DNA of 38,873 bases from Blastopirellula marina (GTDB lineage Bacteria > Planctomycetota > Planctomycetia > Pirellulales > Thermoguttaceae): contig DYLS01000035.1 of NCBI GenBank assembly GCA_020721965.1, positions 4,914-43,786 on the forward strand, written 5' to 3'. The notes below the pieces were generated by a model. That model was not told where the DNA came from, did no database searches, and saw only the letters and a list, made by a program, of their open reading frames with translations. Every line of letters begins with the position of its first letter. The stretch's first letter is position 1. A program made the position numbers and the translations under genes. Below, piece after piece: positions 1-38,873 of the stretch.

Positions 1-126
1 TCACGCTGATACCCCATGTCACGCTAGCATCTCATATCACGCAGACATCTCGTAGCACGCAGGTATTTCATATTGTGTATATATTCCGTATTACGCAGCC
101 GTTCCGTATCGCGCAGGTATTTTGTA
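1..126. repeat. Degenerate 18-bp tandem array, 7 units
   Basis: Seven consecutive units of exactly 18 bp start at 1, 19, 37, 55, 73, 91 and 109. A rough consensus is TCACGCAGGTATTTCGTA; units 3, 4 and 7 are closest. An eighth, poorly matching unit may follow at 127-144. The array begins at the window edge, so it may extend further left. It lies just downstream of the flhG-like stop codon. The units differ by several substitutions but no indels, which points to an old tandem expansion. It is not a CRISPR: there are no conserved repeats separated by unique spacers. Confidence 0.8.
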
Positions 127-159
127 TTGCGTCTTTCCGGGATTGCGGGTCCCTGAAAC

Positions 160-1161
160 TCATGCAGCACCGGCTTGAGGTGGAAACGCCGCGCCGCGCG
201 ATTGCCGCCACTCATCCATAGTGCCCGTAGGATCCAGCTCCTCCGCCCAGGCGTCGGACAGGCAATCGACCGTCGTGCTCAAACCTCGCCACCAAGCATG
301 CAGCAACGGTGACGCGGCGTCCTGCCAGGCCGTGACCTCTACCGGTCCGAGTTGCGGTCCCGAGTCCGGTCCCGAGGGCGTCTGCGAACAGAACCGTGAT
401 TGCAAACCGGCCGAGCGATGGTCCACGTCCGAGAAAGGCGGGAGCCCCTCTGGCACCCACGGCAGACCCGCCCAAACGGGGACCTCTTGGGCGAGGAATC
501 GCCGTGCCGCCGTCTGGATGCGTTCGGATGCCTCGGCCAGGGACATATCCTCGGTCAGACCGTTGAATACGATGGCCGTACGTTGCAAGACCCCAACTTT
601 ATCGGCCGATTTGAGCCACGCATACGCCTGCATAAGCCCTGGCGGGTCAACGGCAGCCACCAGCAGAATACGGCCGTTGCGGGCCTCGGATTCGGCATCG
701 GCAGGCGATCGCGTGCCCAGGTCGATCACGCGCAGGCTCAATCGGGTGGAGGCACTGGCCACCTCTGGGCCGCAAAGCTCCTGCCCCAGCCAAAACGCTG
801 TGCCCCAATCTTTGTGTTCTGGTTCGCCGGGGAAGACCAAATCCGGCAGGGGATCGCCCTTTTGAGTTCGCGATCGGCCGGGATTTTCACAGGACAGTGA
901 CACATCCCAGCCGCTGCCGACGAACAGCCTCGCTAGCCCCAGGCATATTGCGGAGCATCCCACGCCAGAGCGTGCCCCGAATACCGCCACAACGGGACGT
1001 GGCCTCCCTGCGGGCGCACCCCCTTTCGAGGCCTTCCGGCGCAGTACCAATTGTCGTAAGCGAAAGGCTTGATCCTGCTGCACGTGCACACCACACCTCG
1101 AAACCGCACCGTTCTCCGTCACACCCTCAACGGTCGTCGCTTGGCCCTGCCCTACCCTCAC
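160..1161 (-). CDS. FlhG/MinD-like P-loop protein with degenerate Walker A
   Basis: This 333-residue protein directly follows flhF, the place where flhG (fleN, ylxH) normally sits. FlhG is a MinD-type ATPase that antagonises FlhF and controls flagellar number and position. After a ~55-residue leader, a hydrophobic strand VVAVFGA leads into a P-loop-like GARSGVGCS at residues 62-70, and a later VIDLG resembles the Walker B strand. MinD-type proteins normally have KGGVGKT/S here; both lysines are missing (Arg64 and Cys69), so ATP binding is doubtful. The C-terminal ~100 residues are poorly conserved. The start is a GTG 44 bp below flhF's stop; a weak ribosome site makes it uncertain. I infer an flhG homologue that has lost or changed its ATPase; a generic ParA-like relic is the alternative. 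Confidence 0.72.
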   Translation of the reverse strand: MRVGQGQATTVEGVTENGAVSRCGVHVQQDQAFRLRQLVLRRKASKGGAPAGRPRPVVAVFGARSGVGCSAICLGLARLFVGSGWDVSLSCENPGRSRTQKGDPLPDLVFPGEPEHKDWGTAFWLGQELCGPEVASASTRLSLRVIDLGTRSPADAESEARNGRILLVAAVDPPGLMQAYAWLKSADKVGVLQRTAIVFNGLTEDMSLAEASERIQTAARRFLAQEVPVWAGLPWVPEGLPPFSDVDHRSAGLQSRFCSQTPSGPDSGPQLGPVEVTAWQDAASPLLHAWWRGLSTTVDCLSDAWAEELDPTGTMDEWRQSRGAAFPPQAGAA

Positions 1162-1205
1162 TTGGACCCACGAAAACCAACTTTTCCGGGGTCTTCCGCG
1201 TCGTT

Positions 1206-2414
1206 CTACGAGGCTGTACCGGCGACGTTTTCGAGTCGCAGGATCATGCGAGCCAGCTTGCCCGCGTCGGCGACCTCGATGTCATCCGGGACGTTTTGAC
1301 CGTTTGTCAGATAGCTTAAGGGAAGTCGCCCTTCGCTGAGCACCGGTAGCAATCCGCCTAACGACGGGGCCTCATCCAGCTTGGTCAAGAGCAGGGCCGT
1401 GGGCGAGGCCGTTTGAAAATGATCGATGATCTGCCGCAGCGCCTTGGCTCCCACGACGCTACTGATCACCAGATGGACTTCATCGGCCCGCGCCTCGTTC
1501 AGAATCGCCCGCAATTCTCGGATCTTGATTTCATCCTTTGGGCTACGACCGGCCGTATCGATCAATATGAGGTCGAACCCGGCGAAGCGCTGCACCGCTT
1601 CACGCATCTCGCGCGGAGCGGATACCACCTGCATCGGCAGATCGATGATCTCGGCGTAGGTGCGGAGCTGCTCTACCGCGGCGATTCGGTAAGTGTCCAC
1701 GGTGATCAATCCGACCCGACGGTTCTCACGGAGGCGAAAATTGGCGGCCAGCTTGGCGATGGTGGTGGTCTTGCCAACACCCGTCGGCCCGATCAAAGCT
1801 GCCACCCGCCGCTGCCCACGGCTCAAGCGGATGGGACCGCACACCGCCAATTCGCTTTCCACCATGCGCGCAATCCGCGTCTTGAGAAGGGCAGGCTCCT
1901 CGATGTGGTCGCAGGCAGCGTCAACGCGGACCCGTTCCACCCAATTGCGGGCCTCCTCTTCGCTCAAATCGGCGTCGATCAAATCCGCGTACAGCCGGAA
2001 CAGTCCTTCCGGCCAATCGCGTCCGGACTGTGTCCCATTGCGGCAGCACAATTCGTGGAGCATGTGCTCCATGCTCTCTAGACGGCTGCGGACTTCACGG
2101 ACGGACGCCTCGCCGTGCAGGGCAAGATTTCGCGTCTCCGCACTCGGAGACTCCAGGTTCAAACCCGCCTCCCCAAAGGCCACCAGAGGAGCCGTGAGCG
2201 CATCGCGAGGCGGCTCCAACGATGGCAGCCGACTCGGAACATTCACCGACGCCGAGGCTGTGACCTCGATCTTGCGAGGTCCGGGCAGCAATCCAAACCA
2301 CCGCGAGGTGCGGACCTCGCGGGTCCTCAGGATCGCGGCGTCGGGGCCTAACTCCCGTCGCACAAGAGCCAATGCCTCATGCATCGTGTCGGCGCGAAAG
2401 GTGTGCACTTCCAT
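1206..2414 (-). CDS. flhF: Flagellar biosynthesis GTPase FlhF
   Basis: FlhF is an SRP-type GTPase that sets the location of new flagella at the membrane, usually working with FlhG. The 402-residue protein has the expected order: N-terminal B domain with the family start MEVHTFRADTMHEAL, a variable linker, the helical N domain (about 105-195) and the G domain. G-domain motifs visible are G1 GPTGVGKTTT (209-218), the DTYRIAAVEQLRTYAEI segment (240-256), G3 DTAGRS (286-291) and G4 TKLD (344-347). Length is normal for the family. It is followed by the flhG-like gene after 44 bp and preceded by flhA, separated by a spacer with a 12-bp tandem array. Start is an ATG matching the family N terminus. 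Confidence 0.96.
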   Translation of the reverse strand: MEVHTFRADTMHEALALVRRELGPDAAILRTREVRTSRWFGLLPGPRKIEVTASASVNVPSRLPSLEPPRDALTAPLVAFGEAGLNLESPSAETRNLALHGEASVREVRSRLESMEHMLHELCCRNGTQSGRDWPEGLFRLYADLIDADLSEEEARNWVERVRVDAACDHIEEPALLKTRIARMVESELAVCGPIRLSRGQRRVAALIGPTGVGKTTTIAKLAANFRLRENRRVGLITVDTYRIAAVEQLRTYAEIIDLPMQVVSAPREMREAVQRFAGFDLILIDTAGRSPKDEIKIRELRAILNEARADEVHLVISSVVGAKALRQIIDHFQTASPTALLLTKLDEAPSLGGLLPVLSEGRLPLSYLTNGQNVPDDIEVADAGKLARMILRLENVAGTAS

Positions 2415-2495
2415 GTTCCGTAACCGTCCCTTAACTGTTTTCGTTTGCGTGATCCGCGGGAGACTTCCCGATGCTATCCCCGCAGGATGATCTCA

Positions 2496-2579
2496 TGCTT
2501 CCTTGACTGCTTCCTCGGCCGTTTCCTTGACTATTTCCTGGGCTGCTTCCTTGGTTGTTTGCTTGGCTGTTTCCGCGGC
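2496..2579. repeat. Degenerate 12-bp tandem array, 7 units
   Basis: Seven units of exactly 12 bp begin at 2496, 2508, 2520, 2532, 2544, 2556 and 2568, with the rough consensus TGCTTCCTTGGC. It lies in the flhA-flhF spacer (2415-2649), so it would be in the leader of flhF if both genes are cotranscribed. Because 12 is a multiple of 3, the plus strand reads as a CFLG/CFLD peptide repeat inside a short ORF, but I see no sign that this is translated. Confidence 0.8.
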
Positions 2580-2649
2580 CTTTCAGATCACCTCTTTCGT
2601 CCGCACGTAGCTGCGATCCGCGAACCGGTCCGTTATCGTGCAGCGAATG

Positions 2650-4755
2650 TCACCGAACGTCGGGCACCATGGCTACGGACTCAATCCGCGTGTCGCGAGT
2701 GATCTCGTTGTAGCTGAGCACAACCAGTTGCGGCAAATATCCGGCCGTAATCTCTTTCAACGCCGCGCGAATTTGCGGATTGACCAGCACAATGGGCGGC
2801 CGTTGGACCGATGTCAACTTGTTCACTTCCTGGGCCAAGACGCGGCAAATCGACTCGATCACCTGGGGCGGCATGCGTACAAACAAGCCTCGCTCCGTGT
2901 GATCAAAGCCGGCACGAACGCGGTCCTCCAGCGCGGGGTCCAGGGTCACCACCGATAAACGTCCCTCCGCGTCGCGATACCGTGTGCAAATGGTCCGCGC
3001 CAGCCGGGCCCGGACGAATTCCGTCAACAAGATCGGATCCTTCGTCCGCGGTGCATAGTCACCAAGGGTCTCCAAAATCAAGCCGAGTTGGCGGATCGGC
3101 ACCTGCTCTCGCAATAACAGTTGCAGCACCTGTTGCACCTCGGCCAATCGCATCTGATTGGGAATCAAATCTTCCACCACTGCCGGCGATGTCTTCTTCA
3201 GCTCATCGACCAGGTGTTTGGTAGCGTCGCGGGTGAGAATCTCGTCCGCGTGGCGGCGTATGGTCTCAGTGAGATGCGTGGCAATGACGGCAGCTGGCTC
3301 CACTACCGTATAACCGTACATCTCGGCCCGTTCCCGTTGGGACGGCTCGATCCACAGAGCCGGCGATCCGAATGCCGGATCCTTGGTTTCAATTCCCTCT
3401 ACCTTGCCACCCGTTACGCCCGAATCCATCGCCAAAAGCAGGTTGGGATAGACTTCGCCAGATGCGACGGGCGCGCCGTCGATCTTGATCCGATATTGGT
3501 GCTGCTCGAGTTGGAAATTGTCACGGATGCGGACCTTGGGCAGAATAATGCCGATTTCCGCAACTACGTTCTTGCGGATGCGGTGAATGCGTTCCAAAAG
3601 GTCCCCACCGCGTTTCGGATCCGCCAATCGGATCAACCCCACGCCAATTTCCAGTTCCATGGGATTGACAATAAGATAGTCTTCCATTTTCTCCTCGGCT
3701 GGTTTCGTGGCTTCGGCCTTTTTCTTGGCCTCTTCCAATTGCTTCCCGCGTTCGGTCTTTCGCGTAAGGATCATGGCCAAGGCCACGCACCCCGCCGCAA
3801 GAGATAACAGCGGTATGGCAGGCAGCCGTGTGAAAACCAATAGCCCCAAAAAGGCCGCGGCGACGAACAGCGTTTGTGGTCGGCCAAACATCTGGCGAAG
3901 AAGCTCGGCTGGCAGATTGATCTCGGTACTGCTCCTCGTCACCAAGAGGCCTGCTGCCACGGAAATGAGAAAGGCGGGCACTTGACTGACCAGCCCGTCC
4001 CCGATCGTCAACTTGGTATAGATTTCGGCGGCTTCGCTGAACGACAGGCGGAGTTGCACGACTCCAATAAAGAACCCACCAATGATGTTGACCAAGGTGA
4101 TGATAATGCCGGCGACGGCGTCGCCCCGAACGAATTTGCTGGCACCGTCCATGGCGCCGAAGAAGTCGGCTTGTCGCGTGATTTCTTCCCGCCGCCGCTG
4201 GGCTTCATGCTCGTCGATGATCCCGGCGTTCAGATCGGCGTCGATGGCCATTTGCCGGCCGGGCATGCCATCCAAGGCGAACCTCGCCGCGACTTCGCTG
4301 ATTCGCGTGGCGCCCTTGGTAATGACGACGAACTGAATAATCACAATGATCAAAAAGATGACGAAGCCGACGACGATCTTGTCGCCCGCCACGAATTCCC
4401 CAAAGGTCCGAACCACACGCCCCGCCGCGTCGAGGCCATCACTCCCTGCCCGCGTCAGAATCAATCGCGTCGTCGCGACGTTCAACACAAGCCGCAGCAG
4501 GGTGCTTGCCAGAAGCAATGAGGGGAAAATACTGAATTCCAAGGGGGAGCGGACGTATACCGTTGTTAAAAGCATGATCACGGCAAGCGTGATGTTTACT
4601 GCCAACAGGAAATCCATGACCGATGACGGCAGCGTCACCAGCAATACGAGCACACTGACGACCAAGGCCACGGGGAACACCAGTTCCTGCGGCTTCACGA
4701 TCGCCAAGAGGCTTGCTCGGACAACCGGACTTCCTGTAGCCACGATCCGCGACAC
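2650..4755 (-). CDS. flhA: Flagellar export gate protein FlhA
   Basis: FlhA forms the nonameric ring of the flagellar type III export gate and couples proton flow to substrate export. At 701 residues it has normal length. The N-terminal half (about 20-320) carries eight hydrophobic segments, starting with VFPVALVVSVLVLLV. The FHIPEP-type signature lies around RAGSDGLDAAGRVVRTFGEF, and the FlhA loop is seen as FALDGMPGRQMAIDADLNAG (residues 157-176). The cytosolic substrate- and chaperone-docking domain fills 350-700. Start is a GTG; no strong ribosome site is visible, and a few residues of N-terminal uncertainty remain. Its usual partner flhB is separated from it by the plus-strand sulfotransferase gene and 600 bp of non-coding DNA, so it must have its own promoter. 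Confidence 0.97.
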   Translation of the reverse strand: MSRIVATGSPVVRASLLAIVKPQELVFPVALVVSVLVLLVTLPSSVMDFLLAVNITLAVIMLLTTVYVRSPLEFSIFPSLLLASTLLRLVLNVATTRLILTRAGSDGLDAAGRVVRTFGEFVAGDKIVVGFVIFLIIVIIQFVVITKGATRISEVAARFALDGMPGRQMAIDADLNAGIIDEHEAQRRREEITRQADFFGAMDGASKFVRGDAVAGIIITLVNIIGGFFIGVVQLRLSFSEAAEIYTKLTIGDGLVSQVPAFLISVAAGLLVTRSSTEINLPAELLRQMFGRPQTLFVAAAFLGLLVFTRLPAIPLLSLAAGCVALAMILTRKTERGKQLEEAKKKAEATKPAEEKMEDYLIVNPMELEIGVGLIRLADPKRGGDLLERIHRIRKNVVAEIGIILPKVRIRDNFQLEQHQYRIKIDGAPVASGEVYPNLLLAMDSGVTGGKVEGIETKDPAFGSPALWIEPSQRERAEMYGYTVVEPAAVIATHLTETIRRHADEILTRDATKHLVDELKKTSPAVVEDLIPNQMRLAEVQQVLQLLLREQVPIRQLGLILETLGDYAPRTKDPILLTEFVRARLARTICTRYRDAEGRLSVVTLDPALEDRVRAGFDHTERGLFVRMPPQVIESICRVLAQEVNKLTSVQRPPIVLVNPQIRAALKEITAGYLPQLVVLSYNEITRDTRIESVAMVPDVR

Positions 4756-5364
4756 CTAGGGCTATGGTAACCTTGACAAATGCTGACTGCGGCTTGCCCT
4801 CAATAGGGAGCACGGCCCCCGCCGGATACGACGGCAGCCTTTTGCGCCGAGGCGTGCCGGAGGATACCGCCATCCTTACAAAAAATCCAGGTTAGTTCCC
4901 AAGCCCGCGGCCGCTGTCCCGGCTCGATACGACCCCAGGCGTAAGTATCCGATGGCCCTTCCAATCCGACAGCCCTACGACAGTTCAGGGTTGTTTGCGC
5001 CACGCGACATCTTGTGGTAATGGGGCATACCGCCTCGCAATCGATGCCGGATACCTCGTGCAATCAGGTCCAATCAGGCAGATTTTGCAATTTCGGTCCA
5101 ATCGAGCCTGGGCCACGCGATCCCAGCCGAGACCGCCGCCGGCGCACCGGCATGGCCCTCCAGCACAGAGGCTCGCGTCAGAAATCCCTCATCTTCTTGA
5201 CTGCGACACCATGAATTGGTCGATAACACCCCAAGGAACTATTTCACTCCGACCTTCACAACGAATCATGGCAGGGGATGAGAGGCGTATCCTTCGGTAA
5301 AAACAGCGAAAAAAGACAACGCAGGTAATGTGCGTGATATAAACAATCTCAAAAGATCGTAATT
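4756..5364. other. Gene-free divergent spacer between flhA and the sulfotransferase gene
   Basis: I find no credible coding region in these 609 bp. The segment must hold the flhA promoter (minus strand) and probably part of the plus-strand promoter region. On the minus strand at 4858-4843 there is a sequence with a good sigma-54 -24 half (GGCACG) but GG and GC are 11, not 10, bases apart, so I do not call it. A small direct repeat CAATCAGGtCCAATCAGG lies near 5060-5080. The right end abuts a short inverted-repeat element at 5366. Confidence 0.6.
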
Positions 5365-5365
5365 A

Positions 5366-5532
5366 CTGGACTTTTGCAAACCGCTCGATCCCCATCTGAA
5401 AAAAGAGGTGGACAAACGGGAGTTCTGAGCAATTCAAGCAAACAAGAAAAGCCGTTTTCGTGGCAAACTGCCCTCGCGCCATCATTTCCCGAGGGAAAAG
5501 CGAGCTTGCGAACCCAAGTTGCAAAAGTCCAG
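5366..5532 (-). mobile_element. Short TIR element family 1, copy 1 (MITE-like, 167 bp)
   Basis: The element is bounded by a perfect inverted repeat, CTGGACTTTTGCAA on the left and TTGCAAAAGTCCAG on the right, which extends outward through AATTA/TAATT. Its reverse complement aligns along most of its length with copies at 9346-9508 and 28962-29126, sharing blocks such as AAAACGGCTTTYCTTGTT and GAATTGCYCAG. TA flanks both CTGG/CCAG ends, compatible with (but not proof of) a 2-bp target duplication. It has no coding capacity. It is inserted in the divergent spacer upstream of the sulfotransferase gene, in the opposite orientation to the other two copies. Confidence 0.82.
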
Positions 5533-5798
5533 TAATTGGTGGGGCCTTGGTGGAAGATTGGACGAGGAAAGCAATTCGGATAGATTGAACCAGATGCAAC
5601 GTGCAATTGCGAGTTTCCCGGCTGGTCGGCCGCCGTCCAGTCCCCCCTACAGCCTGTACGCCACCGGGGAGCCTCGTGCCGATGCTACTACCAAGCGCCG
5701 TGGCCCGTTCGACCGGGTCTCCGCTACTCGTTGAGGTCATCACCCTGGCCATTAACCGCAGCGGTACCCAGCTAAAGATTTTTGGAAAGATCGTGGAC

Positions 5799-7127
5799 AT
5801 GCCCGAAGAAAGTAAGCGAAACGAGGACATTGGTGGCTATCGCGACCGACCATGGATCCCGCGATTTTGGGACGGAATGACATTCCGGGCCTGGATGCGC
5901 ATCCTTGCGGAACACCGATTCCGAATTGCACCCTCTCGAATTGGCATGGCTGTGCTGATCATGCTTATCGGGATTCTCAACTCTATCCTGGGAGCCATTC
6001 AGCTTCTCGCCTACGGCAGGAAAATCCGAGATACGGTCCTCAAGGAAGATCCGATCTTCATTTTGGGGCACTGGCGATCAGGGACGACGCTGCTGCACGA
6101 GATGTTCATCGTCGATAAGCGACATGGATTCACAGATAGTTACGCCTGCTTTGCGCCCAACCACTTCTTGATTTCGCGCCACGTTTTGGCCCCACTGGTG
6201 GGGCTTTTGATGCCTAAGAAGCGGCCCATCGATAACATGCCTTTTGGCTGGGAGCGACCGCAAGAGGACGAATTCGCCCTCTGCAACATGGGGCTGCCTT
6301 CGCCTTATCTGAGTTTGATCTTTCCCAACGAACCAAGGCACTACGAACGGTTCCTGTACATGGAGGGCCTCACGGCCGACGAGCTTGAAAACTGGAAGAA
6401 GGGAGTCCTGCACTTTTTGAAATGCGTCACGATTCAGCAAAAGAAACGCATCGTGCTCAAGTCTCCCCCCCACACTGCCCGTATCCGTGTGCTCTTGGAC
6501 ATGTTTCCAAACGCCAAGTTCGTGCACATCTATCGCAACCCGTATTCCCTATTTCCCTCGACGATGAATCTGTGGCGGCGATTATCCCGCGATGAGGCCC
6601 TTCAGATACCCAACTACCAAGGGTTGGAGAACCACATCTTCGAGACATTCGAGAGGATGTACACGCGTTTTGAGACCGACCGCGGTCTCATCCCGCCGGG
6701 CAACTTCGCCGAAGTAAGCTACGAGAACCTGGTAGCCGATCCCGTGGGCGAGATGGAACGCATCTACCGCGAACTGGGACTGGGCGACTTCGACGCGATT
6801 CGCCAAGAAATGCGGCAGTTTGTACGTGAAAGGTCGGGCTACAAACGGAATCGCTTCGATTTGGAGCCTGAACTGAAACACGAGATCGGCCGACGTTGGC
6901 GGTTCTTCTTCGAGCGTTACGGGTATCCAGTCGAGGGCTCTCCACCGGCCGACAAATCTTTATCGGCGGTTTCGGAGGACACGCCGTCCGGCTTGCCAAC
7001 AGCCGACGGGGCTGGGGATGCTGGGCAGATTCAGGCATTCACCACGGCGCGGACCGATATCCCCCCACGGCGTCACCCGCTTCGCAGGCCGTGGACGACG
7101 ACGGAGCGATCGCCGCTCTCTTCGTAA
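5799..7127 (+). CDS. PAPS-dependent sulfotransferase family protein
   Basis: The 442-residue product belongs to the sulfotransferase superfamily (Sulfotransfer_3-like), which transfers sulfate from PAPS to hydroxyl groups. The 5'-phosphosulfate loop is FILGHWRSGTTLLHEMF, with RSGTT at 93-97, and the 3'-phosphate site is KFVHIYRNPYSLFPST with Arg246 and Ser254. A hydrophobic segment at about 46-68 suggests membrane association. The last ~60 residues are Pro/Ser/Thr-rich and non-conserved. The reading frame is open further upstream to 5601, but the extra residues look non-coding and ATG 5799 has GGAAAG upstream. It is the only plus-strand gene in the window and splits flhB from flhA. Its acceptor is unknown: a flagellar or surface glycan is only a guess from position. 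Confidence 0.88.
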   Translation: MPEESKRNEDIGGYRDRPWIPRFWDGMTFRAWMRILAEHRFRIAPSRIGMAVLIMLIGILNSILGAIQLLAYGRKIRDTVLKEDPIFILGHWRSGTTLLHEMFIVDKRHGFTDSYACFAPNHFLISRHVLAPLVGLLMPKKRPIDNMPFGWERPQEDEFALCNMGLPSPYLSLIFPNEPRHYERFLYMEGLTADELENWKKGVLHFLKCVTIQQKKRIVLKSPPHTARIRVLLDMFPNAKFVHIYRNPYSLFPSTMNLWRRLSRDEALQIPNYQGLENHIFETFERMYTRFETDRGLIPPGNFAEVSYENLVADPVGEMERIYRELGLGDFDAIRQEMRQFVRERSGYKRNRFDLEPELKHEIGRRWRFFFERYGYPVEGSPPADKSLSAVSEDTPSGLPTADGAGDAGQIQAFTTARTDIPPRRHPLRRPWTTTERSPLSS

Positions 7128-7183
7128 ACACCGCCTTGTGACAGTCGCTCGGATCGACCCGCGCCGCCAAGCATAGACCTCGG

Positions 7184-8272
7184 TCAAGCAGCGGACTGTC
7201 GGGGTCGGGGCGGTTGCTTGCCTTTGAGCTGATAGACGTACGCCAAGACCTCGGCCACCGCGGCGTACAACTCCCGTGGAATCGGCTGATTGATTTCCAC
7301 GTCGCGGAACAAGGCCTGAGCCAAAGGCTTCTTTTCGATGATCGGAATACCGTGCTGCAACGCCAGCCGCCGGATGTTCGCCGCCACCAGACCGGCTCCC
7401 TTAGCCACGACGATCGGCGCGGCCATCTTTTCGGGGTCGTATTGCAAGGCCACGGCCAGCTCCGTGGGGTTGGTCACGACAACGTCCGCCTTGGGCACGG
7501 CTTGATTGACGCGGTTCAAGACCAATTGCCGCTGCACCATGCGGCGGCGCGCGGCAATCTGCGGATCTCCCTCCAGGTTTCGCAGTTCCTCGCGGACCTC
7601 TTGCGGGGTCATCTTCAAGTCCTGCTCCTGCTTCCAATACTGAAAGCCAAAATCCAGGATCGCTAACACTAGCAGCGCAACGCCCAATCGCAGGGTAACG
7701 CCCAAGAGAAGATCGCCCAAGAACCAAGCCAGCGGTAGCATCTCCAGCTCAGCTAGCCCCAGAATCTCGTCACGGCGAGCGTTGAGGTATAGAAAGGCCA
7801 CCGTTGCCACGACGGCCAGCTTGATCAGCCCCAGCCCCAATCGAAACGCATTGGCCAGGGAAAAGATGCGTGTAAAGCCCTTCAACGGATCGATCCGCGA
7901 GATATCCGGGGACAACTTTTGCGGCAGGAACAGGAAGCCGGTTTGCAGAAGGTTGGCCACCGTTGCGACGACCAGAACGGCGATCAACATCGGTGCCACG
8001 GCCAAAGTCACATCCCACAAAACTTGGTAAGACAGAGCGACCGCATCGGCAACGTCCATCCGTACCCATGCCTCGGCTCCCAAATGATAGCGGGTAAGTC
8101 GGGCCAAGGACTCGGCAGCGGTACGGCCGGTCATCATCAACGCCAAGGTTCCCCCCAACAACACCAGGGCCGAAACAAGATCGTGGCTTCGCGCCACCTG
8201 GCCTTCTTCGCGGGCCTTTTGGCGACGATGCGGGGTCGGGTCCTGAGATTTTTCGCCGTTCTGCTCGGGCAT
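7184..8272 (-). CDS. flhB: Flagellar export gate / substrate-switch protein FlhB
   Basis: FlhB is an inner-membrane export-gate component whose cytosolic domain cleaves itself so that export changes from rod/hook to filament substrates. The 362-residue protein has the basic N terminus with the family hallmark (TPHRRQKAREEGQVARS), four membrane segments between about 30 and 210, and the cytosolic FlhBC domain. The cleavage site reads VTNPTELAVAL with Asn268-Pro269-Thr270-Glu271: the nearly invariant His of NPTH is Glu. Asn and Pro, the residues required for the self-cleavage chemistry, are kept. Downstream family motifs VVAKGAG and IIEKKPLAQAL are present. Converges on the sulfotransferase gene with a 56-bp gap; upstream spacer contains a short element. 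Confidence 0.96.
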   Translation of the reverse strand: MPEQNGEKSQDPTPHRRQKAREEGQVARSHDLVSALVLLGGTLALMMTGRTAAESLARLTRYHLGAEAWVRMDVADAVALSYQVLWDVTLAVAPMLIAVLVVATVANLLQTGFLFLPQKLSPDISRIDPLKGFTRIFSLANAFRLGLGLIKLAVVATVAFLYLNARRDEILGLAELEMLPLAWFLGDLLLGVTLRLGVALLVLAILDFGFQYWKQEQDLKMTPQEVREELRNLEGDPQIAARRRMVQRQLVLNRVNQAVPKADVVVTNPTELAVALQYDPEKMAAPIVVAKGAGLVAANIRRLALQHGIPIIEKKPLAQALFRDVEINQPIPRELYAAVAEVLAYVYQLKGKQPPRPRQSAA

Positions 8273-8347
8273 GGGAAGGTTTGCGCCCCAAAAGTGTGGC
8301 CGGACGCGGCTGACTTGCCGGGTCAGGGCCTTGGCTGCACGCCTCGC

Positions 8348-8471
8348 CTGCTACTGCTGAATCGCAAAGTCCGTCTGGTCGCATGAGGTGCCCAACATCT
8401 GTTGTGCGGCATTACGCCCCGGCACTACGAGATGTTGAGCCAAGCCAACAACCCTGCGCGGTAGCACTCAG
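8348..8471. mobile_element. Short TIR element family 2, copy A (MITE-like)
   Basis: This ~124-bp block in the flhB-fliR spacer aligns with 24521-24635 and 30948-31097. Shared blocks are CGCAAAGTCCG, GCATGAGGTGCCCA, AGATGTTGAGCC and CAACCCTGCGC. The ends form an imperfect inverted repeat: reading inward from the right gives CTGAGTGCTACCGCGCA, and the left end reads CTGCTACTGCTGAATCGCA. No reading frame is conserved between copies. All three copies of this family have the same orientation and lie between co-oriented minus-strand genes, so they would be transcribed as part of the operon. Confidence 0.72.
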
Positions 8472-8517
8472 CGTTTTTACGATCGAGCCGGGACGTCGCC
8501 GCCCTGGGTATCACGGG

Positions 8518-9312
8518 TTATTTCGCGAGGGCAGTCGTCGCCAAAACCACGCGAAAGATCTCTCCCATGGCCGTATCCAAATGCTGCTCAAAGACCTGAG
8601 CCGCCAGTCCGATCGTCAAAAGCAAGGCGCCAACAGCCACCACGGCATTGATTCCGAAGCCCAACATCAACAGGTTCAATTGCGGCAGGGTCCTACTGAT
8701 CAACCCCAAGACCAGTGTGGCCGTCAGCAAAGCCGTCGCCGCTGGCGCCCCCACACGAATTCCCAGGACGAAGCTCTGCGTCACCAGATCGACGAGCAGG
8801 GCAGGATACTGTTCGGCGTTCAAGACCCGACCCGGGGGCAGGGCGTGAAAGCTCTCGATCAATCCTTCGAGCAACAGGCGGTGCCCACCCACCACAAGAT
8901 ACACTGTCAATGCCAGCAAAAAGAGGAGCCGGGAGAAGACGGGCACATCGGATTCGGCGGAAGGGTCGTACACGTCCGACATCATGACGCCCCCCATCCT
9001 CGCAATCAGGTCCCCGCCCAGCTCCACTCCCAGCAGGATAACGGCCACTCCCAACCCCAGTACGAAGCCCAAGGCCAGTTCCCCCGCCGTCAAAAGCGCA
9101 TAGCCCAACATGCCTGGGGGGGCGGACCAGTTGGACGGTGATTGTAGCGGCGTTAAAACCAACGCCAGGGCAAAAGCAAATAAAGCCCGAATTTGAAGGG
9201 GGATTTCCGATGAACCGTAGCCGGGCGCAGCGATCACCAGCCCGCTGGTTCGGAAGAAAACCAGCGTGAACAAAAAGAATTGCTGCATGGCCCAATCTAC
9301 GATCCAGCGCAT
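8518..9312 (-). CDS. fliR: Flagellar export gate protein FliR
   Basis: FliR is one of three small membrane proteins (FliP, FliQ, FliR) forming the helical export channel. The 264-residue product starts directly with a hydrophobic stretch (FFLFTLVFFRTSGLVIAAP) and has about six membrane segments; family features include the FRTSG turn and the YDP block near 140. Its length matches the family. Normally fliQ and fliR abut; here 561 bp separate the fliR start from the fliQ stop, and that gap contains a family-1 element and a long 20-bp tandem array. It is followed by flhB, as in many flagellar operons. Confidence 0.95.
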   Translation of the reverse strand: MRWIVDWAMQQFFLFTLVFFRTSGLVIAAPGYGSSEIPLQIRALFAFALALVLTPLQSPSNWSAPPGMLGYALLTAGELALGFVLGLGVAVILLGVELGGDLIARMGGVMMSDVYDPSAESDVPVFSRLLFLLALTVYLVVGGHRLLLEGLIESFHALPPGRVLNAEQYPALLVDLVTQSFVLGIRVGAPAATALLTATLVLGLISRTLPQLNLLMLGFGINAVVAVGALLLTIGLAAQVFEQHLDTAMGEIFRVVLATTALAK

Positions 9313-9345
9313 TCTGACCCTTTTGTCGTGTAAGCAAACGTTTGA

Positions 9346-9508
9346 CTGGACTATTGCAACTTCGGGTCACAAGCTCCCACCTTCCCAGGGAAGATGGTAC
9401 GGCAAGCGCAGTTTCCTATGAAAACGGCTTTCCTTGTTCTCCTGAATTGCCCAGCGATCCCGTTTGTCACCCTCTCAGAGGGGGATCGAGCACTTTGCAA
9501 AAGTCCAG
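9346..9508 (+). mobile_element. Short TIR element family 1, copy 2 (MITE-like, 163 bp)
   Basis: Bounded by CTGGACTATTGCAA at the left and TTGCAAAAGTCCAG at the right (one mismatch between the arms). It is homologous to copies at 5366-5532 (inverted) and 28962-29126 (same orientation). Interior blocks shared with copy 3 include GGGT-CACAAGCTC, CGGCTTTCCTTGTT and CTGAATTGCCCAGC. No clear target duplication flanks it. It sits in the fliQ-fliR spacer immediately beside the 20-bp tandem array. Confidence 0.8.
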
Positions 9509-9520
9509 CTTCGACCGTCA

Positions 9521-9900
9521 TTCCGCTCGGGGCGCCGCTTCCGATCCCCGATTTGCCCGTGCTGACGCGGCGGTCACCCATTCAACTCGGCTATCACCGA
9601 TTCGAGTTACCGCTCGCCGATTCAACTTGCCTATCCCAGATTCAACTCGGCTATCGCCTATGCCACTTACCGATCACGGATTTAACCAGGCTATCGCCTA
9701 TTCCATTTCGTTATTATAGATCCAACGTAACTGCCATGAATTCAACTTGATCTTTATATATTCAACTGCGGTTTTGTATATTCAGTTTTGTATTTATATT
9801 TTCAATTTAAGTTTTATATTTTCCATTGTAGTCCTAAATATTCAACTTGGATATCGCAGATTCAAATCGGGCGTCACAGATTCGAAGGTATTTGTCGTAT
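9521..9900. repeat. Degenerate 20-bp tandem array, about 16-19 units, running into the fliQ 3' end
   Basis: From 9581 to 9900 the sequence falls into sixteen back-to-back units of exactly 20 bp, almost all starting TTCAA/TTCxA (for example 9641: TTCAACTCGGCTATCGCCTA). Weaker units in the same phase reach back to 9521. Units at the ends are GC-balanced, while those at 9741-9840 are AT-rich (TTTTATATTTTCAAT type), giving an AT-rich core. The fliQ stop codon (9874-9876) and its last eight codons lie inside the final two units. There are no indels across ~320 bp. Confidence 0.88.
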
Positions 9901-10140
9901 CAATTCCTGCGTATATTCAATCATGTGCCCCAGCGTCCAAGGCAGAGTCCATATAAAGATCGCGGCCATGACTGCGAGTTTGGGAATGAATGTGAGGCTC
10001 TGCTCTTGAATCTGCGTAACGGCTTGAAGCAAACCTATCACCAATCCCACCAGCATCCCCACCACCAAGACCGGCGAGCTGATCAGGATTCCGATCCACA
10101 ACGATTGCCGAGCTAATTCCACGGCAGCCTGCACATCCAT
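9874..10140 (-). CDS. fliQ: Flagellar export gate protein FliQ
   Basis: FliQ is the small two-helix subunit of the FliPQR export channel. The 88-residue protein has normal family length, with two hydrophobic hairpin segments (about 14-38 and 53-75) and the family signature SPVLVVGMLVGLVIGLLQA followed by TQIQEQSLTFIPK. An SD-like GAGGACC lies 9 bp before the ATG. It is preceded by fliP. The C-terminal residues RQIPSNL and stop codon are encoded within a degenerate 20-bp tandem array, so the extreme C terminus may have been replaced by repeat-derived sequence. Confidence 0.95.
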   Translation of the reverse strand: MDVQAAVELARQSLWIGILISSPVLVVGMLVGLVIGLLQAVTQIQEQSLTFIPKLAVMAAIFIWTLPWTLGHMIEYTQELIRQIPSNL

Positions 10141-10229
10141 GGCTAGGTCCTCGAAATATCACCCGCGCCGCGCGGCATCCAGCAAAGGCCCTGGCGAAGC
10201 GAACTCGCTCCGCGGCACAGCAAGCTGAA

Positions 10230-11123
10230 TCAGGCAAAGGGCGCGAAACTTTCCATCAGCATTTCCACCACCAGGCGCCAACCATCCAAGAGCACGAAAA
10301 GGAGCAGCTTGAACGGCAGAGATACCAACACCGGCGGCATCATCAGCATACCCATCGATACCATAACCGAAGAAACCACCATGTCGATGATCAAGAAAGG
10401 CAGATAGATCTGAAAGCCGATCAGGAAGGCGGTCTTCAACTCGCTCAACATAAAGGCGGGAATCAAGGCCTGGATGGGCACATCCGCATAAGTCTGAGGT
10501 TCTTCTTTCAACTGCATGTGTCGCAGGAATAGCCACACATCCTCGCTGTTTCCACAACGTTCGATTTGCAGACCCATGAACTGACGGATCGGCCGTTTTC
10601 CAAATTCCCAAGCCTCTTCCAGTGAAATCTGGCGATTTTGATAAGGCACGATCGCGTCGTCGTAGACCTGCTTCCACACCGGCGCCATCACGAACAAAGT
10701 GATAAACAGTGCCAAACCCGTAATCACCTGGCTGGGCGGCAAGTTCTGGGTACCCAACGCCTGACGCAACAGGCCCAATACGACCACCACGCGGATAAAG
10801 GACGTGGTCATCAGAATTACGGCCGGTGCCAAGCTGAGCACCGTCAGCAAAAGCATGACCTGAAGCGTGGAAGAAAGCCCCTCGGGACTCGTCCAGCGGT
10901 CCGGCCCCGCCGTAACGGCTTCTGGAACGGAAAGGAGCAACGGGCGATTGGAGTCGCTTGCAGCCTCAGCCAAGACAGGGCTGGCGGGCAAGAGCATGAA
11001 GATCGCCGTCAAAATTCCCCAACCGGCGATGCGGCGACCCGGCAAGAGGCCGCCTCCGCTGCGATTGGGCATGCCATGCCCAAGCTGGGTGCTCGTAGTG
11101 TCCAAGTTCCGCATCCTTGCCAT
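10230..11123 (-). CDS. fliP: Flagellar export gate protein FliP
   Basis: FliP forms the pentameric core of the export channel. It has an N-terminal signal-like hydrophobic segment ([19 protein letters not shown]), a periplasmic linker, and the conserved FliP domain with four membrane segments: [17 protein letters not shown], the [18 protein letters not shown] block, a cytosolic-type insert ending [16 protein letters not shown], and [20 protein letters not shown] prefer ATG 11123 (AGGA upstream), giving 297 residues; ATG 11114 or 11150 are alternatives. The loop contains the sequence [16 protein letters not shown]. Located between fliO and fliQ, the standard order. Confidence 0.95.
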
Positions 11124-11218
11124 TATGCGAGCCGTCCTGCGTCCACTCATTCAGCACTCATCGTGCACAAGCGCGGGGATACGGCTCACGCCTACCTGAG
11201 AGAACCGCCTCCATGCGT

Positions 11219-12088
11219 TCACCCCGCTTGCTTTTGCCGAGCTGCTTCCCCCGTGTATTGGGCAAAGACCTTGCGAAAGGCATGAGAAGCACTGGTAGGC
11301 GAGGATCGCTGCCAGACCGCCAACAGCTCCTCCACTTCTGTTGCTTCGGTCAATTCTGCGAGAGTTTCGGCACCGTCCACGCTCACGCAAGCCAACACGA
11401 GCTTTCGTCCAAAACGAATGACGCAGAGCCGTTGCCGTCCATTCAACGGAATCTGGCCCAAGACTTCCACCATCTCGCTTGGGATTCCTGCCATCCCTTT
11501 TCCAACCCCGCGTCGCATCAACCAGGCGAAGACAAGAAAGATTCCCAGGACGATGGCCAGGGCGCTGATGGTTGTGGTGATCGGCCCGAAGTTCACGGCC
11601 GCCGAGCGACCCTTCGTCCCTTGATTCGCGGTGGAAGGAGGCAGCCGAAGCTGCTGATCAAGAGATGCGGCAGGCGCCTTTTCTGCCCCGTCGCCAGCCC
11701 CGCGCGTCACATCCTCGGAAAGCCTCACCGTCTCGCCGCCCGTTGAATCGGTTCCTCTCGCAGAAGGTGAATAAGGCGATGCATGCGGATGCGGTTGGGC
11801 AGCCTCGCCCGTGCCACCTCTCGACGCCGCTTGCTCGGCCAGCCACGCGGCATTTCCCAAGGACCGGGTGGCTCCAGCCTCGGGAGTATGCCCGCCCGCC
11901 GCTACAGGGGAATCCCACGGGTTGCCCCCACCGGATTGAGCTGAATTACCGGACATGGGAGGCAACGACTGCGGCCCAGGTGGCCAGACAGGCCCTTGCG
12001 CCCAAACCGTCCCTTTTGCCCAAACCGGCTGGAGCAACAGGGCTAGCGCAAACCAGACCAAGGCCCGCCGGCGAAGTCGTTCGTTCAT
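11219..12088 (-). CDS. fliO: FliO-like flagellar export assembly protein
   Basis: FliO is a bitopic protein that stabilises FliP during export-gate assembly and is poorly conserved. The 289-residue product from ATG 12088 starts with a signal peptide (NERLRRR, then ALVWFALALLLQ, cleavage near VWA), continues with ~150 low-complexity Gly/Pro/Ser/Ala residues, has one membrane helix (TISALAIVLGIFLVFAWLM), and ends in a FliO-type cytosolic domain with MVEVLGQIPLNGRQRLCVIRFGRKLVLA. The name rests on that domain and on the fliN-fliO-fliP position. The open frame extends to 12169, but the signal peptide argues for 12088. It is longer than typical FliO because of the periplasmic linker. Confidence 0.85.
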   Translation of the reverse strand: MNERLRRRALVWFALALLLQPVWAKGTVWAQGPVWPPGPQSLPPMSGNSAQSGGGNPWDSPVAAGGHTPEAGATRSLGNAAWLAEQAASRGGTGEAAQPHPHASPYSPSARGTDSTGGETVRLSEDVTRGAGDGAEKAPAASLDQQLRLPPSTANQGTKGRSAAVNFGPITTTISALAIVLGIFLVFAWLMRRGVGKGMAGIPSEMVEVLGQIPLNGRQRLCVIRFGRKLVLACVSVDGAETLAELTEATEVEELLAVWQRSSPTSASHAFRKVFAQYTGEAARQKQAG

Positions 12089-12103
12089 GGCTGCAAGAAG
12101 CTT

Positions 12104-12121
12104 CGTCCTCGATCGAGGACG
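12104..12121. promoter_or_regulatory. Perfect 18-bp palindrome before the fliO start
   Basis: The arms CGTCCTCGA and TCGAGGACG are exact reverse complements with no spacer. The site lies 15 bp upstream of the proposed fliO ATG, where it could act as an operator or as an RNA hairpin over the ribosome site. If fliO starts at the upstream in-frame codon instead, it is simply coding sequence. Confidence 0.3.
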
Positions 12122-12259
12122 GCGACTCGTTCTTTTCCAATCCCGCGAACGTATCCGCATCCCTGCCATCCTGTCGCAAAGGGCGCCCGACTTAACGTCG
12201 CATACATTCCATGCCCCCGCCGCTGGCCAAAGCGCCGAACGGTTCGGCCGATCTTCGCA

Positions 12260-13006
12260 TTACTCGATCGGTTCGGCCACCGGCTCCTGTCCCGCCACCA
12301 GTTCAGCAACGCGGACGCAGAAGTTATCGTTCAGTACCAAGACCTCACCCCGGGCGACCAATCGCCCGTTGATGTAAATATCCACCGGGTCGCCAGCCAG
12401 TTTGTCGAGGGGCACGACGGCTCCATGACGCAACCGCAAGACATCCTCGAGATACATCCGCGTCCGCCCCAGTTCGATTTTGACCTCCAGCTCCACCTCT
12501 TTGATGAGGTCGAGCGTCGCGGTCTCAGTTGAGGGAGGTGCCCCGCCAAACTCCGGAAGCTGAAATGCCATTACCCCCGGCGGCAGTGTCGAATCTCCGG
12601 TATTCAGCGAAGCAATGGCCTGTTCCGCTTGCCGCAGCAGATACTCCAGGTCCTGGCCGGGGATTTCCGAATCCGCTGCAACCGACTCGGCCTCCGACGG
12701 CGGTCGTTTCACAGGCTGCGGTGGCTGGGTGGAAGAACGGCCGCTCTTTTGCAACAGACGTTCGATTTCGCTTTGCTCGAGGATCTTATCCGCGTCTGGG
12801 TCAGAGTGCGATGCTGCATTGGATTGCGGCACATCGCTTCCCCGCACGGCACTCATCAAGGATTCGATCTCAGCCTGATTCAAGGCTTGATCGGACTGGG
12901 CCGCTGGCTGGCCGGCTCCGCCCTTGTTCGGCGGGGCCTGCTCCTGTTTACTCTGGGCCAACAGTTTTTCGATTTCGGACTGATTTAATAGATCGTCGCC
13001 CGACAT
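12260..13006 (-). CDS. fliN: Flagellar switch protein FliN with three FliM-type N-terminal motifs
   Basis: FliN is a C-ring protein that helps reverse motor direction and docks the FliH export complex. The C-terminal ~80 residues (about 165-245) form a SpoA domain: [40 protein letters not shown] and [14 protein letters not shown]. The N-terminal ~130 residues are unusual: [10 protein letters not shown] (7-16), [10 protein letters not shown] (42-51) and [10 protein letters not shown] (76-85), plus a decayed LEYLL near 120, separated by Gln/Pro/Ser-rich linkers. This LxQxEIxxLL pattern is the CheY-P-binding peptide normally found once at the N terminus of FliM (and of FliY). fliM, normally between fliL and fliN, is absent; only 139 non-coding bp lie there. 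Length 248 versus about 137 for a typical FliN. Confidence 0.92.
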
Positions 13007-13145
13007 GAGAATCCATTCCCATTGGGGGGTTGGCCTGACCTATTGGGGGAAAGTGTACGCACAAGTCCTTCACAATGCCGTTCGCCACCGATCCCCGGTC
13101 GGCCACGGTTCAATGAGCTGTCCCAAGGTCGCCAAACCGGCACGC

Positions 13146-13781
13146 TCACTGCTCGATGAACGAGAATTCGCTGAAAACCACGGTCCGCAGGTAAGGCTTG
13201 CCCAAGGCATGGTTAGTTTTCTCTAAAATCTTCCTTTTGATCAAGCCCAAACCGGCATCCGTCAGGTCCGACAGCTCCGCGCTCCGGACGATCACCAGGA
13301 TTTGATCCCGGAGCCGATTCACGTTCTTGTTCCACTGATCCGTAAACTCTTGCGATTGCTTCTCCCCCACGGTCCCCCACAAATGGAAGTCGATGCGTAA
13401 GGTGGTTTGGCTTGTCGGCTGAAACGAGGTCACACTGAAATCGCCCAAATCGACCTCTACCTCATCACCATTTCCAGGCACCCCCAAATTGGTGGTGGGG
13501 TCCAGTTTTGTCTCTGGGACATCGACCGAGCTGTCTTGCTGCGTCGCTTGGGTCTCCTCGGGTTTAGCTAGGCTCTGCGGTTCCATCGTGCCCGCCGCAC
13601 TCGAACCTGGGAGAAGAAAGTATGCGGCAATTGCCTCCGCTGCGACCAATCCCAGAACGAAGGCAACCAGCTTGAGTTTACCGAAGAGATTGGCTTTCCC
13701 TGTGGGCTTGGAACTCTCTTCCGAAACCTGTTTTTCTTCTGCCGCTTGGTTATTCTTCTTGGGAGCTTCCTGTTTCGCCAT
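13146..13781 (-). CDS. fliL: Flagellar basal body-associated protein FliL
   Basis: FliL surrounds or supports the MotAB stator and affects torque and swarming. The 211-residue protein has a charged Lys/Glu/Gln-rich cytosolic tail, one membrane helix (about 38-56, LVAFVLGLVAAEAIAAYFLL), an acidic linker and a periplasmic SPFH-like FliL domain with VEVDLGDFSV, TTLRIDFHLWGTV and the C-terminal RTVVFSEFSFIEQ. GGGGGAAGT precedes the ATG. It follows motA-motB and precedes fliN; a 222-bp upstream spacer with a hairpin and a possible -24/-12 site suggests it begins its own transcription unit. Confidence 0.88.
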   Translation of the reverse strand: MAKQEAPKKNNQAAEEKQVSEESSKPTGKANLFGKLKLVAFVLGLVAAEAIAAYFLLPGSSAAGTMEPQSLAKPEETQATQQDSSVDVPETKLDPTTNLGVPGNGDEVEVDLGDFSVTSFQPTSQTTLRIDFHLWGTVGEKQSQEFTDQWNKNVNRLRDQILVIVRSAELSDLTDAGLGLIKRKILEKTNHALGKPYLRTVVFSEFSFIEQ

Positions 13782-13896
13782 ACTTCCCCCTTTGACAAGA
13801 CATGCTGGAAACCAGTCCGCGGAGCGGTAAGTTTCCCGAGCTGGAAAAGCGTAGAGCGTCTCTAAAAAGAGTATAGGTTACGCCCCGGCAACGTGA

Positions 13897-13912
13897 TGTG
13901 CGGAATCGCACA
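13897..13912. promoter_or_regulatory. Small stem-loop between motB and fliL
   Basis: TGTGCG and CGCACA are perfect arms around a GAAT loop. No U-run follows on the minus strand, so it does not look like a classical terminator; it could stabilise an mRNA end or leader between motB and fliL. Confidence 0.3.
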
Positions 13913-13926
13913 ACACCGATTTCGTG

Positions 13927-13942
13927 AGCAAGTCCCCAACCC
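13927..13942 (-). promoter_or_regulatory. Possible sigma-54 promoter for fliL
   Basis: On the minus strand the sequence GGGTTGGGGACTTGCT has GG and GC separated by 10 bases and a good TTGCT -12 half, but a poor -24 half. It would start transcription about 135 bp before fliL. Many chance GG-N10-GC matches exist in GC-rich DNA, so this is weak. Confidence 0.3.
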
Positions 13943-14003
13943 TTACAAGCCCATCGAGACAAGAATTCCAGGCGGACGTAGCAGGCGTGTCCCGCCGCAC
14001 GAC

Positions 14004-14831
14004 TCACCGGGTGACGGGCACCGAGAATCGCCGCAGTTTCTCCTCCCCCGTCCCGCTCAGCTCGTCCGTAAGCTCGTTCAGCAACGAGATTTCAACCCGG
14101 GCATTCATCTTGCGTTTCTCGGGGGCTGGATCGATCGAAAGCGGCTCACTCGCTCCCACCACGGCAATTCGGATTCGCCGCGGATCGATGCCCGCCGCAG
14201 TCAACTTGTCCATAACCTTCAAGCACTCGGCGTAGGCCAGGTCCCAATGATTCTTAAAGGGGGAGTCGGGGGTTAGGGGACGTGGTGACGTGTGCCCTCG
14301 AATCTCGATTTTCTGAGGTTTCCCTGCCAAGACGGCGGCAATTTTTGAAATCGTATCTTCGAAGGCGGCAGTTGGCTGATCTGTACCCTCCTCAAAAAAG
14401 GTGACCCCTCCTGTCGTGAAATCGTCGCTGGGACGAATGGCCCGCACGCGACTCTCGCGGCCTTCCGGTCCCTTGACCTTGCTGGCACCGTCTAGCGTCC
14501 GCGCCAGTTTTTCCCTGCCCTGGCTCACGGATTTCAGGGGCGTGGCGGCGGTTGGCTTGTAGTACATGGCGATCTCGTCGAGCGCAATGTGCTTTCCGAA
14601 TCGCTTTCGCAAGGCTTCGGCGAGGGCCTCGAATTGATCCTCTTTTTTGACCTCGCTCATGGAGGCCAGCATGATGAAGAACGTCAACAATAGCGACATC
14701 ATGTCACCGTAGGTCAGCACCCATTCGGGAGCTCCACCACCGCCAGATTGTTCCTCCGCCAGTTTGCCCATCGGGGGTTGTTCCCGTTCGAATCCAAGGC
14801 CTTGGCCCGGGCCACACAAGCCGGCAGTCAT
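14004..14831 (-). CDS. motB: Stator protein MotB
   Basis: MotB anchors the stator to peptidoglycan and carries the proton-binding aspartate. The plug/TM region reads LTYGDMMSLLLTFFIMLASM, with the essential Asp in YGDMM. The periplasmic part has an OmpA-like domain with IEIRGHTS, SPFKNHWDLAYAECLKVMDKL and the NARVEISLL end. A linker of about 90 residues separates the two. I take ATG 14831 (TTG 14837 and ATG 14771 are alternatives), giving 275 residues. It lies 18 bp after motA, as expected for a translationally linked pair. Confidence 0.94.
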   Translation of the reverse strand: MTAGLCGPGQGLGFEREQPPMGKLAEEQSGGGGAPEWVLTYGDMMSLLLTFFIMLASMSEVKKEDQFEALAEALRKRFGKHIALDEIAMYYKPTAATPLKSVSQGREKLARTLDGASKVKGPEGRESRVRAIRPSDDFTTGGVTFFEEGTDQPTAAFEDTISKIAAVLAGKPQKIEIRGHTSPRPLTPDSPFKNHWDLAYAECLKVMDKLTAAGIDPRRIRIAVVGASEPLSIDPAPEKRKMNARVEISLLNELTDELSGTGEEKLRRFSVPVTR

Positions 14832-14849
14832 CGTCAACCATGCGGTTGC

Positions 14850-15632
14850 TTAGGCCGCTTTGGCGTTGTCTGCCTGCTTTCTTTGTTGGGGAGGCACGAA
14901 GGTCCGCAGTTTTTGCTCGATGACGCGAGGATTCTCACCGGCCTGGATGGCCATGATCCCGCGCACGACGATCTCCATCTTTATCTGTTCCTGCCGCGAC
15001 AACAAACCGAGCTTGTCGGCCATGGGAATCGCGATCAGGTTCGCGACGACTGCGCCGTAGAGCGTGGTCAGCAAGGCGACGGCCATGCCCGGCCCAATCG
15101 CGCTGGGATCGCTCATGTTACCCAACATGATGATCAACCCCACGAGGGTACCGATCATGCCGAAGGCGGGTGCGTACTTGCCGAGCTGGTCGAGAATCAT
15201 CTTACCGCTTTGATGCCGCGCGGCTACGGCGTCCATCTCGGTGCGGAGAATGTCCTCCATGACCTCAGGACGGGTTCCGTCCACCGCCATTTGCACTCCC
15301 AAAATGATGAAGGGATCGGAAATCTCCTGTAAGCGATTCTCCAGGGCCAACAAACCGTCCCGCCGCGCTGTCTCGGCCAAAGAAACGATCTGTTCAATCA
15401 ACTTGGAGACATCTTCTTGTTTGTTGAGAAAGACCTTTTTCGCTACGCCGAACAGCTTGAGGACATTCTTCAGCGGCATGGCCACCAAAACGGACGCGAT
15501 CGCCCCGCCGATGACCATCACCAGCGAAGGGTAGTCGATGAACGCCTGGAAGGAGGCTCCCGGCGCTATCGCTATGGAAACGATGATCAGCAATACGCCG
15601 CCGATCAATCCGATCACGGAGGCGATATCCAT
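14850..15632 (-). CDS. motA: Stator protein MotA
   Basis: MotA forms the pentameric, force-generating part of the ion-driven stator. The 260-residue protein has four membrane segments: IGLIGGVLLIIVSIAIAPG and the SLVMVIGGAIASVLVAMPL region at the N terminus, and PAFGMIGTLVGLIIMLGNM and VALLTTLYGAVVANLIAIPM near 160-215. The last two carry the family's conserved pore prolines (YAPAFGMIGTLVGL). A cytosolic loop with Arg/Glu residues that contact FliG lies between. ATG 15632 has AGGG 7 bp upstream; GTG 15638 is the alternative. FlbD precedes it by under 20 bp, MotB follows. Confidence 0.96.
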   Translation of the reverse strand: MDIASVIGLIGGVLLIIVSIAIAPGASFQAFIDYPSLVMVIGGAIASVLVAMPLKNVLKLFGVAKKVFLNKQEDVSKLIEQIVSLAETARRDGLLALENRLQEISDPFIILGVQMAVDGTRPEVMEDILRTEMDAVAARHQSGKMILDQLGKYAPAFGMIGTLVGLIIMLGNMSDPSAIGPGMAVALLTTLYGAVVANLIAIPMADKLGLLSRQEQIKMEIVVRGIMAIQAGENPRVIEQKLRTFVPPQQRKQADNAKAA

Positions 15633-15647
15633 ATTCACGCCCTGTGC

Positions 15648-15887
15648 TCAGCTCATGCTGCTTTCGAGTCTTGCTTTCGGCAAGAGGGTCATCTGCGGCG
15701 GCGGCAACCAAAACTTGGCGCGTTGGTAGGTCATGACCCGCCGCGTCACCTCTTCCATCGATTCCCGTACCACGAGGCGATCCCCCGTGGTCAAGGTGAC
15801 GTACGTGTCCGGGAGCTCTTCCAAATAGCAAATCAATTCGGCATTCAGGATAAACGGTTCGCCGCTCAGACGTGTCAAGCGAATCAT
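15648..15887 (-). CDS. flbD: FlbD-type small flagellar protein
   Basis: This 79-residue product matches the short FlbD family (unrelated to the Caulobacter sigma-54 activator of the same name), usually coded between flgE and motA in spirochaetes, firmicutes and others. It has the family pattern MIRLTRLSGEPFILNAELI, then TYVTLTTGDRLVVRESMEEV and a C-terminal basic segment. The family's exact role is unsettled; the conserved position between hook and stator genes suggests a flagellar assembly or control role. Start ATG 15887 has GAAAGA upstream. It is probably cotranscribed with motA. Confidence 0.9.
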   Translation of the reverse strand: MIRLTRLSGEPFILNAELICYLEELPDTYVTLTTGDRLVVRESMEEVTRRVMTYQRAKFWLPPPQMTLLPKARLESSMS

Positions 15888-16008
15888 GATTCTTTCGCCG
15901 AATCCTGTCTCAAAAAGAAAACGCCGAATCGCGCGGAACCGGTCGCACCGCCAGAGTGCGGCCGGTCCGTTTCCTCACGGAGAAAACATAGCATACGGCG
16001 CGTCGCAA

Positions 16009-18462
16009 TCAACGCCGCAACGACAATAATTCATCCAACATTTGCTGGGCAGTGGATATTACGCGAGTATTCCCCCGATACATCGATGAGGCCAAGATCA
16101 GGTCGATCAGGCTTGCACCGATGTCGGTGTTGGAGAGTTCCACGGCGCCAGCGACCAAAGTACCGATCCCCTGCTCTCCCGGATTGCCGATGACCGGCAG
16201 GCCCGAATTGACCCCTTCCGCGTAGAGGTTCTGCCCACGCTGCACCAGACCCGTGGGATTGGCAAACCGGGCCAAGACCATCTGTCCCAGATCCCGCGTC
16301 ACCCCGTTGGAGAACACGCCGCGAATCAGGCCGTCTTCGCCAATGATGAAGCTCGTCAACACGCCGGGCGCCGAGCCGTCTTGTCGGGACACCATCAACG
16401 TGCTGGAATCTGCCGCCAATCCGGAGATCTTGGAGAAATCCAACTGGAACTCCAGAGGAGACCGTGCCGACACGTGCCGCCGCTCAACCGAAATGCGGTT
16501 GTTCGTGGCCGATATGAAATTCCCCTCCCCGTCGAAAGAGATCAAACCCGTGCCGACCGAAATCTCGCTGCCGGAAATCGGATCGTTATCCGCCGAATCC
16601 GCAAACCACCGATAAACCGTGGAGGTGCTGTCCCGGCTCTCCAATACCGCAGTGAGCCGCACACGGAGGGGAATACCCAAGGAATCGTACACCAGGAAGT
16701 CAGTCACGGCGCTTTCGCCCACTGCCTCCTGAAGAGTCGTCCAGGGCATGTTGATGGTCGAGGTCGTACCATCGCTTTGCCGCAAAAGCATGCCAGACAA
16801 ACCGATATCAATCGCATTATCGATTCCGTTGTTTCCCGTCAGGATGATCCGGCCGTCCGTGCTCACCAGTCCACCGGGGCTCGTTGCAGGTGGCGCTGGC
16901 GGATCGGGAGGCGGCGACAAAGGAATGGGGTTCGAGGGGTCGTCCGTGGGCAACTGGATGCCCATCGCATCGACCATGAAATCAATCAGGTCTTGCACGG
17001 TCGACGTGGAGGAAATGACGAACTCCTTTCCCGACAAGGCACGGCCACCCTTGCGTCCCGTGAATTCCAGCACGCCCTCCTGAAACACCGGCTCATACGT
17101 TGATCCATCTCGCCGCAACACGTTCACGAGCAAGGTGGACGGGATGATCTTCGGTCCGTCCATGTCCAGAATTGGCTGCGACGTTAAATCGGCGTCGGAC
17201 AGATTGTCCACCAGGACCACATTCGGGTCCGTCACGCCGCTGATGGTCGTCACCAGGTGATACTCGGTGTCCAACGGATTGTAGCGATAGATGTAACGGT
17301 TATCCCAATCCACGGCGCTTCCCGTGGGCAGGTTGGTGAGCACGACGCGGCCATTGATCACGTTGATGGGATCGCTGACAGGGCTGGGACGGCTGATTCG
17401 CCCATCCTTTTCGAAGGCCACGTAATACGAATAGTTGCCGCTCAGCAGGGTCGTATCTAGCGCGGGGCCTAACGCGGCATCGGCCTTGGTATCGGTGTAA
17501 CTCGTCGTACCCATAGCGACCTCGTCCACATACTGGAAATCGCCGCCGCCTCCAGACACCCGACGATAGATTCGCACGTGGGAATACGTCCCCGGTGGCA
17601 CGCTCGGCAAGTTGTTGAGGACGACGGAGTCGTCGCCCGGCCCTACCGTCACCGTCCGCGTGCTGGAATAGACGCCCTCGCTGAATGCCGGGGGATCCGC
17701 TGGAGGAGGCGGCGAGTAGGCCGTGGTCGCGTACACAAGACGGTACTCGTAAGTCGTGCCGGCCACCAATCCGCCGCCGCTGACGGTGCTATTCAGCAGC
17801 ATCCCGCCGACGCTCGGCTCGCTGGCGTATCCGACACTGGCTTTCGTGGCCGGGCGAGTGTACCGCCCATCGCCCAGCACACCCGTCTGAATGCGAGCGG
17901 CCGTCGTCGCCAAATCCCCCGTCGGAGACAGCGTACCCTCCAGATAGACGTTCTCCGTCGCCTTGGCCACCGCTTCGGACCCCAGCGGGATCGTGATCGA
18001 TGACAGCTCGGTTCGTTGCACTTCGAAGTTATCGTCGATCCCGTAACCCAGCACCCGGTTTCCCGTAACCGTTACCATCTCGTTGGCGGAATTGAGCTTG
18101 AAGATGCCGTTGCGGGTATAGAGCCGCTCGTTTTGTTGACCTTCCACGATGAAAAAACCGTCGCCTTGAATCGCCATGTCGGTTGGATTGGAACTGATTT
18201 CAATCGTGCCCTGGTTGAAATTGGGTGTGATGTCGGCGACCATCGTGCCCAAGCCGATTTGCCTGGGATTGGTGCCGCCCGTGTCATCCGTGGGCATGGC
18301 GCCCAAGGCCAGGGTCTGCAAAAACTGCGTGGCAAAGGCCACGTTGGAGGCCTTGAACCCGACGGTGTTCGAGTTGGCCAAGTTGTTGCCCACCACGTCG
18401 ATCGTGGTTTCCGAAGCCGTCAAGCCGGTCAGGGCCGTGGTTAAAGCCGATGCCAAACCCAT
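16009..18462 (-). CDS. flgE: Flagellar hook protein FlgE with tandem Fn3-like insert
   Basis: FlgE polymerises into the hook. The N terminus (ASALTTALTGL, then VVGNNLANSNTVGFKAS) and C terminus (VELSNTDIGASLIDLILAS and STAQQMLDELLSL) are the standard D0 coiled-coil parts of rod/hook proteins. At 817 residues it is about twice the enterobacterial length. Much of the excess is at residues 232-432, where two related beta-rich blocks follow one another: YEYRLVY...RIYRR...YVDEV...SYTD (232-335) and YSYYVAF...RYIYRYN...LVTTI...VLVDNLSDADL (340-432), resembling fibronectin type III repeats. A Pro-rich linker lies at about 515-535. The SD GGAGG precedes ATG 18462. It would form an enlarged, outward-facing hook domain. 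Confidence 0.94.
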   Translation of the reverse strand: MGLASALTTALTGLTASETTIDVVGNNLANSNTVGFKASNVAFATQFLQTLALGAMPTDDTGGTNPRQIGLGTMVADITPNFNQGTIEISSNPTDMAIQGDGFFIVEGQQNERLYTRNGIFKLNSANEMVTVTGNRVLGYGIDDNFEVQRTELSSITIPLGSEAVAKATENVYLEGTLSPTGDLATTAARIQTGVLGDGRYTRPATKASVGYASEPSVGGMLLNSTVSGGGLVAGTTYEYRLVYATTAYSPPPPADPPAFSEGVYSSTRTVTVGPGDDSVVLNNLPSVPPGTYSHVRIYRRVSGGGGDFQYVDEVAMGTTSYTDTKADAALGPALDTTLLSGNYSYYVAFEKDGRISRPSPVSDPINVINGRVVLTNLPTGSAVDWDNRYIYRYNPLDTEYHLVTTISGVTDPNVVLVDNLSDADLTSQPILDMDGPKIIPSTLLVNVLRRDGSTYEPVFQEGVLEFTGRKGGRALSGKEFVISSTSTVQDLIDFMVDAMGIQLPTDDPSNPIPLSPPPDPPAPPATSPGGLVSTDGRIILTGNNGIDNAIDIGLSGMLLRQSDGTTSTINMPWTTLQEAVGESAVTDFLVYDSLGIPLRVRLTAVLESRDSTSTVYRWFADSADNDPISGSEISVGTGLISFDGEGNFISATNNRISVERRHVSARSPLEFQLDFSKISGLAADSSTLMVSRQDGSAPGVLTSFIIGEDGLIRGVFSNGVTRDLGQMVLARFANPTGLVQRGQNLYAEGVNSGLPVIGNPGEQGIGTLVAGAVELSNTDIGASLIDLILASSMYRGNTRVISTAQQMLDELLSLRR

Positions 18463-18526
18463 CTTCGTTCCTCCGTCCTCGTTGAAATCTTTCCCCCCTC
18501 ATCGCCACCACCGACGCCGGGAGATT

Positions 18527-18544
18527 CCAGCGATCGGGATGCCA
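18527..18544 (-). promoter_or_regulatory. Possible sigma-54 promoter upstream of flgE
   Basis: The minus strand reads TGGCATCCCGATCGCT, with TGGCA at the -24 half and correct GG-N10-GC spacing; the -12 half (TCGCT) is imperfect. It lies about 65-80 bp upstream of the flgE ATG in the 203-bp flgD-flgE spacer. Hook genes are common sigma-54 targets and the window codes a sigma-54 activator, which makes it plausible. Confidence 0.35.
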
Positions 18545-18665
18545 ACGGCGGTCTCACAATTTGTCCTCGCGACGCGGTCTCGTTCGTTCCTTCCGACACC
18601 GCCTGGGCGTGTCACCAATTCAGAGCCCTGACGTCTCTCCGCGTCTTCCACGGACGTCGCTTGCT

Positions 18666-19115
18666 CTACATGCCGAATAACTCCGCCAGCGAGGCTTCCG
18701 CCTGTCCCGCGAGCACCTCGCTTACATTCTTGGCCGGGACCTTGACATCACCCACATGCAAATAGACATCCGTTTTGTCCACACTGACCCGATCCACCTT
18801 GCCCTCCACGGCATCGCCGCTTTCCGTCAGCCCACGGATCGACTTGTTGATCAGCCCCGCCGCTAACGTCAGATTTTGCGAACGCCCCAGGTTTTCCAGG
18901 GTAGAAACCAATCGCAAGTTGGACTCGATCTCCCGAATCTGGCTGACCTGCTGTAACAACTGCGCGTTGTCCATGGGGTTCAGCGGGTCCTGGTTCTGAA
19001 GCTCCGCGATCATCATCGACAAAAACGAGTTCAGATCGAGATTGCGGAAGGCGTCGTTCCCGTTGGGGTTCTGGGCGCCCACCTGCCCTCTGATATTCAC
19101 AGCCGATGTTTGCAT
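18666..19115 (-). CDS. flgD: Short flagellar hook-assembly (hook cap) protein FlgD
   Basis: FlgD caps the growing hook and directs FlgE polymerisation. The N-terminal signature is clear: FLSMMIAELQNQDPLNPMDN (residues 31-50) followed by a helical QLLQQVSQIREIESN region and LAAGLINKSI. At 149 residues it is short compared with ~230 in enterobacteria; the C-terminal part has only one small beta section (VEGKVDRVSVDKTDVYLHVG) and lacks the Fn3/Ig-like cap domain. ATG 19115 has GAGGG 9 bp upstream. It lies between fliK and flgE, the usual order; the spacer to fliK is filled by a 20-bp tandem array. Confidence 0.93.
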   Translation of the reverse strand: MQTSAVNIRGQVGAQNPNGNDAFRNLDLNSFLSMMIAELQNQDPLNPMDNAQLLQQVSQIREIESNLRLVSTLENLGRSQNLTLAAGLINKSIRGLTESGDAVEGKVDRVSVDKTDVYLHVGDVKVPAKNVSEVLAGQAEASLAELFGM

Positions 19116-19140
19116 GTTTGCGACCCTCGCTGCTATTTTA

Positions 19141-19400
19141 TTCTATTTGATACAAGTCATTTTTATCTGACTAGATTATTATTTATAGTTCATTCTATTT
19201 CGATATTGTTTATTTTTATTCGATTCTATTCGCTTTGAGTCCGAGTTACGCCACGGTATTCCAGGTTAGACTACGGTACTCCAAAATAGACCACGGTATT
19301 CCGATCTACACCATAATATTTCGTGCTACACCATAATATTTCGTGCTACACCGTAATATTTCGTGCTACACCACAGCATTTTGAACTACACCTTAGCGGC
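19141..19400. repeat. Degenerate 20-bp tandem array between fliK and flgD
   Basis: Units of exactly 20 bp are clear from 19241 to 19400 (eight units, for example 19321: TCGTGCTACACCATAATATT); two neighbours, 19321-19340 and 19341-19360, differ by a single base. More degenerate AT-rich units continue in phase back to about 19141. The array fills almost the whole fliK-flgD spacer. Its left part (19130-19240) is strikingly AT-rich for this window and lies directly upstream of flgD, so it could also act as a promoter or UP-like region. Confidence 0.85.
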
Positions 19401-19424
19401 GGCTTATCCCACACTAAAGTCCGA

Positions 19425-21128
19425 TCACACAATCACGTCGATGCCACTGGAGGTTCGGATTCCCACCGCCAGTCCCTCCGTGTGCCCGGAGGGCGCCGCA
19501 ACATGCGTCCGGCGTCGCGCCACGGGGTCCTGTTGCTGGCGTCGTCCCTGGTCATCGGCGGGCGGTTGGAATGCTTGCTGCGAGCCGTCCCGGCCATCCT
19601 GATTCATCAAGTCCAGTTCGAATCGCTCTACCCGGATTCCGTGTTCTGCCAATCGCTGCCGCAAGACCGGCAAGTGTTCGGCTAACAGTTCCCGAGCGGT
19701 CGCCGATTCAGCCTCCATTCGCGCGGACATCACGTTGTCCACCACCCTTAAATCCACCCGAAGCGACCCCAACTCCGGGGGATGCAACCGTAGCCGCACG
19801 TGTCCCCCCCGCTCATGGGCTGCTCGAAAGGCCTGCGTCACACGTTGCATGAATCGTGCGCGATCCACGGCCCCGTTATTCCCTGGCAAGGCCTGTTGCG
19901 AATCATTGGATGCCGCGGCTTGAGTTGTGGACCGCAACGCCTCAGCCCTTGTTTGCGAGTTCGCCGGTCCGACGTTTTCCACCGTATTCTTGGGCTCTCC
20001 GGCGTCCGGCGACGAATCGGATGATCCGCCCGTGGGAAGATTTACGACAGGGGGTGCCGCGTTTTCGGTGGCGGCCCGCCCAACGTTCGGCGCGACACTC
20101 GGCCCGTCGCCGATTCCTTGCCTGGCCGCAACCTGGGACTCGATGACCGTCTGGCTGCTATCCCCTTTATTCAGCCCTGGTAGCGTGTCCTTTTGCCTGC
20201 GGCGTGTGTCCCTCGCTCGGCCACGTTCCGCGGCACCCAACTGGGGAGCCGAGTGATCCTCATTCCCCGCGCGGCTTGATAAAGCGTTTTCCTCTCCGGC
20301 AAGGCCGGCCGTGACAGTCGATGACGCCTGCTCCCCGTTCGCCTGCGGCGCGGCAGCACCGTTCTTGGCGAGACTCTCCTTGTCTGCTGAGCTAATCTCC
20401 TTCGCCGCCTGGCCCTGCCTGCGTTCGCCTTTCTGATTTCCCCCCTGCGGCCCTTCCGTTGGACCACTCGCTATCTGTTCTGAAGCTGCATTGGGCACGC
20501 CTGATCGCCCGTCACCTTTAGCTTCCAGTTTGAGAACGCCCCCTTCCGCGGCTTCCGCTGCACCTCCAGTCGGCGTCGCATCCGCCCCTCCCTTGCCCGA
20601 CTCCTGGTCTCCTCCAGCGGACCGCCGCAGACTATTTTTCCCTTTCGCGCGCTTTTCGGCCTCCACGGCCCCCGGGCCAAGCTCCCCCGATGGCGGGTCC
20701 TTCGTAGTGTCCCCGGCCTCTGCTTGCCCTTCTTCGCCTTTCTCTGTCTCGGTTGGCTCTTTCGATCCTTCCCTGGCTTGCGCATCACCCGTCATTTCTT
20801 GGGAGCCAGCCGCCGCCTTTCGCGTCTCTTCGCTCGCGTCTTTGGAACGATCATCTTCTTCGTGGGCCGAATCCTCCTCTACATCGTCCACCGGTTCGCC
20901 GTCGTCATGCGTCGGCGACGCAGCCGCATCCATGCCGCGCGACTCGGCTTGTGAAGAGCGATCCTCCGCGCGGTCCACTTCAGGCGTCCGGGAATGAACG
21001 TCGACCTGCGTTCGCAAAAGTTCAGCAAAGGCGGAATCCTGGCCAAAAGGTCGTGCAACCCGATCCGCAAACGCGATGCGTAAGCGTTCTGGCCCAAATT
21101 CGCCGTGTTTTATCGCCGCATCCGCCAT
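19425..21128 (-). CDS. fliK: Flagellar hook-length control protein FliK
   Basis: FliK is a secreted ruler that stops hook growth and triggers the FlhB specificity switch. The 567-residue protein has a long, low-complexity N-terminal part rich in Glu, Ala, Gly, Ser and Gln with no predicted fold, typical of FliK rulers, then a C-terminal Flg_hook domain around 425-515 with RLRLHPPELGSLRVDLRV (the LxPxxLGxxxV signature), ESATARELLAEHLPVLRQ and GIRVERFELDL. A Gln/Arg-rich tail follows. GGGGAG lies 8 bp before ATG 21128. It is 19 bp after the MotE/YlxF-like gene. The longer than usual ruler region fits with a modified hook. Confidence 0.9.
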   Translation of the reverse strand: MADAAIKHGEFGPERLRIAFADRVARPFGQDSAFAELLRTQVDVHSRTPEVDRAEDRSSQAESRGMDAAASPTHDDGEPVDDVEEDSAHEEDDRSKDASEETRKAAAGSQEMTGDAQAREGSKEPTETEKGEEGQAEAGDTTKDPPSGELGPGAVEAEKRAKGKNSLRRSAGGDQESGKGGADATPTGGAAEAAEGGVLKLEAKGDGRSGVPNAASEQIASGPTEGPQGGNQKGERRQGQAAKEISSADKESLAKNGAAAPQANGEQASSTVTAGLAGEENALSSRAGNEDHSAPQLGAAERGRARDTRRRQKDTLPGLNKGDSSQTVIESQVAARQGIGDGPSVAPNVGRAATENAAPPVVNLPTGGSSDSSPDAGEPKNTVENVGPANSQTRAEALRSTTQAAASNDSQQALPGNNGAVDRARFMQRVTQAFRAAHERGGHVRLRLHPPELGSLRVDLRVVDNVMSARMEAESATARELLAEHLPVLRQRLAEHGIRVERFELDLMNQDGRDGSQQAFQPPADDQGRRQQQDPVARRRTHVAAPSGHTEGLAVGIRTSSGIDVIV

Positions 21129-21147
21129 GCGTTCACTCCCCTGATCA

Positions 21148-21816
21148 TCACGGGCCGGTCGTCGCGTTTGCTCCCGCGATCTCCGCCATTGCTCCTCCTT
21201 CGCGTAACGAGCGAAGGATGTCCGCCAGCTCGTTGATCTCTTCCGGGGTTCGAAACTCCGCGATGATCTTGCTGCGTTTGGAATCGTTCATTTCCGCGAG
21301 CAGCGTCACCACTTCCTGTTTCTCACCCTTCTTGAGCATGTCTGAAATCAGTAACTTGGCTTGACTGGGCTTAACGCTTTCCAAGGTCCGCCGCACTGTC
21401 TCCCGGCCTGCCGTCACAGACTGATCCTCTAGCTCCTTGAGTTTCTCTTGAAAAGTCTGCTCCCGATTAGCCAGCAGTTTTTGCTTTTCCTCGAGCTGCG
21501 TCTGTTCCACTCGCACTTGATCCTGGAGGTTTTGCAAGGCCAGCGATTTCAACTCCAGATCGCGATATGCCAAAGCCCGTCGCTGTAGAATCGCATCGTA
21601 GGACGGTTCCTCGGCCGCCTCCTCGGATTCCGGTAAGGTCACGTTTTCCGCCGCGGGGAGCGGTCTTCCCCGAATGACGTCCAAGGCAAGGCTGAGGCGT
21701 TGGGGTGTCACCTTCCAGGCCAGCCATACATGAGCGACGACGATGATCGTGCCCAGTGCCAAGGCGGCCAGGAAATACACCATCAGCGATGCGATAGATT
21801 CCAACAAACGCATCAC
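21148..21816 (-). CDS. MotE/YlxF-like membrane protein (MgtE N-terminal-like domain)
   Basis: This 222-residue protein has one N-terminal membrane helix (about 8-32, ASLMVYFLAALALGTIIVV), a coiled coil (about 85-135, LALQNLQDQVRVEQTQLEEK and following) and a C-terminal MgtE-N-like helical domain (KPSQAKLLISDMLKKGEK and VVTLLAEMNDSKRSKIIAEF). Proteins of this plan are coded between fliJ and fliK in many flagellar operons (YlxF in Bacillus; MotE in rhizobia) and are thought to act as chaperones or motor accessory factors. It overlaps fliJ: the fliJ TGA lies within GTGATG, so the start is GTG 21816 or ATG 21813 and translation is probably coupled. Confidence 0.85.
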   Translation of the reverse strand: MMRLLESIASLMVYFLAALALGTIIVVAHVWLAWKVTPQRLSLALDVIRGRPLPAAENVTLPESEEAAEEPSYDAILQRRALAYRDLELKSLALQNLQDQVRVEQTQLEEKQKLLANREQTFQEKLKELEDQSVTAGRETVRRTLESVKPSQAKLLISDMLKKGEKQEVVTLLAEMNDSKRSKIIAEFRTPEEINELADILRSLREGGAMAEIAGANATTGP

Positions 21817-22265
21817 GAATCGACCTCGCTCTGAACAGTCCTAGCTCCCACCTCGTCCAAGACCTTGGTTTCCGCTCGTTTCTCCTCCTGGCGAAATTCC
21901 TCGAGTTGCTTTTCGCGAAGCATTTCCAGCACGCGAACCTGCCGGTCGGCCTCCATCAATCGCTCGCGACGGCGTGCCATTTCCTCGTCAACCTGAACCA
22001 TCTGTTGCGCAAGAAACTCCCGCTGGGCTGCCACCATCATCTGATAGCGGCGCAGAGCCAGCATCAGGTCGACCTGCACCTCCCCTGCCTGGGAACAATC
22101 CCGGAGCCGTTCGTTCAGTGCCTGCCACTCCGCCGCCACTTGCTGCTGGTGATCTTCCAGGATTTGCCGGGCTTGGATGGATTGCGCTAACTCCCTCCGC
22201 CGCTCATCGCGTTCTTTTTCTCGCAACCGCAGGATCGTTTGTAGCCGAAACCGAAATGCCGCCAT
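21813..22265 (-). CDS. fliJ: Flagellar export chaperone FliJ
   Basis: FliJ is a small antiparallel coiled coil that fits into the FliI hexamer and links it to FlhA. The 150-residue product is helical and highly charged throughout, with the family N terminus FRFRLQTILRLREKERDERR and heptad-like regions at 10-60 and 75-135. The sequence itself is not very conserved in the family; size, coiled-coil nature, and place right after fliI make the call. Its end overlaps the next gene. It starts 44 bp after the fliI stop. Confidence 0.9.
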   Translation of the reverse strand: MAAFRFRLQTILRLREKERDERRRELAQSIQARQILEDHQQQVAAEWQALNERLRDCSQAGEVQVDLMLALRRYQMMVAAQREFLAQQMVQVDEEMARRRERLMEADRQVRVLEMLREKQLEEFRQEEKRAETKVLDEVGARTVQSEVDS

Positions 22266-22309
22266 GTGTCATTCCCATCCGCCGCTTTGTCGGCCACAGC
22301 GGAAGCCTG

Positions 22310-23728
22310 TCATCGCCCGGAGAGGCGTGTGTTGTTTGCCATGTTGTTTGCCGCGGGAGGTCCGGATCGGGCAAGGGCCTTCCCCTGTCCCTGCGATTCT
22401 GGCGATGGCGATGCCGTTGGCGAAGTCCCTGCGATGTGCTCTACCAGATTCCGAAGCCCCGCCAGAGTCCTCGAAAACTCCGCGTGTTCGCTCATGTCCT
22501 GCCGCAGGAACTGATCCGTTTCCTGTCGGAGGTTCATGGCCGCGTCGACCAAGAGATTGCTGCCGCGGTGGTACGCACCGATGGAAATCAGATCCTCGTG
22601 ATCGCGATAGGCTGCCAAGAGTTCGCGCAACCGCAGCGCCGCCTGATTGTGTTCCCGGGAGACGATATCCGGCATCAACCGGCTCAAACTCGCCGTCACA
22701 TCCACGGCTGGGAAATGGCCTTTTCCGGCCAATTTTCTGGAAAGCCAAATATGCCCGTCCAACAGGCCGCGGACCGCATCGGCGACAGGCTCGTTGGGGT
22801 CGTCGCCCTCCACCAACACGGTGTAAAAGCCGGTGATCGCGCCCGCGGAGCTGCGCCCCGCCCGCTCCACCAATCGCGGCAACAAGGCAAAGACGCTGGG
22901 GGTGTAGCCTTTCGTCGTGGGCGGTTCGCCGGCCGCCAGGCCGATTTCTCGCTGGGCCAGGGCAAAGCGCGTCAATGAATCCATGAGGAGCAGGACATCC
23001 TTGCCCTGGTCACGAAAATACTCGGCGACGGCCGCGGCTGCCATGGCCGCCTGTACCCGCAATACCGCCGGCTCGTTGCTGGTAGCCACCACGACCACGC
23101 TTTTGGCCAATCCTTGCGGACCCAGGTCTCGTTCTAGGAAGTCGTTGACTTCTCGGCCACGTTCCCCGATCAAGGCAATGACGTTGACATCGGCGGCCGT
23201 GTACTTGGCCAGCATTCCCAAGAGCACGCTCTTGCCAACGCCAGCGGCTGAAAAGATTCCGAGCCGCTGCCCCTTGCCGCATGTCAGCAAGCCGTCAATC
23301 ACACGGACTCCCGTGGGCAGGGGTTCATCGATGCGTGGTCGGCTACAAGGGTGTGGAGGTGCGGCGTCGTAGTACACACGATCCGTGAGGAGGGGCTGCG
23401 GTTTGCCGTCAACGGCAAGGCCTTCGGCATTGACCACACGCCCCAACAGGCCGGGACCGACGCGCAGCCAACGGACGGTCCGTGCCAGCCGCACCAAGTT
23501 GCCCCGACGCACACCCAGCCGGTCGCCATAGGGAAAGAGCAGCGTCAAATCGTTCTTGAAGCCCACCACCTCAGCCCGGAGAGGAGCCGATCCTTGGCGT
23601 TCGATCTCGGCCACGGCTCCCACCGGTGCGGGAAAGCCGGCCGCCGCCACCGTAATCCCGACGGTCTGGACGACGGTCCCCCGCATCTCGGCAGGCATGA
23701 TCGGTTGCAATTGCTCCATCCAATCCAT
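22310..23728 (-). CDS. fliI: Flagellar export ATPase FliI
   Basis: FliI is the hexameric F1-beta-like ATPase that energises and unfolds export substrates. The 472-residue protein has an N-terminal beta-barrel domain (1-95), the Walker A motif GIFSAAGVGKS (157-167), the Walker B segment VLLLMDSLTRFA, and family blocks LIGERGREVNDFLERDLG and KGYTPSVFALLPRLVERAGR. The C-terminal domain is complete, ending with a Ser/Gln/Ala-rich tail. Upstream GGGAAAAG supports ATG 23728. It lies between fliH and fliJ. Confidence 0.97.
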   Translation of the reverse strand: MDWMEQLQPIMPAEMRGTVVQTVGITVAAAGFPAPVGAVAEIERQGSAPLRAEVVGFKNDLTLLFPYGDRLGVRRGNLVRLARTVRWLRVGPGLLGRVVNAEGLAVDGKPQPLLTDRVYYDAAPPHPCSRPRIDEPLPTGVRVIDGLLTCGKGQRLGIFSAAGVGKSVLLGMLAKYTAADVNVIALIGERGREVNDFLERDLGPQGLAKSVVVVATSNEPAVLRVQAAMAAAAVAEYFRDQGKDVLLLMDSLTRFALAQREIGLAAGEPPTTKGYTPSVFALLPRLVERAGRSSAGAITGFYTVLVEGDDPNEPVADAVRGLLDGHIWLSRKLAGKGHFPAVDVTASLSRLMPDIVSREHNQAALRLRELLAAYRDHEDLISIGAYHRGSNLLVDAAMNLRQETDQFLRQDMSEHAEFSRTLAGLRNLVEHIAGTSPTASPSPESQGQGKALARSGPPAANNMANNTRLSGR

Positions 23729-23831
23729 GACGTCTTTTCCCGCTCCCAGCGAGCACTTTACCGCCCAATGAGATCGCAGTCTCTCTTCGTTTCCCGGATC
23801 ATCGTGATTTCCAGCATGGCGGTCGATCCGA

Positions 23832-24491
23832 TCAGGACGCTGTCAATTCCTCCTCGATCCTGGCCAGTTGCTGTTCGAATTGCTGATCGATCGCGCAAAA
23901 CTCCGTCTCCACCCGACACCCACCGCGCGTGATGGCGGCGTCGGCGATGATCTCCGCCTCTCCTACCGGAGCCAATTCCTTCAATAACGTCTCGACCCGT
24001 GGCAACAGCGCGGCGTGATCCAGGGGGTTCAATCGGAGCCTCAGATGCGGGGTTCCGGCTGCCATCTCCAAGGCTTCCCGAATCAAAGGCCAGCCCACTT
24101 GGGGGTCGCGTTCCACTTGTCCTCGCACCAGCTTGGCGGCGATGGCCCCGGCCAGTCGCACGGCAGATTTCTCCCACTGAGCGAGGAACGTCTGCTTCGC
24201 CTCTTGAATCTGCTGCACGGCGCTATTCAGCGCCGGCAAAAGGGTTGCTAGCTTTCGTTCCAGGTCCGCTGCGGCGATCTTTTCCAATTCATACCTGGCC
24301 GCCAAGCGTCCCTCTTCTTCCGCGCGCTTTCGTATTTTGGCCGCCTCGCGGTGCGCCGCCGCAATGATCTTGCTCGCTTCTCCGCGGATGGCTTCCAGGT
24401 ATTTCTGTGCCCGGGCCGTAAGGTCCTCGAAGTTAAACGGCACGGTCTCGCGTGCTGTTGAGGAATCGCCCGACTTGATCACCGTCGCCAT
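23832..24491 (-). CDS. fliH: Flagellar export ATPase regulator FliH
   Basis: FliH is a dimeric stalk protein that holds FliI and connects it to the C-ring through FliN. The 219-residue product has a short disordered N terminus, a long alpha-helical region (about 20-110) with regular Ala/Glu/Lys spacing (KYLEAIRGEASKIIAAAHRE, AAKIRKRAEEEGRLAARYEL), and the FliH/VATP-E-like C-terminal domain with ADAAITRGGCRVETEFCAID. ATG 24491 has a GGTGG 6 bp upstream and is preferred to the in-frame GTG 24500. It sits between fliG and fliI, with a family-2 short element just upstream. Confidence 0.91.
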   Translation of the reverse strand: MATVIKSGDSSTARETVPFNFEDLTARAQKYLEAIRGEASKIIAAAHREAAKIRKRAEEEGRLAARYELEKIAAADLERKLATLLPALNSAVQQIQEAKQTFLAQWEKSAVRLAGAIAAKLVRGQVERDPQVGWPLIREALEMAAGTPHLRLRLNPLDHAALLPRVETLLKELAPVGEAEIIADAAITRGGCRVETEFCAIDQQFEQQLARIEEELTAS

Positions 24492-24520
24492 GACATCCAC
24501 CGCTCACGAGGCGATTTTCC

Positions 24521-24635
24521 GTACTACAGCGCAAAGTCCGCCTGATTGCATGAGGTGCCCAGCCTAGGTTGCGCGGCGTTATCTGTCATCACACAAGATG
24601 TCGAACCGAGCCCACAACCTGCGCTGCCGTATCAG
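24521..24635. mobile_element. Short TIR element family 2, copy B (MITE-like)
   Basis: About 115 bp filling most of the fliG-fliH spacer. It shares GCGCAAAGTCCGCCTGATTG with copy C at 30961 and GCATGAGGTGCCCAG with copy A at 8381, plus ACAAGATGT and CAACCTGCGC near the right end. The left end GTACTACAGCGCA and the reverse complement of the right end CTGATACGGCAGCGCA form an imperfect terminal inverted repeat. It would lie in the leader of fliH in an operon transcript. Confidence 0.72.
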
Positions 24636-24660
24636 GTGAATCGTTCGTTTCACGAAACGT

Positions 24661-25767
24661 TTACGCCACTTCCCTCAAAAAAGTCCCACCGTTCACGGAG
24701 GCCAAGCCCACGGGGTCGGGAATCCCTTCGCCGGGTTCGGACACCCGATTCGGCATGCGCCGGTGCAGCAGCTCGGGCGGGACGCGAATGCGTTGTCGGG
24801 CAGCTAACTGCCGCGCAAGCGTGGCTACTCGACTGCGGGCCTCCTCCACGTCACTGAGCCGCACCGGGCCCATGTCCGCTATTTCCTTTTGAATGCGTTC
24901 TGCGCGATCCGTCGGTAACTGTGCCAAAACTCGCTCTTGAAAGCCCAAAGGCGTACCCCAGAGGGCCAACACCGCAACCGCCAAATCCACCTGCTCGAAG
25001 ATCAACCCCAGCGAGACATCATCGAAACGAATGAGGTGGTTGAACTCGAAGACCGGTGTCTGCGGGAGACGCATGGCCAGGTCCGGCGCCAATCGAGATA
25101 TCGTGTGCAGCAAGCGGTCGCTCACGGCTTGCGGCGCACTTTGCAAGATTCCAGCCACGGCGGACCACCCCGCCACGCGACGCCGTTGCATGGCCACGAC
25201 GTCCGAAAGCTTGGCTTGCAAGGCACGGTCCACTTCCTTCAGCACCTCGGGGTCCGTCTCCTCCAAATCCGCCAATCGGCGCATGACTTCCACTTGGAGG
25301 CTGGGTGGCAGCCGCACCAGAACAGCACCGGCGTGCTGGGTGGGGAGTTGCGACAACACCAGCGCAATCGTCTGCGGGCGTTCGGTCAGTAAGATATCGG
25401 CGACCTTATCGGCTTCGGCATCTAGCAACCTCACGAATGGCTTTTCCCGCCCCTCGGCGGTCGCCCCCCCTTCTCCGCCGGATACTCCGGGATGCTCTAG
25501 TTTGGGCTTATTCCCCGTCGCTCCTGTCTTTGGCAAACACGGTTCTTCCTTGTTTTCCAACCGAAATTGAACGATCTTGGGCACCAGATGCTTGAATTCG
25601 TCGAGCACTTGCCGCCTTTCCTGGGGGGAGATCGTCCCAAGCTCCATCCAAGCACCGCGAACCCGCTCGGCGTCGGTAGGCGAAAGCTGCTCCAGTAGCA
25701 GATCCGCTACGGCAGGTTCCAGCGTGTCGATGAGCACAGCGGCCTTGCGCAGTCCCGACATATCCAT
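24661..25767 (-). CDS. fliG: Flagellar motor switch protein FliG
   Basis: FliG sits on FliF, contacts MotA and transmits torque. From ATG 25767 the protein has 368 residues: N domain (1-70) beginning MDMSGLRKAAVLIDTLEP, an unusual Gly/Lys/Pro/Glu-rich linker (about 72-110), the middle domain with ERPQTIALVLSQLP (129-142, family motif EHPQTIA), and the C-terminal torque domain with DVSLGLIFEQVDLAVAVLALWG and ERAERIQKEIADMGPVRLSD-type helix. The frame stays open to 25830, but that stretch is coded by an 11-bp tandem array and the family N terminus begins at MSGLRK, so 25767 (or 25761) is the real start. Follows fliF. Confidence 0.95.
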   Translation of the reverse strand: MDMSGLRKAAVLIDTLEPAVADLLLEQLSPTDAERVRGAWMELGTISPQERRQVLDEFKHLVPKIVQFRLENKEEPCLPKTGATGNKPKLEHPGVSGGEGGATAEGREKPFVRLLDAEADKVADILLTERPQTIALVLSQLPTQHAGAVLVRLPPSLQVEVMRRLADLEETDPEVLKEVDRALQAKLSDVVAMQRRRVAGWSAVAGILQSAPQAVSDRLLHTISRLAPDLAMRLPQTPVFEFNHLIRFDDVSLGLIFEQVDLAVAVLALWGTPLGFQERVLAQLPTDRAERIQKEIADMGPVRLSDVEEARSRVATLARQLAARQRIRVPPELLHRRMPNRVSEPGEGIPDPVGLASVNGGTFLREVA

Positions 25768-25788
25768 TTCTTTTCCAATCTGCAACTT

Positions 25789-25854
25789 CTCTTGCACGCC
25801 TCTTGCGTGCCTCTGACGTGCCTCTTGCACACCGCTTGCACACCTCTTGCACGC
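25789..25854. repeat. Degenerate 11-bp tandem array, 6 units
   Basis: Six units of exactly 11 bp start at 25789, 25800, 25811, 25822, 25833 and 25844, with the consensus CTCTTGCACGC; units 1 and 6 are identical. The array lies in the fliF-fliG spacer, ending 21 bp before the fliG start codon. It keeps an upstream reading frame open, which could mislead start calling for fliG. Confidence 0.85.
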
Positions 25855-25940
25855 CGAAAGGTCTTCTTCAGCCTGAAGGGTCTTCTTCTGGGCGCCCTTA
25901 CCGCGATGCCCGCCTACACCGTGTTGACACCCATTGAGCC

Positions 25941-27602
25941 TTACACAGGATTTCCAATCCAGGTCTTCAAGATATTAGCGGCCGTTTCGGGGTCTTCGGC
26001 AACGAGTTCCGCCAGCTCTTCCCGTAGGGATTTGCTGTCACTACCTTTCCAAAGCTTCTTCCCCTTCGATTCCTTCCCTGCCTCCTCGGCCCCTTCATTT
26101 TCCGTTGCTGCGACTGCCGCGGCATTCGCCGATGCGACGGGTGCTACGGTCTCGGCCCGGCTTTGTACGGTCGAGCGCAGGACCACGAGGCTCACAAGCG
26201 CCAATCCCATCAACCCTAAAGTCGTCCAATACTGCCCCACGAATTCCAAGACTTGTTCGCCGATGCCGGGCGGTGTCGGCTTCACGGTCGGCATATCCAC
26301 AAAGTCCGTGATCGTCACCAACTGATTCGGGTCGCTGCCATCCTGGGCCTGGGGCAAAAGCGTTAGTACGTGCGTGCGGATCTTAGCCAACTCATCGGTC
26401 CGGATTTTGTCCAGATATTGCGTGGTAGGTTCCTTGGGTGCCGCTGCGGCGCCATTGGGATCAGCGGGTTGCGATTGCAGCCAGACCTTACGGAAATAGC
26501 TGGTGGGGACTGCTACCGAGACAGACACCTTTTTGATGGGGTAGCCCGCCGTTTCCTGCCGTACCACGGTTTGCCCGACGGCGTTCCGTTCCGTCCGGCG
26601 CGTTTCCTCTTCCGATTCCGTAGGGGTGCTCGGGGTATTGTTTCCCAAGGCACGTGGGGTATTGCCTTGAGCCACGTAGCCCACTCGCCCCCCGGTCCCG
26701 CCGTCCGATTGTCGCGTTCGGCTATCCTCTGTGACATCCAGCGGCACGACTTTGGGGTCGAGCTTGACCTGCTCCTGGGTCATGGAGCGTGTGGGGTCCA
26801 ATTCCACGTTGCAGCTAACCAGAATCCCCGGCACGTATCCCAACGCGGTTCGCACTTGAGAGGCGAAGTAGGAATCCCAGGAACGCTTCACCGCGTAGAA
26901 ACCGGCCGCGTTCTGAGGGTCTTCATCGGGCGAGGCGTAGTAGTTCGCCCCCGTGTCCATATTGGTGACGACGACATCCTCGGGCTTGAGACCGCCAATG
27001 CTACGGGCGACGTAGTAGCGGATCGAACGCACGATGTTGTCGGGCAGCTCTTGCCCGCCCACCGGCTTCACCGCCACCCCCGCGGTGGTCACCGTTTCGC
27101 GTTGCAGGCCGCCCCGTGTCATTCGGTCGAACATCACCACGGCGCTCTGCACGCCCGCCATCTGACCGATGACCCGGGACAGTTCTTTCTGGAGGGCCAC
27201 CTTCATCCGCTCTTCGAGCTTGTAGCGGCTCTCGAAGGAGCTGGACTCCTTGAGCGTCCGCTCCAAAATGTCGAGGTAGTTGTAGGGCAAGGCATTGCCT
27301 TCGGCCAAGGCCGCCATGTACTTGTCCTGCTGTGCCCGCGGCACACGAATCCGCGTTCCCTCAACCCGGTAATTGTTGAGTCCTTTGGCCGCGAAGGCCG
27401 CCTCCATGGCGGGGATGTCGGCGGGAGTAAAATACTCGCCGTTCATGAGGTAGCAATCCGGCCCCAACCCGCTGTATCTAAAGAGATAGCCAAGACTGAT
27501 CACGACCACCGCCAAGAGCAAGGCGGAGATGATCCGTGCCCCTGGCGTCATGGAGCCGAAGACGTCGCGAAGCTGATCCCAGGCTTTATTCATGAAGTCC
27601 AT
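25941..27602 (-). CDS. fliF: Flagellar MS-ring protein FliF
   Basis: FliF builds the MS-ring in the inner membrane, the base on which rotor and export gate assemble. The 553-residue protein has an N-terminal membrane helix (about 22-42, ARIISALLLAVVVISLGYLF), the YscJ/FliF ring-building domains (about 50-230, with TPADIPAMEAAFAAKGLNNY and the helix ending RVIGQMAGVQSAVV), a large periplasmic region, the second membrane helix (about 435-460, YWTTLGLMGLALVSLVVL) and the C-terminal FliG-binding peptide LVAEDPETAANILKTWI. GAGGAG lies 8 bp before ATG 27602. It follows fliE with a 51-bp gap. Confidence 0.97.
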   Translation of the reverse strand: MDFMNKAWDQLRDVFGSMTPGARIISALLLAVVVISLGYLFRYSGLGPDCYLMNGEYFTPADIPAMEAAFAAKGLNNYRVEGTRIRVPRAQQDKYMAALAEGNALPYNYLDILERTLKESSSFESRYKLEERMKVALQKELSRVIGQMAGVQSAVVMFDRMTRGGLQRETVTTAGVAVKPVGGQELPDNIVRSIRYYVARSIGGLKPEDVVVTNMDTGANYYASPDEDPQNAAGFYAVKRSWDSYFASQVRTALGYVPGILVSCNVELDPTRSMTQEQVKLDPKVVPLDVTEDSRTRQSDGGTGGRVGYVAQGNTPRALGNNTPSTPTESEEETRRTERNAVGQTVVRQETAGYPIKKVSVSVAVPTSYFRKVWLQSQPADPNGAAAAPKEPTTQYLDKIRTDELAKIRTHVLTLLPQAQDGSDPNQLVTITDFVDMPTVKPTPPGIGEQVLEFVGQYWTTLGLMGLALVSLVVLRSTVQSRAETVAPVASANAAAVAATENEGAEEAGKESKGKKLWKGSDSKSLREELAELVAEDPETAANILKTWIGNPV

Positions 27603-27653
27603 CCGTGGACTCCTCTAGGTTGTGACGTCAGGGATGCGCGGCGGGCTGGTCCT

Positions 27654-27953
27654 TTACACACGAACGGCTTGCAATTCTTGATATGCCTGAACCAGCTTAT
27701 TGCGAATCTGCATCATCAATTTGAAGGCGATGTCGGCCTTTTGCACGGCCGTCAATACTTCGGCCGTGGTCACGTCCTCTCCCGCCGCCATCCGCTCCAC
27801 GGCGGCATCCGCTTCCTGTTGCAAGGTGTTGGCTTCCTGCACGTACTGCAACAGGACGTCCTTGAAACCGGCGACACCGTTGCTGGGCGGGGCTTGCAGT
27901 TCCCGGGTCAGGGGAACCATTCCCGACGGTTGAATCGGTCCCATCGCGTTCAT
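27654..27953 (-). CDS. fliE: Flagellar rod-MS-ring junction protein FliE
   Basis: FliE connects the MS-ring to the proximal rod and is the first substrate exported. The 99-residue protein has family length and pattern: a variable N terminus, FKDVLLQYVQEANTLQQEAD, a helix with the AAGEDVTTAEVLTAVQKADI block, and the conserved end FKLMMQIRNKLVQAYQEL. Its ATG overlaps the flgC stop as TGATG, indicating translational coupling with flgC. fliF follows. Confidence 0.95.
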   Translation of the reverse strand: MNAMGPIQPSGMVPLTRELQAPPSNGVAGFKDVLLQYVQEANTLQQEADAAVERMAAGEDVTTAEVLTAVQKADIAFKLMMQIRNKLVQAYQELQAVRV

Positions 27954-28375
27954 CAGGCCAGAATCCTCAACGTTTGCTGAGACAGATCCTTCGTGACCTC
28001 AATCGCCCCCAGGTTCGCTTCGTAGGCCCGGGCGGCCTCCAAGGCATCCGTAAACTCGGTCATAATGTTGATATCCGGATAGGCGACGTATCCTTTCCAA
28101 GGCCCTTCGCGGATCGCATCGGGATGCCCCGGTTCGTACTTGTAGCGCGGCTGCATGTCGGAATCGATCCTCACCGCCGCGACGCGGACCCCGGCTGCGC
28201 CCTGGGAACCGATCGTCGGATCTGCTTGGAATACCACGTACCGCGGCTGATACGGCTGCGGCTGGCCATCCTCATTGTGCGTCGTGGTCACGTTGGCGAT
28301 GTTCCCGGCGATCGCCGTCATCCGTGTCCGCTGTGCGACCAGCGCGCTGGTACTAATATCCAATGCCGACAGCAT
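27953..28375 (-). CDS. flgC: Flagellar proximal rod protein FlgC
   Basis: FlgC is a proximal rod subunit. From ATG 28375 the product has 140 residues with the family N terminus LSALDISTSALVAQRTRM, AGNIANVTTTHNEDGQPQPY, then VRVAAVRIDSDMQPRYKYEP and the C-terminal ARAYEANLGAIEVTKDLSQQ helix. An AGGAAGGA ribosome site lies 5 bp before this ATG, so the longer frame starting at 28399 is rejected. It overlaps fliE by one base at its end and follows flgB with an 87-bp gap. Confidence 0.95.
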   Translation of the reverse strand: MLSALDISTSALVAQRTRMTAIAGNIANVTTTHNEDGQPQPYQPRYVVFQADPTIGSQGAAGVRVAAVRIDSDMQPRYKYEPGHPDAIREGPWKGYVAYPDINIMTEFTDALEAARAYEANLGAIEVTKDLSQQTLRILA

Positions 28376-28462
28376 GGGTTCCTTCCTCGTGCGATGCAAA
28401 CGCTTTCATTCTGGGGATCCAGGACGATCCTGATTCGCAAGCTAACGCTGGGGGAAGAATCT

Positions 28463-28888
28463 TTACACCTTTTCGCTAATTGCCGTCAAGAGTAAACGAA
28501 ACTGACTGTTCATCACGGCCAGTGCCACGTTGTGCTGCATTTGATTCTTGACCATTTCACTGACCTGATGTTCCACGGTGGTATCGTTACCGTCGTGGCG
28601 GAGCAATGTCTTGGTCGAGTCGGTCCAACGGGGAGAGGCTGCCCCCACCCCTCGGCCTCCCTCCGAGTACTGGATTTCGCCGGGAGAAAGGGGCCGCGGC
28701 TGATGCTTGGTCTCGATCTGCTTGCGCAACTCTTCCTGGAAGGCTTCAACCGGCAGATCTCGGACCTCGTAACCGGGAGTGTCGATATTCGCCAGGTTGC
28801 CCGCCAACACCGTGTGCCGCGCCTGAGCAAAATGGACGACTCGCTCCAGGATGGGAATCGTAGTGGCCTCAAAAAGTCGCGCGAGCAT
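28463..28888 (-). CDS. flgB: Flagellar proximal rod protein FlgB
   Basis: FlgB is the first proximal rod subunit. From ATG 28888 the product has 141 residues, with the family pattern at the N terminus (FEATTIPILERVVHFAQARH then VLAGNLANIDTPGYEVRDLP) and C terminus (VEHQVSEMVKNQMQHNVALA). The frame runs on to 28975 but the extra residues include the end of a short inverted-repeat element, so 28888 is the start; no strong ribosome site is visible. It is the first gene of the large flagellar run; a sigma-54 promoter candidate lies about 305 bp upstream. Confidence 0.95.
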   Translation of the reverse strand: MLARLFEATTIPILERVVHFAQARHTVLAGNLANIDTPGYEVRDLPVEAFQEELRKQIETKHQPRPLSPGEIQYSEGGRGVGAASPRWTDSTKTLLRHDGNDTTVEHQVSEMVKNQMQHNVALAVMNSQFRLLLTAISEKV

Positions 28889-28961
28889 GTTCAAGTTTGA
28901 CTCGTGTTTGGTCGAAAATCGTTCCAACGTCGTTCGGAGCGGCCGGGCCGTCGAAATCGCA

Positions 28962-29126
28962 CTGGACTTTTGCAACTTGGGTTCACAAGCTCCGCTCTTC
29001 CGTAGGGAAATGGTAGGGCGAAGCTAGTTTACCCCGAAACCGGCTTTCCTTGTTTGTCTGAATTGCCCAGCATCTCGGTTTGTCGCCCTCTCTCAGAGGA
29101 AAATCGACCAGTTTGCAAAAGTCCAG
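28962..29126 (+). mobile_element. Short TIR element family 1, copy 3, in the flgB leader (165 bp)
   Basis: Bounded by CTGGACTTTTGCAA and TTGCAAAAGTCCAG, perfect 14-bp arms. Interior is homologous to the copies at 9346-9508 (same orientation) and 5366-5532 (inverted). It begins 73 bp upstream of the flgB start codon and lies between that gene and the candidate sigma-54 promoter at 29193-29208, so it would be transcribed as leader RNA, where its ends could pair into a long hairpin. Confidence 0.82.
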
Positions 29127-29192
29127 TTGCAGCAATCGTCCGCAATCGCAGGAATCGTCCGTCCAGGATCGTGCTCGTCCCACGCCTCTTTT

Positions 29193-29208
29193 TGCAACCG
29201 TCATTCCA
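29193..29208 (-). promoter_or_regulatory. Sigma-54 (-24/-12) promoter candidate for the flgB operon
   Basis: On the minus strand the sequence is TGGAATGACGGTTGCA. Compared with the consensus TGGCACG-N4-TTGCA it keeps TGG, the A at position 5, the G at position 7, the exact spacing between GG and GC (10 bases) and a perfect TTGCA. It would start transcription near 29182, about 295 bp upstream of flgB. The sigma-54 activator coded just upstream (29472-30899) is the natural regulator. Confidence 0.6.
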
Positions 29209-29350
29209 ATGGCTGCGTACCAACCTGGTGCAATACCGCGGCGATTTACGGAACGCTCCGTGGTTTCAGAGTTTACGAAAATCGGTTTGAATGTTTACAA
29301 AGCTTGTCTTGAATGATCTCGCAGTGGCGCCTCGCACCGCCGCAACGCCA

Positions 29351-29373
29351 GGATCGGCGGGTTTTGCCGATCC
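29351..29373. terminator. Stem-loop after the sigma-54 activator gene, possible terminator
   Basis: Perfect 8-bp arms GGATCGGC and GCCGATCC enclose a 7-base loop. It lies about 100 bp downstream of the activator stop codon and upstream of the flgB promoter candidate, so it would separate the regulatory operon from the structural operon. It lacks a U-run on the minus strand, so intrinsic termination is doubtful. Confidence 0.35.
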
Positions 29374-29471
29374 GACCAGCCATTTCTGCCGAAACTTTCA
29401 TTCCCGCCCGATGCCCGTTGGTCTGTAACACAGCGTGATCTTTCCGCAGCCGCCGCGTATGGCGGCAGAGA

Positions 29472-30899
29472 TTATCCGGCCTTGCGGAACTCCTTGGTAC
29501 GGGGTGCGTAGCCGTACTGGCGCAGCCGGTCCGTCAAGGTGCGGACACCTATGCCCAGGGCCTTGGCTGCCTTGGCGCGATGTCCGCCAAAACGTTCCAG
29601 CGTCTTCTCGATCAGCCGGCGTTCCATCTCGGGGATCGTCATTCCCACGGGAATATCCGGGGTCGTCTTGATATGGCATGTGGAAGCCGCGGGCAACCAT
29701 TTACGCAATCGGTCGGCGGAGATCCGTGGTGTATTCTCTAGGACGCACAATCGCGTGACCAAATTCTCAAGTTCCCTCACATTCCCCGGCCAATCGTGTT
29801 CCGCCAGCATCTCCACGGCGGAGGTATCGATTTCGGGCACCGCACGCTCCAACCTCTCCTCGCAACGCATCCGAAAATAGGCGATCAGTTCGGGAATGTC
29901 GTCCTTGCGTTCGCGCAGCGGCGGCACCTCGATCGGCAGCACTGCAAGCCGATAGTACAAGTCCGTACGGAACCTGCCCTCCGTCACTTCCCGAATCAGG
30001 TCTCGATTGGTCGCCGCAATCACACGGACATCCACGCGCCGGGTTTCACTTGAACCCACACGTTCATACGTCTTTTCCTGCAACACTCGCAGCAGTTTAG
30101 CTTGAAGCGGCAGATCGATTTCGGTGATTTCGTCCAGTAAGAGAGTGCCACCGTCAGCAGTCTCGAAACGCCCCGCACGCGGAGAATCGGCACCGGTGTA
30201 GGCTCCACGCTCGTGACCGAAGAGTTCGCTCTCCATGAGATGAGGTGCCAACGCAGGGCAATTGACGCTAATAAATGGGCCGTGACGCCGCGGTCCCGAG
30301 GCATGAATCCATCGGGCCACCAACTCCTTGCCGGTTCCACTTTCACCAATTATCAAAACGGTCTCGCTGGTCATAGCGACCTGGGCAATCCTTGCCCGCA
30401 ACTCCGCCATCGGTGGGCTGCTGCCAATCATCTCCGGGGGGGCCGAGATTTCATGAGCGGTTCCATCCCGGGATTCCCCGCCGGCCTCGCAGAGCAGTCG
30501 GGCGTGCCGGACCGCCTCCGCCGTGAGCTTCTCCAATTGTTCTAAATCAAATGGCTTCTCGATATAGTCGAAGGCCCCCATCCGCATGGCCGCCACCGCC
30601 GAGGACACGCTGGCATAGGCCGTCACCATGATGATCCGCGCGCGAACACGGCGACGTTCGAGTTGCCGGATAAAATCCAATCCGGACATGCCCGGCATTT
30701 TCAGGTCCGTTATGATGCAGTCGTAATCCGCCCGATCCACGGCCGCGAGTGCCTCAGCACCGCTGGAGCATTCGTCCACGCTGTACCCGCAGCGGCGGAG
30801 CACGTCCGCAACCGAGGTCCGGGCTGCCGCATGATCGTCGACCACCAAGACCGCACCTCGACTACTTGATTGCGTCGCCAAGGCTTGTTTGCGTTTCAT
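29472..30899 (-). CDS. Sigma-54-dependent response regulator, FlrC/FlbD/AtoC-like
   Basis: This 475-residue NtrC-family activator has a receiver domain (about 15-130) with the acidic pocket VVDDH, phospho-Asp65 (ITDLKMPG), a VTAY switch Thr and EKPF lysine; an AAA+ domain with Walker A GESGTGKE (185-192), the sigma-54 contact loop GAYTGA (232-237; usual GAFTGA), Walker B GGTLLLDEI and sensor regions; and a Fis-type helix-turn-helix (about 445-468, AKAAKALGIGVRTLTDRL). It is probably phosphorylated by the kinase coded 305 bp upstream and, by location, activates the flagellar sigma-54 promoters. The exact family name (FlrC, FleR, FlgR) cannot be fixed by eye. Confidence 0.93.
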   Translation of the reverse strand: MKRKQALATQSSSRGAVLVVDDHAAARTSVADVLRRCGYSVDECSSGAEALAAVDRADYDCIITDLKMPGMSGLDFIRQLERRRVRARIIMVTAYASVSSAVAAMRMGAFDYIEKPFDLEQLEKLTAEAVRHARLLCEAGGESRDGTAHEISAPPEMIGSSPPMAELRARIAQVAMTSETVLIIGESGTGKELVARWIHASGPRRHGPFISVNCPALAPHLMESELFGHERGAYTGADSPRAGRFETADGGTLLLDEITEIDLPLQAKLLRVLQEKTYERVGSSETRRVDVRVIAATNRDLIREVTEGRFRTDLYYRLAVLPIEVPPLRERKDDIPELIAYFRMRCEERLERAVPEIDTSAVEMLAEHDWPGNVRELENLVTRLCVLENTPRISADRLRKWLPAASTCHIKTTPDIPVGMTIPEMERRLIEKTLERFGGHRAKAAKALGIGVRTLTDRLRQYGYAPRTKEFRKAG

Positions 30900-30947
30900 G
30901 GCCGGAACGCTCTCCTCAACGCAGACCGTCGCATACGAGCCACCATC

Positions 30948-31097
30948 CTGGGACTACCGCGCAAAGTCCGCCTGATTGCATGATGTACCCAGTAAGTGCT
31001 GCGAGGCGTCATCCCCATCGTCGTATATTGCGAGGCGTTATATCTTATCGTCACAAGATGTTGAGCCGAGCAACCAACGCTGCGCCTTAGTACTCAG
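30948..31097. mobile_element. Short TIR element family 2, copy C (MITE-like)
   Basis: About 150 bp in the kinase-activator spacer. It shares GCGCAAAGTCCGCCTGATTG with copy B and ACAAGATGTTGAGCCGAGC with copies A and B. Ends form an imperfect inverted repeat: CTGGGACTACCGCGCA at left and, on the reverse strand from the right, CTGAGTACTAAGGCGCA. It is longer than the others because an internal segment beginning TGCGAGGCGTYAT is duplicated (near 31000 and 31030). Confidence 0.72.
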
Positions 31098-31126
31098 GAC
31101 CTGTCGTTAGTACTCAGGACCTGCCG
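31087..31126. repeat. 20-bp direct duplication at the end of element copy C
   Basis: TTAGTACTCAGGACCTGTCG at 31087-31106 is followed at once by a second copy at 31107-31126 that differs by one base (C for T). The first half belongs to the end of the family-2 element, so the terminus has been duplicated in tandem. This is a possible early stage of the 20-bp arrays seen elsewhere in the window. Confidence 0.85.
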
Positions 31127-31203
31127 CTTGGCAGCGCCCGCCAGTCCGGACGCCGGAACGCGACCGTTCCTATCGCGCCGATTCCGTCAATCATGGCCAT
31201 CCC

Positions 31204-32124
31204 TTACGGTGAACCTGGCCTGGCGTTCTCCTCCGGCGACAACCCAAAACCTTGCCGAGGGAATACCAACGTGAATCGGGCGCCGCCGTTCGGACGGTTG
31301 GCCACTTCCACATCGCCACCGTGCAAGGCTACGACACGACTCACGATCGCCAAGCCCAGACCGGTACCCGCCTTTTTCGTAGTGTAAAACGGTTCGCAGG
31401 CCCGGCACAAAGCCTCATCGTCAAGCCCCGGCCCGTCATCCTCCGCCACGATTCGCCATTCCTCGTCGCTGCCGACTCCGCGTAGTGTAAAATGCCCGCC
31501 CCGGGGCATGGCGTCCAAGGCGTTCAGCGCCAAATTGAACACGGCGCGGCGCAACATATCGCCGTCCGCCCGGACCATAAAATCGCCGGAAAGCTGGAGG
31601 ATCATTTGCACGCCCTGGGCGTTGGCTTGCGGCAGCAGCGAGGAACGCACGGCGTGCAAAAGCGCGGAGACGGATATCCACTCCCAACGCGGCTCCCGTT
31701 CCGCGGTGAATTGCAAGAGGTCTGCCACGGTGCTTTCCGCCGCTCGCTGCGCGGACTCGATGTTCGCCAAAATCTCCAAACCTTGCTCATCCCCTTCCAA
31801 GTGCCGCCGCAGCAGGCTCACATACAGCGAAACGGGAACCAGGCTGTTCCTCAATTCGTGCGCAATGTGGGCAGCCATCCTACCGAGGTCGGCCAAGCGG
31901 TCTTTCTGCGCGAGCTGCCGATTCTTGTGTTCCAGCTCATTCGTCAAGCGGCTGACCTCGGCTCGCAGCGCCTCGTGCGTTTTCTCCAGCCTGAGAGTCG
32001 CGGCTTTCCAAGCCTCCAGAACCACGCCCAGCCCGTCCTCGGCCGCCGGGAGCGCCCAATCCTCGCCCATTCCCAGCGACACAGCATTCGTATCCGCGCT
32101 CGTTTTCAAGGTCGTTTCATCCAT
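31204..32124 (-). CDS. Sensor histidine kinase, FlrB/FleS/FlgS-like
   Basis: The 306-residue protein has no membrane segment and no recognisable PAS or other sensor domain: after a ~40-residue N terminus comes a coiled coil (about 45-75), a HisKA domain with the H-box AAHIAHELRNSL (His89), and a HATPase domain with N-box NLALNALDAMP, G1 DDGPGL, F-box FYTTKK and G2 GTGLGLAIV. It is cytoplasmic. A soluble kinase next to a sigma-54 activator beside flagellar genes fits the FlrB/FlgS type, which is thought to sense assembly of the export apparatus; that role is inference here. GAGGG upstream supports ATG 32124. Confidence 0.92.
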   Translation of the reverse strand: MDETTLKTSADTNAVSLGMGEDWALPAAEDGLGVVLEAWKAATLRLEKTHEALRAEVSRLTNELEHKNRQLAQKDRLADLGRMAAHIAHELRNSLVPVSLYVSLLRRHLEGDEQGLEILANIESAQRAAESTVADLLQFTAEREPRWEWISVSALLHAVRSSLLPQANAQGVQMILQLSGDFMVRADGDMLRRAVFNLALNALDAMPRGGHFTLRGVGSDEEWRIVAEDDGPGLDDEALCRACEPFYTTKKAGTGLGLAIVSRVVALHGGDVEVANRPNGGARFTLVFPRQGFGLSPEENARPGSP

Positions 32125-32211
32125 CGGGAGGCCCTCTTCGATCCTGGGGCGATTCGTCGCCAGCGCCGCCGCTGGTCGAGCGTCGCCCTGTCTGCGGATT
32201 ACGATCCGTAT

Positions 32212-32754
32212 TCACCCTTCCCACGCGAGATCTGGTCCTGCGTCGGACACCCCCTGGCGGGCATAGGCCTGGCGCGCGATCGCGGCGTCCTGGACCGCAC
32301 GCAAGCGGCGGCTGATTTCTTCTCTCCTGGCCGTCATCCGTCGCTCGCAATAATGCTCGATCTCGAGAATGTCCGCCAATAAACACCGGCAGTTTTGCAG
32401 CCGTCCCGCCGTTTCTTGCCGCAATTCCTCGCTTCGCCAAACTCGGCTGGCGGGGTCTTCCGTGCGATACGGTTCCAACTCCGACTCCAATCGCTGTACC
32501 TCCTGAAGGTGCCTCTGCTTCCAGGCCAATAACTCCAGCAATCCTTCCACATCCCCCGCGTCCACGAGTTCCGCTTGACGGCGGCAGACCCCCAACAATT
32601 CCGCCAAAAGCGATTGCTTGCGGCGAACGAGATCCGCTAATCGGTCCGCGGTAGTCGCAGCGACTGTCACGCTCTCAGGTTTCTGTGGCATGGCGTACAT
32701 GATCCGCGCAAAGTTATCTCGACCGACCAGCGCCGAGGTCCGCCCCGTCCCCAT
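32212..32754 (-). CDS. FlgN-like helical protein (possible flagellar export chaperone)
   Basis: This 180-residue product is almost entirely helical and charged. It resembles FlgN in plan: a helix with LADLVRRKQSLLAELLGVCRR, a central DVEGLLELLAWKQRHLQEVQ block (FlgN family: LxxllxxKQxLlxxLe), and a second long helix to the end. FlgN is the chaperone for the hook-filament junction proteins FlgK and FlgL. Similarity is weak, and the position between a TPR protein and the kinase gene is the main support. The start is unclear: 32754, 32700 and 32691 are all possible and none has a good ribosome site. Confidence 0.55.
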   Translation of the reverse strand: MGTGRTSALVGRDNFARIMYAMPQKPESVTVAATTADRLADLVRRKQSLLAELLGVCRRQAELVDAGDVEGLLELLAWKQRHLQEVQRLESELEPYRTEDPASRVWRSEELRQETAGRLQNCRCLLADILEIEHYCERRMTARREEISRRLRAVQDAAIARQAYARQGVSDAGPDLAWEG

Positions 32755-32781
32755 CGCAATCGCGGGTCGCTGTTGCGGCAG

Positions 32782-35223
32782 TCAAGGCAACGACTCCTCC
32801 AACTCCTGCAAACGTTTGCTCCACCCCACCGCGTCGGAAATCGTGGTGGCCGCGAAGTCGGTGTCCTTGGGTAAACGTTGCAATACGATCTTGGCCTGCC
32901 CCAGGGCGCTTCGCGACTCCTGGTCACGTCCCATCGCCCGATAGCAGCGCACGATCTGCACATAGGCTTCCAAAACTTCCGGTCGGGCTTGGAAGCGATT
33001 GAGCACGGCATGATAGGCTTCCAGCGCCTCCGTGAATTGCCCCAAGCGATAGCACACGTCGCCCAACCCGAAATAGGTGTTCCTGAGCAGTATCAATTCC
33101 TCACCGATCAATTGCCGCTGATTGGCGCGCTCGTTCATTCGTTGGCGAACCGCTTCGTAATTTGCCTTGGCTGCCAGAAGACGATTCTGCGCATCGCGTC
33201 GCAACGGTAGCCGATCCCCATCCTCTGCTTCATTCGACGGCGAAGAAAGCCCCAGGGATTGTACGGCTGTTCGGCGATACACTTCCGCCAACTCGTAGCG
33301 TGCCGCAGGCTCCTGCTCATCCAGAGGGTATCGCGTGATGGCCTCTTCGAGGCGGGTGATCGCTTCCTTATCCCGCCCCTGTTCGTAGTACAACTGGGCC
33401 AGGGCAAACAACGATGCACGCCATTCGCGGCTACTCGGAGCCAAGTCGCCGATCAAGTTTTGCAAGAGGACGCTCTCCGCTTGAGCGTAATCCCCTTTCT
33501 CCTGATAGGCGTGCGAGGCTAGCCAGCGCGCCTCGTACGATGCGGCATCTTTCGCGTGGAATTCCATGCACTCCCGCAGCACGAGGAGCGCTTCGTCCAA
33601 TCGCCCCAAGGCCAGCAAGCATTCGCCCAATCGCAGAAGGGCTACCGAATTTCTCCGCTTGGCCTCGTTCCGCAAGTATTCGCGCAACACACGCGAAGCC
33701 CGACTGAACGACCAACCGGCAAGATAATTTTCCGCCGCGTCCCACAGATCTTCGGGATAGGCCCTGGTAGCCGCCCGCGTTTTGGCCAACCGCGTAAACT
33801 CGTCGCCCGCCAACCGAAAATGCCGACGTGCTTCGTTCAACAGGTCTTCTGCCTTACTCAACGGCTGACCCTCGGATTGCTGGACCAAGCGCTGTGCCCA
33901 ATCACGGTGGATTCTGCCTCGAAAGCCATGCGTCTCACCGATCGCAAAAACGGGGGGCATGGACTCTGAAAGCTGAAGGCAGGCGGCATATTCTCCTTGG
34001 CTTAAAAACTGCTCCAGGGCAGCGATCGTCTCGTCGCGGACTTCCTGCAAGGAAACCCATCGGTTGACGAATGTCTCTGGATCGGTGACGCCACCGAGAA
34101 CGCTCGCAAGCCCCGCCACCACCTCTTGGATTCGCCCGAGACGACGATTGAGTTGGGCCATTCGAAATCGGGCTGCCCAGGCCTCGGGCGTACCGGCAAA
34201 ACGAATCCCGGTTTTTTCGTAGAGGTTCACGGCGGTGTCGATGTCGCCAGCCAATTCCGCGCATTGGGCTTGCAGCAGGGCGGCCTGGGCCAGAAGGCTG
34301 CCATCGGCCAGGGCCTGCTTTGCCACGCCCTGTAAAACCTTTTCGGCCTCCGTCACGTGTTGGTGGTATTTCTGCTGTTTCTCGGGTGAATCTAGCGGCT
34401 CGAGCTGTTGTGCTTCCAAAATGGAGATTTGCGCTCGGAGCACACCACTCTCGGCCGTTTGCGCCCCCGCCGGACTTAAACGACTCAAGGCCTCGGCTGC
34501 GTCCGCGGGTCGCCGCATTTGGAGCAAGATCTTGGCACGCTGACGGTAAGCAGCATTGCGACTTTCAACAGTTAAATCCGGAATCTTGAGAAATTCCTCG
34601 TTGTATCGCAGGGCATCCTCCAAGTTGGGCTGCGGGTCCAGGTACGACGACTCGGCAAGCAGCCACAAAACACGAGGCTGATAGGCCGGATCCAGCTTCG
34701 CCGCTTCGCTCAGCTCCGCGCGACTCTCACTGAAACGGTTCGTGAAGTGCAAACTGCGGCCCAGTAAAAATCTCCCTTGGGCTTCCCAACCGGGAGGAAA
34801 CCCGCTAGACGCCGCGGCGGAGAGATAGGCAGCGGCGAGGGCGTATTGCCGCGTCCGCTCCTTTCCCTCACTGCGATCGCCTTCCCGAGAGTGCCAGGCC
34901 CCAATCGCGAAAGTGGCCGCTCGATACGTCGCGTCATCGACGTTCCGGGCCGCCAGGACTTTCTCCGACAACAGCTTCAACCGGCCGTAGTCTTCCTCGG
35001 CCAAAGCCTCGAGAACGGCCTCCGCGGTGATCGGCGGCTCCCTCGATAACAGCATGTAGGTTGTAACGCCCGCCGTGACCAGGATGGAAACCGCCCCCGC
35101 CAGCACAACCCAGCGCCAGCGGCGCAGGAACCCACGCGGGGACGGCTGGGCACCTTCCTCACCGCCCGATGTCTTCTGTGGAGCCTCTTGCTTCGGTTGT
35201 TGTTCTGCTTCCTCGTCAACCAT
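32782..35223 (-). CDS. Membrane-anchored TPR-repeat protein
   Basis: From ATG 35223 the product has 813 residues: a charged cytosolic tail of ~30, one membrane helix (about 35-55, WVVLAGAVSILVTAGVTTYML), and then about 730 residues of helical TPR-like repeats, probably outside the cytoplasm. Examples are AEALSRLSPAGAQ, ARWLASHAYQEKGDYAQAES, FALAQLYYEQGRDKEAITRL and VCYRLGQFTEALEAYHAVLN. TPRs act as protein-docking scaffolds. It is coded upstream of, and in line with, the FlgN-like, kinase and activator genes. Some flagellar motors use TPR-rich periplasmic proteins (PflA in Campylobacter); a similar role here is a hypothesis only. Confidence 0.8.
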   Translation of the reverse strand: MVDEEAEQQPKQEAPQKTSGGEEGAQPSPRGFLRRWRWVVLAGAVSILVTAGVTTYMLLSREPPITAEAVLEALAEEDYGRLKLLSEKVLAARNVDDATYRAATFAIGAWHSREGDRSEGKERTRQYALAAAYLSAAASSGFPPGWEAQGRFLLGRSLHFTNRFSESRAELSEAAKLDPAYQPRVLWLLAESSYLDPQPNLEDALRYNEEFLKIPDLTVESRNAAYRQRAKILLQMRRPADAAEALSRLSPAGAQTAESGVLRAQISILEAQQLEPLDSPEKQQKYHQHVTEAEKVLQGVAKQALADGSLLAQAALLQAQCAELAGDIDTAVNLYEKTGIRFAGTPEAWAARFRMAQLNRRLGRIQEVVAGLASVLGGVTDPETFVNRWVSLQEVRDETIAALEQFLSQGEYAACLQLSESMPPVFAIGETHGFRGRIHRDWAQRLVQQSEGQPLSKAEDLLNEARRHFRLAGDEFTRLAKTRAATRAYPEDLWDAAENYLAGWSFSRASRVLREYLRNEAKRRNSVALLRLGECLLALGRLDEALLVLRECMEFHAKDAASYEARWLASHAYQEKGDYAQAESVLLQNLIGDLAPSSREWRASLFALAQLYYEQGRDKEAITRLEEAITRYPLDEQEPAARYELAEVYRRTAVQSLGLSSPSNEAEDGDRLPLRRDAQNRLLAAKANYEAVRQRMNERANQRQLIGEELILLRNTYFGLGDVCYRLGQFTEALEAYHAVLNRFQARPEVLEAYVQIVRCYRAMGRDQESRSALGQAKIVLQRLPKDTDFAATTISDAVGWSKRLQELEESLP

Positions 35224-35407
35224 GCTCGCCACGCAGTCCTTTCCCAGCCGTCCTTTCCAACGGCGCATCGGGGGCGGTCGTCGGACGAACCGACCTGGGT
35301 ACCGGAAAAACCCCGCTGCCTATCTACCGAAAAGGCGGGATGAGTGTCAATGCGGCTTGACTTGGACCGCCGAGGCGACGAAAGATTGACGGCTTGGCCC
35401 TTCGACC

Positions 35408-35423
35408 GCCCCTGGGCCGGGGC
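35408..35423. terminator. GC-rich stem-loop between the corrinoid and TPR genes
   Basis: GCCCC and GGGGC flank a 6-base loop about 70 bp after the corrinoid-protein stop codon. The stem is short and no U-run follows on the minus strand, so a terminator role is weakly supported. Confidence 0.2.
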
Positions 35424-35492
35424 TTGCCCGGAACAACCGCCCATGCGGGGGGGCCTGACGCTCGGCAACGGCGCAGGGATGAGCCGGTGGCA

Positions 35493-36140
35493 TTACGCGG
35501 GATGGATTCCGGCCACCTGACAGGCAAACCGGAGACCGTCGGCCGCCGTCCTGCCGTAGAAGTCGCAACCGGCCTTTTCGGCCAGCAGTTCACTGGCAGC
35601 AGCTCCACCCACCATCAAGGACAGCCCCTCACGCAGACCTGCCGCGCAGATCGCCTCCACCGTGGCCACAACCGAAGAATAGCAGGTCGTCAGAAGGAGG
35701 CTCATCCCCACCACAGCCGGCTGGTGTTCGCGAATGGCCTGCACAAACTTTTCCGGCGGGGCGTCCACTCCCAAATCCACCACCTGGAAGCCTGCCCCCT
35801 GCAACATCATCACCACAATATCCTTGCCGATGTCGTGGACGTCGTGCTGGACTGTACCAATCACGGCGGTGGCCCTGTGCGAGGCGGCTGCCTGCTCGCC
35901 CGGTCCCAAGCGAGGACCGAGTTCGGCCATGATGTTCTTCATGATCATGCCGCCGAACATCAAGTCGGGTAGAAAGCATTCTTCGCGGCTAAAACGATTA
36001 CCCAACTCAATCATCCCGCGATTGCACTCGGCCAGAATCTCTGCTGGTGGGACTCCGCCTTCCAGTTGTGATTGCAACAACTCCATCACCCGCGGTTCGT
36101 CACAGACCGCGATCGCCTCGGCTAAGCAATGATCCGCCAT
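35493..36140 (-). CDS. Corrinoid (B12-binding) methyltransferase protein, MtaC/MtbC-like
   Basis: The 215-residue protein has the two-domain plan of corrinoid carriers: a helical cap (1-85) and a Rossmann-like B12-binding domain (about 90-210). The cobalt-ligating motif DxHxxG is DVHDIG with His102, followed by VGMSLLLTTCYSS (S-x-L) and MVGGAAAS (GG). These proteins pass methyl groups between a substrate-specific methyltransferase and a UroD/MtaA-type partner. The expected partner is coded upstream (36720-37925). A GGAGGGG ribosome site lies 7 bp before the ATG. No substrate-activating methyltransferase or reductive activator is in view, so the substrate is unknown. Confidence 0.92.
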   Translation of the reverse strand: MADHCLAEAIAVCDEPRVMELLQSQLEGGVPPAEILAECNRGMIELGNRFSREECFLPDLMFGGMIMKNIMAELGPRLGPGEQAAASHRATAVIGTVQHDVHDIGKDIVVMMLQGAGFQVVDLGVDAPPEKFVQAIREHQPAVVGMSLLLTTCYSSVVATVEAICAAGLREGLSLMVGGAAASELLAEKAGCDFYGRTAADGLRFACQVAGIHPA

Positions 36141-36218
36141 TTACAATCCCCTCCGAAAGATGCGGACTTCGGCCCGAACTGGATCCCCTCCCATCGGGCC
36201 GAGCGGCCTACGATCTCG

Positions 36219-36425
36219 TCAGAACGACAGCAAAACCTGCCAAATGTACATATATCCCAGCGCGTCGATATCCTGCCACACGCGGCGCATCAGCTCGCTA
36301 TCCCCTTGAATCGGTGGCAAATCCCCGACCTTTTCCTCCCACGGGAAACAGGTCCCCGGCGGGCGTTTCGCTGGCTGCACTGGCTCCGTTTTCACCGCCT
36401 CATTCACCATTTCGCTGCCTTCCAC
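36219..36425 (-). CDS. Unknown 68-residue protein in the corrinoid operon
   Basis: I do not recognise this protein. The start is GTG 36425 with an ideal ribosome site, AGGAGG five bases upstream, which is the main reason to believe it. The sequence has an N-terminal Glu/Lys/Pro-rich part, a Cys in GTCFPWEEKVGDLP, then an amphipathic helix (MRRVWQDIDALGYMYIWQVL). No membrane or signal segment. It lies 78 bp before the corrinoid-protein gene and 294 bp after the UroD-like gene, so it is probably cotranscribed with both. A role as a small accessory subunit is a guess. Confidence 0.6.
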   Translation of the reverse strand: MEGSEMVNEAVKTEPVQPAKRPPGTCFPWEEKVGDLPPIQGDSELMRRVWQDIDALGYMYIWQVLLSF

Positions 36426-36435
36426 TGTTCCCTCC

Positions 36436-36499
36436 TGTGATTGTCGTCCACTATGATTGTTGTCTTCTATGATTGCTGTCTATTGTGATTGCTGTCTAC
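36436..36499. repeat. Degenerate 16-bp tandem array, 4 units
   Basis: Four units of exactly 16 bp start at 36436, 36452, 36468 and 36484, with the consensus TRTGATTGCTGTCTAC. The array abuts the ribosome site of the 68-residue gene, in the 294-bp spacer below the UroD-like gene. Only the array, and nothing else clear, is seen in that spacer beside the hairpin at its far end. Confidence 0.85.
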
Positions 36500-36698
36500 T
36501 CCAGCGGGCTGCGTATGGCGGCGCAACCATCACAGCCAAAACACGTGACAGGATTGGCACCTATTACCCCTTCCGCCTCGTCGCTCGGCCGATCGATCCC
36601 GAACCGATCCCTTCCCGCATTGGGATTTCGACCCAAGCCGTTTCTATTCCTCTACCCCGATAGTAGCCCCGGGAGCCGACAGCCCCCCCGCAAAACGC

Positions 36699-36719
36699 GG
36701 TGATTTGCCCGAAATCACC
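36699..36719. terminator. Stem-loop directly after the UroD-like stop codon
   Basis: Perfect 8-bp arms GGTGATTT and AAATCACC around a 5-base loop begin at the base after the stop codon. On the minus strand a second small stem CCGC-GTTTT-GCGG follows immediately. There is no U-run, so it is more likely an mRNA-stabilising or partial-termination structure that would lower expression of the downstream small and corrinoid genes relative to the methyltransferase. Confidence 0.45.
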
Positions 36720-37925
36720 TCAGTAAACGCCGAACTTTCGAGCGGCCTCGGTGAGCGCCCGCAGGTTCTCGACTTTCGTATCGTTTTGCATGATGGCCCC
36801 GGCATCCAGGATGTAACCGCCGTCTTTGGCGACCCCGTCCAGTACCTTCTTGCAATATTCCCGGACATCCTCCGGCCTGCCGAAAGCCAAAAGATCGTTT
36901 GGAATACCACCGCTGATACAGAACTTGTGTCCCACTTCGCGATGCACTTCGAAGATATCGCCGCGGTCCACATGATAGACGATGCTGAGGTCGGGAAGCT
37001 GGGCAATGTACTTGAGGTTGGGATTCCATTCCCCTTCGGCGTAAAACAATACCTGATGCCCTTTCGCCCAAAGGGCCTCGATAATCTCTTTGAGCGACGG
37101 CCAATAAAATCTCTCGAACTGTTGCGGTGAGAGAAAAGGCACGCAGCCCCGATGCATCCACAGGCCGATCGGAACGTTCTTGTCGGGATCCGCGCCGGAT
37201 AAAGCGACATGATATAGGTGCGGTGTCAGGGCCTCACAGGCCTTGAGCACCTTGTCCGGCTGCCGGTACATATCCATGCACAGCCCCCGATAGCCACGGA
37301 GCTTATCCGCCAGGATATCGAAGGGGGCCTTCAGAATGCCTGCGATCGCGGAGACGGTACCGCACTGCGAACGGAGCCTCGGCACCTGGCCGCCGAGCGC
37401 CCCGAAGTAATCCATCATTGCCATGCCGCCCAGCACAAAGGACATATTGTTGCGGAACGTGTTGGGCTGTCCTTCCGCAACGACATCCCGCGACACGCGG
37501 GGCAGCCAAACGTTGACTAGAAAACCGGTGGGATCCTCGATCAAGGCGTCGTACTCATTCGGACGCATCCAGGCGTTGTCTTCCGGCGGTTCGAGGTATT
37601 GGAATGGAACATTGGCCGGAACGTCCACCCCGGGAACCCCGTAATAGCGCAGGTTGATGGCCTGCACCAAACCGGTCCACACATAGACCATGTTGGCCAC
37701 CACCGCGTCCCAGTCGAAGTCCTGGGCGCACTTCAGCACGGCATCCAATGCCTTATGGTAGTCGTGCGTCACTTCTTGGATCGTGTAGCCCGCGTACACC
37801 GCTGTGAATTCGGCCACGAACGGACGAATCGGCACCATGTCGGGCTTTTCGTTCCGCATGGCCGTAACATATCGCTTGAGCCTTCTTTGATAGCGTTCCT
37901 CGATCGCGTCGATCCCATCCACCAT
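36720..37925 (-). CDS. UroD/MtaA-family methyltransferase-like protein
   Basis: The 401-residue protein belongs to the uroporphyrinogen decarboxylase superfamily, in the corrinoid-linked methyltransferase branch rather than haem synthesis. Family features are the N-terminal RYVTAMRNEKPDMVPIRPF, the mid-barrel GLWMHRGCVPFLSP block, and the C-terminal ISGGIPNDLLAFGRPEDVRE. Possible zinc ligands are His258, Cys261, Glu297, His318 and Cys336; the HxC spacing of MtaA is HxxC here, so the metal site is not assured. A corrinoid protein two genes on supports methyl transfer to or from B12, probably in C1 or methoxy/methylamine metabolism. GGAGGGG lies 8 bp before ATG 37925. Confidence 0.85.
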   Translation of the reverse strand: MVDGIDAIEERYQRRLKRYVTAMRNEKPDMVPIRPFVAEFTAVYAGYTIQEVTHDYHKALDAVLKCAQDFDWDAVVANMVYVWTGLVQAINLRYYGVPGVDVPANVPFQYLEPPEDNAWMRPNEYDALIEDPTGFLVNVWLPRVSRDVVAEGQPNTFRNNMSFVLGGMAMMDYFGALGGQVPRLRSQCGTVSAIAGILKAPFDILADKLRGYRGLCMDMYRQPDKVLKACEALTPHLYHVALSGADPDKNVPIGLWMHRGCVPFLSPQQFERFYWPSLKEIIEALWAKGHQVLFYAEGEWNPNLKYIAQLPDLSIVYHVDRGDIFEVHREVGHKFCISGGIPNDLLAFGRPEDVREYCKKVLDGVAKDGGYILDAGAIMQNDTKVENLRALTEAARKFGVY

Positions 37926-38312
37926 TCTCGATTCCCCTCCGAATCTTCCGCCGGGCCAATCTGCGAAATCGGGCCTTCTCTCCCGATAGGGCGGGACCTC
38001 CGCCCTCGGCTACCGTTCACCAACGGCCCGATAGCATCTGCGGACCATCAATCCCCAGCCACGTCCCCCAGGCGTACCCCTCTTCCACGCATTCAGAGTA
38101 TGACGCCCACGGATGGGGCATGTCAACGCGGTCGTGGCCGGAAAAGAGTTTTCCGCTAGCTTTCCTGCTGAGATGGAAGGGCTGCCCACGACCGCCGGGT
38201 CACCGTCCGCCGCATGCCGATTCGCGAAGATTCCGGCAAGCCGCCCCCACGATCGCGGGCCACAAGATGCGGAAATCAAGCCCAATTCCAAGAAGAGAAT
38301 AGAGAATCCCGT
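37926..38312. other. Gene-free spacer upstream of the UroD-like gene
   Basis: I see no coding region in these 387 bp. Two inverted repeats are visible: AGGGCGG-GACCT-CCGCCCT at 37988-38006, about 65 bp upstream of the UroD-like start, and CGGAAAA-GAG-TTTTCCG at 38139-38155. The first could be an operator or leader hairpin for the corrinoid operon, the second the end of the lipoprotein transcript. I looked for a cobalamin riboswitch B12-box (GCCACTG) on the minus strand and did not find one. Confidence 0.5.
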
Positions 38313-38792
38313 TCATTCGGAAATATCGAACGTGAACTCATTCGGCCCGGCTTGCGTCACCTCGCATTCGAACGGCGTCTGCTGCCAGTCGTTGTATTTC
38401 GCCGGCAACAAGGGCCGAGGTGCCGAGGCGTAGGGGTCGGCAGTGGCCTGCTGGACCTGCATTTGATCGTAATTGCTCCCCTCCGAGGATGCAGGAATGC
38501 TCACCTTGGATACAAGAACCTTGTATTTCCCGGCCATTGCCCCCTCGGCCATCGCATTACCCTCGCCGAAACTCTTGATGACGGCGACCCCGGACTCGTC
38601 GGTCTTCCCCTGGCCGCCCCGACCGTTCGGGTCCAACGGATGAAGTCGCACGTCTGCCCCCAGTAACGGCTGCCCCTTCTGAGTGATGGTTATTTTGACA
38701 GGATAGGTCTTGAACGTCACTTGGGGTTCCTTGGAGCAACCCAGAAGAACGAGACCGCCGGCCAACAGAGCCACACCAAGCACCGATTTCAT
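38313..38792 (-). CDS. Small lipoprotein with carboxypeptidase-regulatory-like domain
   Basis: From ATG 38792 this 159-residue protein has a lipoprotein signal: KSVLGVALLAGGLVLLGC, with the lipobox LLGC placing the lipidated Cys at about residue 19. The rest is a single beta-sandwich-like domain with YPVKITITQKGQPLLGADV, KTDESGVAVIKSF and MAGKYKVLVSKVSIP, typical of the many small secreted lipoproteins of planctomycetes. A perfect AGGAGG lies 6 bp before the ATG, so the longer frame to 38861 is rejected. Function unknown. It is not clearly linked to the downstream corrinoid genes. Confidence 0.8.
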   Translation of the reverse strand: MKSVLGVALLAGGLVLLGCSKEPQVTFKTYPVKITITQKGQPLLGADVRLHPLDPNGRGGQGKTDESGVAVIKSFGEGNAMAEGAMAGKYKVLVSKVSIPASSEGSNYDQMQVQQATADPYASAPRPLLPAKYNDWQQTPFECEVTQAGPNEFTFDISE

Positions 38793-38836
38793 AGCCCGCC
38801 TCCTACAAAAGGTTCCTAAAAACGAAGCGCCAACGT

Positions 38837-38851
38837 CGCAATTCGATTGCG
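38837..38851. promoter_or_regulatory. Inverted repeat upstream of the lipoprotein gene
   Basis: CGCAAT and ATTGCG flank TCG, with a further ATTGCG just to the right. It lies 45-60 bp upstream of the lipoprotein start and could be an operator; the sequence toward the window edge (minus strand TTATACTGTAAT) contains a TATACT that could be a -10 element. Weak evidence. Confidence 0.25.
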
Positions 38852-38873
38852 TATTGCGCACATTACAGTATAA

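Follow-up and report, generated by a model that had tools for sequence, protein, structure and literature searches.

Tandem EIDAL-type motifs in a planctomycete FliN are conserved, go with chemotaxis and probably supplement the CheY docking site of FliM

In the standard picture of the flagellar motor, phosphorylated CheY (CheY-P) docks first on one peptide of FliM. FliY carries a single EIDAL motif, and the EIDAL residues themselves are also the contact for FlhG, a MinD-like regulator of flagellar number. As far as their accessible text goes, published accounts place the EIDAL motif in FliM and FliY (PMC9126983), and describe the alpha4-beta5-alpha5 face of CheY as its contact surface with the FliM N-terminal peptide, FliMN (PMC11528121). 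For FlhG, the partner described in monotrichous species is FliM/N, contacted via the N-terminus of FliM, whereas in B. subtilis it is FliY (PMC12826062). FliM-FliN3 protomers, with three FliN for each FliM, are reported in an accessible part of a further paper, together with scattered occurrences of complete or degenerate EIDAL motifs among the FliN proteins of 12 species (PMC6946799). Tandem motifs in FliN appear nowhere in the literature that we searched by title and start of abstract, with most subscription journals outside its scope, and this is no proof of absence.

The window analyzed here is a stretch of 38,873 nucleotides of Blastopirellula marina (contig DYLS01000035.1), whose minus strand carries motA, motB, fliL, fliN, fliO, fliP, fliR, and flhB, with flhA and flhF further on. 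The fliN gene (12260..13006, minus strand; the plus strand contains stops here) translates into 248 residues, with a SpoA (FliMN_C) domain at residues 167-237 (12296..12508, minus; PF01052, E 2.4e-23). This domain is of the FliN type and lies above the curated cut-off (TIGR02480, 102.8 bits, and PF01052). The gene is in a flagellar context, with fliL upstream (13146..13781, minus; PF03748, E 7.9e-06, over cut-off), and fliO (11219..12169, minus; PF04347, E 1.2e-09) and fliP downstream. Pfam matches only PF01052 in the protein, which has neither the PF02154 middle domain of a FliM nor, between motif and SpoA, the CheC-like phosphatase domain of a FliY. Solved C-ring FliN chains (8umd_D and others) align to the SpoA region, from residue 148 to 241, and none of the solved chains matches the motif region. 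Elsewhere on the minus strand of the window, positions 16009-18462 encode a long protein (817 aa) with FlgE-type hook domains. Another SpoA protein, 342 aa long, is encoded at G000:C63:5007-5216 (L003:757-1785), and may be SctQ from a type III secretion system of its own; a similar second SpoA match occurs in many genomes of the order.

Three FliM-type motifs, evenly spaced on flexible linkers, had been predicted for this FliN. Translation confirms them at residues 7-16 (12959..12988), 42-51 (12854..12883), and 76-85 (12752..12781), all on the minus strand, at distances of 35 and 34 residues and with the SpoA domain C-terminal of them. A degenerate fourth copy (residues 115-124; 12635..12664, minus) opens the predicted SpoA-proximal helix (117-135) right before SpoA, in which D119, L123, A127, A130, and S133 are invariant. 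The structure prediction is based on a 34-sequence alignment, and because its mean pLDDT is 66.5 and its pTM 0.31, only local features are used. Predicted helices lie over all three motifs (9-21, 44-54, and 78-87), with low-confidence linkers around them, in which pLDDT falls below 50 at 27-41, 63-71, 89-92, and 105-112. In alignment A1, Q9, L15, and L16 of the first motif are invariant, and Q78, I81, and L84 of the third nearly so. By sequence pattern and predicted helix, the three copies look like EIDAL-type peptides. When the 164 N-terminal residues are shuffled 100,000 times, two strict motifs never arise and one arises in 14 cases. Across the whole genome, a degenerate DNA version of the motif has seven matches, versus one for a reversed control: two FliN copies, the FliM copy, one long unrelated ORF, and three in other reading frames. 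Motif 2 falls outside this pattern because it ends in LM.

The original prediction also held that fliM is missing from the operon. This stands, as no fliM is present on the window's contig, but it does not extend to the genome, where a whole-genome search finds a single, full FliM on contig C312 (PF02154, E 2.8e-66; it starts MSSDDVLTQAEIESLLAG). It carries its own motif, LTQAEIESLL, in one copy near the N terminus, and loss of fliM is therefore rejected. The gene is set apart from the main flagellar cluster and follows closely on an ORF that we take to be proA. FliM is over cut-off in 76 of the 97 genomes of the order, and the strict motif is present in 29 of its 30 best-scoring FliM loci, mostly as LSQAEVESLL. 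In seven genomes (G002, G042, G059, G110, G113, G117, and G119) fliN and fliM share a contig, separated by hundreds of kilobases or more (for instance at 1.10 and 0.17 Mb in G002, and at 1.79 and 6.08 Mb in G042); in the remaining genomes with both matches listed, they are on different contigs. That the operon lacks fliM is therefore a matter of gene order in this group and not a loss.

The array is a genuine feature, is conserved, and goes with chemotaxis. The order provides 88 FliN loci, of which 81 have an uncut N terminus (seven are cut); setting aside eight divergent FliN with zero motifs leaves 73, one of them (L062) cut in its C-terminal part. Aligning and counting the planctomycete homologues, as had been proposed, shows that the tandem is conserved: before the SpoA-proximal helix, 60 of the 73 contain one strict motif or more, and 47 contain two or more. 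The copy number is zero in 13 (several with degenerate copies), one in 13, two in 36, three in 10, and four in one. The SpoA-proximal helix itself fits the strict pattern in 17 of the 73, and is left out of these counts. The strict pattern fixes Q3 by definition and restricts the other positions, and among 119 motif instances I6 is found in 111, E7 in 111, L9 in 115, and L10 in 104. Within the 190 residues before SpoA, there are 133 strict matches of all kinds versus a shuffle mean of 0.0045, a figure that expresses non-randomness and not independent events, because the sequences share descent.

Such repeats could be a relic, a functionless expansion of one ancestral N-terminal motif. This would fit the variation in copy number and in spacing (23 to 107 residues among FliN of the order), and the single strict motifs found in nine of 49 FliN from the phylum's other orders and classes. 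We nevertheless consider it very improbable, since conservation is higher in the motifs than in the linkers and copies are few where CheA is absent. Over 21 pairs of FliN, identity is 391/470 in the motifs versus 693/1402 in the linkers, with 849/1302 in the 62-residue block before SpoA and 1496/1692 in SpoA; the pairs are hand-picked and partly overlapping, and the motifs are placed by the first member, which somewhat favors them. These pooled figures include the 3'-cut partner L062 (0/84 in SpoA) and the 5'-cut partner L008. The 49 FliN from elsewhere in the phylum represent 49 of the 62 further genomes that match TIGR02480 (the best 30 loci minus the window's own, plus 20 chosen). None has two strict motifs, although some with exactly one add a second, degenerate copy, and two FliN of the same class (G174 and G195) have two degenerate motifs each. 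A homology search in named genomes returned only four loci. In a comparison phylum, none of the 30 best-scoring FliN has a strict motif; as 66 of its 100 genomes are over cut-off, these cover under half of the matching FliN. Judged by eye, a single degenerate QDDIDALL/M motif is present in four of the 30 (L224, L226, L227, and L229), which may be a parallel.

Copy number follows chemotaxis. With PF02895 as the marker of CheA, 62 of the 97 genomes of the order are positive; this is a single domain model whose scores are mostly modest, and some CheA may have escaped it. The table joining FliN and CheA has 77 rows, of which 71 are used, the six dropped being cut and all CheA-positive; G065 (CheA-negative, split over contig ends), L285, and L286 are left out by hand. 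Restriction to at least 130 bits removes 14 rows with zero motifs (three CheA-positive, 11 CheA-negative), leaving 57 genomes with a non-divergent FliN. Two or more strict motifs are found in 34 of the 40 CheA-positive genomes versus one of the 17 CheA-negative ones (Fisher p 1.9e-8), and in 34/43 versus 1/28 when divergent FliN are included (p 9.1e-11). The contrast weakens with a looser pattern (34/40 versus 4/17). Permuting labels within families only gives p 0.0012 for the non-divergent set and 0.0002 with divergent FliN. A four-state model of correlated evolution was fitted on one single-gene FliN tree of 57 rows, from which the motif region had been excluded; the likelihood ratio is 28.2 (p 1.1e-5) for the strict pattern and 14.0 (p 0.007) for the looser one. 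Only three independent pairs lie on supported branches, with the motif trait as expected in 2.6 on average; three are too few for a sign test to reach significance (median p 0.25). Genome completeness does not detectably differ between the CheA-positive and CheA-negative sets (p 0.34), and among genomes at least 95% complete the counts for two or more motifs are 24/30 versus 1/13. In genomes of at most 30 contigs, all 14 CheA-positive ones have two motifs, and all three CheA-negative ones have zero strict motifs. Exceptions on the CheA-positive side are G045 (none), G076 (one degenerate), G025, G037, G055, and G111 (one strict each), and G056, G080, and G121 (divergent FliN, zero motifs); G079 is the CheA-negative exception, with two. 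The motifs also go with chemotaxis, as would be expected of CheY-docking EIDAL peptides (34/40 versus 1/17, weaker with the looser pattern). We also observe that 28 of the 71 genomes with uncut FliN, from several families, have no detected CheA domain, and flagella without chemotaxis may therefore be frequent in the order.

The motif of FliM behaves differently in many CheA-negative genomes. The contrast is drawn in the non-divergent set, with the FliM of G047 outside it and G105 (FliM, no FliN row) skipped. Sixteen of its CheA-negative genomes have a readable FliM, and the strict FliM motif is found in 12 of them; any strict FliN motif is found in seven and two or more in one. Among CheA-positive genomes, 24 of 25 have the strict FliM motif, and 20 of 24 have a FliN with two or more. 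The FliM difference between CheA-positive and CheA-negative genomes has p 0.067. Beside the eight divergent FliN (seven CheA-negative genomes, one CheA-positive), the strict FliM motif is found in 0/8, so FliM motifs are not kept everywhere. The suggestion that FliN takes over from a missing FliM is not supported, FliM being intact here and its strict motif present in 24 of the 25 CheA-positive relatives examined. The other half of the original prediction, that FliN supplements a distant fliM, is the better supported: fliM lies elsewhere, the FliN motifs are conserved, and their number tracks CheA. A normal FliM encoded elsewhere, one of two outcomes that together had been named as refuting the prediction, was thus found; the other, a lack of conservation of the FliN motifs, was not. 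A division of labor can be envisaged, in which the FliN array is the main CheY-P input and the FliM motif is kept chiefly for FlhG-mediated C-ring assembly. It would explain why, without CheA and with an ordinary FliN, the FliM motif is mostly kept and FliN copies are few. It is less likely because FliM has no strict motif in the eight genomes with divergent FliN, and we regard it as doubtful.

Candidate partners are encoded in the genome. A che cluster on contig C146 contains cheA, cheR, cheW, cheD, and a single-domain receiver that matches solved CheY chains (4hns, E 2e-31; 1jbe, 3.7e-29), which we take to be those of Vibrio and E. coli. The aligned part includes YLVKPFTADTLREKL, a stretch that presumably lies in the FliM-docking face of CheY. 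In the window, flhF (1206..2414, minus; TIGR03499 over cut-off) is followed by a probable flhG (160..1161, minus), called by its DQAFRLR (DQAxxLR) motif and weak similarity to relatives' DQAxxLR proteins; the product has no Pfam or NCBIfam match. Its Walker A is degraded to GARSGVGCSA, and this FlhG may have lost the ability to cycle with ATP. Of the 20 relatives' regions examined downstream of fliN, six encode a DQAxxLR protein. Four of these have a Walker A of the form KGGVGT(T/S), and G085 has KGDVGVTT; the same-genus relative G002 is also altered, with VQVGVGATT.

The main rival to CheY-P docking is that FlhG docks on the FliN motifs during C-ring assembly. FlhG interacts with FliM/N and FliY (accessible text of PMC12826062), flhF and the probable flhG are encoded downstream of fliN here, and the eight genomes with divergent FliN, seven of them CheA-negative, have no strict motif in FliM either. 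This reading is weakened by the way FliN copy number follows CheA, and by the 16 CheA-negative genomes in which the FliM motif is kept in 12 and two or more FliN motifs in one. In addition, DQAxxLR proteins occur in G085 (CheA-negative, no FliN motif) and in G015 (no strict FliN motif, CheA not scored), within the 20 regions checked downstream of fliN. FlhG was sought only in those regions and seen in six, so this evidence is thin; on balance we judge it unlikely.

Docking of CheY-P is the simplest mechanism for the FliN motifs, and judging from sequence it would add to FliM rather than replace it. The array is likely to be a multivalent docking array: with three copies in this FliN, and tandem copies going with CheA, docking sites on the motor are probably multiplied. 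The N-terminal arm of FliN would be disordered and carry, typically in this order, two to four short helical EIDAL-type peptides, and we infer that each may be one docking site for CheY-P, while FliM would be retained, encoded elsewhere, with its single site. If there are three FliN per FliM here, as in the protomers of PMC6946799, a stoichiometry that we likewise infer for this organism, each protomer of the window organism would have ten docking peptides instead of one. Such an array would raise local CheY-P at the C-ring, bound CheY-P would be passed on to FliM/FliN, and switching might thereby become more sensitive or better buffered. Alternatively, the motifs might be buffering decoys, which bind CheY-P without driving switching and set the threshold of the motor. 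The conservation and CheA data fit productive and sequestering sites alike. However, FliN in the C-ring would put CheY-P beside FliM, which would favor a productive role and makes decoys, in our view, distinctly unlikely. If the docking array is confirmed, the input stage of the motor would exist here in a natural, multivalent form, which would offer a comparative test of docking-site number as the setter of sensitivity. It would also help to tell the CheY role of the EIDAL motif from its FlhG role, as the copies in FliN and the one in FliM differ in behavior in many CheA-negative genomes.

The array can finally be set beside the known systems. The FliM N-terminal CheY-binding peptide (FliMN, EIDAL) has the same ten-residue pattern as the FliN motifs, but FliM of the window organism has one copy near its N terminus, whereas FliN has three on linkers. 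According to the accessible text, FliY of Bacillus and Thermotoga combines a FliN-type C terminus with an EIDAL motif, as the window's FliN does (PMC12826062; PMC9126983). FliY also has a CheC-like domain, whereas in this FliN SpoA is the only Pfam match. EIDAL motifs in FliN, single or degenerate, are already known, and the accessible part of their description mentions no tandem copies (PMC6946799); the FliN described here differs from them by a tandem array that is conserved within the order and associated with CheA.
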